A stretch of DNA of 53,172 bases from the IMG/VR virus record IMGVR_UViG_3300009181_000099, positions 1 through 53,172 of that record; one strand, given 5' to 3'. The notes under the pieces were generated by a model. It searched no databases. It worked only from the letters and a program-made list of their open reading frames with translations, and was not told the DNA's origin. This DNA is from a virus. Of the stretch, positions 1 through 53,172 are shown one piece after another; positions within the stretch are counted from its first letter, which is position 1, and every line of letters starts with the position of its first letter. A program made the position numbers and the translations under genes.

Positions 1-1
1 A

Positions 2-202
2 ACAAGTGGAACTGATGGAACAAGTGGAACCGATGGAACAAGTGGAACTGATGGAACAAGTGGTGTTGATGGTACATTTTATGGATCAAGTGGAACAAGT
101 GGTACTGATGGAACAAGTGGAACTGACGGTACTTCTGGTACTTCCGGAACTGACGGAACAAGTGGAATTTCTGGAGTAAATGGTATAGATGGTACTTCTG
201 GA
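2..202 (+). repeat. 18-bp tandem repeat encoding GTSGTD collagen-like triplets
   Basis: Repeated unit close to GGAACAAGTGGAACTGAT, with silent and conservative changes, in frame with the fibre gene. The repeat continues beyond the left edge of the window. Such arrays change length readily by slippage. Confidence 0.85.
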
Positions 203-646
203 ACAGGATTTAATGCTATAATAAATCCAGCAGACTATAGAATATTAGCAGCAACTGGTTCATCAACAGACCAAGCAATTGCTCAAACAAATCTTACTTT
301 CGATGGTTATTTATTAACAATCGATGGTAGTATTTTATTAAATACAACACTATCTTTAGGTGTTTCAAGTACATCAGTTGTGGCCACATTTAGTAACACT
401 TTAGGACGTGGAGTTTATTTTGACTATTATGTTTTCGGAGATAGTGGAACTAGAAGTAGAATGGGTACAGTTATGGCTATATTTGATAGTGCTTTAGTTC
501 AATATACTGATACATCTACTACAGATTTAGGACTTGATACGAATGATATAGACTTTTCTGTTACCAATTCAGGTAGTGTTATTAGTTTAAATGCTATAGT
601 AACTGCATATACTTGGGATATTAAAACAGGTATAAGAATTATATAA
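2..646 (+). CDS. Collagen-like tail fibre protein, C-terminal part (5' end outside window)
   Basis: The frame is open from the first bases of the window, so the gene begins upstream; a GTG at 380 is internal and not the start. The visible N-terminal part (about residues 1-65 of the fragment) is an uninterrupted run of Gly-X-Y triplets, mainly GTS and GTD, as in collagen-like phage fibres, where such triplets form a trimeric rod. A globular tail of about 145 residues follows, rich in beta-type sequence (FDGYLLTIDGS, VYFDYYVFGDSG), probably the trimerising or receptor-proximal tip. It lies directly upstream of the giant solenoid fibre gene on the same strand, which supports a tail-fibre role. 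Host-receptor function is inferred, not seen. Confidence 0.8.
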   Translation, partial: TSGTDGTSGTDGTSGTDGTSGVDGTFYGSSGTSGTDGTSGTDGTSGTSGTDGTSGISGVNGIDGTSGTGFNAIINPADYRILAATGSSTDQAIAQTNLTFDGYLLTIDGSILLNTTLSLGVSSTSVVATFSNTLGRGVYFDYYVFGDSGTRSRMGTVMAIFDSALVQYTDTSTTDLGLDTNDIDFSVTNSGSVISLNAIVTAYTWDIKTGIRII

Positions 647-765
647 TATTTTTTCTTATAGGTTATAATTTCTTAAATATGGATTCATGAAATTTATATA
701 TACATAGATTAGATTTTATCTATTCATGGCTTTTCTTTTGGAGAGTGAAAAAAGAAAAATAATAA

Positions 766-3700
766 ATGAATCAAGAATTCGTAACAAGACGCGGTTTAAT
801 ATCCCAAGGTGGTATAACATTTCCATATGTTGGTATAACAACAACATATTCAATATCTTCAGACGATTATTTTATAGAATGTACTTCAGGTACTTTTAAT
901 GTAACTTTACCAACAGCTGTAGGTTCAGCTGGTAAAATATATGTAATTAAAAATAGTGATACTGGAGTAATAACAGTTGATACTACTTCATCTGAAACTA
1001 TTGATGGTGTTCTTACAAAAACACTTAATCAATATGATAGTGTTATATTTGAAAGTAATGGAACTAATTGGGTGATTGTTGGAGATTCTGGTTCAGTTTT
1101 TTCTTTGTCAGTTGATAATGGTTTGTCATTAATAGGAGCGACAGCTATTTTAGGTGGTACTATTTCACAAAATACAATTTTACATGGTGAAGAATATGAT
1201 TTGATAATGTCTAATTTTGATAATCTTTATTTCACTTCTTCAGTTTTTGATGTTGAATCTGACTTTATAAGTTTAGATTCGGGTATAGGATCTATTCAAA
1301 TCATTTCAGGTCAGGATATTGTATTAGTTGCTAATGATGTATTAACAATATCAGCAACATCAGGAAATATTACAACTTTTAACCTAGAAGGATTAGTTTA
1401 TACAGCCGATTATAACGCTACTTTTGTTACACATTCACTGGTCGATAAACAATATGTTGACTCATTAATCAATGCTGTTGGTGCTACAAATGGTTTAAGT
1501 GAGGTTTCATCTGGTGTTATTGCGTTGGGTGGTACTATTTCACAAAATACACTCCTACATGGTGAAGGTTATGATTTAACTATTGAAAACTTTAATAGTC
1601 TTTACTTTACATCTTCTATTTTTGATGTTGAGGCGGATCTTATAAGTTTAGATGCTGGTACTGGTACTGTTCAAATATTCGGAGATTCTGGTGTGGATAT
1701 AGTATCTGCTAGTTCTTCAATAACTATCTCAGGTGAGTCTGGTTTAGTAACTATCAGTAATTTAGAAGGATTGGTTTATACGGCAGATTATAACCCTACA
1801 TTTGTTACACATTCATTAATTGATAAACAATATGTTGATTCATTATTCTCACTTACAGGTGGTAGCTTTTATACTGAAGTCACACATTCTGTTTTATTAG
1901 GATTAATTGCTTCAAACTCATTAGGAACAGCATCTAACTATTTAATAACAGACTATCAAACCATTTATTTAGCTCCTGATTATTATTGGGATGGTAATAT
2001 AAGAACCTCAACTGCATCTTATGGTCCAGTTGAACCAATATTGGTTACTGCTTTGTCTTGTAACTCATTAGTAGTTGATGCTTATCAACCAAACTGGCCA
2101 CTTGATACAATTAAATATGATGTTACTCAACAATCAATTGGGTCCGATGGTATATCAATGGGTACAATAATTGAAAGAGTTGATGAATATGGAAACAGAA
2201 CAGACTATGATCATAGAAATGTTTTATATAAAAGATATCAATCATATAATAGAGATACAATCTCATCACATGCTGATAAAAGATTAGCAGGTGTTATAAC
2301 AGATTATGATTGCACAACGGGAGTCATTAATGGTAATGGTACTGCATTCCTTACACAACTTTCTGTAGGTGATATCATTCTTATAGAGATTAATAATTTT
2401 ACACAGGTAGGAGTTAAAGTTACTACTATTTATAGCGATATACTTATTGATGTTCTGATAGATTCTAGTTTTGCAGCTACTGTCTTCTCAGCTGAATCTT
2501 TTGAATATTACGCTTCTGTTCTATTAATTGGATCAGGTAATCCTGGTGATTACTCTCAATATTGTGATTGGAAAGAAGTTTATGTTGGTCAATCCGATGC
2601 TGGTGACTGGGCTAGTAGATATACATTTGATTTTGATTATGAAATAATAGATAGTGGTCAAGTTTTGTCTAAAAATAACTTTATTAATAATCACGAGGGG
2701 GTTCTGTATGGTTCAGGATTTGTTCTTTCAAATATAGTTTTTGGTAGAGAATCTATTTCCAATACTATTGGAAATTACTCTTTTGATAATACTCTACCTA
2801 TAGGTTCTACTGGTAATTTTATCGGTGATTATTTTAATAGTAATACTATTTATGGAAATAGTGGTGCTGATGTTATCAGTGGTTCTAAATTTAATGACAA
2901 TAGAATAGATAATAACTTTGAAGGAAATACCATTTTTGGAGTATTCAAAAGTAATCAAATAGGAAATGGATTTACTGATAATTATATTAATAGTTTGGAA
3001 CAATCATTTTCTCAGGACACTAATAGAGGATTCTCTTTCAATACAATTGGAGTATCTGATATAATTTCGGTTATTTTTATACCTAAATGTTTTAATAGAA
3101 ATAAAATAATGGGAACATTTAGAGATAACACTATTGGAACATCTTTCTATTCTAATAAAATATATAATTTCTTTAGAGATAATCAAATAGGATCTAAATT
3201 TGAGGAGAATGAGATAGGAACTATTGATTTTTTAGATAGTAATTCAGGTTTTAGATTTACTAGTAATATAATCAGAGATGGTTTTATTGGAAATATATTT
3301 TATAATTCAAATTTTTATAACAATAACATTGGTGATTCATTCACTGGTAATATAATCAGAGGAGAGTTCTATGGTAATCAAATAGGAGTTGACTTTCGAT
3401 ATAATAAAACAAATAACGAATTTTCATCCAATCAAATAGGAAATAATTTTAGTTATAATGACACATTCTGTAATTATTTTAATAATCAAATAGGAAATAA
3501 TTTCTATGATAATAATTTTGGTGATAATACTAAATGGGGGTGGAATGATTTGAGTAACATTTCGGGTAGAAATTTTAATTTATTTTCTACCTCACTTGAT
3601 TATTTTGGAGGTGATTTTAGAGATAAAATTATTCTTGAAGAACTTGTTATGTTTGATGTTGTTAATAACCAATATTATAGAGTTATGTTTACTAGATTTA

Positions 3701-6700
3701 CACCAGGTTCTTTTGGTGGTGGATTTTCATATGAAAGAACAGAGATAGATCCAATAACCGGATTAGATATTGGCTCTACTGTTTATTTTACTAAAACCGA
3801 TGGTGGTTTCGAAGTTGATATTATATCAGCTGGTGTTTTAGAAATAACTGGTGATGTGCTTAATGATGGTTTCTACAACTCAGTATCTGAGAGTTCTTAT
3901 ACTGGAGGTTTTTCACCAGATGGTACATTATGGAATTCAAGGTATACTGTTTATGATGATATTAGTGGAACATATAATTATGTCAGTGGAAGTGATTTCA
4001 TTAATAACAAAATTAAAAATGGTTTTGAAAAAAATACTATTAAATCTTTTTTTGGTGGTAAAAATAATAATGGTAACAATATAGATGATGGTTTCTACTC
4101 TAATAATATTAGATTGAACTTTTATGATAATAATATTGGTAATAACTTTAGATCTAATATAATAAAAAATGACTTTATCAGCAATTCAATAGGTAATACT
4201 TTTGCTAATAATAATATAAAAAATAATTTTAAGTTAAATGAGATACAAAATAGTTTTCAAAAAAATTATATAGATTATGATTTTTACTCTAATGAGATAC
4301 AAAATTATTTTGAATCCAATTTAATAGGATATGACTTTCATGGAAATAGTATAGGTAGTTATTTCAAAAATAATCTTATAGGTAATTATGTAAGACCAGC
4401 TAGTTTCTATGATAATGTTATTGGTAATTATTTTGGTACTGATATAAATGGTAATAATCTTGGTAACAATATTAAAACATTATTCTTTGGAAATAGGATA
4501 GGTAACTTCTTTAATGATAATATTCTATTTGAAAACTTCGAAGCTAATAAAATTGGAAATGGATTCTTTCAAAACTTGATTAATGATGGTTTCTATAGTA
4601 ATATTATTGGAGAAGACTTCAAATTTAATTTACTGGATTCAAACTTTACTAATAATAATATTGGAGATGAATTTACTATTAATATTTTTGGTAAAAATTG
4701 TGTCGATAATGTTATTGGTAATCTTTGTTTATTGAACATTGTTGGTAATCGTTTCGATTCTAATAAAATTGGGAACATTTTTGCACAAAATACGATATCA
4801 AATAACTTTACAAATAATAACTTAGGAGATTTAAATACTGATAATATAATTGGAGATGATTTCGTTGGTAATAATACTAAATTGAAATTCAAATTAAATC
4901 AAATACAAGATAACTTCGAATATAATAATGTTGGTATTAATTTTGAATCTAATTATATTCTAGATAACTTCTTAGAAAATGATATTGATAATGACTTCAA
5001 GTTAAATGTAATTGGAACATCAAGTGTTTATGGTAATAGTGCAAACTTCGAAAAGAATGTTATTGGACATTCATTTAAGTCTAATAGAATCGGTCAAGGA
5101 TTTAAAAGTAATCAAATTAAAGATTACTTCCTTAAAAATGAAATAGGATATGCATTTGAGTATAATGTAATAGGTAGTTATTTTGGAAACGATGAGACGA
5201 CTCCTAATTTTTATTTCCCAATTCCATTTTCCAATAGAATCAAAGACTTTTTTAATAATAACAGAATTGGTGACTATTTCGGGTATGATATAAATGGTGG
5301 TGGTGGAAACGGTGGTAACCTAATTGGTACTAAGTTTAACTTCAATACAATTGGACATGCATTTGTGTTTAACATTGCATATACTGACCAATTTGGTGGT
5401 GATTGTATGTCTACTAATACTATTGGTGATGACTTTTCGGTTAATACTATAAAACCACATTTCAATTTTAATACAATTGGAAATCTATTCCGAAATAATG
5501 ATATAGATACCGATTTTACTGGAAATACTATTCCGTATTTCTTCTATTCAAATACAATAGGTAAATATTTTTTATCAAATGTGTTATCATTTACTACTAT
5601 GTTTAATAACATTAAAGATGGGTTTGAGTCAAATCATATTGGTGATTCATTTATTGGTAACTTTATCAACATTGGTTGTGCTAGAAATGTCATAGGTGAT
5701 TTAATGGGATCTACTACACTTGGTAATACAATAGGTAAAGATTTCACGGATAATAATATCGGTAATAACTTTAGATTAAATACTATTGATAGATACTTTC
5801 AACATAATGAAATCGGAAACTTCTTTGAAGGTAATGATATTGGTGTTAGGTTTCAACATAATGAAATCGGAAGCTATTTTGGAGCTAAACAAAATCTATT
5901 CTTCTCTATTTATACTCCTACTGGAAATACTACCAAAGAAGACTTTATAAGTAATAAAATTGGAAATTATTTTGGTAATGATTTTAATTATCCAGCCGGT
6001 TCTGGTGGTGAAGATGGTGGTAATTTAGTGGCCGGTTCATTTAAAAATAACATATTCGGAGATAATGTTATTTTTAATATTTTTGATAAAATCTTTCAAT
6101 GGAATCAATTAGGAAATGAAATTTGGTACAACTCTTTTGGTAAATCTTCTACAAGTAATAAAATTGGAAACCTATTTGTTGGTAATAGTGGTAATGGTGG
6201 TTGGCCTAATATGATGGGTCCTAGATTTGTTTTAAATTCTATAGGAGATATTACTGGATTTAACCAGATAAGAAGAGAATTTCAACATAATAAAATCGGA
6301 AATAGATTTGGTAATTCTACATTAACAGGACCTTCAAATGACATTCGTGCTGGATTTCAAAGAAATGTTATAGGTAATTATTTTGGATCTGATAGAAATT
6401 TTGGAAATACCCGAGGTGGTAATTTTATAGAATCTGATTTTGTGGATAATCAGATTGGTAATGAATTTATGTATAATTTAATATCTTATTCATTTTCTGG
6501 TAACCTTATATACAATCTTTTTACCAATAATAGTATAGGATACTCTTTCACCTATAATTACATTAGTGATGGATTTGATGATAATAATGTACAGGAGCTT
6601 TTCAGTTATAATAAAATAGTAACAAATAAATTTTTTAGCAATATTATTGACAGAAATTTTAAACAAAATATAATTGAAACCGAAATAAGTTCAGTTGATT

Positions 6701-7092
6701 TTACAACATATAATGGTGAGATATTAACTTATACATTGACAACTTCTATTGCTGGAACAAATGGAACTTACACTGGATTAACACCTACAGGACCATCAAG
6801 TCTTAGTGGAACTGGAGCCACTTTTGATGTAGTTGTGTCAGGTGGTGTCGTTTCATCTGTTTCTATAAATACCGGTGGTAAGTATTATTTACCTGGTAAT
6901 ACATTTGGTATAAATGGCGCTTATATTGGTGGATCTTCAGGATCTAATTTTATTATAACCATAAATAATGTTAGAATTCCATCAGTTTATGCGACTTATA
7001 GTTGTCACATAATTGAAAGATATGATGGTGTTAAGAGATTAACTTATCATAATGCTTTTGATGCATTAACAGTAAAAAATATTAATATATAA
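766..7092 (+). CDS. Giant solenoid tail-fibre/adhesin protein (2108 aa)
   Basis: Domains in order: an N-terminal beta-rich region (about 1-115); a tandem duplication of a 124-residue unit ending in a DKQYVDSL motif (about 118-360); a linker domain (about 370-640); then a very long, regular array of short repeats of the form N-x-I-G-x-x-F-x-x-N-x-I-x-x-x-F-x-x-N (about 640-1975), spacing near 10 residues, interrupted by a non-repeat domain at about 925-1075; finally a Gly/Ser-rich beta domain (about 1983-2072) and a short tail. Stacked Ile/Phe and Asn positions every 10 residues strongly suggest a right-handed parallel beta-solenoid. It sits between a collagen-like fibre gene and small companions, so a distal fibre or adhesin is the best reading. 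A related C-terminal beta domain occurs in the 18336-24497 protein. No catalytic motif was recognised. Confidence 0.8.
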   Translation: MNQEFVTRRGLISQGGITFPYVGITTTYSISSDDYFIECTSGTFNVTLPTAVGSAGKIYVIKNSDTGVITVDTTSSETIDGVLTKTLNQYDSVIFESNGTNWVIVGDSGSVFSLSVDNGLSLIGATAILGGTISQNTILHGEEYDLIMSNFDNLYFTSSVFDVESDFISLDSGIGSIQIISGQDIVLVANDVLTISATSGNITTFNLEGLVYTADYNATFVTHSLVDKQYVDSLINAVGATNGLSEVSSGVIALGGTISQNTLLHGEGYDLTIENFNSLYFTSSIFDVEADLISLDAGTGTVQIFGDSGVDIVSASSSITISGESGLVTISNLEGLVYTADYNPTFVTHSLIDKQYVDSLFSLTGGSFYTEVTHSVLLGLIASNSLGTASNYLITDYQTIYLAPDYYWDGNIRTSTASYGPVEPILVTALSCNSLVVDAYQPNWPLDTIKYDVTQQSIGSDGISMGTIIERVDEYGNRTDYDHRNVLYKRYQSYNRDTISSHADKRLAGVITDYDCTTGVINGNGTAFLTQLSVGDIILIEINNFTQVGVKVTTIYSDILIDVLIDSSFAATVFSAESFEYYASVLLIGSGNPGDYSQYCDWKEVYVGQSDAGDWASRYTFDFDYEIIDSGQVLSKNNFINNHEGVLYGSGFVLSNIVFGRESISNTIGNYSFDNTLPIGSTGNFIGDYFNSNTIYGNSGADVISGSKFNDNRIDNNFEGNTIFGVFKSNQIGNGFTDNYINSLEQSFSQDTNRGFSFNTIGVSDIISVIFIPKCFNRNKIMGTFRDNTIGTSFYSNKIYNFFRDNQIGSKFEENEIGTIDFLDSNSGFRFTSNIIRDGFIGNIFYNSNFYNNNIGDSFTGNIIRGEFYGNQIGVDFRYNKTNNEFSSNQIGNNFSYNDTFCNYFNNQIGNNFYDNNFGDNTKWGWNDLSNISGRNFNLFSTSLDYFGGDFRDKIILEELVMFDVVNNQYYRVMFTRFTPGSFGGGFSYERTEIDPITGLDIGSTVYFTKTDGGFEVDIISAGVLEITGDVLNDGFYNSVSESSYTGGFSPDGTLWNSRYTVYDDISGTYNYVSGSDFINNKIKNGFEKNTIKSFFGGKNNNGNNIDDGFYSNNIRLNFYDNNIGNNFRSNIIKNDFISNSIGNTFANNNIKNNFKLNEIQNSFQKNYIDYDFYSNEIQNYFESNLIGYDFHGNSIGSYFKNNLIGNYVRPASFYDNVIGNYFGTDINGNNLGNNIKTLFFGNRIGNFFNDNILFENFEANKIGNGFFQNLINDGFYSNIIGEDFKFNLLDSNFTNNNIGDEFTINIFGKNCVDNVIGNLCLLNIVGNRFDSNKIGNIFAQNTISNNFTNNNLGDLNTDNIIGDDFVGNNTKLKFKLNQIQDNFEYNNVGINFESNYILDNFLENDIDNDFKLNVIGTSSVYGNSANFEKNVIGHSFKSNRIGQGFKSNQIKDYFLKNEIGYAFEYNVIGSYFGNDETTPNFYFPIPFSNRIKDFFNNNRIGDYFGYDINGGGGNGGNLIGTKFNFNTIGHAFVFNIAYTDQFGGDCMSTNTIGDDFSVNTIKPHFNFNTIGNLFRNNDIDTDFTGNTIPYFFYSNTIGKYFLSNVLSFTTMFNNIKDGFESNHIGDSFIGNFINIGCARNVIGDLMGSTTLGNTIGKDFTDNNIGNNFRLNTIDRYFQHNEIGNFFEGNDIGVRFQHNEIGSYFGAKQNLFFSIYTPTGNTTKEDFISNKIGNYFGNDFNYPAGSGGEDGGNLVAGSFKNNIFGDNVIFNIFDKIFQWNQLGNEIWYNSFGKSSTSNKIGNLFVGNSGNGGWPNMMGPRFVLNSIGDITGFNQIRREFQHNKIGNRFGNSTLTGPSNDIRAGFQRNVIGNYFGSDRNFGNTRGGNFIESDFVDNQIGNEFMYNLISYSFSGNLIYNLFTNNSIGYSFTYNYISDGFDDNNVQELFSYNKIVTNKFFSNIIDRNFKQNIIETEISSVDFTTYNGEILTYTLTTSIAGTNGTYTGLTPTGPSSLSGTGATFDVVVSGGVVSSVSINTGGKYYLPGNTFGINGAYIGGSSGSNFIITINNVRIPSVYATYSCHIIERYDGVKRLTYHNAFDALTVKNINI
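1117..1845 (+). repeat. Tandem duplication, 372-bp period, in solenoid fibre gene
   Basis: Copy 1 about 1117-1467 and copy 2 about 1489-1845 encode matching segments beginning NGLS, passing through LGGTISQNT and FTSS[VI]FDVE, and ending DKQYVDSL. The copies have diverged at many codons, so the duplication is old. Confidence 0.85.
2674..6690 (+). repeat. Degenerate ~30-bp repeat array encoding the N-x-IG-xx-F solenoid
   Basis: Dozens of consecutive units with recurring words such as AATAATATTGG, AATAAATTGG, GATAACTTC and TATTTTGG, each encoding about 10 residues. The array is broken by a non-repetitive insert at about 3541-4010. Exact copy number was not counted. Confidence 0.8.
7082..7091 (+). 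promoter_or_regulatory. TTAATATATA element, 4 bp before ATG
   Basis: Exact copy of the recurrent 10-mer, here overlapping the last codons of the solenoid fibre gene and 4 bp before the ATG of the next gene. Candidate late promoter by position and recurrence. Confidence 0.4.
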
Positions 7093-7095
7093 ACT

Positions 7096-7563
7096 ATGGA
7101 GGAACAACCAAATAATAGTGTGGCGACAGTAGCAAGTGGTATGTTTATATCAAGAATTAATTCAGATGATGATAGACGAACATCATATGAATTAAATAAA
7201 GTGACCGATATTGAAGGATTTGTAGCTGACACATGGGGTCTAGTTGAGGATCTTGGTGGTGTTCAAATACAAAAAGGTAAAAATGGACCGATTTTGACAA
7301 TTGAACCTAAAGTTGGTGGTATACTCAGAGTTTCAGCATCTAATGAAGAGTATGCTAAAAAAATGGGAATTGAAGCAACAGAAGTTATACTAACAACCAA
7401 AATTTTTAGTTTCTTTTTTAAAGTTAAAGAATATAAAGAACTGAGTAAAGGAATAAACTTTTCTACAAATATTGGAAGATCTATGTTAATTTCAGCTGGT
7501 GATTTTCCAAAAATTCTAATACCAGGTATTGATTTACCAATAAAAAAAAGATTTAATGAATAA
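7096..7563 (+). CDS. Hypothetical protein, fibre-gene companion (155 aa)
   Basis: Function not recognised. The protein is soluble in character, mixed alpha/beta, with a hydrophobic Phe-rich segment near residue 110 (TKIFSFFFKVKEY) and a Pro/Ile-rich C-terminus. The ATG lies 3 bp after the stop of the giant fibre gene, so the two are very probably co-transcribed. A short protein directly downstream of a fibre gene could be a fibre chaperone or a tip subunit; the sequence alone does not decide this. Confidence 0.7.
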   Translation: MEEQPNNSVATVASGMFISRINSDDDRRTSYELNKVTDIEGFVADTWGLVEDLGGVQIQKGKNGPILTIEPKVGGILRVSASNEEYAKKMGIEATEVILTTKIFSFFFKVKEYKELSKGINFSTNIGRSMLISAGDFPKILIPGIDLPIKKRFNE

Positions 7564-7568
7564 AAGAT

Positions 7569-8258
7569 ATGGAAAAATCGGTAAAAGCAACAAGACCTGA
7601 TATAACTCCGGTTAAAAGAAATTCTACTTCATATTTTGAAGATAATCAACAATATAGTTCCGATATCATAAATTCTATATTAGATGAGATTGATGGTATT
7701 AGATCCGCTGGAAATACATTATCTATGGAGTGTCATAAGATTCAAAATAGTATTAGTGAATTTGAAAAATCAATTGAGGGATTGACGGACCAAGCTTTAA
7801 TTAAAAAAACTCAGAAAAAAATAGATGATCTTAATTCTAATTTAATAAAAAGAAATAAAATATTAAATGATTATAACTCTCTTAGTGAGGAAGAACTATC
7901 TCTTTTCATATCTGATAAGTTAATAGGTAATGATGTGGTTGATATTAAGAAAAATTCTAAAAATAAGATGCTTAGTCTTAAAAGATACACCGATGGTATA
8001 ATTAAAAACTCAAATACTAAAGCAGAAAAACAAAAAGAGACTTTGAATAAGGTTTCTGATTTACCTAGTCGTAAAAAAATTAAAGAAATGCCGGCTATTC
8101 CAAATAAGTCTAAGATTCCAGCTCCTAAAAACTCATATCAAGTTGATGAGATTGTATTGTTTGTTAAAAAATTTACAGAGAGACAGAATTTACACAAAGT
8201 TAAATTGACAAAAGCCTTTGAATTATATATTTCAAATTCAGGTAAAACAAATAGTTAA
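7569..8258 (+). CDS. Hypothetical coiled-coil protein (229 aa)
   Basis: No family recognised. Residues about 30-100 are strongly heptad-like and charged (EIDGIRSAGN, KKIDDLNSNLIKRNKILNDY), predicting a coiled coil; a basic, Pro/Lys-rich linker (about 165-190) leads to a small C-terminal helical segment. It starts 5 bp after the previous gene and appears to be the third member of the fibre operon. A fibre-assembly or hinge role is possible from context only. Confidence 0.7.
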   Translation: MEKSVKATRPDITPVKRNSTSYFEDNQQYSSDIINSILDEIDGIRSAGNTLSMECHKIQNSISEFEKSIEGLTDQALIKKTQKKIDDLNSNLIKRNKILNDYNSLSEEELSLFISDKLIGNDVVDIKKNSKNKMLSLKRYTDGIIKNSNTKAEKQKETLNKVSDLPSRKKIKEMPAIPNKSKIPAPKNSYQVDEIVLFVKKFTERQNLHKVKLTKAFELYISNSGKTNS

Positions 8259-8290
8259 TTCCTTTATATTAATAAAAAAGAATTTTAATT

Positions 8291-9277
8291 TTGAGAATTA
8301 ATATTAAAGATGTATTTGGTCACTCTCTTAAAGAAATAAATAAAGATATATCTGATTTTTTAAGTAAATATTACACTATAAATTCAGTCAGATGTGATGT
8401 TTTACTACAACATTACTTAAAGAAAGTTCCTCATAGAGATAGATACAAAAAGTGTATTCTGATACAACCTGTGGATGGTACAAGATTTTATAAACAAACC
8501 ATAAATGAGTTTAATACCTATGATTTAATTATAACTCCTTCTACCAATTGTGAGAGAATATTACTTGATAATGGAGTTATATCTCCAATTTCTGTAATAC
8601 CAAACTATTACTACACAGATTTATTAGATTCAAATAATACTTATTTTAATGATAAGTTTACAGATAAAAAATATACATTTTATTCAGAGACAACCGGAAT
8701 ACCTAGAAAGAATGTGGTAAATATTATAAAACATTTTAATAAAACATTCACTAATAATGATAATGTTAGATTAGTTATTAAAATTTCTGAAGGTAAGTAT
8801 CATAATGACGTTGAGAGTTTAATAAAAAAGAATGAGAACTCACCAGAGATTATAATAATAAGAGATTTTTTATCAATTGAAGAATTGATGTCAATTAGAA
8901 AAGGAATCGATTGTTATATTTGTTTATCATATATGGAGGGATTTTGTATACCACTTTTATACGCAGCCGTTCTTAAAAAAGATATTATTTGCTTCAACTC
9001 TAAAATAAGTGGATATATGGATTTTATTAACACTAGTAATGCTTGTCTGATTGAAGCCTTTCCAATACAAATAGAACAAAGTTTTGATAGTGTTTTAATC
9101 TATTCAAAGGAATCTGAATGGGAGGATATAGATTATAAAGATTATAGAGCAGCTTTAAAATCTATCTATAATGGTGATTATAAATTCGATAAAAATCAAG
9201 ATTATTCCAAATTTTCAATTGAAAATGTTATGAATGAATACTTATTAGAGATGAAAATTATAGAAAGACTAATTTAA
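8291..9277 (+). CDS. GT-B fold glycosyltransferase (328 aa)
   Basis: Resembles family 1/4-type glycosyltransferases: an N-terminal half with the acceptor-domain pattern (YDLIITPSTNCERILLDNGV, then VIPNYYY) and a C-terminal nucleotide-sugar domain with the EGFCIPLLYAA motif at about residues 215-226, corresponding to the E-x7-E/GFG-type donor-binding region. Predicted to move a sugar from an activated donor to a protein or glycan. No ATG is available in frame after the upstream stop until deep in the gene, so TTG at 8291 is the likely start, unusual here. It sits between the fibre operon and the convergent sulfation operon, suggesting glycosylation of a virion or surface component. Donor and acceptor are unknown. 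Confidence 0.75.
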   Translation: MRINIKDVFGHSLKEINKDISDFLSKYYTINSVRCDVLLQHYLKKVPHRDRYKKCILIQPVDGTRFYKQTINEFNTYDLIITPSTNCERILLDNGVISPISVIPNYYYTDLLDSNNTYFNDKFTDKKYTFYSETTGIPRKNVVNIIKHFNKTFTNNDNVRLVIKISEGKYHNDVESLIKKNENSPEIIIIRDFLSIEELMSIRKGIDCYICLSYMEGFCIPLLYAAVLKKDIICFNSKISGYMDFINTSNACLIEAFPIQIEQSFDSVLIYSKESEWEDIDYKDYRAALKSIYNGDYKFDKNQDYSKFSIENVMNEYLLEMKIIERLI

Positions 9278-9496
9278 TTAGTTATTATTATAAATTTCCA
9301 AAAGTCTATTTTGCACATCTGTATCAGTCCATTGACCAATAGCTGTATAAGCAACATCACCTTCCCATAAAGTAATTTTACCACTAAATTCATTTACGTG
9401 AGCTGTAACTTTTTTCTTTTCATTGTTATCAACCACTCTTTTAACGGTTACTTTAGTAATTGCTGGATTTTTAGGGTTATTAAAATTAACTATCAT
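9278..9496 (-). CDS. Small hypothetical protein (72 aa)
   Basis: No family recognised. A compact, probably beta-rich protein (ITKVTVKRVVDNNEKKKVTAHV, then ITLWEGDVAYTAIGQWTDTDV). Its stop abuts that of the convergent glycosyltransferase with no space between. It has its own TTAATATATA element 16 bp upstream, so it may be transcribed separately from the sulfotransferase operon behind it. Confidence 0.65.
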   Translation of the reverse strand: MIVNFNNPKNPAITKVTVKRVVDNNEKKKVTAHVNEFSGKITLWEGDVAYTAIGQWTDTDVQNRLLEIYNNN

Positions 9497-9512
9497 CTTT
9501 GTATTTTTCTTT

Positions 9513-9522
9513 TATATATTAA
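9513..9522 (-). promoter_or_regulatory. TTAATATATA element before 72-aa gene
   Basis: Exact 10-mer on the minus strand, 16 bp upstream of the ATG at 9496. Candidate late promoter. Confidence 0.4.
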
Positions 9523-9531
9523 TTTTTAAAA

Positions 9532-10206
9532 TTAATTATTTTCAAATTTATAATTAAACCTTTCTAAATATTCTTTCATTCCTTCTTCAACAAACTCTCT
9601 AGTTTCTGAATCATACATTGATGAGTAATGACTCGTTTCATCTCTTCTTTTTGACTTTTTATAATGACCGAGAGATCTTTTGGATATTGGCATTTGTAAC
9701 TTAGAGATTAAACCATTTATGTCATTTTCTAAATTTTCATATCTAATTACCTCATCAATTATAAAATTTCCATCAATAAACATAAATCTATTGTGTTTAT
9801 CTGTTAGTTCGATTAGTATGTTAGTTGTCATTATAAATTCTTTGAAAGTTAGGATTGCTCCTCCACTATAAACATCATAAAATGGTTTGAAAAAGTAGTT
9901 ACTCACTAACATATCAAATGGATTTCTAATGTTTATTATTTTAGTGTAGTTATCAAATGTCTCACTACCTAATGAGTCTCTTAATACACTTGCTTTCATG
10001 TGATTCCAATAATCACCATAGGATGTTAGTGATGTTCCTTTTTTACCTCTTTTACCTATTATGCCTTCTTCAGTTGCAATAGCTCCTCTTTTATGACTTT
10101 CCTCAATATTAGATATACAATATTGTTCTAAAAAGACTTCAGTGCTTGTTCCAGCTGTTTTTAATGATTTGAGAAAAATAAATTTATATAGATGTGATAC
10201 TAACAT
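9532..10206 (-). CDS. PAPS-dependent sulfotransferase family protein (224 aa)
   Basis: The N-terminus carries the 5'-phosphosulfate-binding loop FLKSLKTAGTST (residues 11-22) and the middle carries the 3'-phosphate-binding motif RNPFDMLVSNY (94-104), the two hallmarks of the sulfotransferase fold. It should transfer sulfate from PAPS to a hydroxyl or amino group of a glycan, protein or small molecule. Length (224 aa) is typical of the compact Sulfotransfer_2-like group. There is no signal peptide or membrane segment, so it acts in the host cytoplasm. It is the last core gene of an operon with a PAPS-forming kinase fusion and a DUF2061 protein. The acceptor is unknown; the neighbouring fibre and glycosyltransferase genes suggest a virion glycan or a cell-surface polymer. 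Confidence 0.8.
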   Translation of the reverse strand: MLVSHLYKFIFLKSLKTAGTSTEVFLEQYCISNIEESHKRGAIATEEGIIGKRGKKGTSLTSYGDYWNHMKASVLRDSLGSETFDNYTKIINIRNPFDMLVSNYFFKPFYDVYSGGAILTFKEFIMTTNILIELTDKHNRFMFIDGNFIIDEVIRYENLENDINGLISKLQMPISKRSLGHYKKSKRRDETSHYSSMYDSETREFVEEGMKEYLERFNYKFENN

Positions 10207-10212
10207 TTTTTG

Positions 10213-10638
10213 TTATTTGATTTTTATAAACCTGAACCAGAATCTCTCGTGTAAAAAGTAAATTAATGGTTTTATTAACAATTCACTCATTCCTAATAAA
10301 GATGACATCTCTATTGACAAACCAAAACAATAAGCACCAATTACAGTAACTGATGTTCCGAGTATTCTATATGATAAGGTTTTAAGTATATGTCTTTTTG
10401 TTGAGTTGTCTACTTCATTTATATAAGCTACTCCATTTTCAATTTTTAGAACTCCTATGCATGTAACATGATATTTCCATCCAAGTTCCTCAATAAAATC
10501 TTTTGTTGTTATTACTTTTGATTTTATAAATATATTAGATACTAATATTTCTTCATTTTCACATATTAATCTCCAAGTATCTTTATCTGAACTTGATTTT
10601 GTGTTGTATCTTATCTGATAAGTTTTTTCTTTACTCAT
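10213..10638 (-). CDS. DUF2061-type two-helix membrane protein (141 aa)
   Basis: Residues 1-75 form a soluble domain (RYNTKSSSDKDTWRLICEN ... HVTCIGVLKIENGVAYI) and residues 78-141 match the DUF2061 pattern: KRHILKTLSYRILGT, two hydrophobic helices, and HERFWFRF. DUF2061 proteins are often encoded with or fused to adenylylsulfate kinases, so a role in sulfate activation or PAPS handling at the membrane is plausible. The start overlaps the end of the kinase gene by 8 bp and the stop lies 6 bp before the sulfotransferase start, showing tight translational coupling. A holin was considered because of its size and two helices, but the conserved soluble domain and operon argue against it. Confidence 0.75.
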   Translation of the reverse strand: MSKEKTYQIRYNTKSSSDKDTWRLICENEEILVSNIFIKSKVITTKDFIEELGWKYHVTCIGVLKIENGVAYINEVDNSTKRHILKTLSYRILGTSVTVIGAYCFGLSIEMSSLLGMSELLIKPLIYFLHERFWFRFIKIK

Positions 10639-11530
10639 TTAGTAAGTATTTTTTTATATCTTCTTGGATTGACTCATCAACCATTAATTTCCAACTATCA
10701 TCTCCTTCTTTTATACAATCTCTTACCTTTGTTGCTGATATGTTGCCTATGTTATCAGGTGGTGTGAATTCATTTATTTCATATCCAACTCCTCTTCCAT
10801 AATTAACTGATTCTATATCCGGTATTATTATAACTTCAACATCATCCCCTTTTGATGAGTGATACTTTCTTATCATATCAACTGTTTGTTGAGTTGTGAA
10901 TGGATTTTTATCATCTGGTTCGATATCTCTAATCATTATTAAAGCTCCTACTCCAGATTTTAATTTTTGTTCAATCAGTTGAATATGTCCATTGTGATAT
11001 GGTTGATATCTTCCAATGAAAATAGCTCTTTTTTTATCTTTATTATTGGTTGGTAGTCCACCATGATTTGACTTTGACCAAGGTAAATCTAAATTCTCTA
11101 TAAGTCTTTTGATTGTAAACTCTGGTTCTTCATCCGTGGTGTTAATATCTATGTAGTTTTCTACAGGAGATTCGTATTCATCTGAGTGAAATTTCTCACG
11201 TCCTCTTATATTGGTCGTGTGTACATATATTTCTACAACTTTTGTTCTCGATTTTAATTCTTCTCTTAGTTCTCTATATGGAGCTACTAAAGACACAACA
11301 ACATCATTTCCTTTGTTTTGTATGTATTGTGCGATACTTTGAGCTCTTTTGATATTCTCATATCTACCTTCTTTTGAGTAGTTTTGATTGTTAGTTAAAC
11401 TTCTTAAATCATCACCATCTACATGAAATACTTTTTTGTTGTATTTTTCTTCTAGGTATTTGATAAGTAAGTTTGAAAGTACTGTCTTTCCGTGTCCGGG
11501 TTGTCCGGTAAACCAATATATTGTATCCAT
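10631..11530 (-). CDS. cysC: APS kinase fused to HUP-type nucleotidyltransferase (299 aa)
   Basis: Residues 1-150 match adenylylsulfate kinase: P-loop GQPGHGKT (9-16), VDGDDLR (37-43), YENIKRAQSIA and VSLVAPYRELRE (79-90), the APS-binding region. This domain phosphorylates APS to PAPS. After a linker, residues 167-299 form a nucleotidyltransferase with GRYQPYHNGH (173-182), NPFTTQQ and ISATKVR (264-270), closest by eye to NadM/NadR-type NMN adenylyltransferases. ATP sulfurylase belongs to the same superfamily, so the fusion could act as a two-step PAPS synthase, but the C-terminal motifs are NMNAT-like rather than the sulfurylase QxRNP/GRDHAG set. It is followed by the DUF2061 and sulfotransferase genes. 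A one-mismatch copy of the late motif (11536-11545) lies 5 bp before the ATG. Confidence 0.85.
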   Translation of the reverse strand: MDTIYWFTGQPGHGKTVLSNLLIKYLEEKYNKKVFHVDGDDLRSLTNNQNYSKEGRYENIKRAQSIAQYIQNKGNDVVVSLVAPYRELREELKSRTKVVEIYVHTTNIRGREKFHSDEYESPVENYIDINTTDEEPEFTIKRLIENLDLPWSKSNHGGLPTNNKDKKRAIFIGRYQPYHNGHIQLIEQKLKSGVGALIMIRDIEPDDKNPFTTQQTVDMIRKYHSSKGDDVEVIIIPDIESVNYGRGVGYEINEFTPPDNIGNISATKVRDCIKEGDDSWKLMVDESIQEDIKKYLLNE

Positions 11531-11535
11531 ATAAT

Positions 11536-11545
11536 TATATATTGA
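11536..11545 (-). promoter_or_regulatory. Near-consensus TCAATATATA element before APS kinase
   Basis: One mismatch to TTAATATATA on the minus strand, 5 bp before the kinase ATG at 11530, the same spacing seen with several exact copies. Confidence 0.35.
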
Positions 11546-11551
11546 ATATAA

Positions 11552-11833
11552 TTACTTACCTGATAAAAAATCGAGTATTTTGTTTAAATTTTCACGATTA
11601 AATCCTTCTGGTAGGGGTTTTCCACCGGATTTAAGATAGTCACCATAGACATTATTATATTCATCTATTGTGTATATTTTATTATCTATATCCGATTGAA
11701 TAACATTGGTATCATGGAAAGTAACGGTCTTATTTTGAAGTCTGGTTTCTCCATAAGCTGGACCAACTGGTCCTACTAACTCAGTACCTGATATTTCTTC
11801 GTTTATAAATTTTCTAAAACTTTTAATCTTCAT
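11552..11833 (-). CDS. Small protein with capsid-targeting-like leader (93 aa)
   Basis: Function not recognised. A longer frame begins at 11875, but the ATG at 11833 gives MKIKSFRKFINEE, the leader pattern shared by many genes here and similar to T4 internal-protein capsid-targeting peptides (MKTYQEFIAE). The predicted cleavage FINE/EIS fits the (I/L)-x-E specificity of T4-type prohead protease. The rest is hydrophilic and contains YTIDEYNNVYGDYLKSGGKP. The start overlaps the upstream gene stop by 11 bp (ATGAAGATTAA). It lies directly ahead of the APS-kinase gene in the same operon. Confidence 0.65.
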   Translation of the reverse strand: MKIKSFRKFINEEISGTELVGPVGPAYGETRLQNKTVTFHDTNVIQSDIDNKIYTIDEYNNVYGDYLKSGGKPLPEGFNRENLNKILDFLSGK

Positions 11834-12284
11834 TCTCAGTAGGTATTTTTTCGAAGTATTCATCTTGTTCTTCAATTGAATATTGATCCTTCTCTATGTT
11901 ATATATTAAATTATAAAGGAACTTATCATGAAGATTGTGCTTTTCACCTCCTTTTAGAGTTAGTATGCAGGTTTCCTGTTCAAAGTTATTTACAATTTCT
12001 ATTATTTCAAGACCTATCTTACCATTTCTATCGTGTAAATCACATATTATCTTTTTACCAATTTCTAGTATCTCTGTTATCTTTTTAAAAGTAGAGTTTT
12101 TTGAAAGATATAAATAGTCTTTCATGATTACTTCTTGGGTTGAATTGTATAACTCAATAAATCCCTTTTCTCTTGATGTAAGAGTTTCTTTTTTTAAGAC
12201 CTTATCTAAAATTTTGTCTAATTCCATCTCTTTAACTGATTTGTTAAATAAATAATGTTCTATTAACCTTCTTATCTTCATCAT
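11823..12284 (-). CDS. Hypothetical protein with DKILDK motif (153 aa)
   Basis: Not recognised as a whole. Residues about 17-45 contain ELDKILDKVLKKETLTSREKGFIELY, a small helical motif also present in two other genes of this window (26036-26110 and 39295-39380). The N-terminus MMKIRRLIEHYLF may be a weak version of the shared basic leader. A beta-rich part follows (ETCILTLKGGEKHNLHD). First gene of the minus-strand sulfation operon; an exact TTAATATATA element lies 22 bp upstream. Confidence 0.65.
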   Translation of the reverse strand: MMKIRRLIEHYLFNKSVKEMELDKILDKVLKKETLTSREKGFIELYNSTQEVIMKDYLYLSKNSTFKKITEILEIGKKIICDLHDRNGKIGLEIIEIVNNFEQETCILTLKGGEKHNLHDKFLYNLIYNIEKDQYSIEEQDEYFEKIPTENED

Positions 12285-12306
12285 ATTATCATTGATTTCT
12301 ATAGTT

Positions 12307-12316
12307 TATATATTAA
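12307..12316 (-). promoter_or_regulatory. TTAATATATA element heading the sulfation operon
   Basis: Exact minus-strand 10-mer 22 bp before the ATG at 12284. If it is a late promoter, the kinase, DUF2061 and sulfotransferase genes are expressed late. Confidence 0.45.
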
Positions 12317-12364
12317 GAAGAATAATTATATTTTATATATACATTGTAAAATTTATATTTCTAA

Positions 12365-15300
12365 ATGGATAAGAAGTTATTGGATTCTTTAAATAATTTA
12401 TCAATTGCCCTGCAAGATATTTCAGACTCTCTTAAGAGTAAGAGTGAGGCTTCATCTGCTACTGCTAAAGCGATGAAAGGTGGTAATTTTATAAAAGAAA
12501 TAAAAGAGATTAACGCTGGTGTAAAGCAATTACAAAAAGATAGTAAACAAATACTTGCTAATCAACAAACTATAATGAAGATGGGCAAAAGTAAGAGTAA
12601 AGGTGCTGATGCTGCTGAAGGACTTGGTAAAGACAAACAAAAACAAAAAAACTTCAAAGAAGGAATCGGTGTTATTTTGTTACTTGCTGTTGCCGTTTTA
12701 GCCTTGGGTATCGCCTTCAATCTTGTCGGTAAAGTTAATTTCCTATCTGTTATTGCCTTATCTATAGCTCTTCCTTTATTGGCTATAGGTTTTGCTAAAG
12801 TTCATACCGTATTAAAACAAGTTGGGTTTGATGCTAAGAAAGATTCTAAGAATTTTATTATAGCTATTACAGCTATTTCACTTGGTATTACAATCTCCTC
12901 TTGGATATTATCAATGGTTACTCCAGTTACATTTACTAAAATGTTTACTATAATATTAATAAGTGTTGGATTCTCTGCTTTATCACCGGCTATATATAAA
13001 TTGATACGAGCATTTAAGGGTATGTCATTCCTGGAAGTTGTTAAAAGTGTTTTATTCTTACCTATGATATTACCCGCGATTGCTTTAGGTATCGCCTTTG
13101 CATCTTGGGCTTTTCAGTTAGTTAAGCCAGTTGGATTTAGTCAAATGTTTACAACTATATTTATAGCTTTGGCTTTCACCGTTATATCATTTGGTATAAG
13201 AAAATTATTACAAGCATTTAAAGGGATTGGAATGGCAGCTTTATCAAAGTCTGTTATATTCTTGCCTTTGATATTACCTGCTATCGCTTTAGGTATCGCT
13301 TTATCATCTTACGCCTTACAATTAGTTAGACCAATTAGTCTTGGTCAGTTCTTTACAACTATATTTATTGCATTGGCATTTACTATAATTGCCTTTGGAA
13401 TTAGAAAATTAATGACTGCTTTCAAAGGGTTAACTCCAGTTGAAATGTTAGTTGCCGCTGCTGGAATACCTGTTATTCTTGTTGCTATCTCATATGCGAT
13501 TGCTCTTTCATCACATGCTTTTTCTATGATTCAACCAATAGGATTTTCTCAGTTTTTAACAGCTCTTGGTATTGCTATTATATTTGTTGTTATTTCCTTT
13601 GCTGCTAAATTTATAATAAAAGCGGTTTCTAAAATGAAGATGCAAGATGTTTTTAAATTACCTCTCTTCTTTGTTGCGGTTTCTGTAGCTATTTGGTTGT
13701 CTTCTGAAATATTATCTAAAACAAAAGTTATAGATTTTATGAAGATGTTGAAGATAGCACTATTTAGTATTGTTTTGGCTATAGCGGTTATTGCGATAGG
13801 AGTTGCTATGTTAGCTCTTAGTAAAATGAAAGTTAGTGTTAAAGATGCTATTATGGGAGCATTGTTAATAGTTATTATATCACTTGCTATAATGATTTCA
13901 TCTCATATCTTAGCGATGGGTAATTATAAAAAATATCCAGATTGGAAATGGGCATTAGGTGTTGGTTTATCACTATTGGCATTTATTCCAGCAATGCTTG
14001 TTTTAGGTAGTATCGCTATGTCTGGGTTTGGTGCTTTAGCTATTTTGGCGGGTGGAGCTATGGTTCTGGTTGTTGCCTTAGCAATTGTTGCAACTTCACA
14101 TATTCTAGCGATGGGTAAATATAATAAATATCCTCCTATTCTTTGGACTCTTGGTGTTGTAGCTGCTATGGCTCCGTTTGCATTGGCTATGGTTGCTTTA
14201 GGTCTTATAGCAATATCCGGTATTGGAGCTATCGCTATGATTGCGGGTGCTGTTGCTATATTAGGAGTAGCTGAGACTATAGTTGAAACATCTAAAATAT
14301 TGAGTAAAGGTAAATATGTTGGTGGTCCTCCTTTATGGTGGGCGTTGAGTACTGGACTTGTTATGGGTGGATTTGGACTAGCTATTTTATTACTAGGTTC
14401 GTTTATAGTAGGTACTTTAGGATTTGGATGGTTGGCATTAGAAGCGGGTGCTGAAGCCGTTAGTTTAATTGCTCAGTCTATTGTTGATGCTTCTATAATA
14501 TTACAAAAAGGTAAATATACTAAAGGACCTACTAAAGAATGGGCTGAAGGTATAGCTATCGCATTAGGAGCTTTCTCTCCTATTTACTCAATGTTAATGA
14601 CTAGTGGTGTTTTATCCATTTTTGGTGGAGGAGGTGTTAGTCCAGCTGATTTCGCCGCTGCTATTATTACTGTCTCTGGTGGTATTATTGATGCGGCTGG
14701 ATTCTTTGCTAATAACTCAGCAGCATTTATTAATGGTCCTTCTGAAAAATGGTCCAAAGGAGTTGGTTTAGCTATTGGTGCTTTTGCTCCTGTTTATAAG
14801 ATGTTAGTTGACTTCCCGTTTAGTGGAGGTAAAAAAATGAGTGCAGCTATCATAACTATATCTAAGGGTATTATTGACGCAGCTGACATATTTGCTGCTA
14901 ATAAATCTACATTTGATGAGGGTTATCCTTCTGAGAAGTGGGGTAAAGGAGTTGGTGCTGCTCTTAACGCTTTTGCTCCTGTTTTCAAATCATTAAGTGA
15001 AGATACTGGTTGGTTTACATCTGGTACTGAGGTAGTTGATGGTATGTCTTATGGTGTTAGAGCTTTAGCTTACTCATTAACAGATGCGGCTTGGGCTTTC
15101 AATACTATTGGTGCTGATGCTTGGACAGCATACCCTAGTCAGGCTTGGGCCAACGGTGTTAAATTATCTATAGTAGGATTTATGGATATTTTTGGTGAAA
15201 TTGAAGAAAGAGGATTTAGTGTTTTCACATTTAAGATGTATTCTAAAGTTCTTGAAGGCGCTATCAAGTCTATATCTATGTCAGCTATGTATTTGTGGAG

Positions 15301-16423
15301 TGCTCAGAAATACTTTAAATTTAAGTTAGATAAGTCTTGGGTTACTAATTTGGGTAAAAATGTTATAGGGTTTGCATCTATAACTCAACAATTAGATAAG
15401 ATGTTAGGATTTGATGAAAAAACATCTATCAAATCTGGTGGATTTATGGGAGTTGGTGCGTCAACTACTACTACTACAACAAGAAAGATGAAAGATGTTT
15501 CTATTGTTAATAGAGTTGTTAGTCAAATTGTTGAAACAGCTAGAATTTTACATATTAATCAAAAGTTTTTCAAATTTAAATTAGATAGAAATTGGGTTTA
15601 TGATCTACATTGGAACTTAGAAAATTATGCTAAATTAACTAGAATACTTGATAAGATTCTTACTATTAAAGAGGTTAAAACTATGAGTCTTGGTAGATTT
15701 GGTAGTTACTCTATCGAAACTACTAGAGCAGCTGATGTTGGAACCGTTAATAGGATTGTAAATCAGTTGGTAATGACTGCTGGTATTTTATGGAAGAATA
15801 AAAAATTCTTTGAAAATAAGATAGATCCTAGTTATGTAAAAAATATGGCTACTAATATTAAAGATTTTGCCAAATTAGTTAGATATCTTAGTAAAGATGA
15901 CTCACTTTCCAGTGGCGGTATTTTAAGTGCGTTTGGTTTAGATCCGGTTTCAAGGGCAGCTTTAGGTATGAATAAAATGGCTAGTGCATTTGATAAGTTG
16001 GCCTCATCACTTAATAAGTTTAGTTCAGCTATTAAATCAGTTGATGGTCAGAAAGTCAACATGATAAGAAAACTTACTGGAAATATTGCAATACTTTCGT
16101 CAATGGACTCTAAGATGTTCAATAATATGTTGACCGTTCTTGAAAAAAGAAGTAGTGTATTTTCTAAACTACTTGATTCACCAAGAGGTGGAGGTGGTCC
16201 AAATGTTGGTGAAAAACCAGGTGGTGGTCAGAGAGAAGTTTGGGCTAAGAAAGGTAATCAAGGACCTGTTGATGGTAAAGGCGAAAGTGCTTTACATAAA
16301 TTGGATAGAATTGCTCACTTATTAGACTCAATTAACAAGAATGTTGATACAGTTGATGATTTAGTAATGCACATAATGACTAAAAAAGAAGAGAAACCGT
16401 TAGGAACTGAAAAGCCAGCATAG
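12365..16423 (+). CDS. Candidate tail tape measure protein with internal repeats (1352 aa)
   Basis: Residues 1-100 are hydrophilic and helical (Lys/Gln-rich). Residues about 100-750 hold many Ala/Gly/Ile-rich hydrophobic stretches. From about residue 520 a degenerate unit of 64-72 residues recurs, marked by [KN]YP-x-x-x-W-x-x-GV-x-x-x-x-x-AF-x-P (nucleotides 13921, 14116, 14311, 14512, 14728, 14917, 15128), followed by three longer variants with KFKLD-x-x-WV (15310, 15565, 15804). The C-terminus is Gly-rich and then helical. Great length, helical character, long hydrophobic zones and position among tail genes fit a tape measure protein, which sets tail length and lies in the tail lumen. No peptidase or lysozyme domain was seen. 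A large membrane protein is the alternative. Confidence 0.6.
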   Translation: MDKKLLDSLNNLSIALQDISDSLKSKSEASSATAKAMKGGNFIKEIKEINAGVKQLQKDSKQILANQQTIMKMGKSKSKGADAAEGLGKDKQKQKNFKEGIGVILLLAVAVLALGIAFNLVGKVNFLSVIALSIALPLLAIGFAKVHTVLKQVGFDAKKDSKNFIIAITAISLGITISSWILSMVTPVTFTKMFTIILISVGFSALSPAIYKLIRAFKGMSFLEVVKSVLFLPMILPAIALGIAFASWAFQLVKPVGFSQMFTTIFIALAFTVISFGIRKLLQAFKGIGMAALSKSVIFLPLILPAIALGIALSSYALQLVRPISLGQFFTTIFIALAFTIIAFGIRKLMTAFKGLTPVEMLVAAAGIPVILVAISYAIALSSHAFSMIQPIGFSQFLTALGIAIIFVVISFAAKFIIKAVSKMKMQDVFKLPLFFVAVSVAIWLSSEILSKTKVIDFMKMLKIALFSIVLAIAVIAIGVAMLALSKMKVSVKDAIMGALLIVIISLAIMISSHILAMGNYKKYPDWKWALGVGLSLLAFIPAMLVLGSIAMSGFGALAILAGGAMVLVVALAIVATSHILAMGKYNKYPPILWTLGVVAAMAPFALAMVALGLIAISGIGAIAMIAGAVAILGVAETIVETSKILSKGKYVGGPPLWWALSTGLVMGGFGLAILLLGSFIVGTLGFGWLALEAGAEAVSLIAQSIVDASIILQKGKYTKGPTKEWAEGIAIALGAFSPIYSMLMTSGVLSIFGGGGVSPADFAAAIITVSGGIIDAAGFFANNSAAFINGPSEKWSKGVGLAIGAFAPVYKMLVDFPFSGGKKMSAAIITISKGIIDAADIFAANKSTFDEGYPSEKWGKGVGAALNAFAPVFKSLSEDTGWFTSGTEVVDGMSYGVRALAYSLTDAAWAFNTIGADAWTAYPSQAWANGVKLSIVGFMDIFGEIEERGFSVFTFKMYSKVLEGAIKSISMSAMYLWSAQKYFKFKLDKSWVTNLGKNVIGFASITQQLDKMLGFDEKTSIKSGGFMGVGASTTTTTTRKMKDVSIVNRVVSQIVETARILHINQKFFKFKLDRNWVYDLHWNLENYAKLTRILDKILTIKEVKTMSLGRFGSYSIETTRAADVGTVNRIVNQLVMTAGILWKNKKFFENKIDPSYVKNMATNIKDFAKLVRYLSKDDSLSSGGILSAFGLDPVSRAALGMNKMASAFDKLASSLNKFSSAIKSVDGQKVNMIRKLTGNIAILSSMDSKMFNNMLTVLEKRSSVFSKLLDSPRGGGGPNVGEKPGGGQREVWAKKGNQGPVDGKGESALHKLDRIAHLLDSINKNVDTVDDLVMHIMTKKEEKPLGTEKPA
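13921..15900 (+). repeat. Degenerate ~200-bp protein repeats in tape-measure candidate
   Basis: Seven units with P-x-x-x-W-x-x-G cores spaced 192-216 bp, then three units spaced about 250 bp with KFKLD/KIDP-x-x-[WY]V cores. Conservation is at protein level only. Confidence 0.65.
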
Positions 16424-16460
16424 GAACTAAACTAATTGATATATAAATTATATAATACAA

Positions 16461-16892
16461 ATGAAAAGAATATCTCTATTTAAAAAAATAAGTGTTTTTA
16501 GAGAATATAAAAAGTCTCTTAAATCCATTAAGGCCGAATTAGAACAAACATTTGGTGCAAGAATTGATAATGCTTGGAGAATCTATAATGTTATAAATAT
16601 TCCTGATGAAGTTATAGGAGAACCTTATAATCTAAGAAAGGCTGATATTGATAAGATAGCTGAAAGTTCTGTAAAAGAATATACTACAGAATTGTCTAAA
16701 TTCTTGAACACTAAGGGTTTACAAGAGTTATATGATTTTTATGAAGTTAAAAAAGTTGATAAATATTCATATCTTGTAATTATTGGTTTTTCTTTATTTA
16801 AGAGTAATGAGTATTATGATACTATCAGATATAAAATATTGCCAACAATTTCAGTTATTTCTATTATTTTATTATTTATTTTATTTCTCTAA
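16461..16892 (+). CDS. Hypothetical C-tail-anchored protein (143 aa)
   Basis: No family recognised. Basic N-terminus (MKRISLFKKISVFREYKKS), a helical charged body, and a single hydrophobic segment at the very end (ISVISIILLFILFL), suggesting a tail-anchored inner-membrane protein with its bulk in the cytoplasm. It lies 37 bp after the tape-measure candidate and ahead of three small genes. Near-consensus TTGATATATA (16436-16445) precedes it by 15 bp. Confidence 0.65.
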   Translation: MKRISLFKKISVFREYKKSLKSIKAELEQTFGARIDNAWRIYNVINIPDEVIGEPYNLRKADIDKIAESSVKEYTTELSKFLNTKGLQELYDFYEVKKVDKYSYLVIIGFSLFKSNEYYDTIRYKILPTISVISIILLFILFL

Positions 16893-16945
16893 CTAAACTT
16901 TTCCTCGAATATTTTTTATAATAAAAAACAAATAAAAAATAATAT

Positions 16946-17377
16946 ATGGATAATTTCTACGAGTTGTCAGAGGATACAATATCAACATTCTTTGAAGTAT
17001 TTAACAAAAAAGCATTTCCAGTTTCTGTCAAATTTCAATTTGAGGGAGATGAGAAACAAAAAGAACTGATTAAAGTATCAGTAATTCCACCAAAATTTGC
17101 ATTTCTTTTACAAAAAGAAATAATGGTATCTATCAATGAAGATTTAATGATGGTATTTGACGAAGAATCAATTACAATTTTAATTGAACAAGAAATTGAT
17201 AAAATTAATATCAATGTCGAGACTGGAAAAATCAAATTAGGAAAAACAGACCTAAATACCTTTTCATCAATCGTTAATAAATATGGTGTTGAAAAAGTAG
17301 CAAGAGCTAATAAAGTGGAAGAGTTATACAAAGAGCAAAAGAAAGATGCTAAAATTGACGAAGAATTTATAGCATAA
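16946..17377 (+). CDS. Hypothetical acidic protein (143 aa)
   Basis: No family recognised. Mixed alpha/beta, acidic, with a conserved-looking centre (VIPPKFAFLLQKEIMVSINED, ILIEQEIDKININVETGKIKLG) and a charged helical C-terminus. It opens a tight three-gene group (gaps of 15 and 20 bp) placed between the tape-measure candidate and a two-way terminator. A tail-assembly role is possible by position only. Confidence 0.65.
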   Translation: MDNFYELSEDTISTFFEVFNKKAFPVSVKFQFEGDEKQKELIKVSVIPPKFAFLLQKEIMVSINEDLMMVFDEESITILIEQEIDKININVETGKIKLGKTDLNTFSSIVNKYGVEKVARANKVEELYKEQKKDAKIDEEFIA

Positions 17378-17392
17378 TTATAAAAATAAAAT

Positions 17393-17605
17393 ATGAAAAA
17401 CGAAAAATATATAAAGGCTCTTAGACTTAAATATCAATCGGACATGGCTGAAGCAGATGCTGCTTTAGAACTATATTTATCTAATGATAATCTATCGGCT
17501 ATTGGAGAGCATTCCGATTTATTGGAAGAACAAGATAAATGGATTGGTAAATATACAGATGCTAAAGATAAACTAGAAAGTTTAGAATCTTTAATCAAGA
17601 CTTAA
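17393..17605 (+). CDS. Small helical protein (70 aa)
   Basis: A short, charged, almost entirely helical protein (KNEKYIKALRLKYQSDMAEA ... DKWIGKYTDAKDKLESLESL) likely to form a coiled coil or helical hairpin. Middle gene of the 16946-18276 group, 15 bp after its predecessor. No family recognised; a small tail-assembly or structural factor is possible. Confidence 0.65.
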   Translation: MKNEKYIKALRLKYQSDMAEADAALELYLSNDNLSAIGEHSDLLEEQDKWIGKYTDAKDKLESLESLIKT

Positions 17606-17625
17606 AATAAAAATAAAAATAAAAT

Positions 17626-18276
17626 ATGGACAAAATCGAAACAAATACAGTAAAACCACAATTATCTATCACAAATGAAGGTGTTGAACACTTAATTCTA
17701 AGTCTTCAAGAAGAATCTCTTCTTGATAGTAAAGTTGCTGATGTTGAGAACTATATGAGTTCTAATGTTGGTAAAGATAAAACTGACGAAGAGAAAGATG
17801 AGTTGTATAAAGAAGCTCAGGTTCTTTGGTATAACTTTGTTAATTCATTAAAAGAAGCAAAGTATAACTTCTTCCTTAATAGAGCTGAACATAAGTTCTT
17901 AACAGACTTAATTCTAACTAAATTAGAGTATGATGTAAATACTATCTTCTTCGCTATTGAATTAACAAATACAATGGGTGGTATGAAAGATGCTAAGTAT
18001 GTAAATGATAAAGATGTAGTTGCTTTTCCAGTTAATGCTACTGAGATTACTTATATCTATCATTTGATTTCTAAGCATAAAATTAAAGGTCTTACAAAAG
18101 ATGCTTATACTTTCTCTAAGCTTTTATTAAAAATTGGAGATATCTCTAAAATCTTTAATTATTATGAAGCTACAAGTAAAAACTTATCAAAAGATATCCA
18201 AGATTGGATTGTTACTTTTGATTCCGGTGTTGACTTTGAAACAGCTAGTGCTTCCGTTTTACAACCAGAAGCATAA
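17626..18276 (+). CDS. Hypothetical helical protein (216 aa)
   Basis: No family recognised. Predominantly helical, with an acidic N-terminal part and a repeated-helix look (AEHKFLTDLILTKLEYDVNT, EITYIYHLISKHKIKGLTKD). Last gene of the group after the tape-measure candidate; its transcript ends at the strong hairpin at 18293-18323. Codon use matches the surrounding structural genes. A virion or tail-assembly protein is a reasonable but unproven guess. Confidence 0.65.
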   Translation: MDKIETNTVKPQLSITNEGVEHLILSLQEESLLDSKVADVENYMSSNVGKDKTDEEKDELYKEAQVLWYNFVNSLKEAKYNFFLNRAEHKFLTDLILTKLEYDVNTIFFAIELTNTMGGMKDAKYVNDKDVVAFPVNATEITYIYHLISKHKIKGLTKDAYTFSKLLLKIGDISKIFNYYEATSKNLSKDIQDWIVTFDSGVDFETASASVLQPEA

Positions 18277-18292
18277 TTAATACTCCTTAAAT

Positions 18293-18323
18293 AAAAAACC
18301 TCCAATAATATTGGAGGTTTTTT
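18293..18323. terminator. Bidirectional rho-independent terminator
   Basis: Perfect 15-bp inverted repeat AAAAAACCTCCAATA / TATTGGAGGTTTTTT around one base, lying between convergent genes ending at 18276 (+) and 18336 (-), with T-tracts on both strands. Confidence 0.9.
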
Positions 18324-18335
18324 ATTTTAAGGTAA

Positions 18336-21300
18336 TTAGTATATTTGAGATATAGGAATAAATGGACCTATTGGGTCTATATATTTTGTAGGTTCTGTTA
18401 AATCTTTATTTCCTCTTATTTCATAGTTTTTTCTATCTCTATAGATTAATCCATATCCATTATCAGATGTTACTTCAATTACAACAAATGGATCAATATT
18501 TGAATCTATTGTGAAATTATATGGTAATATAGGATTCATTTCGGAGTTTTTTGGAACTTTTCTAAATTCGGATAGTGTTTGAACAGGTTCTAAATCTATT
18601 TCTCTCCATTGAGTTATATTAAGCCAATTTTTATCAGATCCATTATCTAAAACCGGAGGAACACTTGTTGTTATAGATGATGTTCCTGATGATGTCGCGA
18701 ATGTACCTAATCCAGTACACACATAAATATCTCTGTTATACTCAACTACATTTGTTACTTCATATGAGGTATTAGGTACCCAAGATTTAGTATTTTCATA
18801 TTTTCTAGGGTTATTAATTTTATTATTATCTTTAGCTGATTCATATAATTTATCATAGTAGGTTATTTTATCACCAATACTATAAGTTTTAAATGGTGCC
18901 CATTCTTTATATGTTTTATAAGTTCTTATAGAAATATTAAAGTAATCAGGTATTTCTAAATCTACTCCATTAAATGGTTTCGGAGGTGGAACTAAACCAG
19001 TTGGATTTTTATCAGATCCTATTCCTTCAATTATTGTATAAAAATCTAATACACAATTGTAAACGGTAGAACCACTATTAATTGGCATTAAATAAGCCTC
19101 ATTTAACCTAAATGTTATAGGGGTCATATTCTCTTTTGAGTTTATAAATCTAACATCATATGTCGTATGTACAATCTCATTTGTGCTTTTTAGATATGCT
19201 TTTCCTGTTATATCCATTATCTTGTGAGTTAATGGAATTATATTTCTCTTAAGCCAATATTTAAGACCTTGTAGTTTAATTACAACTTCATCTATTGAAT
19301 AGTTTAGTACATTTGTTCCTTCCTTATCTGTTATTTGATATGTTAGGTTAAACATATTTGTTTCTTCGTAGTTTTCGTTTGGAAAGTTATTTTTTACAAA
19401 TTCACTTTCAGTAAATCCTTCTATTGTGTTATCAAACATATCCGGTATTTCTACTTTGAATAGTTTTAAAAACTTTTCTGAATTAGGATTTATATCTCTA
19501 TAGTATTCATTTAATTGTAAGTCATTATATCCAAAGAAGTTTATTGCATTTATTATTGATTTGTAAGCTCCTATATACGGGTATATAAGATGTTTCATCA
19601 TCAACATTTCTTTTCTTTTCTTATTCAAAATTGTCCAGTCTGTACCACCCTCTAAAATATCATATTCTTTAAAGATAAATACCTCATTCGGTGCTATTAG
19701 TTTTCCAACATTACCTAATTCAATTTTAAATCTCTCATCCTCTACTTCAGTTTGACCATATACAACAAATCTAGATATCTCTCTGTCTATAACCTTTATA
19801 GTTGTTTTTAAATAAGTAGTGTTATTTACTTTAGGGTAGTCTACTATTACTGTTGATTCTGAATATAATAAGTCATTGCCTGATAAGAAGTCCAATACCA
19901 TATTCTTAGCATAGACAGTTCTTATTTTCATTATAAGTCCATTATTGTTTGATATGTATTGTGATGATTTATTTGTTAAGTCTCTTACATAAATAGTTAT
20001 TAATTGACCTTCTTTTAGACCCTTGCCTATGAAGAATTCTGATGATAGTGTATTTATACTTATCATAGCCCTTTTATCTGGTCCAAATTGGTCTAAAGTT
20101 TCAAATTTTAATATTGTTCCATTTATTTGAGTTGATTCAAATTCAATAGTAACTTCTTCTTTTTTCCAAAGTTGTAAAACAGATCTTAATGCTCCCTCCT
20201 CTTCAGATTTGTATCCAACAAATAGTTGAATAGGTTCTGGCTCTATTGATATATTAGACTCATCATCTATATAACTTAGTTTATACTCAACTTTATTAAA
20301 TATAGTTTGTTGATATTCTGGAGAGTTAAGCTTAGTTAAATCTTTATTCGCATTTTTATTCAATACTACCGGACTAAGTGGCTTTGTTCCTGTATATGAA
20401 TATGAACCATTTATCGGTAACTGATCTCCACTAAAGTCATACATAAAAAATTCAGGAACATCATCAGCGAACCATTTCCAATAATATTTAACTTGAACTT
20501 CTCCTTCAAAATTTTCTCTTGGTCTTCTTACATACTCTTTCGTTTTTAACCATAGGTCAACATGTGGTTCATAATTAGGATCTAAGGTTCCATATGAATT
20601 ATCATTAATTGGATTATAAACACTTGGATTGATATTAATAGTACTATTTAAGGTAACTTCTATCTCCATTATTGTATTACTTGAAGGTTCTATTACCCAA
20701 ACCGATCTTCTATCTGGGTTGTATATAATTCTTGTACTACCAGCTGGTAAAGAGATTGTTTGAACTACTGCCCCAGTTGTTGGTCTAATTACACTAACAC
20801 TATTTGATGAAAGTGATGATAAATAAACATCTCCGTCAAATTGATTTAATGCTAAATATCCATAATTTGATACTCCAGTATTTATTGTAATAGTATCAGT
20901 AGATAGATTAAGAGATTTAAATGATGTTGATGAATCTGAGATGTTCATCTCACCAGTTAAATTGTTAAAAATAATATCATTAAATGGTTGTGTTGTTATT
21001 CCAGAAATTGACTGGGATATACCGTTGTCAATTTTCCATAAACTTGAAGATCCATATACATATATAGCTTCATTAATAGGTTCATAGAATATTGAATTTG
21101 TTAATCCTGGTATACCATAAGTTGTTTGTATTGTTCTATTAGGATTTGATGAATTTAATGGTAGATATCCTGGTAAGCTAGGACCACCATTTATTCTAAG
21201 AGTTTGACTAACATCTGTTATTACATACATATCACCTTCAAATTCATTAAATACCATTTTTCCACAAGATGTTGCAGATGGTGGAAAATTAAGAGATGAT

Positions 21301-24300
21301 GTTCCTAAAGTCACAGCTAATGTATTCGTATAATCATAAATATCAATGTTTGGACTATTATCATATGTTACATAAATATCACCATTGTTTGGATTGATTT
21401 CCATATCATGAGCGTTATTGGTAAGTGACATTGTTGCTACTAATGTATTTAGTAGAGGATCAACTACGAATATATGATTCTTTGATAAACAATAAAGATA
21501 GTTATTATATGAGTTGTACTCTATCTCAATACTTTGAGTATTTCCAGGTAAAGAGACTGTTGTTAAATAGCTAGTTATATATGAATCCATTACAGTTAAG
21601 TCATCTCCAAAAGCATAAATTGAATTAGATAACTGAACATAGATTAAGTCTACTAGGCCCGATGTTCCTGGGTAACCTTGAAGATTATATGTGTTTAGTG
21701 CATATGTATTTGGATTATATGTTAAAGTAAATGCTGATGGATCAAATGCTCCTATTTGATATGGTCCTGCTCCACTAGGAGTTGGCCCAACAATAGGTCC
21801 ATTGCAAGCTGTTTGTCCATATCCTGTATCAAATGCTAGCGTGATAAATGCTGATGAGTTACAAATTCCAGATGTTAATCCCCAGAATGGTCCTTGATAA
21901 CTTAAATTTAAGACTTGTGGATCTAAAAATTGAATAACGTACTCTTGATTGTTATAAGGATGTATGGTATTATTAATAGAGAAAACCATTCCTGTTGCAA
22001 ATCCAGCATCTTCAAATGATGTTAAATTATTGGTAGGTAAAGATACTTCATTTGATGTTATAAGTAAACCATCATTACCCTTTATTTTTTTAGTTATTGT
22101 GTAGTCTATAATACCAGGTATTGATAATTTCCCTGTGTTTATAGTGTAATCAAGTCTTCTATCTAATCTTTTAACATCAAATTTTAGTAAATTGTTTATA
22201 GGAGTTACTAAAATTCCAAATGTTCTTAAATAGTCTCCGTGTTCATCAACCCATGCTGACAAAGTAGCCGGAATATCAGGATATTGTGAATATGATCCTG
22301 TTTGGTATATCGTGTTTTGTGTGAACTCATCATCGTTTATTGTTAAAGTTAAAACAGGTCCAATAGTTGGTCTAGTATTAGTGTAATCATTGTTACTAAA
22401 AAGAACTCTTGAGTGTTCAATGTGATAATCAGCTGTTATACCTATAAAAATATCATCTATTAATAAAGGAACATTTGGATATTGTGTTTGTAATTTTATT
22501 GAATTTACAAATGGTGAAAATATTGGGCCAGTATATTGTATATCTGATATTATTCCTAATCTTATTAATTCTGTGTAATATCTCGCTAACCAATTTCTAA
22601 GAGTTCTATCAATTGTTCTTTGCATATCTAAAAGACCTCCGCTATATATCGCTTCCAATTGTTCTTGATAAACTTGACCATTTATAATTATTTTAAAACC
22701 ATACTCATCTATATCTGTAAATACAATATTGACCAAAATATTTTGAGATATATCATAATTTAGCTCAGGATTTACAGACTCTTCTACTTGAGTCACTCTC
22801 TCATATGTTTGTGTAACATTTCCTATTGAATATGTTGGTCCAATTTGATTTTGATAGAAATTTACTTCTGCGTATTTACTTGGATATATTAAATCTGCCT
22901 TTAATTTATTATTTTCATAAAATAAATCAATATTAAACGATTTTAAATCGTCTTTATACTTTTCAGCAGCAGAGGCTAATGTTGCTGCAGTGCTATATGT
23001 GAATCCATATCCAAAATATATTCTATCAGTTGTTAGATATATCTGAGCACCTAATAATATTTCGGGTGTTACTATTTGGTCAACCTTTATATAACTTATG
23101 AATGGTGACCAATACTCTGTTGTATATGGATCTACAAACTGAGTCGCTCCAGTAAAACTTTGAGTATAAGCTAATATACATTGATATATTTTATTATTCC
23201 AAAGAACTTGTGATTGAGTTCCGTAAAATGTTTCTTGTGTGTTTCCTATAAATGTAGGAATATTAGCTATAGTAAAGAAGTTTTGATTCGTTGTTGAACC
23301 TATTATTTTAAATTCTCTACCAGGTTTTAATATATCCGGAACACTACTAGAGAAGTATATTTTATTTTCTACACTTACTATAGGATCAGCTACACTATTT
23401 ATAGTTATATAGACATCATCTGTTAGTGTACTACCACCTATAGATACACCATCTATAACAAATAAATCACCTACAGTATATTGTTTACCTATTTTATTTA
23501 ATGTAACTGATGACACAACACCACCGGAAACTATAACATTGAATAATCCACCAGTGCCTGTGACGGAAGATGATGCTCCATTTGAAGTTAATGATGTATA
23601 TGTTCCGTCAGCACCCACATTAGATGTGTATGAAAATGTTAGAATTTCACCACCAGATGTTATTTGATTTGATACTTGGTTTATATTTAAACCACCATCA
23701 TATATTCTTGGTAAATCTGTTTTACTAACAACCTCAATTATTATATCTTCACCATTCATTCCTGATGTGTAGTATTCAAAGTGTTTGTTATCTGTTAGTT
23801 CTTCTTCTTTAACCGTGTAAATTCCATCATTGAATTGTGAATTTATTACATTTAATTTTTTCTTTTTATATAATTTATCATAAAATTGTGGTTCATTCCA
23901 ATAAGAAAGATTATCACTATATAATCCATCTATGTAATTATAGACTCCAATTCCATTTATTGCTGATATTGTTCTTCCTACATATATTGATTGGTCTGAA
24001 TATTGTGAAATATACATTGACTCAAATGTTGCATTATCAACAGAACTTATAATCATTATAGCTCCTTTTTTCGTTGATACTACGGTATAAGTTTGTGTAG
24101 GATTGTTGAACTCTAAAAATACCGAATCAAATCTAATTATACTACCTATTGGGAATTTCTTTTCAAAGTTATCACCAAATATATATTTTGAGTAAAATGT
24201 TGGATCATTATTAATAGGTTCAATTCTACTAATACTTTGATTCTCATATTTGCTATTATAGAAAAACAATCCATATTCATTGAATAACTGGAATTTATTT

Positions 24301-24497
24301 AAGGTTAGTGTTCCAGGTAGTTCGAACTCAAATGATGGTATATTCTCCAACATATAAATTCCTAATGTTTTGAAAGTATCTGAAGAGTTTTCGTGAAAAA
24401 GTAAATCTCCTTCAAATCTATCTGTCGTATAGTTGTAGTTGAAATTTAAATAATCTCCTTCTTTGTTGAAGAATAATAGGTTTTTATGATTTGACAT
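18336..24497 (-). CDS. Giant baseplate/fibre-like protein with propeller and carbohydrate-binding-like parts (2053 aa)
   Basis: In order: N-terminal beta-rich regions; a Gly/Ser-rich beta domain (nucleotides about 23662-23385) related to the C-terminal domain of the solenoid fibre; further beta domains; a central series of propeller-like repeats (about 21650-20680; LVATMSLTNNAHDMEINPNN, GDIYVTYDNSPNIDIYDYTN) like YVTN/NHL beta-propellers; a region (about 19600-19150) with YIGAYKSIINAINFFGYNDL, which recalls the P2 gpI-type baseplate fold; and two C-terminal W-x-x-x-x-x-Y-x-x-G-D-x-V/I-x-Y-x-x-x-x-Y units (about 18900-18690) like chitin-binding CBM5/12 modules. It may be a baseplate-anchored wedge or receptor-binding protein. 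No T4 homologue could be assigned with certainty. Transcribed alone, with a late-type motif upstream. Confidence 0.7.
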   Translation of the reverse strand: MSNHKNLLFFNKEGDYLNFNYNYTTDRFEGDLLFHENSSDTFKTLGIYMLENIPSFEFELPGTLTLNKFQLFNEYGLFFYNSKYENQSISRIEPINNDPTFYSKYIFGDNFEKKFPIGSIIRFDSVFLEFNNPTQTYTVVSTKKGAIMIISSVDNATFESMYISQYSDQSIYVGRTISAINGIGVYNYIDGLYSDNLSYWNEPQFYDKLYKKKKLNVINSQFNDGIYTVKEEELTDNKHFEYYTSGMNGEDIIIEVVSKTDLPRIYDGGLNINQVSNQITSGGEILTFSYTSNVGADGTYTSLTSNGASSSVTGTGGLFNVIVSGGVVSSVTLNKIGKQYTVGDLFVIDGVSIGGSTLTDDVYITINSVADPIVSVENKIYFSSSVPDILKPGREFKIIGSTTNQNFFTIANIPTFIGNTQETFYGTQSQVLWNNKIYQCILAYTQSFTGATQFVDPYTTEYWSPFISYIKVDQIVTPEILLGAQIYLTTDRIYFGYGFTYSTAATLASAAEKYKDDLKSFNIDLFYENNKLKADLIYPSKYAEVNFYQNQIGPTYSIGNVTQTYERVTQVEESVNPELNYDISQNILVNIVFTDIDEYGFKIIINGQVYQEQLEAIYSGGLLDMQRTIDRTLRNWLARYYTELIRLGIISDIQYTGPIFSPFVNSIKLQTQYPNVPLLIDDIFIGITADYHIEHSRVLFSNNDYTNTRPTIGPVLTLTINDDEFTQNTIYQTGSYSQYPDIPATLSAWVDEHGDYLRTFGILVTPINNLLKFDVKRLDRRLDYTINTGKLSIPGIIDYTITKKIKGNDGLLITSNEVSLPTNNLTSFEDAGFATGMVFSINNTIHPYNNQEYVIQFLDPQVLNLSYQGPFWGLTSGICNSSAFITLAFDTGYGQTACNGPIVGPTPSGAGPYQIGAFDPSAFTLTYNPNTYALNTYNLQGYPGTSGLVDLIYVQLSNSIYAFGDDLTVMDSYITSYLTTVSLPGNTQSIEIEYNSYNNYLYCLSKNHIFVVDPLLNTLVATMSLTNNAHDMEINPNNGDIYVTYDNSPNIDIYDYTNTLAVTLGTSSLNFPPSATSCGKMVFNEFEGDMYVITDVSQTLRINGGPSLPGYLPLNSSNPNRTIQTTYGIPGLTNSIFYEPINEAIYVYGSSSLWKIDNGISQSISGITTQPFNDIIFNNLTGEMNISDSSTSFKSLNLSTDTITINTGVSNYGYLALNQFDGDVYLSSLSSNSVSVIRPTTGAVVQTISLPAGSTRIIYNPDRRSVWVIEPSSNTIMEIEVTLNSTININPSVYNPINDNSYGTLDPNYEPHVDLWLKTKEYVRRPRENFEGEVQVKYYWKWFADDVPEFFMYDFSGDQLPINGSYSYTGTKPLSPVVLNKNANKDLTKLNSPEYQQTIFNKVEYKLSYIDDESNISIEPEPIQLFVGYKSEEEGALRSVLQLWKKEEVTIEFESTQINGTILKFETLDQFGPDKRAMISINTLSSEFFIGKGLKEGQLITIYVRDLTNKSSQYISNNNGLIMKIRTVYAKNMVLDFLSGNDLLYSESTVIVDYPKVNNTTYLKTTIKVIDREISRFVVYGQTEVEDERFKIELGNVGKLIAPNEVFIFKEYDILEGGTDWTILNKKRKEMLMMKHLIYPYIGAYKSIINAINFFGYNDLQLNEYYRDINPNSEKFLKLFKVEIPDMFDNTIEGFTESEFVKNNFPNENYEETNMFNLTYQITDKEGTNVLNYSIDEVVIKLQGLKYWLKRNIIPLTHKIMDITGKAYLKSTNEIVHTTYDVRFINSKENMTPITFRLNEAYLMPINSGSTVYNCVLDFYTIIEGIGSDKNPTGLVPPPKPFNGVDLEIPDYFNISIRTYKTYKEWAPFKTYSIGDKITYYDKLYESAKDNNKINNPRKYENTKSWVPNTSYEVTNVVEYNRDIYVCTGLGTFATSSGTSSITTSVPPVLDNGSDKNWLNITQWREIDLEPVQTLSEFRKVPKNSEMNPILPYNFTIDSNIDPFVVIEVTSDNGYGLIYRDRKNYEIRGNKDLTEPTKYIDPIGPFIPISQIY

Positions 24498-24518
24498 TTA
24501 ATAATGTAAACTTTTACA

Positions 24519-24528
24519 TATATATTAA
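24519..24528 (-). promoter_or_regulatory. TTAATATATA element before the 2053-aa gene
   Basis: Exact minus-strand 10-mer 21 bp upstream of the ATG at 24497; back-to-back with a plus-strand copy at 24553-24562. Confidence 0.45.
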
Positions 24529-24552
24529 TTTATCTTTTCTTAGTAAGTGAAT

Positions 24553-24562
24553 TTAATATATA
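24553..24562 (+). promoter_or_regulatory. TTAATATATA element, 5 bp before ATG
   Basis: Exact plus-strand copy; context TTTAATATATATGAGTATGA is nearly the same as at 49073-49092. The spacing selects the ATG at 24568. Confidence 0.45.
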
Positions 24563-24567
24563 TGAGT

Positions 24568-24942
24568 ATGAAAATTAACAGATATAATCAATTTATCAAC
24601 GAAGAGTTTTTTAAGAAGATATTTAATAACTCTAAGAAAAAGAATAAGACTACTAAACTGAGTAGAATCGATTCTTGTGTTGTTAATATTTTAGACTTTC
24701 TATCAGAAAATGATGTTTACAACTGGAACAAATTTCTAAAAATGTCGCAATTTGATAGAGATGTTATTGATAAATTAATAGACTCTGAAGTTAATAATAT
24801 GGATGAATTAAGAGAAGTTAGATTCAGACTTAAATTAGAATTAGGTGATAGAAAACAACTTATGGAATACAAAGATGAGTTAGAATCCGAAGAGGAATAT
24901 GAAAAATGTGCTCAAATTGTAAAAAAATTAAGCCAAAAATAA
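24568..24942 (+). CDS. Leader-bearing hypothetical protein (124 aa)
   Basis: The ATG at 24568 gives MKINRYNQFINEE, which matches the shared capsid-targeting-like leader, so it is preferred to the in-frame ATG at 24562 and GTG at 24547. A predicted protease site lies at FINE/EFF. The mature part is a charged helical protein (LELGDRKQLMEYKDELESEE) with no family recognised. First of six short plus-strand genes with gaps of 3-14 bp or overlaps. Candidate virion-internal protein by analogy with T4 IP proteins. Confidence 0.7.
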   Translation: MKINRYNQFINEEFFKKIFNNSKKKNKTTKLSRIDSCVVNILDFLSENDVYNWNKFLKMSQFDRDVIDKLIDSEVNNMDELREVRFRLKLELGDRKQLMEYKDELESEEEYEKCAQIVKKLSQK

Positions 24943-24952
24943 ATAATAAACT

Positions 24953-25384
24953 ATGATACAAATTAAAAAATTTAACGAAACAAAAAAGGATGAGAAAGTC
25001 AAAGACCAAGAAGTTCTTTTTAATGTAGAGGTTTTAGCTGATAAAGATGAAAAACCATCATTTAAAACAGAAGTTGAAGATCAAGAAAAGGTTAAAAAAG
25101 AATTTGATAAACTAAGAAAGATTAAAAATTTCGAAAACTTTACAATTGAAGTTGAAGTTGAAGTTAAACCTCAAGGAGAAGATGAATTCTCACAAGAAAC
25201 TCAAGTACCTACTCAAGAAGTTGGATGTGGATGTTGTAATCAATGTACTGGACAATCTGATTGTGAATGTTGCCAAGATTGTACTTGTAGTGGTGAAGTT
25301 GAAGAGGTTGGACAATCAAATCCAGAAAATGATGTTAAAGTTATGAATATTTCAGACTTTATAAATTCAATTGCTAATCAATAA
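24953..25384 (+). CDS. Leader-bearing protein with Cys-rich cluster (143 aa)
   Basis: Begins MIQIKKFNETKKDEK, a shorter version of the shared leader with a possible cleavage after FNE. The middle is Lys/Glu-rich. Residues about 88-111 hold a dense cysteine cluster, C-x-C-C-x-x-C-x5-C-x-C-C-x-x-C-x-C, resembling metallothionein-type soft-metal sites. The C-terminus is acidic. No family recognised. Metal binding is inferred from cysteine spacing. If packaged, it would carry a metal cluster into the capsid. Same operon as its neighbours. Confidence 0.7.
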   Translation: MIQIKKFNETKKDEKVKDQEVLFNVEVLADKDEKPSFKTEVEDQEKVKKEFDKLRKIKNFENFTIEVEVEVKPQGEDEFSQETQVPTQEVGCGCCNQCTGQSDCECCQDCTCSGEVEEVGQSNPENDVKVMNISDFINSIANQ

Positions 25385-25398
25385 AAAATATATAATTT

Positions 25399-25971
25399 AT
25401 GAAGATTATAAAATTCACAGAATCTGTTAATGTATCAGAATCTCTTAAATATCACCTAGAGAATAATAAACCTATTACTGAAAATATATTCAGACCGGGT
25501 TCTGAGGCTTTCTATGAAGTTATCAAAGAAGCTAGACAATTATTTGATTTAGGTAAAGTCAATCTATGTGATGTAGATAAAGAATTATATGAATCAACTG
25601 ATATTGGTAAGTTTGGAATGTTTAATGATGAACTAGTTCCTTTAGATTTACCAATGGAAAATATAGAAGAGATAAGAGAGGAAGCCGAATATAAAGGTAA
25701 AGATGTTAAATTAAATTATCCAATGCGTGGTGGTGCTAAAAAATACTATGTATATGTCAAGAGTGCAAAAGGAAATGTTAAAAAGATATCTTTTGGTGAT
25801 GTTCATGGTGGATTAACAGCTAAAGTTAGTAATCCTAAGGCAAGAAAGTCATTTGCTGCTAGACACCAATGTCATTTAAAGAAAGATAAAACTAAAGCTG
25901 GATACTGGAGTTGCAGACTCAATAAATTTGGTCATCTTTTTGGTGGACGAACTTATCCTGGGTATTGGTAA
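25399..25971 (+). CDS. Conserved phage protein with basic aromatic C-terminal domain (190 aa)
   Basis: Begins MKIIKFTESVNVSES, a possible capsid-targeting leader cut after FTE. The C-terminal 75 residues form a compact basic domain with MRGGAKKYYVYVKSAKGNVK, FGD, NPKARKSFAARHQC and TKAGYWSCRL. I recall similar sequences from many large marine and T4-like phages, annotated only as hypothetical or structural. Conserved Arg/Lys/Cys and aromatic residues suggest nucleic-acid or structural binding. In the operon 24568-27603. The exact function is not known to me. Confidence 0.75.
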   Translation: MKIIKFTESVNVSESLKYHLENNKPITENIFRPGSEAFYEVIKEARQLFDLGKVNLCDVDKELYESTDIGKFGMFNDELVPLDLPMENIEEIREEAEYKGKDVKLNYPMRGGAKKYYVYVKSAKGNVKKISFGDVHGGLTAKVSNPKARKSFAARHQCHLKKDKTKAGYWSCRLNKFGHLFGGRTYPGYW

Positions 25972-25974
25972 TAT

Positions 25975-26009
25975 ATGAAACACTTAAAAACATATAAAAT
26001 ATTTGAATC
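25975..26009 (+). repeat. 35-nt leader repeat, copy 1
   Basis: First 35 nucleotides of the gene (encoding MKHLKTYKIFES) match 26526-26560 at 34 of 35 positions, though the rest of the two genes is unrelated by eye. Confidence 0.9.
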
Positions 26010-26529
26010 GTCCGAAGAAGATGATTATGTGGACTCACTTTTGGATAAAATATCTAAAAAAGGAATAGATTCTTTAAGTGACTCTGAAAAAAATAGATTG
26101 AATAAAATAACATCAGACAATATTGAGGATAGAACTCTCAGAATCATAAATGGTGAAATTTACATTGGAGATGTTTCCCACGATAGATTTAATTCTCCAG
26201 AATATAAAAAACATATTTATCCTAAATCAGATATCATTTCAGATGCTAATAGAATGTTCTTTTCAGAAATAAAAAAGATGAATATTGACCAAATAGAATT
26301 AAATTCTAAAATATATGAATTTGAGATTATAGAAGAAATGTCTGGTGAACATCTTAAGATTGGTGACTACATATTAAATCCTTTTTGGGAAGGAAGTAAA
26401 GAAATATCTATAAATCACTTGAATAAATATTATACTTATCCATTAAAATATATACCAATATATAAAAATGAGATGGTTGATTTTATAAAAGACTTCCTAT
26501 CTAAAATATTACCAGAAATAATAGAATGA
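25975..26529 (+). CDS. Leader-bearing protein with DKI helical motif (184 aa)
   Basis: N-terminus MKHLKTYKIFESSEED is the clearest T4-IP-like leader in the window; predicted cut after IFE fits (I/L)-x-E. Residues about 18-45 carry VDSLLDKISKKGIDSLSDSE, a helical motif shared with two other proteins here. The remainder contains small beta-rich segments (RIINGEIYIGDVSHDRF; HLKIGDYILNPFWEG). No enzyme signature. Its stop overlaps the next start (ATGA). Candidate injected or capsid-internal protein. Confidence 0.7.
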   Translation: MKHLKTYKIFESSEEDDYVDSLLDKISKKGIDSLSDSEKNRLNKITSDNIEDRTLRIINGEIYIGDVSHDRFNSPEYKKHIYPKSDIISDANRMFFSEIKKMNIDQIELNSKIYEFEIIEEMSGEHLKIGDYILNPFWEGSKEISINHLNKYYTYPLKYIPIYKNEMVDFIKDFLSKILPEIIE

Positions 26530-26560
26530 AACACTTAAAAACATATCAAATATTTGAATC
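26526..26560 (+). repeat. 35-nt leader repeat, copy 2
   Basis: Second copy of the near-identical leader coding sequence (one mismatch), encoding MKHLKTYQIFES. Confidence 0.9.
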
Positions 26561-27332
26561 TGAATTTTTTACAATCAGTGACGAGAGAAGAAAAAAACTA
26601 ATTGATTTTATAAATAGTAGTTTAGATGGTGCGGATATGGATTTTTCTTCTTGGATATATCAAAATATAATTCGAGGAAAAGAAGAACATACAGAACTTA
26701 ATGATTTTATTCAAAAAGTATCTCCTAATTGGAAAAAAATACTCGATGAATACTTAGCTAAGTATAAAAGTGGAGTAATGAAAATTGGACAAGATGACCA
26801 AAATGAGTGGTTTGGTGTAAATTATAACTCAAGTCTTAAACAAAAAGAAGTAATAGGTGATCAAGAGATAACAAAAAACTTTTATGTAACATTTGAGAAA
26901 AGCGAAGACAACCTGAAAAGATGGTTCAATGGACTAGGAACTCTTATAAGTGACTTTTACAAAGCTTGCACAGAAGGTGAATTAAAAAACTCGGCAATTT
27001 CTTTCAAATGTGGATATGATGGTAAACATTTTATAGAAGACAATGACCATCTAAAGTTTTATTGGTATAAAGATGATGATAAAAATAAAGTATTAGAAGT
27101 ATATAATAATTGGTTGAAGAAAACTGGTATACAAACTAAGAAAAGAGCTTATGATTTTGGAATAGACACTGCAAAAGGTAGAGATAAAAATAGCTTTGGT
27201 CTAATGGTTGCAACTAAGGTGAATAACCAGTTTCAAAAACTTAAATCACAGTATGGAAAAAAGTTTACATCTGAACAATATGCAGATTATATAATAGATA
27301 TGTTAAACAAAACAAAGTTTAAAATTGATTAA
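26526..27332 (+). CDS. Leader-bearing hypothetical protein (268 aa)
   Basis: N-terminus MKHLKTYQIFESEFF carries the shared leader, almost identical in DNA to the preceding gene. The body is unrelated: mixed alpha/beta with many Trp and Tyr (WFGVNYNSSLKQKE; YVTFEKSEDNLKRWFNGLGT; HLKFYWYKDDDKNKVLEVYN). No family recognised. It overlaps the upstream stop by 4 bp. An ADP-ribosyltransferase or similar effector, as known for T4 Alt, was looked for, but no catalytic motif was seen. Confidence 0.7.
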   Translation: MKHLKTYQIFESEFFTISDERRKKLIDFINSSLDGADMDFSSWIYQNIIRGKEEHTELNDFIQKVSPNWKKILDEYLAKYKSGVMKIGQDDQNEWFGVNYNSSLKQKEVIGDQEITKNFYVTFEKSEDNLKRWFNGLGTLISDFYKACTEGELKNSAISFKCGYDGKHFIEDNDHLKFYWYKDDDKNKVLEVYNNWLKKTGIQTKKRAYDFGIDTAKGRDKNSFGLMVATKVNNQFQKLKSQYGKKFTSEQYADYIIDMLNKTKFKID

Positions 27333-27333
27333 T

Positions 27334-27603
27334 ATGACACTTCCATTTCAAGAAACTAAATTAAGCGATAATACATTTATCAGAGAGTTCAAACAAGATA
27401 CTGACTCTGGTGAGTTTATGTGGCATCGTGATAGAGAAGATAGAATAATTGAATCTATTGATGAAACAGATTGGTTAATTCAAATTGACAATGAACTACC
27501 TAAAGAAATAAAAGGAGAAGTATTTATACCAATGGGTACTTATCATCGATTAATAAAAGGAACAAATGATTTAAAAATAAAGTTAACAAAAAACCCATCC
27601 TAA
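27334..27603 (+). CDS. Small cupin-like protein (89 aa)
   Basis: The ATG at 27334 directly follows the upstream stop; a TTG at 27325 is less likely. The sequence has a two-motif cupin look: FMWHRDREDR with a possible metal-binding His, then VFIPMGTYHRLIKG as the second motif with a conserved Pro-x-Gly-x-x-His. Small phage cupin-like or double-stranded beta-helix proteins of this kind are known, but their role is unclear. Last gene of the 24568-27603 operon; its stop codon lies in the loop of the terminator hairpin. Confidence 0.6.
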   Translation: MTLPFQETKLSDNTFIREFKQDTDSGEFMWHRDREDRIIESIDETDWLIQIDNELPKEIKGEVFIPMGTYHRLIKGTNDLKIKLTKNPS

Positions 27604-27617
27604 AGATGGGTTTTTTT
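27588..27617. terminator. Bidirectional rho-independent terminator
   Basis: AAAAAACCCATC, loop CTAAA, GATGGGTTTTTTT. It ends the plus operon and, on the other strand, the gp47-type gene whose stop lies at 27616. Confidence 0.85.
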
Positions 27618-28740
27618 AGTCAGATTTGACTTTATAATTTTCATTGTATATCTTAATGACTTCATCAAATTCATTTACAATTCCTGATTTGAAATTATCA
27701 CTATCATATTTTTGTTTTAAGATATATTCTTTTATATAATCTTCATATTCTAATTGAACTGATATTTCCATTCCATTTTCATCAAAATCAATATCATTAG
27801 ATTCATTCACTTCTTCACCATCTACTAATTCTTTAGTAATATCATCAATATACTCTACAGAAGCAAAATTACCCTTCTCTAACATCACTTCTAACTTCCT
27901 GCGAAGCTTTCTATTACTAATTAATAGATTGTTTGATATAGCTAAATCTATATAATCCTTAGTATCTTTTAACTCATCTAGTCTATCAATATCTTCTTCA
28001 TTAACTACTCTAAATTTTTTAAAAACTGGAGAGTATGTGTTAGGTACAAAATCGATTTTATTAGTGTTTAGGTCGAGTATGGTGATTCCTTTTTGGTCAC
28101 CCATATCATTTCTATCCATTTGATAAGGAGAACCTATAAATGAGAAGTTTTTGTTAGTTTGTCTAATATGAATGTGTCCAGAAAAAACATGTTTATATTT
28201 TCCAAAGTTATCAACATCAATTTTATCAGCATTTCTATGAGCTACTGAATTTAAATGCATTAAACATCCATTTAAATCAGAGTGGCAGAAAAGATAATCA
28301 CCTGGATTACTATCAATTTCTTTAATCATATCTAATCTCTTTTCTACCCAAGGCATAAGAATCAATTTTTGACCATCTAACTCAATAGATGATGTTTGTG
28401 TATAAACTGAAACATTTGGAACGTGATTGAATAATCTAACTGAGTTTATATCATTAGATCCTTTATTCCAAAGGTCATGATTACCTACTATAATATGTAG
28501 TGGTAGTATTTTAGACATCTCTATAAGTATTTTCTCTGCCTTATATGATGCAATGATAGGAATAGATGTTCTGTTGTCGTATAAGTCACCACAATGAATA
28601 AGAATATCTCCTGGTTTTGAATTTTCTTTGATGTATGGAATAAAAGAGTTATAGAAGTAATCTTCCATCATATCTAACCACTTATCTAGATTGTTGAGGT
28701 ATACTCCAAAATGCCAATCTGTTGTAATAAAAACTTTCAT
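27616..28740 (-). CDS. 47: SbcD/Mre11-type recombination nuclease subunit (T4 gp47-like, 374 aa)
   Basis: A calcineurin-like metallophosphoesterase with the Mre11/SbcD motif order: DWHFG (8-12), GDLYD (51-55), GNHDLW (86-91), HSD (153-155) and SGHIHIR (187-193), all two-metal ligands present. In T4, gp47 pairs with the Rad50-like gp46 to resect DNA ends for recombination-dependent replication and to degrade host DNA. Length (374 aa) is normal. The gp46 partner is not in the window. The gene is convergent with the leader-protein operon and shares its terminator. Confidence 0.88.
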   Translation of the reverse strand: MKVFITTDWHFGVYLNNLDKWLDMMEDYFYNSFIPYIKENSKPGDILIHCGDLYDNRTSIPIIASYKAEKILIEMSKILPLHIIVGNHDLWNKGSNDINSVRLFNHVPNVSVYTQTSSIELDGQKLILMPWVEKRLDMIKEIDSNPGDYLFCHSDLNGCLMHLNSVAHRNADKIDVDNFGKYKHVFSGHIHIRQTNKNFSFIGSPYQMDRNDMGDQKGITILDLNTNKIDFVPNTYSPVFKKFRVVNEEDIDRLDELKDTKDYIDLAISNNLLISNRKLRRKLEVMLEKGNFASVEYIDDITKELVDGEEVNESNDIDFDENGMEISVQLEYEDYIKEYILKQKYDSDNFKSGIVNEFDEVIKIYNENYKVKSD

Positions 28741-28769
28741 TAAAAACGTTTTCTTTTTATATGAAATTA

Positions 28770-29114
28770 TTATGATATTGTTTCTTTTCTTCTAGAGTCT
28801 CTAGCACATTTCTCACATCCACTTCCAGCATATAGATGAGCATTTGGTGTTTGTTCAAATTCCCCGTGTATTGGACATATTATTTTAACTACACTTCTGC
28901 AATTTTCATATACTGTTAAGTCATAGTTGTACTTATAGTTATGTTTAATATTTGATTTTTCTACAAAGTCTTTATTTCCCTTGTTTCTTCTATTAAGTGA
29001 CTTTAGTTCTTTTATTATGGCATTTTCTTTTGACTTGCAATTTTTGTTACAAAACTTTCTATCTGGTCTACCCCAAACAATTTCTTTATTACAGTATCTA
29101 TAATTACAATTCAT
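28770..29114 (-). CDS. Zinc-ribbon protein with DUF723-like domain (114 aa)
   Basis: N-terminal zinc motif C3-x4-C8-...-C22-x3-C26 (CNYRYCNKEI; RKFCNKNC), then a segment like the DUF723/homing-endonuclease-associated repeat: FVEKSNIKHNYKYNYDLTVY, IICPIHGEFEQTPNAHL and GCEKC. In phages this domain is normally the DNA-binding part of a GIY-YIG or HNH homing endonuclease; no nuclease motif is present in these 114 residues. It may be a remnant of a mobile nuclease or a small DNA-binding protein. It lies 29 bp upstream of the gp47-type gene. Confidence 0.65.
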   Translation of the reverse strand: MNCNYRYCNKEIVWGRPDRKFCNKNCKSKENAIIKELKSLNRRNKGNKDFVEKSNIKHNYKYNYDLTVYENCRSVVKIICPIHGEFEQTPNAHLYAGSGCEKCARDSRRKETIS

Positions 29115-29228
29115 ATATACTATTTATTAAATAGTGGAAATGGCATTTTTTACAACATAATTTTCAAAATAGAGATAAAGGAAGTAAAAATTAAAATATA
29201 TAACTTATAAAAAATAATTAAAAAAAAT

Positions 29229-29855
29229 ATGCCATTACCACATTATACACAGTTGATAAATGTAGGATCTCCAGGTGGACCTGGAACATTTCCGGATGAA
29301 GTAGTTTACCTTAACTTATTTGAGGTGACATTCGTTTTACCTACAATTTTGGTTGCTCAAGGGAGAAACCCAGTTTTGTTATTACAAAACGCACTTAATA
29401 TTGATATGAACTTAACGCAGTTTGACGTTGGTATCAAAGAACAAAGATTCAAGTATTCAACTCGTCAATTTTTGACAACTCCAACTAAAACCGCTGGTGA
29501 ATTTAACATTAAATTCAATGTTAACGTAAATCAAGCAGGTTCGATGGAGGTATGGAATGCTTTGAAAGCTTGGTACGATTTAGTATTTAACTCTCAAAAT
29601 GGTTCATTACACTATAAGAGTGATATCATTGGTACTGTTATCGTTAATCAACATGATAAAAAAGGTGTTGTATTAAGACGTGTTACTTACCAAAACGTAC
29701 AAATCAAACAATTAGCTGGTTACGCACTTGACTGGTCTTCTAATAACATTATGGAGAATCTTCAAGCTGACTTTATCTATGACTACTTTATTGATGAATA
29801 TATTGATAATGACTTTACAATTACTAATCCAATTGTTTCTGGATATGGTCAATAA
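29229..29855 (+). CDS. 19: Tail tube protein (T4 gp19-like, 208 aa)
   Basis: Size and pattern fit the T4-type tail tube family: NLFEVTFVLPTIL near the start, a central NPVLLLQNALNI ... FDVGIKEQRFKYSTRQFL, VWNALKAWYDLVFNSQNG and a C-terminal ENLQADFIYDYFIDEYID strand. gp19 monomers stack as hexameric rings inside the sheath. The sequence is richer in C/G-ending codons than neighbours, as expected of a highly expressed structural gene. It is a single-gene unit with a hairpin terminator directly after. Assignment is by overall resemblance. Confidence 0.75.
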   Translation: MPLPHYTQLINVGSPGGPGTFPDEVVYLNLFEVTFVLPTILVAQGRNPVLLLQNALNIDMNLTQFDVGIKEQRFKYSTRQFLTTPTKTAGEFNIKFNVNVNQAGSMEVWNALKAWYDLVFNSQNGSLHYKSDIIGTVIVNQHDKKGVVLRRVTYQNVQIKQLAGYALDWSSNNIMENLQADFIYDYFIDEYIDNDFTITNPIVSGYGQ

Positions 29856-29871
29856 TATTTAGTATTAATTA

Positions 29872-29902
29872 AAAACCATCAATTTTTATTGATGGTTTTT
29901 TT
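29872..29902 (+). terminator. Rho-independent terminator of tail-tube gene
   Basis: AAAAACCATCAAT, loop TTTT, ATTGATGGTTTTTTT, 17 bp after the stop codon. Confidence 0.85.
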
Positions 29903-29922
29903 ATGCCTTTTTGTTGCATAAA

Positions 29923-29946
29923 AAAACCCACCAAAGTGGGTTTTTA
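29923..29946 (-). terminator. Rho-independent terminator for the 30204-29953 gene
   Basis: AAAAACCCAC, loop CAAA, GTGGGTTTTT. On the minus strand it follows the stop at 29953 by a few bases; it also has T-tracts on the plus strand. Confidence 0.8.
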
Positions 29947-29952
29947 TTTTAA

Positions 29953-30204
29953 TTAAAATTTGGGTATGTTACTTGAGAAACTAGATGCGTTTTTCATCAT
30001 TGAGTTTGCATCGAAGTTTGGCATTCCTTTTGATTGTTCTCCTTCTTGTTTCTTTTTCTCTGAATCTTCTTCTTCTATGATTTCGTTTACCAATTTTATG
30101 TTTTCTTCAAACATCCAAAATGGCCACTCATCCATCGAGATTTCTTGAGTTTTGAAATGCTTTTGTAGCAATAACTTATTCTTTAATATATGCTTCAAAG
30201 GCAT
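29953..30204 (-). CDS. Small partner of gp26-like protein, possible tail/baseplate assembly factor (83 aa)
   Basis: The ATG at 30204 (MPLKHILKNKLLLQ) is preferred to the upstream frame opening at 30270. The protein has a helical core (SMDEWPFWMFEENIKLVNEIIEEE) and a low-complexity Ser/Asn/Met tail. It overlaps the end of the gp26-like gene by 29 bp in another frame, so the two are translationally coupled. In T4-like phages a small gp51-type protein works with gp26 in hub assembly; the WPFWMFEE segment and coupling fit such a partner, but homology is not certain. Confidence 0.6.
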   Translation of the reverse strand: MPLKHILKNKLLLQKHFKTQEISMDEWPFWMFEENIKLVNEIIEEEDSEKKKQEGEQSKGMPNFDANSMMKNASSFSSNIPKF

Positions 30205-31120
30205 CGTGAATAACGAAAATACCTGAGGCTCCGTTGGGAAATTGCATGTCGGTGTGGACCTCCTCACCACACGTACAGGTTTTCTTCAATTCCTTGATAC
30301 CAAAAGTCATTTTACTTACAGCTGCATTTAAGAATTGGAATGAAATATCATCTATTTCTTCAAAATCTTTAAGTTTAGCTTTGATTCCTTCATATGTAAT
30401 TGTAGTTCTTCCACCTAACATAAAAGGAATAATCTTTAAGAAAGAAAGATTTGGAGTTCTTTTCTCATTATTCTCTCTTAAGATATAATCCGTGAAAGCT
30501 TTCTGAAGACCAATATTTGGTGGTGTTAGTTCAAAGTTTCTTCCATTTACTGTAGAAAAATGATATGTTCTATCAGATAAACTGAAATATCTATCCAATT
30601 TTTCATCAACATCATGAAAAGTAAAGTTTTCTCTTTTAAGATCAACTGATAATTCGGTAGAACAAACTCCACACTTCGCTGGAATTGTTAATGTATTTCC
30701 TTGTTGGAAAGTAAGTTCTCTTATTAAGAATAGTAAATATAATCTATCTTGATCTTTTACTTCTAGATAAGATCCGACTTTACCATCTGTGTATTTAATT
30801 CTTATACAAGATTGTAACATATCATTCATTTTTTCTACTATATCATAAAAGTTATTATCATCAACCATTGAATATGCTTGAATTTCTCTCACTTTTGCTG
30901 GTCTTACCATAAATAGTGTACCAGTTGGGTAGAAATCACCACAAGGTAACTCTTCAATATTGAAGTTAAAATACTGAAGGTCAGTTGTTCTTGTATTATC
31001 AACTTTTGGTTGAGCTACAAACGGAATATCAGAGTTTTGTGAGTTATTACTTGAGCTATCTATACCACTAAGATGTTTCTTAAGGTAGTCTTCTTCACTC
31101 ATTTCGTTTTCATTAGACAT
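30176..31120 (-). CDS. 26: Baseplate protein, T4 gp26-like (314 aa)
   Basis: Matches the T4_baseplate family pattern: LPCGDFYPTGTLFMVRPAKVREI (about 55-77), a helical region with CIRIKYTD, DRLYLLFLIRELTF (about 127-140), then a zinc-ribbon-like CGVC (about 152-155) and a second CTCGEE (about 284-289). In T4 gp26 belongs to the baseplate hub assembly set (gp5, 27, 29, 26, 28, 51). The N-terminal 50 residues are a disordered, Ser/Asn-rich extension. A TATATTTG element at 31190-31183 and a near-consensus late motif lie upstream. Confidence 0.75.
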   Translation of the reverse strand: MSNENEMSEEDYLKKHLSGIDSSSNNSQNSDIPFVAQPKVDNTRTTDLQYFNFNIEELPCGDFYPTGTLFMVRPAKVREIQAYSMVDDNNFYDIVEKMNDMLQSCIRIKYTDGKVGSYLEVKDQDRLYLLFLIRELTFQQGNTLTIPAKCGVCSTELSVDLKRENFTFHDVDEKLDRYFSLSDRTYHFSTVNGRNFELTPPNIGLQKAFTDYILRENNEKRTPNLSFLKIIPFMLGGRTTITYEGIKAKLKDFEEIDDISFQFLNAAVSKMTFGIKELKKTCTCGEEVHTDMQFPNGASGIFVIHDAFEAYIKE

Positions 31121-31182
31121 ATTTTTTTATTATTTTTTATTTTATTATATATTAGTATTTGTTCTCTCTTCTGTTTTTTGAA

Positions 31183-31190
31183 CAAATATA
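31183..31190 (-). promoter_or_regulatory. Bacteroidota-type -7 element TATATTTG before gp26-like gene
   Basis: Minus-strand TATATTTG 63 bp upstream of the ATG at 31120; no clear TTTG at -33 spacing. The 31121-31294 gap otherwise holds only AT-rich sequence and the sheath terminator. Confidence 0.4.
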
Positions 31191-31246
31191 TTTTTATCGT
31201 TAGTTTTATAATGAAAAAAGAGTAGAAAGTTTAACTATTTTAAAAT

Positions 31247-31278
31247 AAAAAAACCAGATATTTCTATCTGGTTTTTTT
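31247..31278 (-). terminator. Rho-independent terminator of sheath gene
   Basis: AAAAAAACCAGATA, loop TTTC, TATCTGGTTTTTTT, just downstream of the sheath stop (31295) on the minus strand. Confidence 0.85.
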
Positions 31279-31294
31279 TATTATTTATTATTTA

Positions 31295-34200
31295 TTATCC
31301 ATTCATGAAACCACCTGCATTGATAGCTCCGGTTCTTAAGATTGTGATATTATTTACAATAATACCCATACCTTTGATTGGTTCAACATATGTATCAAGT
31401 ACACCAATTTGGTTATCGATAATCTCATTAGTGTTATTTTCCTCATCCATTTTATTGAAGTAGTTATATAAACCGTTTCTAGAAACGTAAGTCTCACAAA
31501 TTACGTCAGCTCTAAGTTTAATCTCAGCTCTAATATCAGGTGTATTAAATTTCCATTGGAAGTCTAATAACATACTTGATAATTCTCTTTCAAGTTCAAT
31601 AAGGACTTCTCTAACATGTATGTAAGAAAGAGCTGATTTGTAAAGTGTTTGAGCTGTGTTTTCAGTCTCAATTACATTTCCTCTATTTCTCTTGAACACG
31701 ATAGGATTCATTTGTGCTTGGTTAATATATTCGATATCAGTTAAAGTGAAATCCATTTCAGTATCCACTATGTTAGTGATTCTACCATTAGTAACACCCG
31801 CTGCAATTGTCCAAGGAGTTATACCACTCGCATTTGAGTTTTGTTTTCTCATATATGTTGTTGCTATCCAAGCTGCTGGTGGAACATCAACTGGTCTACC
31901 ATTATCATTTGTAACCACATATGGCATAAAGTAACCAACACAAGTTGAACCTGCTCCGTCACCGAATGAGTAAAGGAACGCTGGTGAACTTTCAGGGTCT
32001 CCTCCACTAGCTACATACTCTAATTGTAAAACTCCTTCAGAGTTAACAAAAGATGGAGATGTTGAATTTTTGAATGACTTCATTGAAGGCATGTTTATCA
32101 CACCAAATGCGTCTAATCTATCACCACATATATCAACTAATTGTTGTTTAGATCTCTCAGTTAAACCAAGACCAAATGAGTCAATTAAATATCTAAAGTC
32201 AATTGCTTCTTTATTAGTTACTGCTTTGAACAATGGTGTTCCTTTAGCAACTAAGTTAAGAATAGAGTTTTGTCTAGCTTCAGTTCCATCAGGTAAAGAT
32301 GCTTGTCTAATTCTAAATCCTTTAAGAGATATTGCCTTGTAAGTTGTTGCGTAATTGTCAACAGAAGTATATCTTGTAGCTTGTAATGCTGAACCACTAT
32401 AACTTGTTGCGATTCTAGAGTCACAAGTGATTTCAACTAAAGTAGCATCACCACTATATTGTCTTTTAGAAAGAATTCTTGTAAGTTTTCTTGGGACTTC
32501 ACCAATTGCTAATAAACTTGAGTCATAGTATGCTGATAAGAAGTCACCAACTCTTACTTCAGTGTATCTTGTTCCTGTTACAAGTATCTTATTAGGTACT
32601 TGAACATATCCAGCTGGTAATTCAACTTCGATTGTTTGTTTGAAGTTTGATTTAGCTGATTGAATAAAGAATGTATTATTTGATGTTACATCTACCGGCT
32701 CAGTTGCTGTGAACGTTTCATCTTTGAACTCAACTTCTAAAACTCCATCATTATCTAAATACATTTTTAAGTAATGTTTGATATTGTAATCAAATATAGT
32801 ATTTACATTAAATAATTCTTCATATACTACTTCTTCAGTTACTCCATATGCGTAGTATCCAACACCATATCCAAGGTCTGAAGCTAATGACGGATCAGTA
32901 TCTACGATAGTAAATGTGCCAGTATTTTTTTCTGAATTAGGAACTATAAATTGGTCATAAGTACCCCATGCTGGATCAACTGAACTTTCAATCACTACAT
33001 AATTATTTCCAGCGAATGAAGAAGTAGGTCCCATATTTGTTCCACCATTTGTATTATCTTCACCATCAATGAATATTACATTTACTGTATCTCCAGCCGC
33101 AAATGGTAATGGTATTGTAATTTTATTTGAGTAGAAGTAATCTCCTGTATTGATTATTCCATCAAAGTATCTTGAGTAGAATTTAGAGTATCTACCAACA
33201 ACACCATCAGTACCTGTTGGTTGTGCTTCTTTTGTAGATACAGAATCAGTACCAAGAATAAACTCGTTATCTACTGTGTAGAATGATAAGTAACCTTTCA
33301 ATACATCAGCAAGTTCAGTATTAGTTAAACCAGTGTTTAATATAAATGATTTATTTGATGTTGATGTTGTGATGATTTCAGATATAGTCATTGATGAAAG
33401 ACTTACTTTTCTATATCCAAGATTTGGTCCTAAACATATGGACATTTTATCTTTATTAGCTGAACTAATTAAGTCAACCAATTTATAGAACTGCTTAAAT
33501 CTTCTATATTGTTTGTAGTTAGCTGGTGATGCAGATGTGTTCGTGTTTTGGAACTCAACTTTAATTGAACCTGCTGTACTTTGTGTTGCGATAAAATAAT
33601 CATCTGTAATTGATGTTCCAAATGCGTAATCAACAAAACCATATGGTGTAATACTTGTTCCAATATTTACTGGATTTATATTTACAGATGTTGAAATAAT
33701 TTGTTGATTTATCATACTAAATGTAGCGAATCCAAGAACGATGTCACTTAAAGCAACCGTTGGATTTGCTGGTGTTCCTGCTGGACTACCAACCAAATTA
33801 CTTGTTACTGAAATCTCACCTGTTGAATCAAGTGTGAATACAGATGCAAATGTTAATTGTGATGATGAAAAAGCATAATCAGTAGCTGTTATTACTAATG
33901 ATGTTGTTCCAGAAACAGGAACTTCTTTATCGCCAATCACAGCAAATGCTCCAGATGAGACATTATATGATATAGATATTGATGCAGATGCTGCTGAAAC
34001 TGTTGAGTCTTGAACAACATTATGAACATAATTCTCACCAAACCAAGAAGTTCTATTATTGAAGTAAGTAGCATCTATAACACCACTTGATACAGGAGTA
34101 TCTCCTGATCCAGAGTCAAATGCGTGTCCACCTTGATCATAATAACTAAAACTACCACCTAAGACAGCTGTTACGTTACCTGGTAAATCAAGAGGAACTG

Positions 34201-35212
34201 CTGTAATCTCAATTGATTCAGCTATAGTTTCTTTATAAGATAAGAATTCAATATCAGTCTCATTCTCACCAGCTATTGTATTACCAACTAAGTCTAATAA
34301 ACCATTGTAATAGTCTGTTTCAACTAAATCAGAATTGAATGAACAGAACAATCCAGTTCTATCAGTATCTCTGTTAATTGTAGTTTCAATAAATATGTTT
34401 GTTCCGTTTGAATCTCTAAAATATGGAATTAATGACAATCCTTCGTAGTATCCTAGTAATGTAACATTTCTATCATTAGCGAAAGCTCTTAATTGAGTTT
34501 TAACTAAACCAGATGCGTTGAAGTAAGCACTCCATCTTGTATCAATTGCCAATTCTTGATAATTTGACCAGTCACCACTAACAACAATAACATCAACTAA
34601 ATAGTCAGATGCGAAGTCATTAGCATTTACATATGCTGGAAGTTTCTCTATAGAACCATAATACTCAAGTAATGTTCTATCAAATCCAGTTCTAGCACTT
34701 TTTACTACAAATGCAGTAACATACTTATCAGATAAGTTTGTTAAGCTGAATGCTCTTTCAGAATATCCAACATTACTTTTTGTAAGATTCATGAAAGACT
34801 CAGCGTCTCTTTTCCAGAATGCAGTAGTATCAAAGAATCTTCTATAAGGTCCTTCTCTTTCTATATCATTTACATATCCTGAAGATGCAGATAAAGATTT
34901 ATATTCAATTAAATCTAATGTATCATCTGTATTTAAAAGATTGATAGCGAAAACAGGAGATGACTCTAACATCTTAGCTATTGTTCTGTGGAAAAAAGAA
35001 CCTTTTCTTTCTAAACCTCTGTCCATTTGACCAAAGATAGATTCAAGATCACCTGTAGTAGTTAACCTAATAGGAGTATTAACTGGTCCTTTTTTAGACA
35101 CACCAATTACCATGTTAGTAATTCCCTCTACTATCGGGCTACTGATAATTGAATTGTCAAATTCTTCTATGAAGATTCCTGGTCTTTTGTATTTTCCAAT
35201 TTGAATTGCCAT
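31295..35212 (-). CDS. 18: Tail sheath protein, enlarged (T4 gp18-like, 1305 aa)
   Basis: The N-terminus (KYKRPGIFIEEFDNSIISSP, ITNMVIGVSKKGPVNTPIRL, DLESIFGQ) and the C-terminus (SYIHVREVLIELERELSSML, FNTPDIRAEIKLRADVICET, IGVLDTYVEPIKGMGIIVNN) are typical of contractile sheath proteins: the ends form the conserved contraction core and exchange strands with neighbours. At 1305 residues it is about twice T4 gp18 (659), the extra length being beta-rich domains in the middle, likely exposed on the sheath surface. Single-gene unit; TTTTATATATA lies about 30 bp upstream and a hairpin follows. Confidence 0.9.
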   Translation of the reverse strand: MAIQIGKYKRPGIFIEEFDNSIISSPIVEGITNMVIGVSKKGPVNTPIRLTTTGDLESIFGQMDRGLERKGSFFHRTIAKMLESSPVFAINLLNTDDTLDLIEYKSLSASSGYVNDIEREGPYRRFFDTTAFWKRDAESFMNLTKSNVGYSERAFSLTNLSDKYVTAFVVKSARTGFDRTLLEYYGSIEKLPAYVNANDFASDYLVDVIVVSGDWSNYQELAIDTRWSAYFNASGLVKTQLRAFANDRNVTLLGYYEGLSLIPYFRDSNGTNIFIETTINRDTDRTGLFCSFNSDLVETDYYNGLLDLVGNTIAGENETDIEFLSYKETIAESIEITAVPLDLPGNVTAVLGGSFSYYDQGGHAFDSGSGDTPVSSGVIDATYFNNRTSWFGENYVHNVVQDSTVSAASASISISYNVSSGAFAVIGDKEVPVSGTTSLVITATDYAFSSSQLTFASVFTLDSTGEISVTSNLVGSPAGTPANPTVALSDIVLGFATFSMINQQIISTSVNINPVNIGTSITPYGFVDYAFGTSITDDYFIATQSTAGSIKVEFQNTNTSASPANYKQYRRFKQFYKLVDLISSANKDKMSICLGPNLGYRKVSLSSMTISEIITTSTSNKSFILNTGLTNTELADVLKGYLSFYTVDNEFILGTDSVSTKEAQPTGTDGVVGRYSKFYSRYFDGIINTGDYFYSNKITIPLPFAAGDTVNVIFIDGEDNTNGGTNMGPTSSFAGNNYVVIESSVDPAWGTYDQFIVPNSEKNTGTFTIVDTDPSLASDLGYGVGYYAYGVTEEVVYEELFNVNTIFDYNIKHYLKMYLDNDGVLEVEFKDETFTATEPVDVTSNNTFFIQSAKSNFKQTIEVELPAGYVQVPNKILVTGTRYTEVRVGDFLSAYYDSSLLAIGEVPRKLTRILSKRQYSGDATLVEITCDSRIATSYSGSALQATRYTSVDNYATTYKAISLKGFRIRQASLPDGTEARQNSILNLVAKGTPLFKAVTNKEAIDFRYLIDSFGLGLTERSKQQLVDICGDRLDAFGVINMPSMKSFKNSTSPSFVNSEGVLQLEYVASGGDPESSPAFLYSFGDGAGSTCVGYFMPYVVTNDNGRPVDVPPAAWIATTYMRKQNSNASGITPWTIAAGVTNGRITNIVDTEMDFTLTDIEYINQAQMNPIVFKRNRGNVIETENTAQTLYKSALSYIHVREVLIELERELSSMLLDFQWKFNTPDIRAEIKLRADVICETYVSRNGLYNYFNKMDEENNTNEIIDNQIGVLDTYVEPIKGMGIIVNNITILRTGAINAGGFMNG

Positions 35213-35273
35213 ATTATTTATAATTTTTTTTATGTTATGTAGTATATATAAAACTTAAAAAACGACATTTTTT

Positions 35274-35840
35274 CTATTTTTGAGTTTCTGAGGATATTTT
35301 TTTAATATAATCCATCATTTCTTTTTCTACATTAGACATTTTTGTATCAAGAGCCTTTTGAGCATCCGAAATATCTTTAACTAATGATGATATAGTCGTA
35401 GTTTTAGTCGATATTCTTGTATTTATATCGGTTAACTTTTTACTAACAGCAGCTTTTGTGCTAGTTTCAGTTGCTAAACTTAGTTCTTCTTGAAAATCAT
35501 CTTTTGATATTTTATCCTTAGTTATATCTTTTTGAAACTTATCTACTTTTCTTTTAAGATTAGCTACATGTAAATATTCTACTAAAAAAGGATTTCTATC
35601 TTTTTCTGGTAAGGCATCAGTCTTACCAACTATTCCATCTACAGCTGATTTTAAATCAATATCAGTTAAAGCTGTTAGATAAGCTTTATCAAGTAAAGGT
35701 TTTTTAGTCTTATAATCAGTGAGATTTTTCTTTAATGTTTCTAACTTTTCCTTAGACATTTTTAAATCTGGTTCATCAGTGATATTTGTCTCAAAATCAA
35801 CTTCTTCCGTAAATAGTTTGTACTTTTTTAAGTATTTCAT
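35274..35840 (-). CDS. Leader-bearing coiled-coil protein (188 aa)
   Basis: Begins MKYLKKYKLFTEEVDFE, matching the shared capsid-targeting-like leader with a probable cut after FTE. The body is charged and heptad-like over most of its length (KLETLKKNLTDYKTKKPLLD; LTDINTRISTKTTTISSLVK), predicting a long coiled coil. Such proteins suit a scaffold/core or internal-protein role. One bp separates its start from the stop of the upstream 961-aa gene, so both are co-expressed. Confidence 0.7.
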   Translation of the reverse strand: MKYLKKYKLFTEEVDFETNITDEPDLKMSKEKLETLKKNLTDYKTKKPLLDKAYLTALTDIDLKSAVDGIVGKTDALPEKDRNPFLVEYLHVANLKRKVDKFQKDITKDKISKDDFQEELSLATETSTKAAVSKKLTDINTRISTKTTTISSLVKDISDAQKALDTKMSNVEKEMMDYIKKISSETQK

Positions 35841-35841
35841 T

Positions 35842-38727
35842 TTATTTTCTAACCATTGAGGTGTTATTTATTCCATCTACCTTAATCTTAGGAAATCCAC
35901 CAATATTTTTAATTATTTCTGATATATTTTTAGTTAATCTATATCTTGTATTTTCCTTATCTACTTTACATAAAGTATAACAAGTCTGTATAGACATTTC
36001 TTCAGTTCCTGAAGTTGCTGATTGACTTGGTGTATTCCTTTTACTTGAATATTTTGTTAGATATTTAATAGTAAAGTTTTTACCTGTTAAAAGAAACTGA
36101 CCATCTTTATTAATTAGATTTTCTAATTTTATTTTAGCAGCTTTAATCTGATATTCTCCTTCTTCATTTTTTGGATCCATTTCAATTCTTTTCTCTAAAC
36201 TTCCTTGAAAGTTATCTCCTTTAAGTCCTTGTCCTGACTCCTTAATATATCTTTTGAAGAAGTAAAAACTTTCACAATATGTAAAATAAGCAAATCCTGA
36301 ATCTACTGATTGAATATAGAAATAAATCTGTTTATCTTTACCTTTATCATCTTTACATCCACATGCGAAGAAAGACCCTGATATTTCGTCAAGTTTTTCC
36401 ATTTTAACTAAATCTTTCTTAAATTGTAAATTAAGAGGATCTGGTATGGTAGTAGAATTTGATGTATTTTCTTTTGCATCTGATTCTACTATAACCAATC
36501 CACCATTTAAATCATCTTTGGTGGCTCCAAAGTATTTCTCTATGAACTCTGCTTGTTTACCCATCGCTTTATCTCCATATCCTTTAGATGGTTTGTAAAG
36601 TTCTTCACCATCCAACATATCATTGATGAATTTTAAAAGATTTTTACCAGCATCTTTAATAATATTTCCCTCTTTTGTTTTAAGAATGGTTTCCTCTCTG
36701 AATATTGCCTGATTTTCTGGTTTTTTTATTATATCCTGAACTTTATTTTCCCATTCATTAAAAATCATATTATTTCTATATGGTCCACCTGATATACCAG
36801 CCGTCATTCTTGTTCCATCTCCAAAAGGTGTATAGTTGGCGAATTCAGATGCTGATACTCTACCATCACTGGTTTCAACATTTGGAATAACTTTAGTTGT
36901 GTGTAGTTTATAAGCTCTGTTAAATAATTTAACTATTTCAATAATAGGATCTAATCCATTTATTTGAATTTCTTTAGATGCTGTTATTTTTTCGAAATTA
37001 GCTACTATCCTAGCTACTTCAGTTCTCTCTAAAACGAAAGATTTTACATCAATTTTCTTATCCCAATAGTCAATAATCTTTTGAGAAGTTGTCATTACAA
37101 CTGGATCTGATGCTTCTGTATCTTCGTCAGCTTCTTTTATATAAGATAAGAAAGAACTATATTTACTAATAACAGATTCTTTTGTTAAATCTGATTCTTT
37201 TTTAGAGTATTCTTTACCATCTTCAGTTGTGAAGTAATAAGAACCATCTTTAATTTTTTCAATTTTTTTAGAAATTTCTTTTCCTTCTTTATTTTTCCAT
37301 TTTACAACATCACCAACTTTAAACTTAGTAGTTACTTCAGCAGGTTTTGCTTCATCCGGTTTTATTAACATTATAGATTTCATACCTTCTACAAATGGTT
37401 GTAGATTCTTTCCAGTCTCTCCTAAACCACCATATAAACCTTCTCCATCAAATTGTAAAGCTCTTTTAGTAAATCTAGCTATTTTTTCAGCAACAACAAT
37501 CTTTTTGTTTTTGTCTGAAATTATTTCTATACTTTCTTTATATAATGGATCTGTAGAAGCATTTAGTGTTGCTTTTTTATCACCAACTAAATATCTATTA
37601 ACCTCTGTGAAAAGAGATTTTATTATTTCTTTATTTTTAGTGTCTAAGGATTTTGAAGTTATTTCATTTAAGAACTTAACATCTACTCCAATTCCTTTAT
37701 CTTTAGGAGATTCTAATGTTTCAATAGCTTTCTTTAATTTAGTAAAAGCTTGTGTTAAATGGTCTTCACCACCTTTGATATTAGATCTATCAGGACTTCC
37801 ACCTTCACCAATTGCTTCAAACATAAAACTTTCCATTACAAGAACTAATCCAGCCGGCATAGTAACATTATCCTTTGGATATTTTAGTAAAACTTGAGTA
37901 TTTTTAGTTCTGATGTCAGTTGCTGCTAATTTTTTAGGATTAGCTTTAATATCTTTTTGAATTTTCTCAATAGTATCACCAGCAACAGTAGTGTATGTGA
38001 ATTTACTTTTTGTAGTTGTTGATGCGTTTGTTGTAGATATATTCTTAACTTCTTTATAGTGAGATAATACTAAAGCTAATGACTTCAAAGTTTTTATCAT
38101 AGTAGGATACATAGATTCTGATGTTTTAGAACCTTTTTCTACTACAACTTCTTTATTTTCTCCTTTTTCTTCACCTTCACCTTTTTCTCCCTCATCTTCA
38201 TCACCTTCACCAATAGGTTCTCCACCCTCAGTGTCTTTAAATTGTTCTAAGAACTTTTTAAATTCTTCTAACTGGCTTAATAGAGATTCTTTGTCTTCAA
38301 GACCTTCAATTTTTGATATATTACTTATAGCATCGTTATTAAGTCTTTTTATCTCACCTACGTTACCACCTTCTCTAACAACTTTTTCTAACTCTTCTAA
38401 AAGTTTAGAAATCGTTAGTCTATTTTGATCATTTTTATTTTCTTCTGATAGAGTTGCTGTAGTTGATCCATCTAATAGATTACTAAACGCTTCCTCTAGT
38501 CTTTTACCCACCGGTTTTATTCTAAGTAAGTTAGCACCCATTCTAGCTTTTCTTATACCAAAGTTAATTAATCTACCAATTAATGAGTTACCCCAAGGGA
38601 TATCATTTGCAAACGGTCCACTAGTATCAGCTTCGTTTAATTCCTGTAAATCAATATCAGACTTATATTCATCTATTTTTTTAAAACTTCTTTTAAGGAA
38701 CTCATCTCTATTACTAAGATACTTCAT
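35842..38727 (-). CDS. Large leader-bearing multidomain protein, candidate capsid-internal protein (961 aa)
   Basis: The ATG at 38727 (MKYLSNRDEFLKRS) is preferred to the one at 38751, which sits inside the TTAATATATA element. An E-rich helical region (about 100-200) is followed by a LysM-like segment (about 245-300), a small Tudor/KOW-like beta segment (KVGDVVKWKNKEGKEI, about 465-515) and a C-terminal unknown part with CGCKDDKGKD. Three sites fit T4 prohead-protease preference or its variant: ELNE/ADT (32), FMFE/AIG (about 303) and YIKE/ADE (about 531). It may be a precursor cut during head maturation. No catalytic motif seen; function unknown. Confidence 0.65.
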   Translation of the reverse strand: MKYLSNRDEFLKRSFKKIDEYKSDIDLQELNEADTSGPFANDIPWGNSLIGRLINFGIRKARMGANLLRIKPVGKRLEEAFSNLLDGSTTATLSEENKNDQNRLTISKLLEELEKVVREGGNVGEIKRLNNDAISNISKIEGLEDKESLLSQLEEFKKFLEQFKDTEGGEPIGEGDEDEGEKGEGEEKGENKEVVVEKGSKTSESMYPTMIKTLKSLALVLSHYKEVKNISTTNASTTTKSKFTYTTVAGDTIEKIQKDIKANPKKLAATDIRTKNTQVLLKYPKDNVTMPAGLVLVMESFMFEAIGEGGSPDRSNIKGGEDHLTQAFTKLKKAIETLESPKDKGIGVDVKFLNEITSKSLDTKNKEIIKSLFTEVNRYLVGDKKATLNASTDPLYKESIEIISDKNKKIVVAEKIARFTKRALQFDGEGLYGGLGETGKNLQPFVEGMKSIMLIKPDEAKPAEVTTKFKVGDVVKWKNKEGKEISKKIEKIKDGSYYFTTEDGKEYSKKESDLTKESVISKYSSFLSYIKEADEDTEASDPVVMTTSQKIIDYWDKKIDVKSFVLERTEVARIVANFEKITASKEIQINGLDPIIEIVKLFNRAYKLHTTKVIPNVETSDGRVSASEFANYTPFGDGTRMTAGISGGPYRNNMIFNEWENKVQDIIKKPENQAIFREETILKTKEGNIIKDAGKNLLKFINDMLDGEELYKPSKGYGDKAMGKQAEFIEKYFGATKDDLNGGLVIVESDAKENTSNSTTIPDPLNLQFKKDLVKMEKLDEISGSFFACGCKDDKGKDKQIYFYIQSVDSGFAYFTYCESFYFFKRYIKESGQGLKGDNFQGSLEKRIEMDPKNEEGEYQIKAAKIKLENLINKDGQFLLTGKNFTIKYLTKYSSKRNTPSQSATSGTEEMSIQTCYTLCKVDKENTRYRLTKNISEIIKNIGGFPKIKVDGINNTSMVRK

Positions 38728-38750
38728 ATAATTATATAATTTTTTCAACA

Positions 38751-38760
38751 TATATATTAA
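38751..38760 (-). promoter_or_regulatory. TTAATATATA element before 961-aa gene
   Basis: Exact minus-strand 10-mer, 23 bp upstream of the chosen ATG at 38727. Confidence 0.45.
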
Positions 38761-38800
38761 AATACTTTTACTTAAATTTTCTTTATTTTAATATTATTCG

Positions 38801-38808
38801 TATATTTG
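38801..38808 (+). promoter_or_regulatory. Bacteroidota-type -7 element TATATTTG
   Basis: Plus-strand TATATTTG; the -33 position has TTTC rather than TTTG. A weaker copy of the promoter 84 bp downstream, in the 38728-38924 divergent region, which otherwise holds no gene. Confidence 0.4.
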
Positions 38809-38861
38809 TATATAATTAAGTATTAAAGAAAAATCATAAAACAAAAAAATAATAAATAAAA

Positions 38862-38892
38862 TTTGTAGATTCAGGAATTATCCTTATATTTG
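38862..38892 (+). promoter_or_regulatory. Complete Bacteroidota housekeeping-type promoter
   Basis: TTTG (38862-38865), 19-bp spacer, TATATTTG (38885-38892): exact match to the Bacteroidota consensus TTTG-N19-21-TAnnTTTG. The ATG of the next gene is 32 bp further on. Predicts transcription by unmodified host polymerase, hence early expression. Confidence 0.8.
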
Positions 38893-38924
38893 TATAACAA
38901 AATAAACCACTAAAAAAGAAGACT

Positions 38925-39383
38925 ATGAAATTCGACATCAACAAAGTAATCTGTATCAGCTTAAAGTCACACAACGACCAACAATTGAAAGCTATCTCTG
39001 AAGTTTATAAATTAGATTTTGATACTTTAGTTAAAGTTAAAGCTTGTTCTTCTAAGATTTGGATAGAAGCGGGTGGTGATTATGCTATCGCTTTCATCAC
39101 AGTTGATAATAATGTTCCACAAGTTAGCGAGAATTTTTGTCCAATCACTAAAAAAGAAAAAGACGCTTTGTATAAAATTCAACCAATCAAAACTCCAAAG
39201 ATGCCAAAGGTTTCAAGAGTAGTTGATACTAAAGTTGAAGACGAGGTTTCTAATGTTTTCATCGAAGATTTAATCTCTGACTTTGATGTTGTTTTAGATG
39301 TAGACACTATCTTAGACAAGATTACTGACAAAGGTATGAAGTCTTTAACTAAAGTTGAATTAGACTTTTTGAACAATCAATAA
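38925..39383 (+). CDS. Hypothetical protein, probable early gene (152 aa)
   Basis: No family recognised. N-terminal alpha/beta part (KVICISLKSHNDQQLKAISE; IWIEAGGDYAIAFITVDNN), a Lys/Pro/Val linker, and a C-terminal helical motif VDTILDKITDKGMKSLTKVE shared with two other proteins here. It has the only complete host-type promoter in the window and its own terminator, so it is likely a strongly expressed early monocistronic gene. Codon use is less AT-extreme at the start (ATCAACAAAGTAATC). Confidence 0.7.
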   Translation: MKFDINKVICISLKSHNDQQLKAISEVYKLDFDTLVKVKACSSKIWIEAGGDYAIAFITVDNNVPQVSENFCPITKKEKDALYKIQPIKTPKMPKVSRVVDTKVEDEVSNVFIEDLISDFDVVLDVDTILDKITDKGMKSLTKVELDFLNNQ

Positions 39384-39416
39384 TAAATTGAAATAACCTA
39401 CTTTTATACAAATCTT

Positions 39417-39447
39417 AAAAAACCGGGAATAATTCCGGTTTTTTTAT
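39417..39447 (+). terminator. Rho-independent terminator
   Basis: AAAAAACCGG-GAATAATT-CCGGTTTTTTT, 33 bp after the stop at 39383. The remainder of the gap up to 39555 is AT-rich with TTGAATATATATATTATAC near 39520-39540, a weak promoter candidate. Confidence 0.8.
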
Positions 39448-39555
39448 TTTAAAATATATTTTTTTTAACCACCACCATTTTTTGATAAAAAATCAAGGTC
39501 AATTATTTAACTGTTCAAAAATTGAATATATATATTATACAATTAAATTTTTTGT

Positions 39556-39858
39556 ATGAGATACATAGAGTTAAAATATCGTAATAAGACTTATACTACA
39601 GAGGTAGAAATCGATGATATTCTTTTAAGTGAGAATTTTTATTGGTTAATCGACTCAGAAATCGAGAATGCTCAAATTGAGATAGAAAAAGACACACTTA
39701 TTTGGAATGGTGGTGGTTTCTTTACTGGAGACTGGCACTATGGTATTTTTAAAAATGGTGACTTTTATGGAAATTGGGAAAACGGGATATGGGAGAGTGG
39801 TAATTTTGGAGGTAAATGGCATAGTGGTGTTAATTTAACCCAAGATATAAAAAAATAA
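39556..39858 (+). CDS. MORN-like W/G repeat protein (100 aa)
   Basis: Residues 1-50 are a small alpha/beta region; residues about 50-95 are short repeats of the form W-x-x-G-x-F-x-x-G-x-W (IWNGGGFFTGDWHYGIFKNG, NWENGIWESGNFGGKWHSG), resembling MORN-like beta-hairpin repeats. Such repeats are common in large phages of Bacteroidota and in the hosts; their function is usually binding or structural. Starts a two-gene unit with the following gene 9 bp downstream. Confidence 0.7.
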   Translation: MRYIELKYRNKTYTTEVEIDDILLSENFYWLIDSEIENAQIEIEKDTLIWNGGGFFTGDWHYGIFKNGDFYGNWENGIWESGNFGGKWHSGVNLTQDIKK

Positions 39859-39867
39859 AAAATTATT

Positions 39868-40323
39868 ATGAAGAGAAAAAGAATTGTTCTTGAAGAAGAA
39901 AGAGCTAAGGAAATTTTGAATCAAAATGTAATCAGAGTTAAAAAAGAATCAGGTGATTATTTTTTTGAAATAGGAAAAGAGTCAACTTCTGACATTGCGG
40001 AAGGTGTATCAATTCTTATGAGAAAAACAGAATGGAATGATCCGATTTGGAATACCGAGATAGATAAAATAATTTATGAAGATATAACACCTGAGAAAGC
40101 ACTATTTTGGTTAACAGGTGGGTATGCAGAGTGGAGAACACTAAACCACTATAATAGACCTTGGTGTGACAGTTATTTAGAATTTCAGGAAGAATTTGGA
40201 TTTTTAATAATAAACATCATCAAAAAGTCAAAAAAATTAGCAGATGTAAGAGACGGATTTGTAAAGTATCTTAATTTACCAACATTATACAATTTTGCAA
40301 TTAGTAGAGATATGGTAAAATAA
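39868..40323 (+). CDS. Hypothetical protein (151 aa)
   Basis: No family recognised. A basic N-terminus (MKRKRIVLEEERAKEILNQN) leads into a mixed domain with several Trp (TEWNDPIWNTEIDKIIYEDI; FWLTGGYAEWRTLNHYNRPW) and a helical end. No signal peptide or membrane segment. Second gene after the MORN-like gene, closed by a hairpin terminator at 40347. Confidence 0.65.
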   Translation: MKRKRIVLEEERAKEILNQNVIRVKKESGDYFFEIGKESTSDIAEGVSILMRKTEWNDPIWNTEIDKIIYEDITPEKALFWLTGGYAEWRTLNHYNRPWCDSYLEFQEEFGFLIINIIKKSKKLADVRDGFVKYLNLPTLYNFAISRDMVK

Positions 40324-40346
40324 TAAAATTTTTATATGATTAAATT

Positions 40347-40377
40347 AAATCCCATCTAAATGATGGGATTTTTTTTT
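40347..40377 (+). terminator. Rho-independent terminator
   Basis: AAATCCCATC, loop TAAAT, GATGGGATTT plus T-tract. The T-tract runs straight into the next TTAATATATA element. Confidence 0.85.
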
Positions 40378-40385
40378 AATATATA
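40376..40385 (+). promoter_or_regulatory. TTAATATATA element, 5 bp before ATG
   Basis: Exact 10-mer starting in the T-tract of the preceding terminator; ATG at 40391 after ATTAC. Confidence 0.45.
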
Positions 40386-40390
40386 ATTAC

Positions 40391-40666
40391 ATGGAACAAT
40401 TAAAATCAATTTGTCGAAATCCTTGGTGTAAAGCAACCTTTGTCTATAGAAAGGAAGATATGGTACCTGTTAACTCTGAGATTAAAATATCAAAAAATGA
40501 ATCAATGGATGATATTCAAATGATGGCTCCTTCACATTGTTATAAGTGTAAAAGCTTTGATTCTGAACTTAGTGGTGGAGTTGAATGGAAGGATAAAGAA
40601 TACGAGGGTAGTAGATTCGATGGTATGCCTCATCAGGTAAGATATAAAGTAACAAATTTTAAATAA
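40391..40666 (+). CDS. Small zinc-ribbon-like protein (91 aa)
   Basis: Two cysteine pairs, C-x4-C (SICRNPWCKATF, residues 8-13) and C-x-x-C (SHCYKCKSF, about 54-57), suggest one structural zinc site. The C-terminal third (GGVEWKDKEYEGSRFDGMPH) is hydrophilic. No family recognised. Its stop overlaps the next start (TAATG), so the two genes are coupled. Confidence 0.65.
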   Translation: MEQLKSICRNPWCKATFVYRKEDMVPVNSEIKISKNESMDDIQMMAPSHCYKCKSFDSELSGGVEWKDKEYEGSRFDGMPHQVRYKVTNFK

Positions 40667-41511
40667 TGAAAGCACATTTTTTTGACATTGATGTTATATT
40701 AAATACTAATAGTATGGTTTGGGTTGTGGATAAAGCTGTGCCTAGTATACCTATATTAAAAATATCTCAATCTGAGTTTAATTTAATAAAAAAAGGTATT
40801 TATAAAGGTCAAGAGAGTTCTATGAAGTTTGGTGGAACCGATTATTGGGTTTCTTCGGAATTTATGAACAAGATAAAAGTTAAATCTAAAAATCATCAAG
40901 CTAATTTTTCTAATCTAATATTCTCTATGCAAGAATTTATGAATAAAGAGTTAATGGAGAATTTAGAATATACATTAAATTTAGATAATATACTACATCT
41001 TAAAAATACAGATGATGATATTTATTTTATATGTTCTAGAAATAATAAAAGAAACTATGAAGTAATGATTTCTAAAATAGAAGAGAAATTAAAAGAAAAT
41101 GGATTAAAAATTAAAAAGTATTATTTCATTTCTGAGACATTCTATAATAGAAATAGTGATGATATATCTTATAAAAAAGCTAGACTATTACTACAACACA
41201 TTATAGGATTGAAAACAGAAGGTGATAAATTCACTGAAGAAGAGTTACAGAAATATACTGAATTGTATTTTTATGATGATGAAGAAAACGCTATAAAATT
41301 AGCAATCGATTCAAATAAACTCTTAACCGTTTTACTTTCTAATACTGATTCTAATTTAAAAGATAGAATTAAAAGTGAATTAAAACAAGAAGAGAGATTG
41401 CTTTTTGTTAATCTTGTTACTGGTAATAGAGTTAATCGATTCGTTACAACAAAAGTAAAAATTGAATTTAGTAACTTGATTAAGGCTTTTGAGAGTTTTA
41501 AGTATAGATAA
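40666..41511 (+). CDS. HAD-like protein (281 aa)
   Basis: HAD-type motifs appear in order: FFDIDVIL (residues 5-12; D-x-D of motif I, without the usual Thr), YFICSRNN (about 120-127; motif II Ser), SYKKARLLL (about 168-176; candidate motif III Lys) and LYFYDDEENAI (about 204-214; motif IV acidic pair). Probably a phosphatase-type fold, substrate unknown. Longer than minimal HAD enzymes, with helical extensions. It ends one base before the convergent candidate small-terminase gene. Confidence 0.65.
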   Translation: MKAHFFDIDVILNTNSMVWVVDKAVPSIPILKISQSEFNLIKKGIYKGQESSMKFGGTDYWVSSEFMNKIKVKSKNHQANFSNLIFSMQEFMNKELMENLEYTLNLDNILHLKNTDDDIYFICSRNNKRNYEVMISKIEEKLKENGLKIKKYYFISETFYNRNSDDISYKKARLLLQHIIGLKTEGDKFTEEELQKYTELYFYDDEENAIKLAIDSNKLLTVLLSNTDSNLKDRIKSELKQEERLLFVNLVTGNRVNRFVTTKVKIEFSNLIKAFESFKYR

Positions 41512-42147
41512 TTACTTAGAGTCTTTATCTTTCCCTATCATTGCATTTTTAATCAAATCATTCAGTTTTCTATTGTCCATTACAGCGCCGGTATCTGATT
41601 CAGGCATTTCTCCAGAAAAATCATCAATTGCTTTTTGAACATCTGGACTTTCGATTTCGTTCAAACCTAAATCTTTTCTTAGTCCTTTATAAAATTTCTC
41701 CAATTCAGTTCTTTGAGTAGATGAGAATTTAGAGTTTTCTCTAATTTGGCCAATTGTTTGGTTGACAACCTCGTGCATTCTTGCTGAATTGTCACCATTA
41801 TCTACTTGTCTTAATTGTGATAAGAAGTTCTTTCTAGTCATTTTTGATAAGAAGATTGTTTCAGCATAAACTAAAGCATCATCTCTCAACTTATTTTTTA
41901 TATATGGGTGTTCTTTTAATTGTGGTACGTCACTTAGATATAAATCTACAAGAGATTCTAATACCTCCATTGATTGTTGAGAAGCAACCGTCATATCTGA
42001 GTCGTAATCATACATCTCAATTGCTCCTAAATCTGGTAAATCTTCAGGTCTTGCTAAGTGTTTACTTATATCAAATTCCCCGCTTTCGGACTGAATTTCA
42101 TCAAATTCATCCTTTATTCTATTTCTTTCATTTTCTGCTTTTGACAT
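41512..42147 (-). CDS. Candidate terminase small subunit (211 aa)
   Basis: An acidic, mostly helical protein divergently placed next to TerL, 50 bp apart. Helical central region (MEVLESLVDLYLSDVPQLKE, HPYIKNKLRDDALVYAETIF) and a later ELEKFYKGLRKDLGL segment recall T4-like gp16-type proteins, which form rings and recruit DNA for packaging. No clear helix-turn-helix was seen. The assignment rests on size, helical character and position; an unrelated head-assembly protein is possible. Confidence 0.5.
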   Translation of the reverse strand: MSKAENERNRIKDEFDEIQSESGEFDISKHLARPEDLPDLGAIEMYDYDSDMTVASQQSMEVLESLVDLYLSDVPQLKEHPYIKNKLRDDALVYAETIFLSKMTRKNFLSQLRQVDNGDNSARMHEVVNQTIGQIRENSKFSSTQRTELEKFYKGLRKDLGLNEIESPDVQKAIDDFSGEMPESDTGAVMDNRKLNDLIKNAMIGKDKDSK

Positions 42148-42166
42148 AGAAGGTGGTTTTTTACAA

Positions 42167-42176
42167 TATATATTAA
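42167..42176 (-). promoter_or_regulatory. TTAATATATA element before candidate small-terminase gene
   Basis: Exact minus-strand 10-mer 19 bp upstream of the ATG at 42147, inside the divergent gap with TerL. Confidence 0.45.
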
Positions 42177-42197
42177 AAAGATATTGTTCCTAAAATT

Positions 42198-44327
42198 ATG
42201 GCAGTAGCTAAACAACAAGAAAGACAGATGATTTTCACTACTAAATTAGTAGATGAAGCAACAGATAAAATAAACGATGGTATAGTCGTTAAAAGATACC
42301 AAAACCCTTGGTTGAAAAGTGAGGTTGGTATTAGAAGAGCAGGTGCCTCATTTAAGATGACCACTGATGAACAACAAGAGTATGTTAGATGTGCTTTAGA
42401 TGTTCACTACTTTACCGAAAAATATTGTAAAGTTAAAACAGAAGATGGATCTATTGATAATATTCTATTAAGAGATTATCAGAAAGAAATGCTTGACAAC
42501 TTTGTTAATAATAGATTTAGTATTTTAATGGCATCTCGTCAGGTAGGTAAGACTATCTCATCTTCTATTTTTATGTTACATACTATTCTATTTAATAATG
42601 ATAAGAATATAATGATTGTTGCTAACAAAGGTGATACAGCTGTTGAAATTGTCGATAAGATTAAATCTATCTACTCATTATTACCTTTCTTCTTAAAACC
42701 CGGTATTAAAACTTGGAATCAGAAGTCATTAACATTTGAAAATGGATGTAGAATTAAAACATCTGCTAGAACAAAGACACCAGCTATCGGTTTTACCATT
42801 GACGTACTTTACTTAGATGAGTTTGCGCACATTCCGTCAAATATCATTGAACCATATTATACCGCTGCTTTTCCAACCGTATCAGCCGTTCAAAACTCAA
42901 AGATTATTATTACTTCAACTCCTAATGGTATGAATTTATTCCATAGATTGTTGACAGATGCTGAAAGACCAGATGGTGATCCACTAAAGAATAACTATAA
43001 AGCGATGAGAGTTTATTGGTATCAAGTTCCGGGTCGATTTATAACTTATATCAGATTAAACGCTCATAAAATGTATGAGTATGGTGTTACTAAAGAAGAA
43101 ATATTTCAAGTAGTACAAGATAGATGGTCTCAACATACAAAACTTGAGATGAAGTATATCACTGATAATATGAAAGATGTTATCTATGTTTATAATAATG
43201 ATAAATGTACAGATGAAGAAGTTAAAAAAACAACTTTTATTGATAAGAATGGATTTGAAGTTCCTATTTTAGCTATATCTGAAATGACAACTTGGAAGGA
43301 AGAGGCTATAAAGGATATCGGTGGTGAAGATGCCTTCAATCAAGAATATGGACTAAGATTTATTAATGCTTCTAAATCATTACTTAATGAGGCTATTATT
43401 GATGATTTATTAAGAAATAAAAAGAATTATATATTTGAAGAAATACACGAGTTTGATAGAAAACTTAAATTTAGTTATAACGACTTAAAGTGGGTTGATG
43501 ATGATAATATATTCATACCACTTAAAAGAAAAGATTATAAAATAGTCATTTCAGTTGATATATCTGAAGGTTTAGGTCAAGATTACTCTATAATAAATAT
43601 TTTTAGAGTTTCTGAGAAACCGAAAGATCTCATAGAATCTCAAAAAGCGTCTTATAAATCTATTGTTGATTTCTTTAGATTAGAACAAATTGGTATTTTC
43701 AGAAATAATTTTATTTCAGTTAAACAATTAGCTGAGTTACTTTATATGATTGTCTTTGAATACTTAAACCCAGAAAACATTAAAGTAGTAGTTGAGTTAA
43801 ATAACTATGGTAATACTTTATTTGCTGAGTTACCACATGTTTTTGATGGAAATAATAACTATGGTTCTTCGGTTTTTGTTAGATATAAACATAGAGCTGA
43901 CGCAACTGAGGAAAAAATGGGTTTAAAGGTAGGTGAGAATAAAAATCTTATGGTTAAAGATTATCAAGACTTAATGCAAAGTAAATCATTTGTTATAAAT
44001 AATGAGGATAATATAAGAGAGATAACAACTTTTGTCAAACATACAACAACGGCCGGTAATACTAGATATGCGGCTGATGTTGGGAATGATGATAGTGTTA
44101 TGACTATAGTTAATGCTACTACTATATTTAGTAGACATGAATTTTCTGAAATGGTAGAGGATTGGTCTAGCAAATTTGTTGATAAAGAATTCACAAACTA
44201 TGTTCAAGAAAGTCTTAAAAATATGGACTATGTTGACGGAGTTGATTATGGACAAGTCCTGAAAATAAGAAAGCAACAAATGAATAGATATAAAGGTAGT
44301 CAGGGAAAAAACTGGTTTAATAGTTAA
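42198..44327 (+). CDS. terL: Terminase large subunit (T4 gp17-like, 709 aa)
   Basis: ATPase: Walker A ASRQVGKT (112-119), Walker B VLYLDE (203-208), coupling motif TSTPNG (239-244). Nuclease (RNase H fold): ISVDISEGLGQDYS (about 452-465), VVELNNYGNT (about 533-542) and ADVGNDDS (about 625-632) supply the acidic metal ligands. The protein drives headful packaging of DNA into the prohead and cuts the concatemer. Length is a little above T4 gp17 (610), with an insert between ATPase and nuclease (about 330-420). The stop overlaps the convergent ClpS gene by 4 bp. Confidence 0.93.
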   Translation: MAVAKQQERQMIFTTKLVDEATDKINDGIVVKRYQNPWLKSEVGIRRAGASFKMTTDEQQEYVRCALDVHYFTEKYCKVKTEDGSIDNILLRDYQKEMLDNFVNNRFSILMASRQVGKTISSSIFMLHTILFNNDKNIMIVANKGDTAVEIVDKIKSIYSLLPFFLKPGIKTWNQKSLTFENGCRIKTSARTKTPAIGFTIDVLYLDEFAHIPSNIIEPYYTAAFPTVSAVQNSKIIITSTPNGMNLFHRLLTDAERPDGDPLKNNYKAMRVYWYQVPGRFITYIRLNAHKMYEYGVTKEEIFQVVQDRWSQHTKLEMKYITDNMKDVIYVYNNDKCTDEEVKKTTFIDKNGFEVPILAISEMTTWKEEAIKDIGGEDAFNQEYGLRFINASKSLLNEAIIDDLLRNKKNYIFEEIHEFDRKLKFSYNDLKWVDDDNIFIPLKRKDYKIVISVDISEGLGQDYSIINIFRVSEKPKDLIESQKASYKSIVDFFRLEQIGIFRNNFISVKQLAELLYMIVFEYLNPENIKVVVELNNYGNTLFAELPHVFDGNNNYGSSVFVRYKHRADATEEKMGLKVGENKNLMVKDYQDLMQSKSFVINNEDNIREITTFVKHTTTAGNTRYAADVGNDDSVMTIVNATTIFSRHEFSEMVEDWSSKFVDKEFTNYVQESLKNMDYVDGVDYGQVLKIRKQQMNRYKGSQGKNWFNS

Positions 44328-44608
44328 TCATTAGACTCCATAGTTGCTGAAAGACCAGCACCTCTTAGTTTATCTTTCATTGTTGAGATTGTTTCTAAAT
44401 CTCCGTATTTAACATCACATTTTCCTTTATAGTGGATTATATGAGCACATTGATTAGCTTGTTCTAACTCGTGGTTACAAACTTTCATTAAACAAGTAAT
44501 AACCCAATCAAATGTATTGTGATCATCATTGTGAAGAATTAGCTTATAAGGTTTTGCTAAAATTTCTTGTACTTTCGATTTTGTTTTCTTTTTAGTAATT
44601 GTTGCCAT
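44324..44608 (-). CDS. clpS: ClpS-like adaptor of the Clp protease (94 aa)
   Basis: Nearly the full ClpS core is present: YKLILHNDDHNTFDWVI (21-37), with the N-degron pocket residues of the HNDD..T region, KVCNHELEQANQCAHIIHYK (42-61) including the conserved HxxG-type region replaced by HIIHYKGKC, and a C-terminal GLSATMES strand. Cellular ClpS delivers N-end-rule substrates to ClpAP/ClpCP and blocks others. The extension before the core is short and basic. It is followed, in the same direction of transcription, by no further gene and preceded by the HAD phosphatase gene (3 bp gap). A phage copy could redirect host proteolysis. Confidence 0.88.
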   Translation of the reverse strand: MATITKKKTKSKVQEILAKPYKLILHNDDHNTFDWVITCLMKVCNHELEQANQCAHIIHYKGKCDVKYGDLETISTMKDKLRGAGLSATMESND

Positions 44609-44611
44609 AGA

Positions 44612-45139
44612 TTATATATTTTTATATTTAGTCTCTTCTTTTTTAATAACGTCTACTATTGTTATATCAACATGATGTTCAGATGCCCATTCTTCAAATT
44701 TAACTAAGTGTTCGTGTCTATCATCATACATAACAAACTCTTTAACACCAAGTTCTTCTATTTTTTCTTCGAATAGTTTAGTTTTAAAGTTATATGTGTC
44801 ACCTCCCCAGTTTAAGTGGATTTCATCAAATGATAAATTGTGTTGATTTAGAATACTCATAACATTAGCAAGCATTCCTTCCTTCTTTTTAAGACGACCT
44901 GTTGCTAGAATAACATAGTTATCTGGATTAGCTACAGCTTCTAAATACTTAGCATATACCCATTGGTTTAGAGGTACATAAAATATTTCTGGATCAATAC
45001 TTTCTGGTCTACCCCACCAACCATTGTATGGCCAATCTGTTCCGGTTTTTTCTTTCCAAATTTTTTCACCTTCTTCGGGTTTTGGTGTGTGACATAAGGT
45101 GTCATCAAAATCGAATGATATTAATCTTTTATACTTCAT
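44612..45139 (-). CDS. HAD superfamily phosphatase (175 aa)
   Basis: Motif I FDFDDTLCHTP (9-19), motif II ILATGRLKKKEG (about 77-88, Thr), Lys in the FKTKLFEEKI region, and motif IV YDDRHEHL (about 138-145). The insert PYNGWWGRPESID is characteristic of small HAD proteins annotated in phages and Bacteroidota as RNA-repair-like or nucleotidase-like phosphatases. Complete catalytic set, so probably active; substrate not evident. Transcribed with clpS from a region with a TATATTTG element. Confidence 0.8.
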   Translation of the reverse strand: MKYKRLISFDFDDTLCHTPKPEEGEKIWKEKTGTDWPYNGWWGRPESIDPEIFYVPLNQWVYAKYLEAVANPDNYVILATGRLKKKEGMLANVMSILNQHNLSFDEIHLNWGGDTYNFKTKLFEEKIEELGVKEFVMYDDRHEHLVKFEEWASEHHVDITIVDVIKKEETKYKNI

Positions 45140-45165
45140 TTACTATTTATAAATTTTATCGAATG

Positions 45166-45173
45166 CAAATATA
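45166..45173 (-). promoter_or_regulatory. Bacteroidota-type -7 element TATATTTG before HAD-clpS unit
   Basis: Minus-strand TATATTTG 26 bp upstream of the ATG at 45139; no TTTG at the proper -33 position. Suggests host-polymerase (early) transcription of the HAD and clpS genes. Confidence 0.5.
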
Positions 45174-45251
45174 GTGAAAATATTAAAAAAATAATAATTT
45201 ATCACGAAACATTTATTATTTTATATATATCATTAAAATTAAAAAGTTTTT

Positions 45252-45668
45252 ATGAAACTAGATATTAAATCTATACTGATTTTGGTATTACTTGGATTTT
45301 CACTTATATTTTTCTATATGTGGTATTTCAGAGGAAGTGATAACTATAAAGATGACTTAAAAAAATTAAAACAAGAGAACAAAGAACTTCATGAAAAGAG
45401 AGATTCGATTCAATTACACTTAAACTCTCTTAATATTAGTTTTAATGATTTGAGAAAACAAGATTCTCTATTAAAAATTAAAATTTCTGATCAAGAATTA
45501 GAAATACAGAAATTTAAAACTAAAGCTAATGCTTCTAAAGAACAACTTAATAAGTTATTAAAGGAATTAGAGGAAACAAGAAAGAAGATTCAAGAATTAA
45601 AAAATAATCCTCCTAATAGAACTGGTCAGGATTTAATTAATTCTCTAAAAATTAAAACAATAAAATGA
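45252..45668 (+). CDS. Membrane-anchored coiled-coil protein, i-spanin-like (138 aa)
   Basis: One N-terminal membrane segment (SILILVLLGFSLIFFYMWYF, residues 7-26) followed by a long charged coiled coil (about 30-118) and a short C-terminal tail. This N-in/C-out layout is that of Rz-type inner-membrane spanins. The next gene overlaps it by ATGA and encodes a signal-peptide protein, as in Rz/Rz1 pairs. Spanins fuse inner and outer membranes at the end of lysis. No holin or endolysin lies beside it, so the assignment is by architecture only. Confidence 0.6.
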   Translation: MKLDIKSILILVLLGFSLIFFYMWYFRGSDNYKDDLKKLKQENKELHEKRDSIQLHLNSLNISFNDLRKQDSLLKIKISDQELEIQKFKTKANASKEQLNKLLKELEETRKKIQELKNNPPNRTGQDLINSLKIKTIK

Positions 45669-46177
45669 AAAATTTAATTAAATATATTATTTGTGTATCT
45701 TTTTTATTTTTAACAATGAGTGTTTCGGCTCAAGTAATAGAATATCCGAGATTTGAGACTGACTCATTGGGTCAAAAAGTTATTGTGATGACAATTGAAC
45801 AAGCACAAGCACTTGATAATAAAACAGATTTATTACCTCTTTTTGAAAAACTTAATGTTCAAATAGGATCAGTTGATTCAGCTTGTATTAAGGTTATTAA
45901 TGAGAAAGATGTAGTAATTGCTAGTCAAGAGATTCAATTGAATAATCAAAAGTCTTTATTAGTGGTTAAGGATAAAGAAATATCAAACCTACAAAGTCAA
46001 ATTATTGATTATAAAAATAAAGAGGTCACATATATTAAAGAACTAGAAAATAAAGATAAAGAAATAGAATTACACTTAGATAAAATACACAAACAGAAAG
46101 TAAAAATGATTATTGGTGGTGGTATCGGTGGAGTGGCTATAATAGGTTTAGTATTATCATTATTACTTATTCATTAA
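45665..46177 (+). CDS. Exported coiled-coil membrane protein, spanin partner candidate (170 aa)
   Basis: Signal peptide MKNLIKYIICVSFLFLTMSV with a probable cut at VSA/QVI (residues 20-24), a periplasmic helical/coiled-coil region (about 80-145) and a C-terminal membrane segment (MIIGGGIGGVAIIGLVLSLL). No lipobox cysteine follows the signal, so it is not a typical Rz1 lipoprotein. ATGA overlap with the upstream gene shows coupling. It may pair with the upstream protein in lysis or act in the envelope. Confidence 0.6.
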   Translation: MKNLIKYIICVSFLFLTMSVSAQVIEYPRFETDSLGQKVIVMTIEQAQALDNKTDLLPLFEKLNVQIGSVDSACIKVINEKDVVIASQEIQLNNQKSLLVVKDKEISNLQSQIIDYKNKEVTYIKELENKDKEIELHLDKIHKQKVKMIIGGGIGGVAIIGLVLSLLLIH

Positions 46178-46201
46178 ATGATAAAAAATGAGTTTTTAGA
46201 C

Positions 46202-46211
46202 TTAATATATA
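46202..46211 (+). promoter_or_regulatory. TTAATATATA element
   Basis: Exact plus-strand 10-mer 24 bp upstream of the ATG at 46236. Confidence 0.45.
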
Positions 46212-46235
46212 ATCTATAAAAAATATTCAAATAAA

Positions 46236-46952
46236 ATGAAGCATATTAGAACATTTGAAACCTATCGTATTAAAAAGAACAGAGAAGAAATTATTAAAGA
46301 GTCTGTTTTTCAAGTAAACGATATTTATAAAGTTAAGACTATGATTGATATTCCTCAGTCATTAATTAATGCTTATGTGAAGAAAGTAAAAGATACTACT
46401 GGTAAAAACCTTCGTCAATTTTTTGGTGATGTTGACATCGCTGAAGAAATCGTTAAGTATATCAATATGAACAACTTAGATGTTGAAAAAATTCCAGGTG
46501 GCGCATTAATGGGTGGTCAAACACAAGGACAAACTCAAGGTCAAGCACAACCACAAGTACAAACTGAAGGTGAGGCTCAAACTCAACCACAAGCTCAACC
46601 ACAAGCTCAACCACAAGCTCAACCAGAAGGTCAAGCACAAGCTCAACCACAGGCTCAGCCAGAAGGTCAAGGACAAGCTCAACCAGCTCAAGGACAAGCT
46701 CAACCAGCTCAAGGACAAACTCAAGGTGAATTTGAAGAACCAGCACAAGGTCAAGCACAAGCTCAACCAGCTCAAGGACAAACTCAAGGACAAACTCAAG
46801 GACAGGCACAAGCTCAACCAGCTCAAGTACAGGCACAAGGACAAGCTCAACCAGCTCAAGGTGAAGAAGAGGAAGAGGAAGAAACTGAAGAAGAAACTGA
46901 AGAAGAAACTGAAGAAGAAACTGAAGAAGGTGAAGAAGAATTACCTCTTTAA
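46236..46952 (+). CDS. Leader-bearing Gln/Pro-repeat protein with acidic tail (238 aa)
   Basis: N-terminus MKHIRTFETYRIKKN resembles the shared leader. Residues 20-88 are a folded helical region. Residues about 90-207 are low-complexity repeats of GQAQ/PAQ/TQG units; residues about 208-235 are almost all Glu and Thr (EEETEEETEE). No family recognised. An acidic tail plus a capsid-targeting-like leader recalls T4 prohead core proteins such as gp67, which are Glu-rich and destroyed by the prohead protease; this is inference. Single gene between a late-type motif and a terminator. Confidence 0.65.
   Translation: MKHIRTFETYRIKKNREEIIKESVFQVNDIYKVKTMIDIPQSLINAYVKKVKDTTGKNLRQFFGDVDIAEEIVKYINMNNLDVEKIPGGALMGGQTQGQTQGQAQPQVQTEGEAQTQPQAQPQAQPQAQPEGQAQAQPQAQPEGQGQAQPAQGQAQPAQGQTQGEFEEPAQGQAQAQPAQGQTQGQTQGQAQAQPAQVQAQGQAQPAQGEEEEEEETEEETEEETEEETEEGEEELPL
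46510..46950 (+). repeat. Tandem low-complexity repeats (Gln/Ala/Pro then Glu/Thr codons)
   Basis: Words CAAGCTCAACCA, GGACAAACTCAA and later GAAGAAACTGAA recur many times. Open frames in other phases and on the other strand here arise from the repeat and are not genes. Confidence 0.85.
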
Positions 46953-46974
46953 TCTATAAAATATTCAAAGAATT

Positions 46975-47004
46975 AAAACCCATCAAGAAATTGATGGGTT
47001 TTTT
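46975..47004 (+). terminator. Rho-independent terminator
   Basis: AAAACCCATCAA, loop GAAA, TTGATGGGTTTTTT; followed within 3 bp by the next TTAATATATA element. Confidence 0.85.
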
Positions 47005-47006
47005 AT

Positions 47007-47016
47007 TTAATATATA
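47007..47016 (+). promoter_or_regulatory. TTAATATATA element, 4 bp before ATG
   Basis: Exact 10-mer; ATG of the next gene at 47021 after GTAT. Confidence 0.45.
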
Positions 47017-47020
47017 GTAT

Positions 47021-47632
47021 ATGAGATACCTAAAGACTTATGAGAGTTACAATGATGATACATTAATAATAATTGATGTTCAGAAATCATTTAAGAAATT
47101 CTTTTCTGAAATGTATCTAAATGAGTTGAAAAAGTATTGTAAAAACTTTCAAAATGTTTATCAATTGTGGGATAATCATGTCGATGGTAAGAATGTAGAT
47201 AAAGATTATTTATATGATGAAACTCCTGAGATTCCAATACACAAAGACTTATATCATTTTCCAAATCAAAAAGATCTTATCGAAAAAAGATACAACTATG
47301 ATGTAGACGCTGATTTCTATAAGAAGATTTTAGATAAAGAAGTTTATAAAAAAGTTAGTAAAATGGAAGAAGAAAAAACCTTGAAAAAAGGTGATATTTT
47401 CAATACTAAAGAAGGAACTATTATTACTTTTATAAATAATAATCATGTCTGGTTTCACGTTCCTAAGAAATTATATGAACTACTTAAATCATTAAAAGGT
47501 AGAGAAGTAGTTATTGTTGGTGGTGCTGATTCTGAATGTTTAGAAGATGTAGTTACAACTGCTGAAAGTCTTGGGGTTAAAATTAAAAGAGATTATAAGT
47601 ATATTTATACTGCTAATAGTTGTCCTATCTAA
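47021..47632 (+). CDS. Isochorismatase/nicotinamidase-fold protein with leader (203 aa)
   Basis: After a leader-like N-terminus (MRYLKTYESY, possible cut after TYE), the sequence shows cysteine-hydrolase features: TLIIIDVQKSF (14-24) with the conserved Asp19, and VVIVGGADSECLEDVVTTAE (163-182) with Cys173 in the place of the nucleophile, followed by LGVKI. The middle (HFPNQKDLIEKRYNYD) may provide the catalytic Lys. Members hydrolyse amides such as nicotinamide or isochorismate. The fold assignment is good; substrate unknown. It is monocistronic with a late-type motif. Confidence 0.65.
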   Translation: MRYLKTYESYNDDTLIIIDVQKSFKKFFSEMYLNELKKYCKNFQNVYQLWDNHVDGKNVDKDYLYDETPEIPIHKDLYHFPNQKDLIEKRYNYDVDADFYKKILDKEVYKKVSKMEEEKTLKKGDIFNTKEGTIITFINNNHVWFHVPKKLYELLKSLKGREVVIVGGADSECLEDVVTTAESLGVKIKRDYKYIYTANSCPI

Positions 47633-47652
47633 TGTCGTATTTCATCTGCACA

Positions 47653-48027
47653 TTAGATAACAGTTATATAAACCTCATATTCTGATATAGTGAAAAGTAT
47701 TTCCATCCATTCCTGATATCTTTCAGGATCCTCATATATGTTTACTTTTAATGTGTATGGTAATCCAGATATTTCTGGTATATAGGATAATATTTGTTGT
47801 GTAAGATCTCCTTGTATTACTTCAGCTGATAGTCTTGTATCATGTAATAATTCTATTAAATTTCCTCCAAAATTTGGTAATCCAAAAACATCACCTTTAT
47901 TAGTAAATAATATCATCTGCCATTTTTGTATAATGACACTTATAATATCATCTTCGATAATTTTCACATCGGTGAATCTTGGATGACCTGGATATAATAT
48001 GTAGAAATCTGTAAAATCAGCTGGCAT
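47653..48027 (-). CDS. 25: Baseplate wedge protein (T4 gp25-like, 124 aa)
   Basis: Size and pattern match the GPW/gp25 family: IIQKWQMILFTNKGDVFGLP (33-52), NFGGNLIELLHD (53-64), then a beta-rich C-terminal part (LPYTLKVNIYEDPERYQEWM). gp25 is the conserved core of the baseplate wedge and initiates sheath polymerisation together with the wedge proteins. A TTAATATATA element lies 4 bp before the ATG. It lies 31 bp after the stop of the clamp-loader gene in the same direction. Confidence 0.8.
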   Translation of the reverse strand: MPADFTDFYILYPGHPRFTDVKIIEDDIISVIIQKWQMILFTNKGDVFGLPNFGGNLIELLHDTRLSAEVIQGDLTQQILSYIPEISGLPYTLKVNIYEDPERYQEWMEILFTISEYEVYITVI

Positions 48028-48031
48028 AACA

Positions 48032-48041
48032 TATATATTAA
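48032..48041 (-). promoter_or_regulatory. TTAATATATA element, 4 bp before gp25-like ATG
   Basis: Exact minus-strand 10-mer; reading TTTAATATATATGTTATG into the gp25-like gene. A late structural gene, as expected for a late promoter. Confidence 0.5.
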
Positions 48042-48058
48042 ATATATTATACTCTTAT

Positions 48059-49021
48059 TTAATTTAAAATGTCTCTGAACTTACCAATTATAGTTAAACC
48101 CAATATTATTGGATCTGTATTAGTTTCTAACTTAGATGAATAATCAGCTATAATAAAATTACAATCAAATAATTTATCTACATTCTTACTTTCAGATATA
48201 GACCAATCAATAAATGGTTTACCTAATATTTTAATCATTACATCAATTTTTTCAGGTCCAAAGTTAGACATTAAGAAGTGGTATATCTTTTCATAATCCA
48301 TTGACTTATCATATATACAAGAGTATAAATCTAATTTTACTTTATTAGACACATTGGATGAATTCTCACCTAAACTACCAGTTTCTAAATAGTTTTGAAC
48401 TTCGACCATTATAGATCTGAAGTCAGGAAACTTTTTAGTAATAATAGAAACTAAATCTTCTTTAGGAATTCCTTTACCTTCTTTAGGTAGAATTACATTG
48501 TTGATTCTTCTATAAACTTCTTGTTTAAGATATTTCTCTTCTTCGAGATTTTGACAATCAAAATTAATCTGAGGAATCCTAGATTTAATACCATCTGAAA
48601 TTTTATTTAAGTGATTCGTTGTAATAATGAATCTAACATTCTTATTATACTTTTCAATAAATGCTTTGAAGGCATCTTGGAATTGAGCAGATACTCTTTC
48701 GAACTCATCTAAGAAGATATATTTGACATCAGAGTCAGTCTCCATCATTGGAGTAAATTTACAGAAATCTTCAATCTCACTTCTTAAAACATCAATAGAT
48801 GTGTATAATGAAGAGTTAAGTTCTAAAAATGGTTTGTCTTTTGTGTATTTTCCAATGAGAATTCTAGCTAAACTTGTTTTTCCAGTGCCAAAGTGACCGT
48901 AGAATATAAAGTTTTGATTGACACCATTTTCAAAGTGTTTCCTGATTCTAGGTAAAAGAATGACATCCTCCATAGTTTTTGGACGCCACTTTTCCCATAA
49001 TAGTAATGATTTAACAGACAT
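48059..49021 (-). CDS. 44: Sliding-clamp loader ATPase (T4 gp44-like, 320 aa)
   Basis: Chosen start at 49021 (MSVKSLLLWEKWRPKTMEDV): KWRPKT is the usual beginning of RFC/gp44-type subunits; the longer frame from 49120 adds an unrelated hydrophobic stretch. AAA+ motifs: Walker A GHFGTGKT (42-49), Walker B YIFLDEFE (101-108), sensor 1 TTNH (134-137), arginine-finger SRI (147-149) in the GIKSRIP motif. The complex opens the ring clamp and loads it on primer-template DNA; in T4 the clamp is also needed by gp55 for late transcription. The partner gp62 was not seen. Confidence 0.88.
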   Translation of the reverse strand: MSVKSLLLWEKWRPKTMEDVILLPRIRKHFENGVNQNFIFYGHFGTGKTSLARILIGKYTKDKPFLELNSSLYTSIDVLRSEIEDFCKFTPMMETDSDVKYIFLDEFERVSAQFQDAFKAFIEKYNKNVRFIITTNHLNKISDGIKSRIPQINFDCQNLEEEKYLKQEVYRRINNVILPKEGKGIPKEDLVSIITKKFPDFRSIMVEVQNYLETGSLGENSSNVSNKVKLDLYSCIYDKSMDYEKIYHFLMSNFGPEKIDVMIKILGKPFIDWSISESKNVDKLFDCNFIIADYSSKLETNTDPIILGLTIIGKFRDILN

Positions 49022-49073
49022 ATTTATTCGATTAATTAATAGGTATATAATCTCATGAAGAGAAAGTTTATAT

Positions 49074-49083
49074 TTAATATATA
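49074..49083 (+). promoter_or_regulatory. TTAATATATA element, 5 bp before ATG 49089
   Basis: Exact plus-strand 10-mer in the context TTTAATATATATGACTATGA, almost the same as at 24552-24571. Confidence 0.45.
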
Positions 49084-49088
49084 TGACT

Positions 49089-50240
49089 ATGATAGGAGAA
49101 AGATTTAATTTCGAAGACATATTTTTTAGAGATCTTACCGTTTGTGTCTTAGATACACTTGAAGGTCAGATAAAATGGGTTAATAGATTTTCCTCAGGTG
49201 ATAAATTTGTTCAGGTTCCTTTTTATTACTCTCTTACAGGAGATGAGAGATTTCTACTAGATTCTTTTCAAGATGATATTGTTTCTGAAAACAGATTTGT
49301 TGAATTAAACACTGATTTAATACCGAGAGGACATCTAACTATGACTGGATTTAATATTAAATCTGATGAATTTGCCAACCCCAATGTTTGGCTAAGAATG
49401 GTTGTTGAGAATGAGGTTGAGATTAGAAAAGTTTTAGCTAAAGTTAGAGCAGTTCCGGTTACGGTAAATTATGATTTAGAAATCTTACTTAGTTCTGAGA
49501 TAGATACCTTTAAATGTAGTCAAGCAATATTAGACACACTTTGGTTATATAAATTTATGTATTTTGAACATAACTTTATGAATATAGATGCTGTTATATT
49601 GATGCCTGATAGTAACTCAATAGAAATGGCGAGAGAGAAAAATCTAACATCTGATAATAATATTAAATTAAAAGTTTCTTTTACTGTTGAAACTTATTAC
49701 CCGGCTTTTAGAAGAGATAGAATTAATTCAACTGGATATCCACAAACACAAGGTTCGGGTATGGCTGATTCAAATGGATTTGCATTGGCTGGTGGAATTT
49801 CTGATAGTTTTGCACAACCTGGTTCTCCAGGTTATGGTAGTTCAAATTCTTTTGGTGGTGCTCCTGGTACTTTTCCTGGTTCTCCTGGTTCAGGAAATCA
49901 ACAAAATCCTAGTGGATATGTTGGTGGAGGTCCTGGTGGATCCGGAGGTCCTGGTGGTGGTGCAATCAATCCAGCATTTGGTACCGTTGGTGGTAGTGAG
50001 AATGCTGGTGGTAATCAAGGTCCAAATGGAAATATTGGTGTTACTGGGTCGTTCTATAATACACAAGGTTCTACAAGTCCAGGTGATCCTTTAGGTTCTT
50101 TTGCAAATACTGACTTTTATGATATTCGACCAAAAAGAACTAGATGGTTTAATAATATACTGAAGGCAAGAGAAAGAGCATCAGGTGGGAATATAAATCC
50201 TAATGCTCAGGACCCTAATAATACTAATAATGGAAATTAA
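49089..50240 (+). CDS. 15: Tail sheath stabiliser/completion protein (T4 gp15-like, 383 aa)
   Basis: Residues 1-210 resemble T4 gp15: LEGQIKWVNRFSSGDKFVQV with the SGDKF-[VI]-x-VP motif, later LIPRGHLTMTGFNIKSDEF and VNYDLEILLSSEIDTFKCSQ followed by a helix and a beta strand (NIKLKVSFTVETYYPAF). gp15 caps the tail tube and sheath and links to the neck. Residues about 225-345 form a Gly/Pro/Ser/Asn-rich, collagen-like extension absent from T4, then a short basic end. The ATG at 49089 is preferred to 49083 because the latter lies in the promoter-like motif. Homology is by pattern, moderately sure. Confidence 0.65.
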   Translation: MIGERFNFEDIFFRDLTVCVLDTLEGQIKWVNRFSSGDKFVQVPFYYSLTGDERFLLDSFQDDIVSENRFVELNTDLIPRGHLTMTGFNIKSDEFANPNVWLRMVVENEVEIRKVLAKVRAVPVTVNYDLEILLSSEIDTFKCSQAILDTLWLYKFMYFEHNFMNIDAVILMPDSNSIEMAREKNLTSDNNIKLKVSFTVETYYPAFRRDRINSTGYPQTQGSGMADSNGFALAGGISDSFAQPGSPGYGSSNSFGGAPGTFPGSPGSGNQQNPSGYVGGGPGGSGGPGGGAINPAFGTVGGSENAGGNQGPNGNIGVTGSFYNTQGSTSPGDPLGSFANTDFYDIRPKRTRWFNNILKARERASGGNINPNAQDPNNTNNGN

Positions 50241-50280
50241 AAATAAATTTTCAAAAATGGTAAAAAATGACTTTTAAGCC

Positions 50281-50290
50281 TTAATATATA
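50281..50290 (+). promoter_or_regulatory. TTAATATATA element
   Basis: Exact plus-strand 10-mer, 28 bp before the ATG at 50319. Confidence 0.45.
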
Positions 50291-50318
50291 TGTTATATAA
50301 AAAAAAATATTTTAAAAT

Positions 50319-51602
50319 ATGAAGAATCTTAAACTTGAATTGTTTAACTTCAAAAAGAACTTAACTCTTGAACAAGAGGAAGTATCTGGGATAGTTGAGG
50401 GACATATGAATGCTTGTAATGAGTTATCTGAAAAACAAATCATTATCTCTCTTAATGAGAGGCTTAAACCATACACATACGATAAAAGTGTTAAATCTTT
50501 GTTAGAAAATCTTAATGATGATGTGAAGAATTATGAGTTATTATATGAGTTGAAAAATTTATATAATGTGATTAATACTAAAAATCAAGGAGAGTTGTAT
50601 AGACAACCATTAAACGTTCTTCTTCAAACAATTAACTTAGACACTGACCAAGATAGAATGTCTAAAATTCTTAATGAATTAGCTATCTATGATTGGGTAC
50701 CAGAAGTTAAATTATTTGTTCATAATTTAACAAAATCACCTGAAAAAAGAAACAATCTTTTAAGTGGTGGTAAAGGTGAATCTACATTCACAATTGTTGA
50801 GCAAGTTGAAGACGGTCACGTTGCTCTTGTTAATGACTCTTGGTTCCTTCTAAGTGAAAATACAATTGAGAAAACTCTTTTAGAAAATCATGTTAAAAAT
50901 GAAGAAGAATTGAAGAGTTTAAGAATGTTGGAAACGGCTATGAAATATGCTTCAGTTACTGAAGATAGAGTTAATTTTAGAATTTCTGAATATTTAACTA
51001 TCGGTCTTTCAGTTGGTAAGAAAAGTAGTTTATTCATCAATGATGATGAGATGAACGAAGAGACTACATTGGAAAGTGTATTCGATTCTCCAATTATTCC
51101 AATTGTTAATAAAAATTTCTACCCTGTTTTACTTGAAGTTTCTAAAAACTTAGATAAATTTGTAGAATTAGATGTTGTTAAGAGAGTTAATAACTTAATT
51201 AACCCTTATTTAGAAATCTTCGCATTCAATTATAAAAATAGTACATATTTATATAGATGTGATGAAAGATATGGTAACTCTTTCTTCAAATATGAATCAG
51301 CTTTAGAGTTGGTAAATGAAGTAAGAAATGAATTAAACTATGATTTAACATATTTCTACGAAAATAGATTAGATAAAGAATTAATCGTTAAAAGAAAACT
51401 TGAAGATAAAGAAAGAGAAATCACTCTTAAATTAGAAGATGTTCAATTTAACATTGAGAAAGTTAAAGGTTCTATCCAAATGATTGGTGAATCAGCAGTT
51501 TTAGTAACAGCTCTTAAAAACTTAGAAAAAAGAAGAGATGTTTTAAGTACTGAATTAAACGTAACAAAAGAGTTACAATATAACGAAAGAGTTAGAGCGT
51601 AA
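50319..51602 (+). CDS. Hypothetical structural-type protein (427 aa)
   Basis: No family recognised. N-terminus MKNLKLELFNFKKNLTLEQE could be a variant leader. The body is helical, with a beta-rich centre (FTIVEQVEDGHVALVNDSWF) and a strong C-terminal coiled coil (KRKLEDKEREITLKLEDVQF ... KNLEKRRDVLSTELN). Codon use is like the well-expressed structural genes. Monocistronic, with an upstream late-type motif and a good terminator, suggesting an abundant late protein, perhaps virion or core. No membrane segment. Confidence 0.7.
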   Translation: MKNLKLELFNFKKNLTLEQEEVSGIVEGHMNACNELSEKQIIISLNERLKPYTYDKSVKSLLENLNDDVKNYELLYELKNLYNVINTKNQGELYRQPLNVLLQTINLDTDQDRMSKILNELAIYDWVPEVKLFVHNLTKSPEKRNNLLSGGKGESTFTIVEQVEDGHVALVNDSWFLLSENTIEKTLLENHVKNEEELKSLRMLETAMKYASVTEDRVNFRISEYLTIGLSVGKKSSLFINDDEMNEETTLESVFDSPIIPIVNKNFYPVLLEVSKNLDKFVELDVVKRVNNLINPYLEIFAFNYKNSTYLYRCDERYGNSFFKYESALELVNEVRNELNYDLTYFYENRLDKELIVKRKLEDKEREITLKLEDVQFNIEKVKGSIQMIGESAVLVTALKNLEKRRDVLSTELNVTKELQYNERVRA

Positions 51603-51617
51603 TCTCAAAACATATTA

Positions 51618-51649
51618 AAAATCCTCAAATTTATTTGAGGATTTTTTTA
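51618..51649 (+). terminator. Rho-independent terminator
   Basis: AAAATCCTCAAA, loop TTTA, TTTGAGGATTTT plus T-tract, 15 bp after the stop at 51602. Confidence 0.85.
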
Positions 51650-51694
51650 TTTTAAAACTTTTATATAAAAAAAGTATATAACATGAAATCATGA

Positions 51695-51709
51695 AAGGTT
51701 AATAACCTT
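51695..51709. promoter_or_regulatory. Palindromic site AAGGTTAATAACCTT before gp55-like gene
   Basis: Perfect 7-bp inverted repeat around one base, 19 bp upstream of the sigma-factor ATG; too short a loop for a hairpin, so an operator is more likely than a terminator. Confidence 0.35.
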
Positions 51710-51728
51710 AAAAAAATAATGAATATGA

Positions 51729-52094
51729 ATGTATCTAAATAATAAAGATCTCTACATAGAGGTAATCATATCAAAAGCTCAAGGAAAACTCACAAGAAAT
51801 GCTGAGAAAATGTTAGAGCTACTAGCAAAGAAAACAATTAAAAAAATGAGATACTGGTCTAATGATGATAAATTAGATTGTTACCAATCCGGATTACTTG
51901 ATATGTTCCAAAACTGGTACAACTTCAATGAAGATAAATCGGTAAACGCATTTGCTTACTTCACGGAGGTATTTAAAAGAGGAATAGCTAAAGGATTTAA
52001 TGAGTTGTATAAGAAAAAAGGAGATAATGATAATTTAATTAAATTATTATCAATCGAGGGATCAAATGATGGCATGGGACTCCACTCACTCTAA
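51729..52094 (+). CDS. 55: Late sigma factor (T4 gp55-like, 121 aa)
   Basis: Matches the compact sigma-70-region-2-like pattern of T4 gp55: YLNNKDLYIEVIISKAQGKL (2-21), DDKLDCYQSGLLDMFQNWYN (46-65), FNEDKSVNAFAYFTEVFKRG (66-85) including the [PA]xAYFT signature, and a C-terminal SNDGMGLHSL that may be the clamp-binding tail. In T4, gp55 directs host RNA polymerase to the -10-like late promoter TATAAATA with help from gp33 and the clamp. An in-frame stop just upstream fixes the ATG at 51729. Shorter than T4 gp55 (185), as in many non-enteric relatives. Confidence 0.8.
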   Translation: MYLNNKDLYIEVIISKAQGKLTRNAEKMLELLAKKTIKKMRYWSNDDKLDCYQSGLLDMFQNWYNFNEDKSVNAFAYFTEVFKRGIAKGFNELYKKKGDNDNLIKLLSIEGSNDGMGLHSL

Positions 52095-52133
52095 TATCAC
52101 TCTAATATCAATCTAAAAACATTTGATATAGTT

Positions 52134-52247
52134 ATGACACCAGCATTTGGTACCGCTAATATACCAATAACTATATTTCCTTCAAGACAAAAAAGACGAA
52201 AAGAAAAAATTCAAAACATCTTTAAAATAAAAAAACCACTCAAATGA
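52134..52247 (+). CDS. Possible small basic peptide or gp55 readthrough extension (37 aa)
   Basis: The frame of the sigma gene stays open after its TAA (52092-52094) up to a TGA at 52245 inside the terminator. An ATG at 52134 would give a 37-residue basic peptide (MTPAFGTANIPITIFPSRQK, then RRKEKIQNIFKIKKPLK). It may be a real small gene, a readthrough tail or chance. Confidence 0.3.
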   Translation: MTPAFGTANIPITIFPSRQKRRKEKIQNIFKIKKPLK

Positions 52248-52256
52248 GTGGTTTTT
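52231..52256. terminator. Bidirectional rho-independent terminator
   Basis: AAAAACCACTCA, loop AA, TGAGTGGTTTTT between the sigma-factor unit (+) and the glutamine synthetase gene (-). Confidence 0.85.
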
Positions 52257-52269
52257 ATTTTTATTAATA

Positions 52270-53172
52270 TTAAGCTTCTGTTTCAACACCACTATATACC
52301 GTTTCTAACATTCTTTCTGAAACTAAATAAGGATCACAATTTGATGCTGGTCTTCTATCTTCAAAGTAACCTTTCTTTTCAATTATAGCTTGTGCTGGAA
52401 TTCTAATAGAAGTATCTCTTGTAGAAAATCCATAACTGAAATCATTAATACTTGATGTTTCGTGTTGTCCTGTTAATCTTTCTTCATTGAATAAACCATA
52501 GATTTCAATGTGTTCTTTTTGAAATCTCTCTAATTTAGGCATCGTTTCTTTGATTACATCTAATCCACCTTCTTCTCTCATTTCCTTAGTAGAAAAGTTC
52601 ACATGACATCCAGTTCCGTTCCAGTCCCCTTTTAATGGTTTTGGATGAAGTGAAACATTAGTATCATACTTTTCAGCAACTCTTTGTAGTAAATATCTAG
52701 AAACCCATAATTGGTCTGATCCATTTAATGATGTAACTGGACCAATTTGATATTCCCATTGTCCGAGTAATACTTCAGCGTTTATTCCTGATATATCTAA
52801 ACCTACTTCTATACACATATCCATATGCTCTTCAACTATATTACGACCAATAACCGTATCAGCTCCGATTCCACAATAATAATCACCTTGTGGTCTTGGA
52901 TTTAATGAGGTTCCTATTCCTGGATGTAAAATATCTTTTGTAAATCCTAATGGTAAACCTTCACCTTCAACAAAAGGATTTCCTGTCTTATGTGTTAGTG
53001 TGTATTCTTGTTCCCAACCAAACCAAGGTTGTTCGTTTTTATCAATCGTCTCACTTAATCCTAACTGATTCATTTTTTCTTCTAACTTATATCTGTGATT
53101 AGTTATGTGTGGAGTTCCGTCAGGATTTAATACTTCACAAAATACTAATCTGTGTGGATATCCTCTGAATGG
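52270..53172 (-). CDS. glnII: Type II glutamine synthetase, C-terminal 300 residues (5' end outside window)
   Basis: The frame is open to the window edge; the ATG at 53073 is internal because the preceding codons read PFRGYPHRLVFCEVLNPDG, a normal GSII segment. Clear eukaryote-like GSII motifs: WFGWEQEYTL, GDYYCGIGAD, NAEVLLGQWEYQIGP, GDWNGTGCHVNFSTKEMREE, INDFSYGFSTRDTSIRIP and RPASNCDPYLVSERMLETV. Metal-binding Glu residues and substrate Arg appear intact, so it should be active: glutamate + ammonia + ATP to glutamine. GSII-type enzymes occur in eukaryotes and some bacteria, including Bacteroidota. In a phage it is an auxiliary metabolic gene, possibly sustaining nucleotide and amino-acid synthesis. 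Ends at the shared terminator. Confidence 0.92.
   Translation of the reverse strand, partial: PFRGYPHRLVFCEVLNPDGTPHITNHRYKLEEKMNQLGLSETIDKNEQPWFGWEQEYTLTHKTGNPFVEGEGLPLGFTKDILHPGIGTSLNPRPQGDYYCGIGADTVIGRNIVEEHMDMCIEVGLDISGINAEVLLGQWEYQIGPVTSLNGSDQLWVSRYLLQRVAEKYDTNVSLHPKPLKGDWNGTGCHVNFSTKEMREEGGLDVIKETMPKLERFQKEHIEIYGLFNEERLTGQHETSSINDFSYGFSTRDTSIRIPAQAIIEKKGYFEDRRPASNCDPYLVSERMLETVYSGVETEA

Follow-up and report, generated by a model that had tools for sequence, protein, structure and literature searches.

The window analysed here, 53,172 bases long with 29% GC, spans the whole of an IMG/VR virus record. Profile searches of it matched a T4-type large terminase (TerL), a clamp loader and a late sigma factor, and a tRNA search found none. 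In GenBank it is closest to three huge phages, all uncultured and 634-642 kb long; LR745206 and LR756502 are among the related genomes of this size. For all of their genomes above 634 kb (Mahaphage clade), Al-Shayeb et al. predicted Bacteroidetes hosts (PMC7162821), and Clp is absent from the main text of that paper. Elsewhere in the window, a 2108-aa protein (766-7092, plus strand) contains many repeats of the N-x-I-G-x-x-F-x-x-N type and is possibly a fibre or beta-solenoid protein, and a glutamine synthetase catalytic domain (PF00120, E=9e-19) is encoded at 52270-53073 on the minus strand, near the contig end of this phage record.

The locus of interest comprises three genes: terL (42198..44327, plus strand), which converges on a 94-aa open reading frame (44324..44608, minus strand) so that the two stop codons overlap, and, 3 nt from the latter, a gene for a HAD-family hydrolase (PF10307, HAD_SAK_1; 44612..45139, minus strand). 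The initial annotation had described a full ClpS core with N-degron pocket motifs encoded between TerL and a HAD phosphatase. This arrangement was confirmed, and the assignment to ClpS is borne out by Pfam, fold, residues and selection alike. The product, with an N-terminal extension (residues 1-20) and a core (residues 21-94), scored 68.6 bits with Pfam ClpS (PF02617), whose cut-off is 23 bits (E=4.1e-19), and matched a PHROG annotated as 'ATP-dependent protease' (E=5e-7). Its AF2 model shows ClpS topology, and the top PDB matches are ClpS entries (TMt 0.91-0.96). The NCBIfam ClpS equivalog cut-off was missed (45.7 bits vs 117); since a Chryseobacterium ClpS also falls below it (43.6 bits), these models do not cover this branch of ClpS. 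The open reading frame is a genuine, intact ClpS.

In the binding pocket, residues N27, D28, D29, N31, F33, V36, A55, I58 and H59 correspond to N34, D35, D36, T38, M40, V43, M62, V65 and H66 of E. coli ClpS. Among the 52 distinct phage coding sequences, N27, D28, D29, F33, V36, A55 and H59 are invariant, position 58 is I or V, and the contacts with the alpha-amino group (E. coli N34, D35/D36 and H66) are kept throughout. The hydrophobic specificity pocket is also present, formed by L25, F33, V36, A55 and I/V58; F33 and V36 are the same in all hosts, L25, A55 and I/V58 are common to part of them, and the F that replaces the E. coli gatekeeper M40 occurs in Bacteroidota hosts as well. Over the same 52 sequences, the gene as a whole has a median dN/dS of 0.104, and its N-terminal extension one of 0.126. 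Given the invariant pocket residues and this purifying selection, N-degron binding should have been retained.

A relative of the phage ClpS is encoded at no fewer than 211 viral loci found in one scan. Among the best 80 of these at least 211 loci, TerL adjoins clpS in all 80 and the HAD gene does so in 78, one of the two remaining loci lying at a contig edge. Across loci, TerL identity goes down to about 56% with ClpS still at 75% or more, a comparison biased in favour of ClpS because the loci were picked by ClpS similarity. All 20 selected related records have a single copy of the gene; they, too, were chosen through ClpS. In the phylogenetic tree, 24 of the 25 phage proteins form one clade (99/98) nested in Bacteroidota ClpS. 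Phage clpS belongs to the core genes of a huge-phage lineage found worldwide, is under strong purifying selection and, judging from the tree, is descended from Bacteroidota ClpS. The ClpS of LR756504 (L115) stands apart from the main phage clade on a long branch, which suggests a separate acquisition or replacement; the same genome, with this more host-like ClpS, also encodes a ClpX-like protein (L129) and a ClpC.

The HAD gene is separated from clpS by 3 nt in the window and mostly by 1-44 nt in other loci. About 26-27 nt before the HAD start codon lies TATATTTG (45166..45173, minus strand), which we take to be a Bacteroidota-type -7 element. A host-type element upstream of clpS had been reported in the initial annotation; it is real and conserved, a match to TANNTTTG being kept in 69 of 73 related loci despite differing surrounding bases (some loci are near-copies of each other), but it precedes HAD, with about 560 bp between it and the clpS start codon, and is a promoter candidate for the operon and not directly for clpS. 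Because TATATTTG stands ahead of HAD and the gap between the genes is short, HAD and clpS probably constitute a two-gene operon with HAD first, likely transcribed by a host-type RNA polymerase. A TTG -33 box paired with TAnnTTTG was found at one gene of the window, no more than expected by chance, and was discarded.

The differences from host ClpS that are fixed in the phages spare the pocket; they lie in the N-terminal extension and in residues 65-78. The extension is a conserved basic stretch, MATITKKKTKSKVQEILAKP (44549..44608, minus strand), fixed in the phage lineage and unlike that of the hosts. Its 20 residues ahead of the core, which could reach an unfoldase pore, are modelled with low confidence, with a short helix at 11-18. 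Codons 65-78, DVKYGDLETISTMK (44375..44416, minus strand), cover beta2-alpha3 and hold phage-fixed changes in the region that E. coli ClpS uses for docking to the ClpA N-domain (PMC12493166, PMC9663308). Six of the 11 phage-fixed core positions fall in this stretch (P=0.005), a value that is only indicative, as it ignores shared ancestry and the stretch was chosen post hoc. The E. coli docking residues for the ClpA N-domain, E79, E82 and K84 (PMC12493166), have as their phage equivalents E72 (E/D), S75 and M77, and most Bacteroidota hosts are also without the E. coli pair. The changed surface may reflect drift or a fit to a particular host ClpC.

Twenty related records, mostly fragments, were searched for other Clp genes. 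Eleven of them have ClpP, whose Ser and His motifs are conserved and which reaches three copies per genome; six have a double-AAA+ protein of the ClpC type (mostly fragments). Both occur in the three complete genomes, and most long related genomes carry ClpP. The close relative G320 (ClpS 86%, TerL 85% identity) combines ClpS, ClpC and ClpP on a single contig of 476 kb; in G322 (385 kb), ClpS and ClpC were found but no ClpP. Neither ClpC nor ClpP is present in the 53 kb window, which is a fragment, or was seen in G005, a 176 kb relative 99% identical to it. Leu/Phe-tRNA-protein transferase was found in none of the 20 records, which thus give no sign of phage-made N-degron tagging. In related huge phages (L143:664-2001, L145:1469-2657), a short ClpP-like protein of 188 aa is encoded beside a sigma-70-family factor.

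The phage ClpCs contain AAA_2, AAA_lid_9 and D2-small domains; of the five that were scanned, three have a UVR motif as well. Inspection of their sequences also shows a VGF tripeptide, as is typical of loops that bind ClpP. They start at the linker before D1, and Clp_N is missing; a co-encoded unfoldase with Clp_N was found in 0 of the 20 related records and 0 of three further ones, full-length ClpCs included. The PHROG 4871 alignment to phage ClpC begins only at about position 139-173 of 764, which is consistent with the loss of the N-domain alone. Eighty further viral ClpC loci were of two kinds, N-domain-less (about 650-730 aa) and with an N-domain (mostly 820 aa or more). ClpS occurred on four of 18 long contigs with an N-domain-less ClpC vs none of 11 with an N-domain ClpC (Fisher P=0.27), so that co-occurrence is by itself a weak tie between ClpS and the N-domain-less form. 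In all 10 contigs with both ClpS and ClpC the latter is N-domain-less, a count that includes contigs reached through ClpS. A special acidic motif for docking was considered in the tail of phage ClpC, but the linker of host ClpC has both the acidic run and the KSKTP stretch, so this motif was left unused as evidence. The N-terminal tails of the N-domain-less ClpCs (L220-L248) show, before the acidic linker, a conserved D-I/V-K-x-A-L/S stretch that is absent from the Chryseobacterium ClpC linker and is a possible docking peptide.

As a separate observation, the ClpC of contig G012 (L142:1984-4041) begins with MKKLKLYELFTGEEGE, which resembles a capsid-targeting-like peptide, and this protein might be packaged in the phage head. 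Within the window, the proteins at 24547-24942, 25975-26529, 26526-27332 and 35274-35840 begin with a common peptide such as MKHLKTYQIFESE or MKINRYNQFINEE, with looser cases at 46236 and 47021. The strict pattern is found in four of 49 genes vs 1.3% of internal 20-mers, and matches to Peptidase_S77 (prohead protease) in six related records were weak and below cut-off. These shared peptides are similar to the T4 capsid-targeting sequence, and the proteins that carry them may be internal head proteins.

The explanation we favour, with a probability of about 0.5, is that phage ClpS is a functional N-degron adaptor for a phage-encoded ClpCP, to which it docks in a non-canonical way. Its pocket would take proteins with bulky hydrophobic N-terminal residues, which during infection would be passed on to a Clp protease. 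As partner, a ClpC-type unfoldase of the phage itself, together with phage ClpP, is the most likely, as encoded in relatives. As this ClpC has no canonical ClpS dock, delivery would need the changed surface. The N-terminal extension may thread into the pore, as in E. coli ClpAPS (PMC9663308), and beta2-alpha3 may contact another part of ClpC, perhaps the middle domain, a contact proposed for M. tuberculosis ClpS (PMC6274998). Since 285 of 297 Bacteroidota genomes encode their own ClpS, a phage copy serving that same partner would be superfluous. We suggest more tentatively an adaptation of ClpS to a ClpC that is by nature N-domain-less; this would represent a new docking mode between adaptor and unfoldase and an N-degron proteolysis independent of host ClpS-ClpC.

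Docking of phage ClpS on the N-domain of host ClpC, redirecting host ClpCP to N-degrons or suppressing the degradation of SsrA-tagged or other substrates, is less probable but a serious alternative. The initial annotation had pointed to such steering of ClpAP/ClpCP; a phage adaptor with an intact pocket stands, and a host partner is available in principle, as ClpC/ClpB-type proteins with Clp_N are found in four of four Chryseobacterium genomes. The core fold is intact in the model, the operon carries a host-type promoter, and in other phages host ClpAP has been put forward as the target by Iyer et al. (PMC7824862). However, the host machine is neither the only nor the most parsimonious partner, since related phages encode ClpC and most long ones ClpP; the hosts already possess a ClpS, the partner-facing region differs from theirs at fixed positions, and phage ClpC co-occurs with phage ClpS. 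A decoy, holding degrons or host ClpC unproductively and so blocking N-degron turnover, is unlikely. Inhibition by ClpS has precedents, in the degradation of SsrA substrates in E. coli (PMC12493166) and in unfolding by ClpC1 of M. tuberculosis (PMC6274998), but the block of N-end-rule turnover raised in the initial annotation is disfavoured because every N-degron-contact residue is conserved under purifying selection, and the low dN/dS of the extension (about 0.13) and the phage ClpP of many relatives also argue against it. That clpS is a passenger, recently picked up from a host and with no role in infection, agrees with its clear bacterial ancestry but is refuted in practice by conservation, namely the fixed location, deep monophyly, dN/dS of 0.10 and relatives at the many viral loci.

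Phage ClpS has so far been noted only in passing and presumed to feed host ClpAP. Here, a conserved ClpS of a widespread huge-phage lineage and, in its relatives, a Clp machine without the canonical dock offer a natural setting in which to test how unfoldases are found by their adaptors, and also whether phages degrade host proteins through N-degrons.

Among known systems, Bacteroidota ClpS such as that of Chryseobacterium is up to 56% identical and agrees in its pocket, the F at E. coli position 40 included; it likewise lacks the C-terminal PL motif and misses the NCBIfam equivalog cut-offs. Unlike it, the phage protein has a different and strongly conserved N-terminal extension, fixed substitutions at 65-78 and a phage genome context. 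E. coli ClpS, as part of ClpAPS, shares the fold and the N-degron contacts N34, D35, D36, V43 and H66, but in phage ClpS E82 is replaced by S, K84 by M, M40 by F and M62 by A, and the N-domain is missing from the ClpC of the phage lineage. In M. tuberculosis, ClpS inhibits ClpC1 without its N-domain, dependent on middle-domain residues (PMC6274998), and thus also acts on a ClpC deprived of this domain; however, that deletion was engineered and its effect is inhibitory, whereas the phage deletion is natural and would serve delivery. The ClpS proteins of PA5oct, Atu_ph07, GAP32, Vibrio 2.275.O, Kaldavass and Phosso are also phage-borne with a co-encoded Clp unfoldase (PMC6102473, PMC7824862), found in six of these six jumbo phages, with Clp_N kept in five, but they are divergent in sequence and neighbour IF-3, thymidine kinase or heat-shock genes instead of TerL-HAD. 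From these gene contents, phage ClpS normally comes with its own unfoldase, which in the present lineage is without the canonical dock. The literature searched contained no description of a phage with ClpC, ClpP and ClpS as a complete set. Phage clpS alone is a known kind of gene (PMC7824862, PMC6102473), and its pairing with an N-domain-less ClpC appears to be new.
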